This document shows positions 1 through 14,990 of a stretch of DNA of 14,990 nt, piece by piece. Source of the stretch: Candidatus Omnitrophota bacterium. GTDB taxonomy: Bacteria; Omnitrophota; Koll11; Zapsychrales; Fredricksoniimonadaceae. Below the pieces are notes generated by a model. It had not been told where the DNA came from, ran no database searches, and saw only the letters and a list, made by a program, of their open reading frames with translations. Position numbers and translations under genes: made by a program. The DNA is taken from NCBI GenBank assembly GCA_015233705.1, contig JADFXE010000028.1, positions 1-14,990 of the forward strand. Direction: 5' to 3'. Every line of letters begins with the position of its first letter. Positions within the stretch are counted from its first letter, which is position 1.

Positions 1-56
1 TTCGGACAATAACTTACGTCGCGCTGTTGGCGCTCCGTAAGTTATGTCCTCATTTG

Positions 57-130
57 CGGGATGTAGCGCAGCTGGCTAGCGCACTTGCTTTGGGAGCAAG
101 GGGTCCCGGGTTCGAATCCCGGCGTCCCGA
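57..130 (+). tRNA. tRNA-Pro (anticodon UGG), copy 1
   Basis: A full cloverleaf can be drawn. The acceptor stem CGGGATG pairs with CGTCCCG (one G·U), the anticodon stem CTTGC pairs with GCAAG around the loop TTTGGGA giving anticodon TGG, and the T-arm contains GGTTCGAATCC. The discriminator base is A at 130. The 3' CCA is not encoded, so it must be added after transcription. A T-rich stretch starts at 131 and could act as the termination signal. The sequence is identical to the copy 260 bp downstream. Confidence 0.95.
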
Positions 131-316
131 TTTTTCTTTCCGCTGTTTCTTTTTTAATGATCCCGCCGTTGGCGGCGCGGAGTGAATTCGGGCAGATGAT
201 TTGCGTCGCCCGAGAAGGTTCAGATTATTTCGTCACTCAGACCCGTTTGGTCTGAGTAAATTCGGACAATAACTTACGTCGCGCTGTTGGCGCTCCGTAA
301 GTTATGTCCTCATTTG

Positions 317-390
317 CGGGATGTAGCGCAGCTGGCTAGCGCACTTGCTTTGGGAGCAAGGGGTCCCGGGTTCGAATCCCGGCGTCCCGA
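317..390 (+). tRNA. tRNA-Pro (anticodon UGG), copy 2
   Basis: This is base-for-base identical to the tRNA-Pro at 57-130, with the same cloverleaf, TGG anticodon, A discriminator and no encoded CCA. It lies in the second full unit of the 260-bp repeat. If the duplication is real, the organism carries adjacent identical tRNA-Pro(UGG) genes; if it is an assembly product, only one exists. Confidence 0.9.
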
Positions 391-523
391 TTTTTCTTTC
401 CGCTGTTTCTTTTTTAATGATCCCGCCGTTGGCGGCGCGGAGTGAATTCGGGCAGATGATTTGCGTCGCCCGAGAAGGTTCAGATTATTTCGTCACTCAG
501 ACCCGTTTGGTCTGAGTAAATTC

Positions 524-569
524 GGACAATAACTTACGTCGCGCTGTTGGCGCTCCGTAAGTTATGTCC
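524..569 (+). promoter_or_regulatory. Long hairpin over the ptsP start region (also at 4-49 and 264-309)
   Basis: GGAC pairs with GTCC, then after one bulged A ATAACTTACG pairs with CGTAAGTTAT, and an inner GCGC/GCGC stem closes on loop TGTTG. The same hairpin occurs three times, twice 7 nt upstream of tRNA-Pro and once ending 6 nt before the ptsP ATG at 576. The alternative ptsP start ATG at 564 lies within its 3' arm. No T-run follows, so a simple intrinsic terminator is not obvious. Roles in translation control, RNA processing or bidirectional termination are all inference. Confidence 0.5.
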
Positions 570-575
570 TCATTT

Positions 576-2843
576 ATGAAACGCGACCACTCCAAACTTA
601 TCTGCGATATCGGCGAACTCACCGCCCTCTTTACGGACACCGCTAGTTTGGACACCCTGCTTCAGAAGATCGTCGGCATGGTCAGCGCCCACATGGAAGC
701 GGATGTCTGTTCGATCTACCTCTATTACGATGACAGCCAGGAATTGGTTCTTAAGGCGACCCAGGGACTGAAGCCCTCCTCCGTCGGCCAGGTGCGGCTG
801 AAACTAGGCGAAGGATTGACCGGCAAGGCTCTTCTGGAATTGCGTCCGGTCTGCGAGGGCGACGCCCGCAAGCATCCGGAATTCCGGCATTTCACCGGCA
901 TCGGCGAGGATAAGCTGGCGTCTTTCCTGGCCGTGCCCATCTTGCGCGGCCAGACCAGGATCGGCGTCATGGTCCTGCAGAGCGTCCGCAAGGATTATTT
1001 TTCCGTTGAGGACATGAATGTTTTGCGTGCGATTACCTCTCAGTTGGCCAATACCGTCGAGATGGCCAAGCTCCTCATGTCGCTGGAGAGCGCCCGCTCT
1101 GAGGCTCCGGCGGAGTCCAAGGCCAGGAAGATCAAGCTGGTGAAGGGCCTGGTGGGGGCCCAGGGGCGCGCTATCGGTGAGGCGCTCGTTGTGGCGCAGG
1201 CATCCTGGGATGACCTGTCGGTTTCGGCGGAAAATCAGAGGTCATATACGCTCGAGGACCTCCGGCGTGCGGTCAGCGCCACGGAACAGGAGCTTCGGGC
1301 GATGCAGAAGGAGATCGAGGCGCGCTTCTTTGATGTGGCATCGCTTATCTTTTCAGCCCAGATCATGATGCTCAAGGACCGCGCCATGCTCGGCCAGATG
1401 GAGGCGCTGGTCCAAAAGGGCATGAACCCGCCCCAGGCGATCCAGGCTGTGATCCGTGATTATGCCGAGCGGTTCGAGCGCATGAGCAATGACTACATTC
1501 GCGAGAAGCGCTACGATGTGATCGACGTCGGCCGCCGCCTTTTGGAGAAGCTGACCGGCGTTTCGGGACGCAAGGCGCGTTTTTCCAAGAAGATCGTTAT
1601 TGCGCGGGAACTTCTACCGTCGGATGCGCTCAAGTTGAGTTCCCAGGGCGTGGCCGGGATCGTTCTTCTTTCCGGTGGCGTCACTTCGCATATTGCAGTT
1701 CTCGCCCGGTCGTTGAATATTCCGCTCATCGTCGCCGATGACCGCCGGCTGCTGGATGTCCCGGCGGACACCATGATCGCAATCGACGGGAATTTGGGAA
1801 GCGTTTACGTTGATCCGGGCAAAGATTTCATTGCGAAGTTCCGCGAGAGGGAAGAGCTGCGTCAGGCCGCGGCCAAGGTCAAGTCGACCGTCAAGCCGCG
1901 GACTGTGACCAAAGACGGCGTTACGGTCACGCTGTTGGCGAACATCAACCTTTTGGGTGATGTGCCGGTGGCCAAGGATTATTGCGCCGAGGGCGTCGGG
2001 CTTTATCGCACCGAATTTCCTTTTATCGTCAGGAGCGACTTTCCGACGGAAGAGGAGCAGTTCGGCATCTGCCGCAAGTTGGTCGAGAGCCTTGAAGGGA
2101 AGGAGCTCACCTTTCGCACTCTGGATATTGGCGGGGACAAGATCTTGTCCTATTACGATTACGGCAAGGAGGCCAATCCGTTTTTGGGGCTGCGTTCGAT
2201 CCGTTTTTCGCTGAGGCATAAAGATATCTTTGCCCAGCAGCTTCGGGCGATCCTGCGGGCCAGCGTCGGGACCAAGGCGCGGATCATGTTCCCGATGATT
2301 TCCTCGGTTGATGAGCTCAGGGCGGCCAAGGCGGTGGTGGCCGACTGCCTGAGCGAGCTTAAGGCGGCGCGTATCCCGCATCAGGTAAAGCCAATTATCG
2401 GTGTCATGATCGAGATCCCTTCCGCGGTTGAGTCCATTGAGGAGCTTGCCAACGAGGCGGAGTTCTTCTCCGTCGGTACGAATGACCTTATCCAGTATAT
2501 GCTGGCCGTCGACCGCACCAATGAAAAGGTCGCGGACATGTACCTGCCGCACCATCCGGCGGTGCTGCGGGCCTTAAAGCGAGTGGCTGAGGCCGCGATC
2601 CGCCACGGGCGCGACATCTCGATCTGCGGCGACATGGCCCACGACGCCCGGTATATTCCTTTCTTCATCGGGATCGGGATCCGCAAGTTCAGCCTGGATG
2701 CACGCTACCTGCCCAAGGTCCAGGCCGCGATCCTTTCTTTGGATAGCCGCGAGGCTGCTCGTATGGCTGAAGATATTCTTAAGTGCGGCTCGGTTGCAGA
2801 GACCGCGAAGTTTTTCAAAAAAGGCGCTGATGCCAAAAGCTGA
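576..2843 (+). CDS. ptsP: Phosphoenolpyruvate-protein phosphotransferase PtsP (EI-Ntr), GAF domain plus enzyme I
   Basis: PtsP is the enzyme I of the nitrogen PTS: it autophosphorylates from PEP and passes the phosphate to an NPr-type HPr in the cytoplasm, a regulatory relay rather than sugar uptake. An N-terminal GAF sensor domain spans about residues 10-165. The swivelling phosphohistidine domain has GGVTSHIAVLARS, with the active His at 372 (numbering from this ATG). The TIM-barrel PEP-binding domain shows GLYRTEFPF, RTLDIGGDK, NPFLGLRSIR, MFPMIS, GTNDLIQY and ICGDMAHD, with catalytic Cys 684. At 755 aa it is close to E. coli PtsP. The ATG at 576 is preferred over 564 because it falls directly after the repeat boundary and alignment with E. 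coli PtsP needs nothing further upstream; neither start has a clear Shine-Dalgarno. No NPr or EIIA-Ntr gene is present in the window. Confidence 0.93.
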   Translation: MKRDHSKLICDIGELTALFTDTASLDTLLQKIVGMVSAHMEADVCSIYLYYDDSQELVLKATQGLKPSSVGQVRLKLGEGLTGKALLELRPVCEGDARKHPEFRHFTGIGEDKLASFLAVPILRGQTRIGVMVLQSVRKDYFSVEDMNVLRAITSQLANTVEMAKLLMSLESARSEAPAESKARKIKLVKGLVGAQGRAIGEALVVAQASWDDLSVSAENQRSYTLEDLRRAVSATEQELRAMQKEIEARFFDVASLIFSAQIMMLKDRAMLGQMEALVQKGMNPPQAIQAVIRDYAERFERMSNDYIREKRYDVIDVGRRLLEKLTGVSGRKARFSKKIVIARELLPSDALKLSSQGVAGIVLLSGGVTSHIAVLARSLNIPLIVADDRRLLDVPADTMIAIDGNLGSVYVDPGKDFIAKFREREELRQAAAKVKSTVKPRTVTKDGVTVTLLANINLLGDVPVAKDYCAEGVGLYRTEFPFIVRSDFPTEEEQFGICRKLVESLEGKELTFRTLDIGGDKILSYYDYGKEANPFLGLRSIRFSLRHKDIFAQQLRAILRASVGTKARIMFPMISSVDELRAAKAVVADCLSELKAARIPHQVKPIIGVMIEIPSAVESIEELANEAEFFSVGTNDLIQYMLAVDRTNEKVADMYLPHHPAVLRALKRVAEAAIRHGRDISICGDMAHDARYIPFFIGIGIRKFSLDARYLPKVQAAILSLDSREAARMAEDILKCGSVAETAKFFKKGADAKS

Positions 2844-5214
2844 CCTGCACGTTCATTCCAGGTATTCATCGACGCCGGCGGATCTGGTGCTGAAGAAGTT
2901 CGGTACGCCGGAATCCTACACCGAGCTGGAAGAGGTTTACCGTTCGGCCAAGGCGCGGGGTATGGACTTCGTGACCGTGACCGACCATAATACGGCGTCC
3001 GGCACTTTCAAGCTGGCCGAGATGTGTCCGCAGGAGGCTTTTACTGGCGTCGAGCTGACGACCTGTTTTCCCGAGGATGGCTGTGCGGTCCATCTTCTGG
3101 TCTATGATTTCACGCCGGCCCAGTTCGCGGAACTCGACCGGTTGCGGGGAGATATTTATCAGCTGCGCAATTACATCAAGGCCCAGGGCCTGCCGTATTC
3201 GGTGGCGCACGCGACCTACAGCGTCAACGGCCGGCTGTCGATCGAGGTGATCGAGAAGTTGATCCTTTTGTTCGATGTCTTTGAGTGCATCAACGGCACG
3301 CGCGTCCAGTCGTATAATGATCTTTTGAAAAAAGTTTTGCAGAGTTTGACGCTGGAGAAGATCGAGGAGCTGCACCGCACCCACCGTATCGAGCCGATAT
3401 CCGACACGCCGTGGATCAAGGCGTTCACCGGCGGGTCTGATGAGCACGCCGGGCTTTTTATCGGTGCGACCTACACCACCGGCGAAGGGGTGACGAAACA
3501 GGATTTTCTTGCCGCGCTGCGGGAGAAGCGTACGGATTGCGGCGGGCGGAGCAATCATTACAAGACCCAGGTCTACACCTTTCTCAGAATTGCCTACCAG
3601 TATTCGCGGACCAAGCGAGGCTCCTCTGTCAAGCGGGCCTGGGATGAGCTGTGCGGCGCGATCTTCGACGGGAAGCCCCTGAGCTGGAAGACGCAGTTGA
3701 AGATCCAGCAGCTCAAGCGCGGCCGCAAGAGCAACACGCGCGTCATTGCCTCTCAGGTCGGGGCTCTGGTGCGCCGCCTGGTCCATGACCCTAGCCTTTC
3801 GCACGAACAGAAGATCGATCTGATCTACGAGACTGTGGCTGGGCTGGAGGACGAATTTTTCGTCGCGAATCTCGAGTCTTTCCGCGAAAGTTTTGCCAAG
3901 GGTGATATCCTCAAGATCATGAGCAGTATCACGGCCGTGGTCCGTTCGTTCTTTCTGTCGCTGCCGTTTTTGGGGACGTTCCGTCATCTGCACCAGTCGA
4001 GCGCTATCATGGAAAAGGTGCAGGCGAGATTTTTGGGGCCGCTCAAGCCCGAGGAGCGCCGGGTCCTGTGGTTCTCCGACACGGTCAATGACTTAAACGG
4101 CGTGTCAATCACGTTGCGGAACTTCGCCTCTTTTGCCGGGCGGCAGGGTCTTTCGATCAGGCTGGTCAGCGCCCGCCAGCAGGGCGAGCCGCGGCCGGAT
4201 TACCAGCTGGAACTGCCGACGGTCTACGAGTACACGCCGGACTTTTATCCGAATTACACCATGCGGTTCCCGTCGCTGCTAAAATCGCTGGAGCTGATCT
4301 GCGCCGAACGGCCGACCGAGATCATTGTTTCGACTCCCGGTCCTGTTGGCCTTTTGGGAGTTCTGGCGGCGCGGCTTTTCGGGATCCCGTGCCGGGGGAT
4401 CTATCATTCTGATTTCAGTCGCATGGCTGGCCTGGGGTTGAGCGGCGGGACCATGGCGAGCTTTGTCGAGGGGTTTGTCCGCTGGTTCTACTCGTGCGTC
4501 GATGAGGTGGGTGTGCCCACACAGGAGATCATCCGTCGGCTGATAGTCAGCGGCTACGAATCGTCGCGCCTGACGCTGTTCAAGCGCGGCATTGATACGA
4601 CCGCCTTTGCGCCGGTCCACGGAGAGAAGAATGATCTCAGGCGCTGTTACGGGCTGGATGACCGGATGACCCTGCTTTACGCCGGTCGGGTAAGCCGCGA
4701 TAAGAGTCTCGGCCTTCTGGTCCAGGTTTATCGCGAACTCATCCGTCGCGGGGAGGAGATCAATCTTCTTATTGCCGGTGACGGGCCCATGCTGGAGGAG
4801 CTGAAGAAAGATTTGTCTGATCGTCCGCGGGTCAGGTTCACGGGGCGGCTTGCCCAGCGCGACCTGCCGTTGGTCTATTCCATGGCCGATCTTTTTGTCT
4901 TTCCGAGCACGATCGATACCTTTGGCATGGCGGTGCTGGAAGCCCAGGCCTGCGAGCTTCCGGTGTTGGTGACCAATGTCGGCGGGCCGCAGGAGGTCAT
5001 TCTCGCGGGAACGACCGGCTTTGTCCTGCCGGCCAATGATCTGCAAGCCTGGGTCGACGGCATCCTGAAGGTGAAGGCCATGATGAAGGATGCGCCGAAG
5101 AAATACCAGGCCATGCGGCAGGCGGCCCGGGCGCGGGTGCAGGAGATTTATCCGTGGGAAGGGGCGTTGGCTGATCTGTTCGCCGTGCGGGAGAAGCCTG
5201 CTACAAAGATTTGA
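2830..5214 (+). CDS. PHP-domain / GT4 glycosyltransferase fusion protein
   Basis: This 794-aa protein joins two domains. The N-terminal PHP metal-dependent phosphoesterase-like domain (about residues 1-250) shows ADLHVHSRYS, TDHN and GSDEHAG, with the metal-ligand His and Asp residues expected of the family. A less recognisable, mostly helical linker spans roughly 250-405. A GT-B fold GT4 glycosyltransferase (about 410-790) follows, with LWFSDTVNDLNGVS near its start, LLYAGRVSRDKS, IAGDGPM and the donor-binding stretch DTFGMAVLEAQA. That stretch is the EX7E motif with Asp 696 in place of the first Glu, keeping Glu 704. The start at 2830 opens directly onto the PHP motif; a longer reading frame from 2698 would only translate ptsP out of frame. 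It overlaps ptsP by 14 nt, implying coupled expression. It probably uses a nucleotide sugar to glycosylate a lipid or glycan; acceptor and PHP substrate are unknown. Confidence 0.85.
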   Translation: MPKADLHVHSRYSSTPADLVLKKFGTPESYTELEEVYRSAKARGMDFVTVTDHNTASGTFKLAEMCPQEAFTGVELTTCFPEDGCAVHLLVYDFTPAQFAELDRLRGDIYQLRNYIKAQGLPYSVAHATYSVNGRLSIEVIEKLILLFDVFECINGTRVQSYNDLLKKVLQSLTLEKIEELHRTHRIEPISDTPWIKAFTGGSDEHAGLFIGATYTTGEGVTKQDFLAALREKRTDCGGRSNHYKTQVYTFLRIAYQYSRTKRGSSVKRAWDELCGAIFDGKPLSWKTQLKIQQLKRGRKSNTRVIASQVGALVRRLVHDPSLSHEQKIDLIYETVAGLEDEFFVANLESFRESFAKGDILKIMSSITAVVRSFFLSLPFLGTFRHLHQSSAIMEKVQARFLGPLKPEERRVLWFSDTVNDLNGVSITLRNFASFAGRQGLSIRLVSARQQGEPRPDYQLELPTVYEYTPDFYPNYTMRFPSLLKSLELICAERPTEIIVSTPGPVGLLGVLAARLFGIPCRGIYHSDFSRMAGLGLSGGTMASFVEGFVRWFYSCVDEVGVPTQEIIRRLIVSGYESSRLTLFKRGIDTTAFAPVHGEKNDLRRCYGLDDRMTLLYAGRVSRDKSLGLLVQVYRELIRRGEEINLLIAGDGPMLEELKKDLSDRPRVRFTGRLAQRDLPLVYSMADLFVFPSTIDTFGMAVLEAQACELPVLVTNVGGPQEVILAGTTGFVLPANDLQAWVDGILKVKAMMKDAPKKYQAMRQAARARVQEIYPWEGALADLFAVREKPATKI

Positions 5215-5283
5215 TGGATTGACCCGCAGTGTTATGTATACTACTTCTAGTATTCATTAATGTTCTCTGAAATTTCGTATTGG

Positions 5284-5508
5284 TATCTTACGAGGCCATG
5301 AAAGGGGTTTCGTCGTTCAGCTCGCCCCGCTTTTTCTGAATGGAAGGTAAGCGGGGCTCAATTCACTCCCCAACCCCTTTCATAGCCTCTGTCACGATAT
5401 TTATGTGTCAGCGGTTGGGATGGTTTATGAGTGAATGGAGCCCGACCTACAATTTTTCAGGAAATGGGCGGGCGATTTGAGCGAATAAGCCGTCCCGGCC
5501 GCTGACAT
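5284..5508 (+). ncRNA. Candidate structured RNA, two long stems with complementary loops
   Basis: Domain I: 5292-5309 (GAGGCCATGAAAGGGGTT) pairs with 5372-5389 (AACCCCTTTCATAGCCTC) at 17 of 18 positions. It encloses a perfect 9-bp hairpin, 5324-5332 with 5349-5357. TATC at 5284 can also pair with GATA at 5396. Domain II: 5406-5428 pairs with 5485-5507 over 23 uninterrupted positions, four of them G·U. It encloses GCCCG/CGGGC (5440-5444 with 5469-5473). The single-stranded part of domain I, ATTCACTC at 5361-5368, is exactly complementary to GAGTGAAT at 5429-5436 in the loop of domain II. This pairing can extend to 14 of 15 positions (5354-5368 with 5429-5443) by opening the inner hairpins. The G·U pairs in domain II point to the plus strand being transcribed. 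I recognise no RNase P, tmRNA, SRP or 6S RNA signatures. Ends are approximate and no clear promoter or terminator was found. Confidence 0.55.
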
Positions 5509-5529
5509 CATTACAGTGTCGTACCTATT

Positions 5530-5558
5530 TTGGACTTCAAAGAACGTATATTAATAAT
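5530..5558 (+). promoter_or_regulatory. Probable sigma70-type promoter of the aminosugar/glycosyltransferase operon
   Basis: TTGGAC at 5530-5535 and AATAAT at 5553-5558 are separated by 17 bp, giving five of six matches at the -10 box and four of six at the -35. Transcription would begin near 5565, leaving a leader of about 14 nt before the start codon, with GGAG at 5570-5573 as ribosome binding site. If correct, the structured element at 5284-5508 lies upstream of this transcript and is not its leader. Confidence 0.5.
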
Positions 5559-5578
5559 TTGTTTGCTTCGGAGTTTCC

Positions 5579-7423
5579 TTGCCGCCCATTAAAGAAATAT
5601 TAGATTTAAAAATCAAAAGAGCCGCTAGATCGCCTTTGGCTTGGACTTTGGGCGCCCTGCTGGTTCTGTATTTCTCTGTCTTTATCCTCGGGCCGGTCTT
5701 TATCCGTTCACTCTTTCAGCAGGGGCAGGTGGACCTTCTCAGCCGCCTCACCTTCACTCCCGCAGCGCAAAGTCTTGAGTTCTACCTGGGCCGCAGTCAG
5801 GAATTATTCTGGGGTCCGCTCGCGCAAGTTATCGGCAGTGTTTTCCTTATTATCCTGATGCTCGGCCGCTTGAAGGAAAGTTCTGCCCGCGGTTTTTTCT
5901 TTTTGATCGCCGGATTTCTGCTGGTGACCAAGTGGAGCGTATTAACCTTCCCGCCGTATGGCGACACGGTCATCGGTGCGTTCGCGGAAGCCTTATGGCT
6001 GGCCCAGCACAATTTCAATTATGTCGGCTTGGCCGCACAGCCTGGTTATGCCATGGGTGGGCAAAAGGTTTATCTGGTCTCGTTCTTCCCGACGTATCTG
6101 GCGGCTTTGATGAAGCTGTTCCCCAATGTCAAGACGTTCCTGATCGTGAACCATAAGGTATTCTTCAAGATGGCGGCCGCGGTCGTGCTGTTCGTTCGCG
6201 AGATTGCACGGCGCGCTTATTGTCTGGAGACGGCCAACCTGCTGGCCCTTCTGGTTTTGTCCTGGCCGGTCTTCCAGAGCCAGACCGAGGCGATCAACAT
6301 GGAGATGCCGTGCCTCTTGTTTGCCATGCTTGCGTCGTATGGGCTGGTCAAAGGGCGTACCAATCTGGCCGGCGGTGCGGCGCTGTTGGCGGTGATGGCC
6401 AAGGGGACTGGCGCGTTCGCTTGCGCGGCGTTCGCGGTCTGGGGCATGATCTCTTTATGGATCGGGAAGGATGCCAAGGCACGGCGCACGTGGCTGGTGT
6501 GGGGCGCGGCTCTTTTGATCATGGCAGCGCTGGTGGTCGCCGCGAAATACTGGATCAAGGATTCCCAGACCCAGGAACACTGGATTGGATTTCTCGTCGG
6601 ATGGCAGACGCTGAAATATGTTCATTTGACGTATATCTTCGCGGCGAACGCGGTGCTTTCTTTGGTGATAGCCGCTTTTGACTTTTGGCGCCACAGAAGC
6701 GGCGTCAGGATGGAAAACGTGCAGAAGGAATCCTGGCGGGTCAATCTGATCCAGCTGATCTTTGTGGCGGTGTGGTTTTTGCTGTTCTTGAACTTCGCGA
6801 CGCTCTCGGCGCGGTATAGGGTCGTGGTCTATCCGTTCTTTCTTTTTACTCTGGCCTGGAGTTTTTCTCGTCTTGTGCCTTGGCGTCTTTTGCAGACCGC
6901 GGTGCTGGTGGTTGCGATCCTGGCGGTCCAGGCGAATTCCTACGGTTATTGGAACCAGCCTTACGTGGCGGCAGATGCGCTGCGCCTGGAGGAAAATCTG
7001 CAATATCGCAATGATGCGATCATGCAGCAGCGTTTGGCCAGGACCGTTGAAGAAAAATATCGCAGCTGGGCGGTCGTGGCTCCCATGATCGTGGCTCAGG
7101 AGTTTGCGATCCCGGATTTTGGGTATGTCAAAGCAGCGCGGGACGTTTACATTTACCGCTTCAGCTGCATGTACGGCCCGATCCATCCTTATCCGGGAAT
7201 GGCGGGCCTGAACCTTCTGCGTACGATCTATGTTGCGTTGGCCTGTGACCAGCAAGGCACGACGTTCCCGTATCCATTAAATCCTCAGGATAGGGTTCTG
7301 GAGACGGTCGAGTGGGGCAGCCGGAAGGCCGTGATTTTCATGGGCGGGGTTTCCATTGACCTTATGAAGAAGTTGGGAGATTATGTCAGGCAAGGTGGTG
7401 TCTTGCCGTTAAAGAAGGATTGA
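5579..7423 (+). CDS. Multi-pass membrane glycosyltransferase, GT-C fold (ArnT/GT39-like)
   Basis: This 614-aa protein has about ten or more hydrophobic segments, starting near residues 20-42, 80-97 and 104-122. The first large extracytoplasmic loop contains FPPYGDTVIGAFAEALW, with an acidic residue (Asp 129) where GT-C enzymes carry their catalytic or metal-binding acid. A later NMEMP (241-245) and LAVMAKGTGAFA (Lys 276) resemble conserved patches of GT39-type proteins. Such enzymes take a sugar from a polyprenyl-phosphate carrier and attach it to lipid, protein or glycan on the outer face of the inner membrane. The start is TTG with GGAG five bases upstream. It leads a five-gene operon, and the next gene encodes an enzyme type that loads such carriers. 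The exact family is uncertain; an O-antigen-type or uncharacterised GT-C protein is possible. Confidence 0.65.
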   Translation: MPPIKEILDLKIKRAARSPLAWTLGALLVLYFSVFILGPVFIRSLFQQGQVDLLSRLTFTPAAQSLEFYLGRSQELFWGPLAQVIGSVFLIILMLGRLKESSARGFFFLIAGFLLVTKWSVLTFPPYGDTVIGAFAEALWLAQHNFNYVGLAAQPGYAMGGQKVYLVSFFPTYLAALMKLFPNVKTFLIVNHKVFFKMAAAVVLFVREIARRAYCLETANLLALLVLSWPVFQSQTEAINMEMPCLLFAMLASYGLVKGRTNLAGGAALLAVMAKGTGAFACAAFAVWGMISLWIGKDAKARRTWLVWGAALLIMAALVVAAKYWIKDSQTQEHWIGFLVGWQTLKYVHLTYIFAANAVLSLVIAAFDFWRHRSGVRMENVQKESWRVNLIQLIFVAVWFLLFLNFATLSARYRVVVYPFFLFTLAWSFSRLVPWRLLQTAVLVVAILAVQANSYGYWNQPYVAADALRLEENLQYRNDAIMQQRLARTVEEKYRSWAVVAPMIVAQEFAIPDFGYVKAARDVYIYRFSCMYGPIHPYPGMAGLNLLRTIYVALACDQQGTTFPYPLNPQDRVLETVEWGSRKAVIFMGGVSIDLMKKLGDYVRQGGVLPLKKD

Positions 7424-7428
7424 AGATT

Positions 7429-8361
7429 ATGGAAAAAGTGCCGTGTGCTTTGTCGATCGTGTTGCCGGTCTTTAACGAGCAGGGCAATCTGCCTGAATTG
7501 TATCGCCGGCTGGGAAAGGTCCTGCGCGAGGAGTTCAAGCTGGATAATTATGAGATCATTTTCGTCGATGATGCGAGCCGGGACGGGTCCTGGCCGCTGA
7601 TCGAGGGATTTCATCAGAAGGACTCCAAGGTCAAGGGCATCAAGTTCTCCCGTAATTTCGGGCATCACATCGCGCTTTCCGCGGGGATCAATATGGCGCA
7701 AGGCGATGCGGTGGTCATGATGGACGCTGACTTGCAGGATCAGCCCGAGGAGATTCCGAAGCTCTATAGAAAATTTCTGGAAGGTTACGACGTGATCTAC
7801 GCGCGCCACCGGCAGCGGCAGCATTCTTTCTTCAAGAATGTGACCTCCAGGATTTTTTACAAGATCATGAATTCGATCTCAGAGATGGAGATCACGCCAA
7901 ACATCTTTCGCATCATGAGCCGTCGGGTGGTGGATGTTTTCAACCAGTTTAAGGAGCGCGACCGCCTGATCACCGGTCTGATCAGCTATGCAGGTTTCAA
8001 AGAGACCAGCGTCGAAGTTGAACACGGCAAGCGGTTCGCGGGGCAGACGAAATACAGTCTGAGGAAGCTGGTTCGGTTGGGGCTGAATTCGATTACGGCG
8101 TTCTCCATGCGGCCGCTTCAGCTAGCCAGCTGGTTCGGGTTCTTTTTATCATTTGTCGCCTTTCTGGCGATCGTGGTGATGGTTGTCATGAAGATTTTCT
8201 TCGGCTACGGGATGATCGGCTGGCCATCGATCATGGTCACGATCGTCTTTATCGGCGGGATCCAGATGATCTTCCTGGGGCTTTTGGGTGAGTATATCGG
8301 ACGGATCTATTCCGAGGTCAAACAGCGGCCGCTGTATATTGTGGAGCGGGAATTGAAGTGA
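7429..8361 (+). CDS. GT2 polyprenyl-phosphate glycosyltransferase (GtrB/ArnC/DPM1 type)
   Basis: The 310-aa protein opens with LSIVLPVFNEQGNLPELYRR, followed by FVDDASRDGS and MMDADLQDQPEEI (Asp 99, Asp 101 and Asp 104), the nucleotide-sugar and metal-binding signature of this GT2 subfamily. RFAGQTKYSLRKL comes before two C-terminal membrane segments at about residues 230-255 and 265-288, the standard ArnC/GtrB architecture. It should move a sugar from an NDP or UDP donor to undecaprenyl phosphate on the cytoplasmic face. ATG 7429 is chosen because AAGGA at 7415-7419 lies nine bases ahead; an in-frame TTG at 7420 would leave no spacing. Only 5 nt separate it from the preceding GT-C gene, supporting a carrier-loading and carrier-using pair. 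Confidence 0.9.
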   Translation: MEKVPCALSIVLPVFNEQGNLPELYRRLGKVLREEFKLDNYEIIFVDDASRDGSWPLIEGFHQKDSKVKGIKFSRNFGHHIALSAGINMAQGDAVVMMDADLQDQPEEIPKLYRKFLEGYDVIYARHRQRQHSFFKNVTSRIFYKIMNSISEMEITPNIFRIMSRRVVDVFNQFKERDRLITGLISYAGFKETSVEVEHGKRFAGQTKYSLRKLVRLGLNSITAFSMRPLQLASWFGFFLSFVAFLAIVVMVVMKIFFGYGMIGWPSIMVTIVFIGGIQMIFLGLLGEYIGRIYSEVKQRPLYIVERELK

Positions 8362-8371
8362 GGGAGGGGAT

Positions 8372-9133
8372 ATGAAGGATCGCATCAAGGAGTTTTGGGA
8401 CCAGCAGTCGCTTCAGTTTGGCGGCTCACACGGAGCGTCCTGGGAGGATCGTTTTATGATCGACCTGGAAGTGAGCACGATCGGTGGCTATATCAAGGAT
8501 GGGGATAGTGTATTGGATGTCGGCTGTGCCAATGGGCATGCCACATTCTTACAGGCAGAGAAACATGCGCTGAAGTCGATCGCGGGTATAGATTTCTCCG
8601 ATAACATGATCCAAAGTGCGTTGGCCGTCAAGGCAGAAAGAAAGCTGGCGCACATGGATTTTAGCGTCGGCGATATCCGGCAAATCGGATTTTCGGACTC
8701 TTCCTTTGATGTGGTTTATACGACGCGCGTTCTGATCAATCTGCCGACTTGGGAGGAGCAGAAGATCGGGATCCGGGAATGCCTTCGGGTCGTGAAGAGC
8801 GGCGGCAAGGTTGTCCTGTCCGAGGCATTTTGGGAGCCCTTGGCCGTGCTGAATGCGCTGCGCGCCTTGAAGGGGCTGAAGTCTCTGGAGGAACATGATT
8901 TCAACAGGTATCTCAAGAAAGAGCGGCTGGAAGAATATCTCCTCAGGGCAAAGGTCTCTTTTGAGGTCAATGATTTTTCGTCTATTTATTATCTGGGCAG
9001 CCGTTTCTTGCGGGATCTTCTGGGCCTGCAGGGGTATGAGAATGAGCTTAACAAGGAGTTCTTCCGTCTGGAACAGAAGTTCTCCGGTGGCGGGCTTGGC
9101 ATCCAGCAGGCCTATGTTTTAACGAAACCGTGA
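8372..9133 (+). CDS. Class I SAM-dependent methyltransferase, substrate unknown
   Basis: The 253-aa protein has a Rossmann-type SAM-binding motif, VLDVGCANGHAT (about residues 47-58), then IAGIDFSDNMI for the acidic post-motif, a motif II/III-like VGDIRQIGFSDSSFDVVYTTRVLINL, and RVVKSGGKVVLSEAF. This order fits the methyltransf_11/25-type small-molecule methyltransferases. A strong AGGGAGGGG lies just before the ATG, and the gap to the GT2 gene is 10 nt. Its place between carrier-loading and sugar-making genes suggests it methylates the sugar, perhaps the amino group or a hydroxyl, but the sequence alone does not show the acceptor. A lipid acceptor is the main alternative. Confidence 0.8.
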   Translation: MKDRIKEFWDQQSLQFGGSHGASWEDRFMIDLEVSTIGGYIKDGDSVLDVGCANGHATFLQAEKHALKSIAGIDFSDNMIQSALAVKAERKLAHMDFSVGDIRQIGFSDSSFDVVYTTRVLINLPTWEEQKIGIRECLRVVKSGGKVVLSEAFWEPLAVLNALRALKGLKSLEEHDFNRYLKKERLEEYLLRAKVSFEVNDFSSIYYLGSRFLRDLLGLQGYENELNKEFFRLEQKFSGGGLGIQQAYVLTKP

Positions 9134-9148
9134 TTTTAAGGAGGCGTG

Positions 9149-10174
9149 ATGAAGGTTCTTGTCACCGGCGGCGCCGGGTTCATCGGCAGCAATTTTGTTA
9201 AGTATCTGCATGCGAAGTATCCGAAATATCACATCGCGGTCCTGGACGCGTTGACCTACGCCGGAGATCCGGCGAATTTCTCGCCGGAGCTGATGCGCTC
9301 TCCGCGGTTCCGGTTCTTTTACGGGAATATCCGCAATGCCAATCTGGTGGACAAGCTCATGTCCGAGTCAGATTTGGTCGTTCATCTGGCTGCCGAGACG
9401 CATGTGGCGCGCTCCATTTACGACGACACCGTCTTTTTTGAAACGGATGTGATGGGCTCGCAGGTTTTGGCCTGCAATTTGCTCAGGCACCGCAAGCGCA
9501 TCGAGCGGTTCATCCATATTTCAACGTCCGAAGTTTACGGGACTGCGACCGCGGATCCCATGAGCGAGGAGCATCCGCTCAATCCCACGACGCCTTACGC
9601 CGGCGCCAAATGCGGGGCTGACCGGTTGATGTATTCTTACGCCGTGACCTACAAATTGCCGATCGTTATTTTGCGGCCGTTCAATCAGTACGGCCCTTCC
9701 CAGCATCTGCAGAAGGTCATCCCGCGGTTCATCACCAGCGCTGTTTTGGATCGGCCGCTCACGGTCCACTGCAATTGCAACAGCAGCCGCGATTGCATCT
9801 TTGTGAAAGACACCTGCCAGGCGATCGACCAGGCCATGCACGCGGAACTGGCGAAGATCAGAGGCGAGGTCATCAAAATCGGGACAGGCCGGGATGAAAG
9901 CATTGCTGATGTGGCCGAGCGGATCCTGGGTGTGATGAAGAAACCGAAAACGCTCATCACACATATCGGTGAGCGACCGGGTCAGGTCAAGCGGCATATC
10001 TCCTCGGTGGCCAAGTCCAAGAAACTTTTAGGCTGGAAGGCGGAGACCTCATTTAACGAGGGCTTGCGACAGACGGTCGAGTGGTATCAGAATAATCGCG
10101 CTTGGTGGGAGAAGTTGTTGTGGATGAGGACAGTCCCGATCCTGACCGAGAGCGGCAAGGTGGAGCAGCATTAA
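9149..10174 (+). CDS. NAD-dependent NDP-sugar 4,6-dehydratase-like extended SDR (LegB/RmlB related)
   Basis: The 341-aa protein starts MKVLVTGGAGFIGSNF, the NAD-binding glycine motif of extended short-chain dehydrogenases. It continues with HLAAETHVARSI, HISTSEVYGTA and PYAGAKCGADR, giving active-site Tyr 150 and Lys 154, then LRPFNQYGPSQ and SSRDCIFVKDT. RmlB-type dTDP-glucose dehydratases usually have Thr-Asp-Glu at the second site; here residues 126-128 read Thr-Ser-Glu, the pattern I associate with LegB-type UDP-GlcNAc 4,6-dehydratases. It would make a 4-keto-6-deoxy sugar for the aminotransferase encoded next. ATG 9149 is preferred over the adjacent GTG 9146 because AAGGAGG at 9138-9144 is better spaced. 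Substrate identity is uncertain; an epimerase is the alternative. Confidence 0.85.
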   Translation: MKVLVTGGAGFIGSNFVKYLHAKYPKYHIAVLDALTYAGDPANFSPELMRSPRFRFFYGNIRNANLVDKLMSESDLVVHLAAETHVARSIYDDTVFFETDVMGSQVLACNLLRHRKRIERFIHISTSEVYGTATADPMSEEHPLNPTTPYAGAKCGADRLMYSYAVTYKLPIVILRPFNQYGPSQHLQKVIPRFITSAVLDRPLTVHCNCNSSRDCIFVKDTCQAIDQAMHAELAKIRGEVIKIGTGRDESIADVAERILGVMKKPKTLITHIGERPGQVKRHISSVAKSKKLLGWKAETSFNEGLRQTVEWYQNNRAWWEKLLWMRTVPILTESGKVEQH

Positions 10175-10184
10175 CTGGCAGACT

Positions 10185-11315
10185 ATGAAAATCGAATTCT
10201 ACAAACACAATCTGGGTCTCGAGGAAAAGGCCAAGGTCGCGGAGTGTCTCGACGGAGTTTTCCTTACGACTGGCGCCTATGTTCGGGAGTTCGAGGAGAA
10301 ATTTGCGGCCTATCTGGGCGTGCGCCATGCGATCGGTCTCACCTCCTGCACCGCGGGTTTGCATCTGGCGCTCTTGGCGCTTGATATCGGACCAGGGGAC
10401 GAGGTGATCACGACCCCGATGACTTTTATCGCGACAGCCAACGCGATCGTTTACGTAGGCGCGAAGCCGGTCTTTATCGACGTTGATTCCCAGACCGGTC
10501 TTATGGATATCAATCGCATCGAACAGGCCATCACGCCGAAGACCAAGGCCATTATCCCGGTCCATCTTTACGGGCAGATGTGTGACATGAAGGCGATCTC
10601 CGGGATCGCGGCCCGGCACGGGCTTAAGGTCATTGAGGATTGTGCCCATTGTGTGGAAGGCGCGCGGGACGGCATCCGGCCCGGGCAGCTCAGTGATGCG
10701 GCCTGTTTCAGTTTCTACGCGACCAAGAATCTGACGAGCGGCGAGGGCGGCGCGGTCACGGTCAATGACAATCGCCTGGATGAACGCATTCGCGTCCTGC
10801 GTCAACATGGCATGAGCAAGGGCGCGGCGGACCGCTACGGCGGGAATTACAAACATTGGGACATGATCGAGCTGGGCTGGAAATACAATATGAGCAATAT
10901 TCAGGCCGCCATGCTTTTACCGCAGATCCCCAAGATCGAGAAAAACTGGGTGAAGCGCGACAGTCTTTATCAGCATTACATGAAGGCATTGAAAGGGATC
11001 ACGGGTGTGGATTTCCTGCGGCTCCTTCCTGGCGTCAAGAGTGCGCATCATCTTTTGACCGTCCTGGTTGACGCCCAGCGGCGCGACAGCATCCTGCATG
11101 AGCTGGGCGCACAGGGCATCGGCTGTGCGGTCAATTATCGGGCGATCCATCTGTTGAGCTTTTACCGTGAGCGGTATGGTTTTAAGGAAAACGACTTTCC
11201 GAACGCGGAAAGTATCGGTAGCCGGACGATCACCTTGCCGTTCTGGGTCGGGTTGACGAACGAACAGGTGGCTTACGTGGCGTGTGCTTTGCGCAAGGCG
11301 CTGAAGGACTGTTAG
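10185..11315 (+). CDS. DegT/DnrJ/EryC1/StrS (ArnB-type) sugar aminotransferase
   Basis: The 376-aa PLP enzyme matches the ArnB/LegC/PseC layout along its length: TSCTAGLHLALLAL, GDEVITTPMTFIATAN, IIPVHLYGQM, VIEDCAHCVEG, and FYATKNLTSGEGGA with the PLP lysine at 181, then GWKYNMSNIQAAM and a C-terminal YRERYGF region. The family transfers an amino group, usually from glutamate, to a keto-sugar nucleotide. The dehydratase-like gene lies 10 nt upstream, so the likely substrate is its 4-keto-6-deoxy product. The ribosome binding site is weak (GGCAG), suggesting translation coupled to the upstream gene. It ends the operon; no convincing intrinsic terminator was seen after the stop, only a T-run at 11342-11347. 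Confidence 0.92.
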   Translation: MKIEFYKHNLGLEEKAKVAECLDGVFLTTGAYVREFEEKFAAYLGVRHAIGLTSCTAGLHLALLALDIGPGDEVITTPMTFIATANAIVYVGAKPVFIDVDSQTGLMDINRIEQAITPKTKAIIPVHLYGQMCDMKAISGIAARHGLKVIEDCAHCVEGARDGIRPGQLSDAACFSFYATKNLTSGEGGAVTVNDNRLDERIRVLRQHGMSKGAADRYGGNYKHWDMIELGWKYNMSNIQAAMLLPQIPKIEKNWVKRDSLYQHYMKALKGITGVDFLRLLPGVKSAHHLLTVLVDAQRRDSILHELGAQGIGCAVNYRAIHLLSFYRERYGFKENDFPNAESIGSRTITLPFWVGLTNEQVAYVACALRKALKDC

Positions 11316-11453
11316 CCAAGGCGCGTCTTTAGGTCGGCCGATTTTTTCTGGCGCCGGTCTGCTTTTGGGGGAGAGGTCGCTTTGGCCCCCGCAGCTGCAA
11401 AATCTTGCCGAATTGCCCGTACTTGATGAAGAGCTTGTAGTCGTCGAGCGACC

Positions 11454-11481
11454 TTGACAAACTACCATAATCTAATATAAT
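11454..11481 (+). promoter_or_regulatory. Consensus sigma70 promoter of the Fic gene
   Basis: TTGACA at 11454-11459 and TATAAT at 11476-11481 are both perfect consensus hexamers with a 16-bp spacer, the only such pair I noticed in the window. Transcription would start near 11488, leaving a leader of about 54 nt before the ATG at 11542, with AAGGAG at 11530-11535 as ribosome binding site. An AT-rich dyad overlaps the -10 box. An inverted repeat, AGGTCGCT at 11374 and AGCGACCT at 11447, lies just upstream. Confidence 0.8.
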
Positions 11482-11495
11482 CTTATATATCTGAA
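11475..11495. promoter_or_regulatory. AT-rich dyad over the Fic promoter, possible operator
   Basis: ATATAA-TC-TTATAT (11475-11488) is a short inverted repeat covering the -10 box and the expected start point. The 19 bases at 11477-11495 recur with one difference at 12615-12633, just after the Fic gene. A regulator bound here would block the promoter. The Fic protein has its own C-terminal winged-helix-like region, so autoregulation is conceivable, but that is inference. Confidence 0.4.
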
Positions 11496-11541
11496 ATGTG
11501 AGGTTGTCCTGCACGGCAGGGCTTCGTTTAAGGAGTTTCGT

Positions 11542-12597
11542 ATGAGTGTGTCATTCATAGAACGTTTAGAGAATTTGCCTCCTGAAGTTTGGTCGAAAGT
11601 CGCTTTAATTGACCAGTTCAAGGGGCAGTGGATTTCAGGCGCGAAGCTCAATCCTCAAGTCTTGGGGAGATTAAAACGCTCTGTGCTTGTTACGTCTACG
11701 GGTGCGTCTACTCGTATTGAAGGCGCTAGGCTATCCGATGAAGATGTTGAAAAGCTTATGCGTGGTATCTCTGTTCAGAAGTTCGCCGATAGAGATAAAC
11801 AAGAGGTGCAGGGTTACTTCGAGTTATTGCAGAATGTTTTTGAGGGTTGGGAGCGGACGCCTTTCTCAGGGGGGAGCATAAAGCACTTCCATAAGGAGTT
11901 GCTTAAATACGTTGATAAAGACAAGCTCCACCGAGGGCGGTATAAGAAGAGTGAGAACAAGGTTCATATGGTTGATGGGGCGGGTAAATCCGTCGGGATT
12001 CTTTTTGATACAACTCCTGCGTATTTGACAGATAAAGAGATGCTGGAGCTTGTAGAGGCGACCAGAGAAGCCTTTAAGCAGAAAAGATTCCATCCGCTTT
12101 TAGTTATTGGTAATTTTGTCGTCGAGTTTCTGCTTATTCATCCGTTTCAAGATGGTAACGGCAGGCTCTCCCGGGTACTTACGAATCTTCTGTTGCTTCA
12201 GTATGGGTATGAATACACGCCGTATGTGTCGCACGAGAAGTTGGTTGAGGATAATAAAGCTGATTACTATATGGCTTTGCGTAAGAGTCAAAAGACTTTG
12301 CGGAGCAAGAAGCCCGACCTTTCTCCTTGGCTTGAGTTCTTTTTAACGATCGTTCAGAAACAGGCGGCATTGGCGATTGAGCTACTTTCAGCCGAGAATG
12401 TTGAAAAGATACTTTCTCCGAAACAAATAGCGGTTTGGGAGTATTTGAAGACTGTTCCAGAGGCTTCGCCGGGAGAGATTTCCAAGAAGGCGAAGGTGGC
12501 TCGCCCGACAGTAAACCAGGCATTGGACAGACTCCTTCGTTTGAAGAAGGTGGAGCGTATTGGGATGGGCAGGGCGACCCGTTATCGCAAGGCGTAA
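11542..12597 (+). CDS. Fic family protein (class II, probable AMP-transferase) with C-terminal winged helix
   Basis: The 351-aa protein carries the Fic core motif HPFQDGNGRLSR (His 200), which in this family transfers AMP from ATP to a hydroxyl on a target protein. An N-terminal inhibitory motif STRIEG (Ser 56, Glu 60, Gly 61) fits (S/T)xxxE(G/N), the class II autoinhibited type. Residues about 290-351 (SPKQIAVWEYLKTVPEASP, then PTVNQALDRLLRLKKVERIG) resemble a winged helix-turn-helix. ATG 11542 follows AAGGAG by six bases. The gene is visibly less GC-rich than the operon before it and has its own consensus promoter and flanking repeats, suggesting separate acquisition. No antitoxin-like small gene adjoins it, as expected when inhibition is built in. 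The target protein is unknown. Confidence 0.9.
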   Translation: MSVSFIERLENLPPEVWSKVALIDQFKGQWISGAKLNPQVLGRLKRSVLVTSTGASTRIEGARLSDEDVEKLMRGISVQKFADRDKQEVQGYFELLQNVFEGWERTPFSGGSIKHFHKELLKYVDKDKLHRGRYKKSENKVHMVDGAGKSVGILFDTTPAYLTDKEMLELVEATREAFKQKRFHPLLVIGNFVVEFLLIHPFQDGNGRLSRVLTNLLLLQYGYEYTPYVSHEKLVEDNKADYYMALRKSQKTLRSKKPDLSPWLEFFLTIVQKQAALAIELLSAENVEKILSPKQIAVWEYLKTVPEASPGEISKKAKVARPTVNQALDRLLRLKKVERIGMGRATRYRKA

Positions 12598-12614
12598 TAT
12601 AGTATTCTTCTCAC

Positions 12615-12643
12615 ATAATCTTATATATCCGAAGTATAAGATT
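12615..12643. repeat. Downstream copy of the Fic promoter repeat, inside an inverted repeat
   Basis: Bases 12615-12633 match 11477-11495 at 18 of 19 positions. AATCTTATA at 12617-12625 is also perfectly inverted as TATAAGATT at 12635-12643 with a 9-nt spacer. The Fic gene is therefore bracketed by similar AT-rich sites about 1.1 kb apart. This may be a second operator, or a scar of the event that brought the gene in. Confidence 0.5.
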
Positions 12644-12659
12644 GCTATGCTGGACAGCC

Positions 12660-12686
12660 GCCGGAATTTAATATAAAATCTCCGGC
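12660..12686 (+). terminator. Possible hairpin terminator after the Fic gene
   Basis: GCCGGA at 12660-12665 pairs with TCCGGC at 12681-12686, and ATTT/AAAT extends the stem inward with one bulged C. The tail is TTCAATGATATATTTG, not a solid T-run, so termination would be weak. It sits 63 nt after the Fic stop and 40 nt before tRNA-Arg. Confidence 0.3.
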
Positions 12687-12725
12687 TTCAATGATATATT
12701 TGTACCAGTTCTTTTGGTAATTTAT

Positions 12726-12800
12726 GTCCCCGTAGCTCAGTTTGGATAGAGCAATAGCCTTCTAAGCTATAGGTCGCGCGTTCGACTCGCGCCGGGGACG
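12726..12800 (+). tRNA. tRNA-Arg (anticodon UCU)
   Basis: The acceptor stem GTCCCCG pairs with CGGGGAC, the anticodon stem ATAGC pairs with GCTAT around CTTCTAA giving anticodon TCT, and the T-arm GCGCG/CGCGC closes on TTCGACT. The discriminator is G at 12800 and no CCA is encoded. Part of its 3' half is found again about 200 bp downstream. ACAGGGT/ACCCTGT (12813-12819 with 12843-12849) lies just after it. Confidence 0.95.
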
Positions 12801-12947
12801 CTTCTTTTGCATACAGGGTTGGAATGTTAATTAAGCGTTTTGACCCTGTGTGTCTTGTTTTGGTGTTTTACCCTTCAAATGGACACTTTTGGGACACCGG
12901 CAAGTTTAATAGTTTGTAAGTCATTGTAATTTAATGCCCTAGGTGAG

Positions 12948-12998
12948 GGTCGCACGTTCTCCCGCTGATGCGGGACTAAAGGATTCGCACCGGGGACG
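12948..12998 (+). other. Broken copy of the tRNA-Arg 3' half, possible attachment-site remnant
   Basis: GGTCGCACGTTC at 12948-12959 matches tRNA-Arg 12772-12783 at 11 of 12 positions. ATTCGCACCGGGGACG at 12983-12998 matches the tRNA 3' end at 14 of 16. Between them sit 23 extra bases, including a perfect hairpin TCCCGC-TGAT-GCGGGA (12960-12975). No cloverleaf is possible. Upstream, GGACAC is repeated 11 bp apart (12881 and 12892). A duplicated tRNA 3' end is what integrases of tRNA-targeting elements leave behind, so this may be the relic of a lost or degraded integration. Confidence 0.5.
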
Positions 12999-13016
12999 TA
13001 TATTGAGGCTCATCGC

Positions 13017-14018
13017 ATGAAGGTGTGGCACAAGGTTCTGATCGCGTTGGCGGTTATTGGTGCGGTAAGCGTGGGCGCGTCGTGGCTGTGGCTGGCGCGC
13101 AATGCCACCAGGATATTCGATGAGACCGCAAGCTCTTTAATAAGAAAGGACGTGCAGGTCCGGGAGGCCCGCTTGGTGTTCCCTTGCGGGATTTTGGTCC
13201 AAGGGTTCAGCATTGAGGGACAGTTCAAGGCCCGGGCTTTTCGTCTGGACATTGATCCGCGGAAGATATTGCGCCGGCAGATCAGGATCACCTCGATCTT
13301 TTTAGATCAACCGGAATTTTTTCTCTCCAAGGGAGAGGACGGGGGCTTTCATATTTTTTCGAAAGCTGCGCCAACGATTGTCAGCGCTCCAGCCAAGCCG
13401 CTTCAGGTTCTTTTGAAAAGGGTCGTGATTCGCGACGGGGCTGTTCATATCCAAAGTGGTTCCGGGCGCGGCCTGGTGATCGATCATATTCAGGCTGACC
13501 TGACCAATGTTCCTTTGTCCGGGCAGTCCAGGCGTACGGAATTTCTGGCGACTGGTTCGCTGGAACGGATGGGCATCCCCTTCGTGGGGAATTTTTTGAA
13601 GGCTCACGGCTGGTTCAACTGGGCCGAGCGTGGGATGGAGGTCTCGGCGCAGGCCATTGATGATAACGGTCATGTCGGGCTCGAGATGTCGCTGGTGTCG
13701 CTCAAGAATGACCTGGCGGTCCAGGGTACGGTCCGCTTGTCAGGAACCCAGCAGGCGCAGGCGACCGGCAAGCGGACAGGGCCCGTGGAGGAAGTTGTTC
13801 TTGGTGCGCTGGATGCCACTTCTTCCGACGTTGATGCCAGGTTTTCCTTTCACACAAAGATGGACCGGCCCCTGGTCGATCAGGTTCAGTTTGCGGGAAA
13901 TATCACGACCGGGTTGAATTCTTCGGGTTTGTCGGGTAATATTGTGGAGAGTTTGAGGGGCGTGGCAGAGGAATTCTTCCGTTCGGAAGGCGAGGCCGCG
14001 CAGTTGCAAGAGGAATAG
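13017..14018 (+). CDS. AsmA-like / DUF748-like envelope protein
   Basis: The 333-aa protein has a short basic start and one hydrophobic segment (about residues 5-27), consistent with an inner-membrane anchor and the rest in the periplasm. The remainder is rich in alternating beta-type stretches such as ITSIFLDQPEFFL, LKRVVIRDGAVHIQ and IDHIQADLTNVPL. This is the look of AsmA, YhdP, TamB and DUF748 proteins, which act in lipid transport or outer-membrane upkeep. It is shorter than most AsmA members and lacks a recognisable C-terminal module. The ATG is preceded by GAGG eight bases upstream. It stands alone between tRNA genes, starting 18 nt after the tRNA-Arg remnant. Family placement is by overall pattern, not a decisive motif. 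Confidence 0.55.
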   Translation: MKVWHKVLIALAVIGAVSVGASWLWLARNATRIFDETASSLIRKDVQVREARLVFPCGILVQGFSIEGQFKARAFRLDIDPRKILRRQIRITSIFLDQPEFFLSKGEDGGFHIFSKAAPTIVSAPAKPLQVLLKRVVIRDGAVHIQSGSGRGLVIDHIQADLTNVPLSGQSRRTEFLATGSLERMGIPFVGNFLKAHGWFNWAERGMEVSAQAIDDNGHVGLEMSLVSLKNDLAVQGTVRLSGTQQAQATGKRTGPVEEVVLGALDATSSDVDARFSFHTKMDRPLVDQVQFAGNITTGLNSSGLSGNIVESLRGVAEEFFRSEGEAAQLQEE

Positions 14019-14040
14019 CGGCGGATTGGGCGCCGTCTTT
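14019..14040 (+). terminator. Probable intrinsic terminator after the AsmA-like gene
   Basis: CGGCG at 14019-14023 pairs with CGCCG at 14031-14035 around a 7-nt loop and is followed by TCTTT. It starts on the base after the TAG stop. The stem is short and the T-tract incomplete, so efficiency is uncertain. The following 116 bases before tRNA-His show nothing else I can name. Confidence 0.4.
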
Positions 14041-14156
14041 GCTGGAGTAGATAAAGGTTGTGGTAGCTGTTCACTGCCTGTTGTAGAGGATGAGAAGATG
14101 GAAGGCTGTGGGACGGGCCCCATCTTTCCTAAAAGATATAGATGTAGGATGTAGAT

Positions 14157-14229
14157 GGTGGCTGTAGATCAGTGGTAGATCCCCTGATTGTGGTTCAGGT
14201 TGTCGCGGGTTCAAATCCCGTCAGCCACC
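14157..14229 (+). tRNA. tRNA-His (anticodon GUG)
   Basis: The acceptor stem GTGGCTG pairs with CAGCCAC. The extra 5' G at 14157 faces the C discriminator at 14229, the G-1:C73 hallmark of tRNA-His. The anticodon stem CCTGA pairs with TCAGG around TTGTGGT, giving GTG, and the T-arm contains GGGTTCAAATCCC. No CCA is encoded. Its last nine bases overlap the end of the recombinase gene on the other strand. Confidence 0.95.
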
Positions 14230-14990
14230 CTTTTCTTGTCGCCACTGCGAAACCGAGCCTGTTGGGGCCACGGTGTCGCAGTTGGCGGGATTAAAACCCT
14301 CATCTCGATCATTGATCGGGGTGGGGGTTTTCTCTTTTTCGGCCAGCACGGCCAATCCTTCCGGTTGGATATAGACGTTCATAATAATCTTGCTGTCATG
14401 GATCTCGATGTTCTGGATCAGGGCGCGGAGAAGGTCTTTCTGGGTTTCTGGCGGAACTTGGTCGATGTTCTCCATCAGGGTCTGGATGTTCTGGTGGATG
14501 TGTTCACCGGAGTGGGCGCTGATCTGTGCGGCCTTGCGGTCGTTTTCGAGTTTCTTGGTTTCCTCATCAAGGGTCGCGATCTCGTTTTCCATGGCGTTCA
14601 GTTTGTTTTTAAAGGTTGGGCCCTGGGCGATGTCGTTCTTCATGGCGATGTTGAGGAGGTTATCGCATTCATGGCGCAGGGTGTTCAGGCGGATCCGCTT
14701 CTCGTTTAAGACAACGTCAATTTCCTCGCACTTGATCTGGGATTCGCGGATGGCCGCACCGATCGCCCGGACGATGACTTCCTGATCCTTGGAGGCGCGC
14801 CGGAAATAGTCGAGGATCGCTTGGTCGAATACGGTTGCGGACACGCGCTTGCGTGAGCATCCTAAGCCTTGGCGCGACCGGCCGCATTCGTAATAATAAA
14901 ACTTCTTATCGCCTCTCCCGTTGGAGTGGACGCCTACCAAACTACTGCCGCAAGTTCCGCATCTGATGAGACCGGCCAAGAGATGTTCGT
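14221..14990 (-). CDS. Large serine recombinase, C-terminal part (runs off the window)
   Basis: The frame is open to the right edge of the window, so the N-terminal catalytic resolvase domain lies outside; only about 256 residues are visible. They begin EHLLAGLIRCGTCGSSL and continue to YYYECGRSRQGLGCSRKRV, a four-cysteine zinc ribbon of the kind found in large serine integrases. A coiled-coil-like, charge-rich stretch follows (LNEKRIRLNTLRHE, then KLNAMENEIATLDEETKKLE), then LLRALIQNIEIHDSKI, which is usual near the end of the family. The final codons and the TGA stop (14221-14223) lie inside tRNA-His. Such enzymes integrate and excise phages or conjugative elements. The TTG at 14979 is merely an internal Leu codon. 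Whether the N-terminal part is intact cannot be seen. Confidence 0.88.
   Translation of the reverse strand, partial: EHLLAGLIRCGTCGSSLVGVHSNGRGDKKFYYYECGRSRQGLGCSRKRVSATVFDQAILDYFRRASKDQEVIVRAIGAAIRESQIKCEEIDVVLNEKRIRLNTLRHECDNLLNIAMKNDIAQGPTFKNKLNAMENEIATLDEETKKLENDRKAAQISAHSGEHIHQNIQTLMENIDQVPPETQKDLLRALIQNIEIHDSKIIMNVYIQPEGLAVLAEKEKTPTPINDRDEGFNPANCDTVAPTGSVSQWRQEKGG

What the first reader, a model, noticed from the sequence alone, without database searches (positions are those of the whole stretch)
5284..5508. Candidate undescribed structured RNA: two long helices with complementary loops
The gap between two operons contains a 17-of-18-bp stem, a 23-bp uninterrupted stem with four G·U pairs, nested hairpins in both, and an exact 8-nt loop-to-loop complement extendable to 14 of 15. 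This much mutually compatible pairing in about 225 nt is hard to explain by chance. The G·U pairs favour a plus-strand RNA, while the single imperfect position in domain I (C·A) is neutral to slightly opposing. A promoter candidate just downstream suggests it is a separate RNA or element, not the leader of the next gene. A MITE-like or IS200/IS605-related palindromic element is the main alternative.
Basis: partly seen in the sequence, partly recalled or inferred. Interest (0 to 1): 0.72.

Follow-up and report, generated by a model that had tools for sequence, protein, structure and literature searches.

The report
Paired mobile hairpin repeats in Omnitrophota
The two hairpins are back-to-back copies of one apparently undescribed hairpin repeat that is scattered between genes in relatives of this uncultured bacterium, and each copy seems to rewrite its outer stem while keeping it paired.

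Summary
In detail: two long, non-random hairpins lie between two genes (fold z -8.4). The reading changes. Domain I (minus strand) and domain II (plus strand) are copies of ONE hairpin family set back to back; the loop complement follows from that inverted homology. The family: outer stem of about 20 bp, a conserved purine-rich internal loop (5'-GYGAA/UGARC-3', letters of a tandem G.A), inner hairpin. Covariance models matched 14 of 81 genomes of one Omnitrophota order (E<=0.1) and 15 of 384 across the phylum (E<=0.001); one genome has 45 matches. All 21 modelled pairs change on both sides. Copies lie between genes in either orientation; one occupied junction is empty in three relatives. All 8 adjacent pairs seen point apart; 5 of 5 intact pairs in the 45-match genome join two subtypes. 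Best reading: a non-autonomous mobile palindrome working like REP/REPIN repeats, but without their tag, size or linked RAYT. Unexpectedly, outer stems differ between near-identical copies yet stay about 93% Watson-Crick, suggesting arm rewriting.

The parts
5292..5389 (-).
   Evidence: R1 and R2 match 5300-5381 (-) at 94.2 and 81.2 bits; the plus strand scores 8.5 bits with R2 (the models were built with this copy); folds -57.1 on minus, -48.6 on plus
5369..5389 (-). Copy 1: 5' outer arm with 3 extra nt next to the loop
5358..5368 (-). Copy 1: 5' side of the conserved internal loop (GAGTGAATTGA)
5324..5357 (-). Copy 1: inner hairpin
5313..5323 (-). Copy 1: 3' side of the conserved internal loop (GAGCTGAACGA)
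5292..5312 (-). Copy 1: 3' outer arm with 3 extra nt next to the loop
5390..5404 (.). 15-nt spacer between the two divergent copies
5405..5508 (+).
   Evidence: R1 and R2 match 5416-5497 (+) at 93.7 and 79.1 bits (the models were built with this copy); folds -60.2 on plus, -37.3 on minus
5405..5428 (+). Copy 2: 5' outer arm
5429..5439 (+). Copy 2: 5' side of the conserved internal loop (GAGTGAATGGA)
5440..5473 (+). Copy 2: inner hairpin
5474..5484 (+). Copy 2: 3' side of the conserved internal loop (GATTTGAGCGA)
5485..5508 (+). Copy 2: 3' outer arm

Best explanation
The pair is one insertion unit of a non-autonomous, interspersed mobile palindrome family of Omnitrophota. SHOWN by sequence: each copy is a hairpin (66-158 nt, median 106, by my stem-extension rule) with outer stem, conserved internal loop whose letters fit tandem G.A pairs, and inner hairpin; copies sit between genes in either orientation; one genome has 45 matches while 64 of the 81 genomes of the order showed none in the searches made; a junction occupied in one genome is empty in three relatives; the adjacent pairs seen are divergent and, where testable, of two subtypes. 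INFERRED: the element moves as a folded single strand, recognised strand-specifically through the G.A internal loop by an enzyme supplied in trans, much as REP/REPIN repeats are thought to be moved by TnpA-REP; the divergent two-subtype pair is the preferred unit and some single copies derive from it. INFERRED: the outer arms are rewritten against each other (template switching across the palindrome, or copying at insertion), which keeps them Watson-Crick while their sequence turns over. Not known: the enzyme, the exact ends, whether movement still occurs, and whether hosts use the hairpin.
For: Inverted homology of I and II. A copy with the same internal loop and different stems in another Omnitrophota genome. 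R1: 14 of 81 genomes of the order at E<=0.1, 10 of them at E<=1e-4. R2: 15 of 384 phylum genomes at E<=0.001, three of which (G110, G227, G330) are order members missed by R1, so at least 17 of 81; 45 matches in G241 at E<=0.01, up to 6 in others, none in G001-G003. Covariation on 97 rows: 94.4% of cells paired, 21 of 21 pairs changed on both sides, 666 double-changed cells against 178.5 shuffled. Codirectional neighbours in G241: 20 rows sense, 20 antisense; other genomes 15 and 18. Empty junction: between the two flanking genes G241 has 197-218 nt that do not align and hold a copy; G396, G110 and G286 have 2, 63 and 19 nt there and no R2 match. Eight adjacent pairs (window 1, G399 1, G241 6), 8 of 8 divergent, spacers 8-26 nt; the five intact G241 pairs are 5 of 5 of mixed subtype (29 A, 18 B copies; chance 0.024, a pattern noticed before it was counted). 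G241 stem positions 10-18: 391 Watson-Crick, 7 G.U, 11 A.C, 11 other of 420 cells, although copies with cores >=96% identical share 46% of arm letters on average (3 copy pairs; 31% in the most diverged bin).
Against: No transposase is linked: Y1 transposases occur in 15 of 19 carriers but also in 11 of 16 genomes without a match, and none of the 12 Y1 loci inspected (of 51 places; 8 from carriers) holds a copy. Flanking direct repeats of 5-6 nt in 6 of 92 copies against 1 of 92 control placements are not decisive. At one junction (G319/G275) the copy is retained between orthologous genes 70-85% identical, with 3 double and 2 single stem changes and no pair newly broken, which may point to host function. 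The empty-site relatives are only about 66-70% identical in DNA, so exact ends cannot be read; two further relatives (G385, G361) covered one side only. The G241 spacer at that junction also holds the 3' half of a second copy, so it is not a single clean insertion. A strand bias in stems (G.U over A.C) outside G241 depends on the counting rule: 72:51, 80:69 and 55:24. In one search G241 copies sense to genes had more G.U (50:11) than antisense ones (35:26), which would favour selection on transcripts; split by zone the difference is not significant (inner 34:3 and 25:3, outer 4:3 and 8:13).
Confidence: 0.65

Rival explanations
1. A functional structured RNA family (trans-acting RNA, or a processing or stability hairpin in operon transcripts) kept by selection on the RNA fold.
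For: Very strong covariation; the strand with the conserved loop folds more stably (-57.1/-48.6, -60.2/-37.3, -43.1/-37.3); orthologous retention with compensation in G319/G275; 40 of 44 G241 rows with both neighbours known lie between codirectional genes; more G.U in sense copies under one counting rule.
Against: Either orientation to genes, so a cis role would need both strands to work; in G241 no flank position from the stem out to 120 nt exceeds 0.73 bits and the highest are A/T-rich positions, so no promoter seems to travel with the copies; outer stems lack the G.U intermediates that compensatory drift would leave; 64 of 81 genomes of the order showed no match (not all rerun with R2).
Confidence: 0.2
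2. A classical MITE of a DDE transposase, a long inverted repeat cut and pasted as double-stranded DNA.
For: Long inverted repeats, multi-copy, intergenic, empty junction.
Against: In G241 the conserved part is the loop and inner part, not the ends; no clear target-site duplication; recurring divergent pairs are not MITE-like. DDE transposase families were not searched.
Confidence: 0.1
3. The element inserts into the apex of pre-existing palindromes (for example terminators), so the outer arms belong to the target.
For: Arms differ between copies with near-identical cores.
Against: Arms are G-rich on the 5' side (38% G, 12% C), unlike the AT-rich flanks, and keep a weak shared signal (Mantel r 0.27, 0 of 2000 permutations as high); by eye, no free palindrome family of that kind is in the list of stems from 133,636 bases of G241 loci.
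Confidence: 0.05

Closest known systems
REP / REPIN / BIME repeats moved by RAYT (TnpA-REP) transposases
   Same: Intergenic palindromes, thought non-autonomous, recognised as a folded single strand, stem irregularity in the E. coli type, inverted dimers, often of two types (PMC3733652 and PMC8266576, passages read; PMC3116915, abstract and section list seen).
   Different: No GTAG or CGTC tag at the stem base (1 and 3 of 95 copies, 5' side), about 106 nt instead of 20-50, a conserved internal loop fitting tandem G.A, no copy near 12 inspected Y1 genes.
CGTC-tagged palindromes (including Rickettsia RPE-4 and RPE-6)
   Same: Palindromes, mostly head-to-head dimers, heterodimers predominating in some families, no dedicated transposase known (PMC3733652, passages).
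   Different: Those have 8-9 bp stems and a CGTC end; here stems average about 20 Watson-Crick pairs and are untagged.
ERIC/IRU and other long palindromic repeats
   Same: About 100-nt intergenic hairpins in either orientation (recalled, not compared here).
   Different: Those share sequence along their stems (recalled); here the outer stems differ between copies.

Membership tests
GTAG REP / REPIN | GTAG tetranucleotide at the hairpin base | tested here: not met
   GTAG within 8 nt of the stem base in 1 of 95 copies 5' and 0 of 95 3'; its complement CTAC in 2 and 2 (stem ends set by my extension rule)
GTAG REP / REPIN | Palindrome of 20-50 nt | tested here: not met
   66-158 nt, median 106, 95 copies
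GTAG REP / REPIN | RAYT gene flanked by the repeats | tested here: not met
   0 matches in 12 of 51 Y1_Tnp places, 8 of the 12 in carriers, about 1.5 kb each side; Y1 in 15 of 19 carriers and 11 of 16 others
GTAG REP / REPIN | Inverted dimers as units | tested here: met
   8 of 8 adjacent pairs divergent; most copies found are single
GTAG REP / REPIN | Intergenic, multi-copy | tested here: met
   45 matches in G241; 4 of 97 rows lay inside an ORF called by my script
CGTC REP | CGTC tag at one end | tested here: not met
   3 of 95 on the 5' side, 2 of 95 on the 3' side; complement GACG 0 and 3
MITE (DDE) | Target-site duplication | tested here: inconclusive
   5-6 nt repeats in 6 of 92 against 1 of 92 control
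Rfam 15 families | Covariance-model match at gathering score | tested here: not met
   Window and 14 loci: only tRNAs; lax search of 5200-5600 gave three hits far below gathering scores
Integron attC | Paired R/L boxes bound by IntI | not tested
   no IntI or attC model run

The most novel reading that the evidence does not exclude
A mobile hairpin that rewrites its own stem: each copy keeps a recognised core while its ~10-19 bp outer arms are replaced by new, nearly perfectly complementary sequence, through copying of one arm from the other during replication or insertion. The stem would then be a palindrome kept by DNA-level concerted evolution rather than by selection on RNA pairing, so strong covariation here would not by itself prove a functional RNA. 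A bolder form, not excluded: the variable arms are guides chosen per copy.
Probability: 0.35. Interest if true: 0.78.

Novelty: new variant of a known kind. Interest (0 to 1): 0.62.

Why it matters
It adds an apparently undescribed repeat family to a phylum with few cultured members (recalled), with a recognisable core motif and a covariance model to trace it. More generally, it is a test case where very strong base-pair covariation may come from DNA-level arm rewriting instead of RNA selection; that would affect how covariation is used to call new structured RNAs in bacteria.

Tried and rejected
Kissing-loop RNA: rejected, because the complement is what inverted homologous copies give and the 'loops' are the two strands of a conserved internal loop.

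DNA-level homologues of the window copy: none in plasmids; three weak 32-nt hits at E 0.2 in the phage collection; in Omnitrophota genomes the blastn hits were short (28 rows, 14 of them fetched as loci). I listed ORFs for 3 of the 14 loci, and those hits lay in coding sequence; I took the rest as chance from their length and from the folds of 8 loci. The G135 copy had no match in the phage collection.

Viral contigs: 47 stretches matched the loose pattern. A search of all 47 with R2 gave one weak match, L061 at 23.5 bits, E 0.018, in a set already selected by the pattern; I count it as chance. Two stricter patterns gave none.

Reverse transcriptase as mover: PF00078 in 4 of 19 carriers and 4 of 16 others, none in G241. 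A recurrent neighbour gene as autonomous partner: the largest cluster of neighbouring ORFs joins 7 rows, mostly at 27-34% identity; nine flanking proteins scanned against Pfam had ordinary chromosomal domains, one of them none. An extended variant in G110, G227, G330 and G113 with conserved flanks was not resolved.

In print: searches listed no paper on such a repeat in Omnitrophota; the papers were seen in the listing only. Only the open library was searched.

Rows dropped: two partial rows (L139:1247, L095:1126) of 97; the first is still counted. One of 48 G241 rows was dropped. In A4 two copies are counted twice because two loci overlap. R2 was trained on four rows with E 0.02-0.09 under R1, so its later strong scores for G371, G397, G196 and G249 are partly circular. 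Rows were found with models holding these motifs, so motif frequencies lean towards the model.

Full report
SETTING. The protein upstream of the gap has relatives (63-72% identity) in three genomes labelled Candidatus Omnitrophota. No genome is held for the window itself, so the copy number in its own genome is unknown. The gap lies between a gene with glycosyltransferase domains (ends 5214) and a 614-aa ORF without a Pfam match (starts 5579), both on the plus strand. In the relatives L001 and L002 the sequence after that gene looks different (read by eye) and R1 finds no copy in L001-L003; L003 ends inside the gene, so it does not cover the gap.

THE OBSERVATION. The stems, G.U pairs and loop complement are present and far from chance. 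The key correction is that the reverse complement of domain I aligns with domain II along its length (score 56, maximum of 500 shuffles 34; direct alignment 20, reached by 109 shuffles). The hairpins fold best on opposite genomic strands: I on minus, II on plus. The 11-nt flanks of the inner hairpin are almost identical in both (GAGTGAATKGA / GAKYTGARCGA). The 'complementary loops' are therefore two copies of one motif in inverse orientation.

THE FAMILY. A pattern made of the two internal-loop strands hit 1 of 384 Omnitrophota genomes, in a hairpin. A model of these three sequences (R1) matched 14 of 81 genomes of that genome's order at E<=0.1, 10 of them at E<=1e-4. R2, from 32 rows, matched 15 of 384 phylum genomes at E<=0.001; in that run at most 11 candidates per genome were scored. 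Three of the 15 (G110, G227, G330) belong to the order but had no R1 match, so at least 17 of the 81 carry it; not all 81 were rerun with R2. With up to 150 candidates scored in 22 chosen genomes (E<=0.01), G241 had 45 matches, G386, G139 and G371 6 each, G249 and G196 5, G275 and G110 4, and G001-G003 none. Two carriers, G235 and G102, are not among the 81; G102's matches are weak (E about 6e-4).

STRUCTURE. On 97 aligned matches 94.4% of pair cells are standard and all 21 pairs show changes on both sides; sliding the partners by 1-3 columns drops pairing to 36-44% (the alignment was fitted to the model). Outside G241 (48 rows) the internal loop is nearly fixed: G46 Y48 G48 A48 A45 opposite U47 G47 A48 R48 C45. 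The Y-R pair covaries: UA 54, CG 37, UG 4 of 97. The letters fit tandem sheared G.A pairs in the PyGAPu context, which I recall as stable in both DNA and RNA; this was not tested.

PLACE AND MOVEMENT. Copies lie in short spacers, mostly between codirectional genes (G241: 40 of 44 rows with both neighbours known), 20 sense and 20 antisense; elsewhere 15 and 18 (ORFs called by a simple script; partners of a pair are counted apart and one partial row is included). The copy at G241 C2:10284-10377 was compared with relatives (10 genomes searched): between the same two genes G396, G110 and G286 have 2, 63 and 19 nt where G241 has 197-218 nt, and no match; G385 and G361 covered one side only. The G241 spacer also holds the 3' half of a second copy. 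G386 and G241 have copies at the same gene junction but in opposite orientation to the genes (proteins 72.5% and 57.6% identical). Against pure mobility, G319 and G275 share a copy at an orthologous junction with compensated stems.

PAIRS. Among fetched loci, eight places have two matches less than 300 nt apart: the window, one in G399 and six in G241 (one partner there is reduced to its bare outer stem and matches weakly). All are divergent, with spacers of 8-26 nt. G241 copies fall into two letter types, A (29) and B (18); the five intact pairs are all A+B (chance 0.024, counted after I had noticed it). The window's arrangement thus recurs and is probably a unit.

OUTER STEMS. In G241 information is high to about position 9 from the loop, then falls to 0.05-0.24 bits at positions 15-23. 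Yet positions 10-18 are 93% Watson-Crick (391 of 420 cells), with few G.U (7) and about as few A.C (11) (the alignment penalised both alike). Three copy pairs with cores at least 96% identical share 46% of arm letters on average. Ordinary compensatory drift should leave G.U intermediates and should not outrun unpaired loops. I read this as arm rewriting. A weak shared signal remains between arms (Mantel r 0.27, 0 of 2000 permutations as high), so some inheritance is also present. The inner part of the stem in G241 is rich in G.U on the core-bearing strand (70 against 6 A.C, summed; test), but much of this is one shared ancestral pair (37 of 47 copies at position 3), so these are not 70 independent events. 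Outside G241 the bias depends on the counting rule (72:51, 80:69, 55:24).

WHAT MOVES IT. Not found. Y1 transposases are common with or without the element, and none of 12 inspected loci carries a copy; reverse transcriptases were not found in the 45-match genome. No conserved promoter was seen in the first 120 nt around G241 copies.

VERDICT. An apparently undescribed family of mobile-looking palindromes that works most like REP/REPIN repeats but fails their tag, size and RAYT tests. Whether it is selfish, useful, or both is open.

Noticed in passing
window 1-575: A perfect 260-nt tandem repeat (2.2 copies, 100% matches) carrying a tRNA-Pro(TGG) at 57-130 and 317-390, at the edge of the window; real amplification or assembly artefact.
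   Followed up: partly
window 14158-14979: tRNA-His (14158-14230) overlapping the end of an ORF on the minus strand with a recombinase zinc beta ribbon (PF13408), which looks like an element integrated at the tRNA.
   Followed up: no
L120, L121, L124, L129, L132, L137 (around 1500): In G110, G227, G330 and G113 the hairpin is embedded in a longer conserved unit: a 5' GGTCACCG-like stretch and a 3' tail AACGATGGCGAAT..GGC..AAAGGTTTAATC, with similar outer stems across genomes.
   Followed up: partly
L149 about 5697-5750: Just downstream of an A-type copy lies the 3' half of a B-type copy, a truncated partner.
   Followed up: no
L139 1238-1287: A partner hairpin reduced to its outer stem with an AGCG loop, as if the core was deleted between short direct repeats.
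   Followed up: no
L098 and L101 (G386 C68 and C46): Two contigs of one genome carry nearly the same region with the element, either a duplication or strain variants.
   Followed up: no
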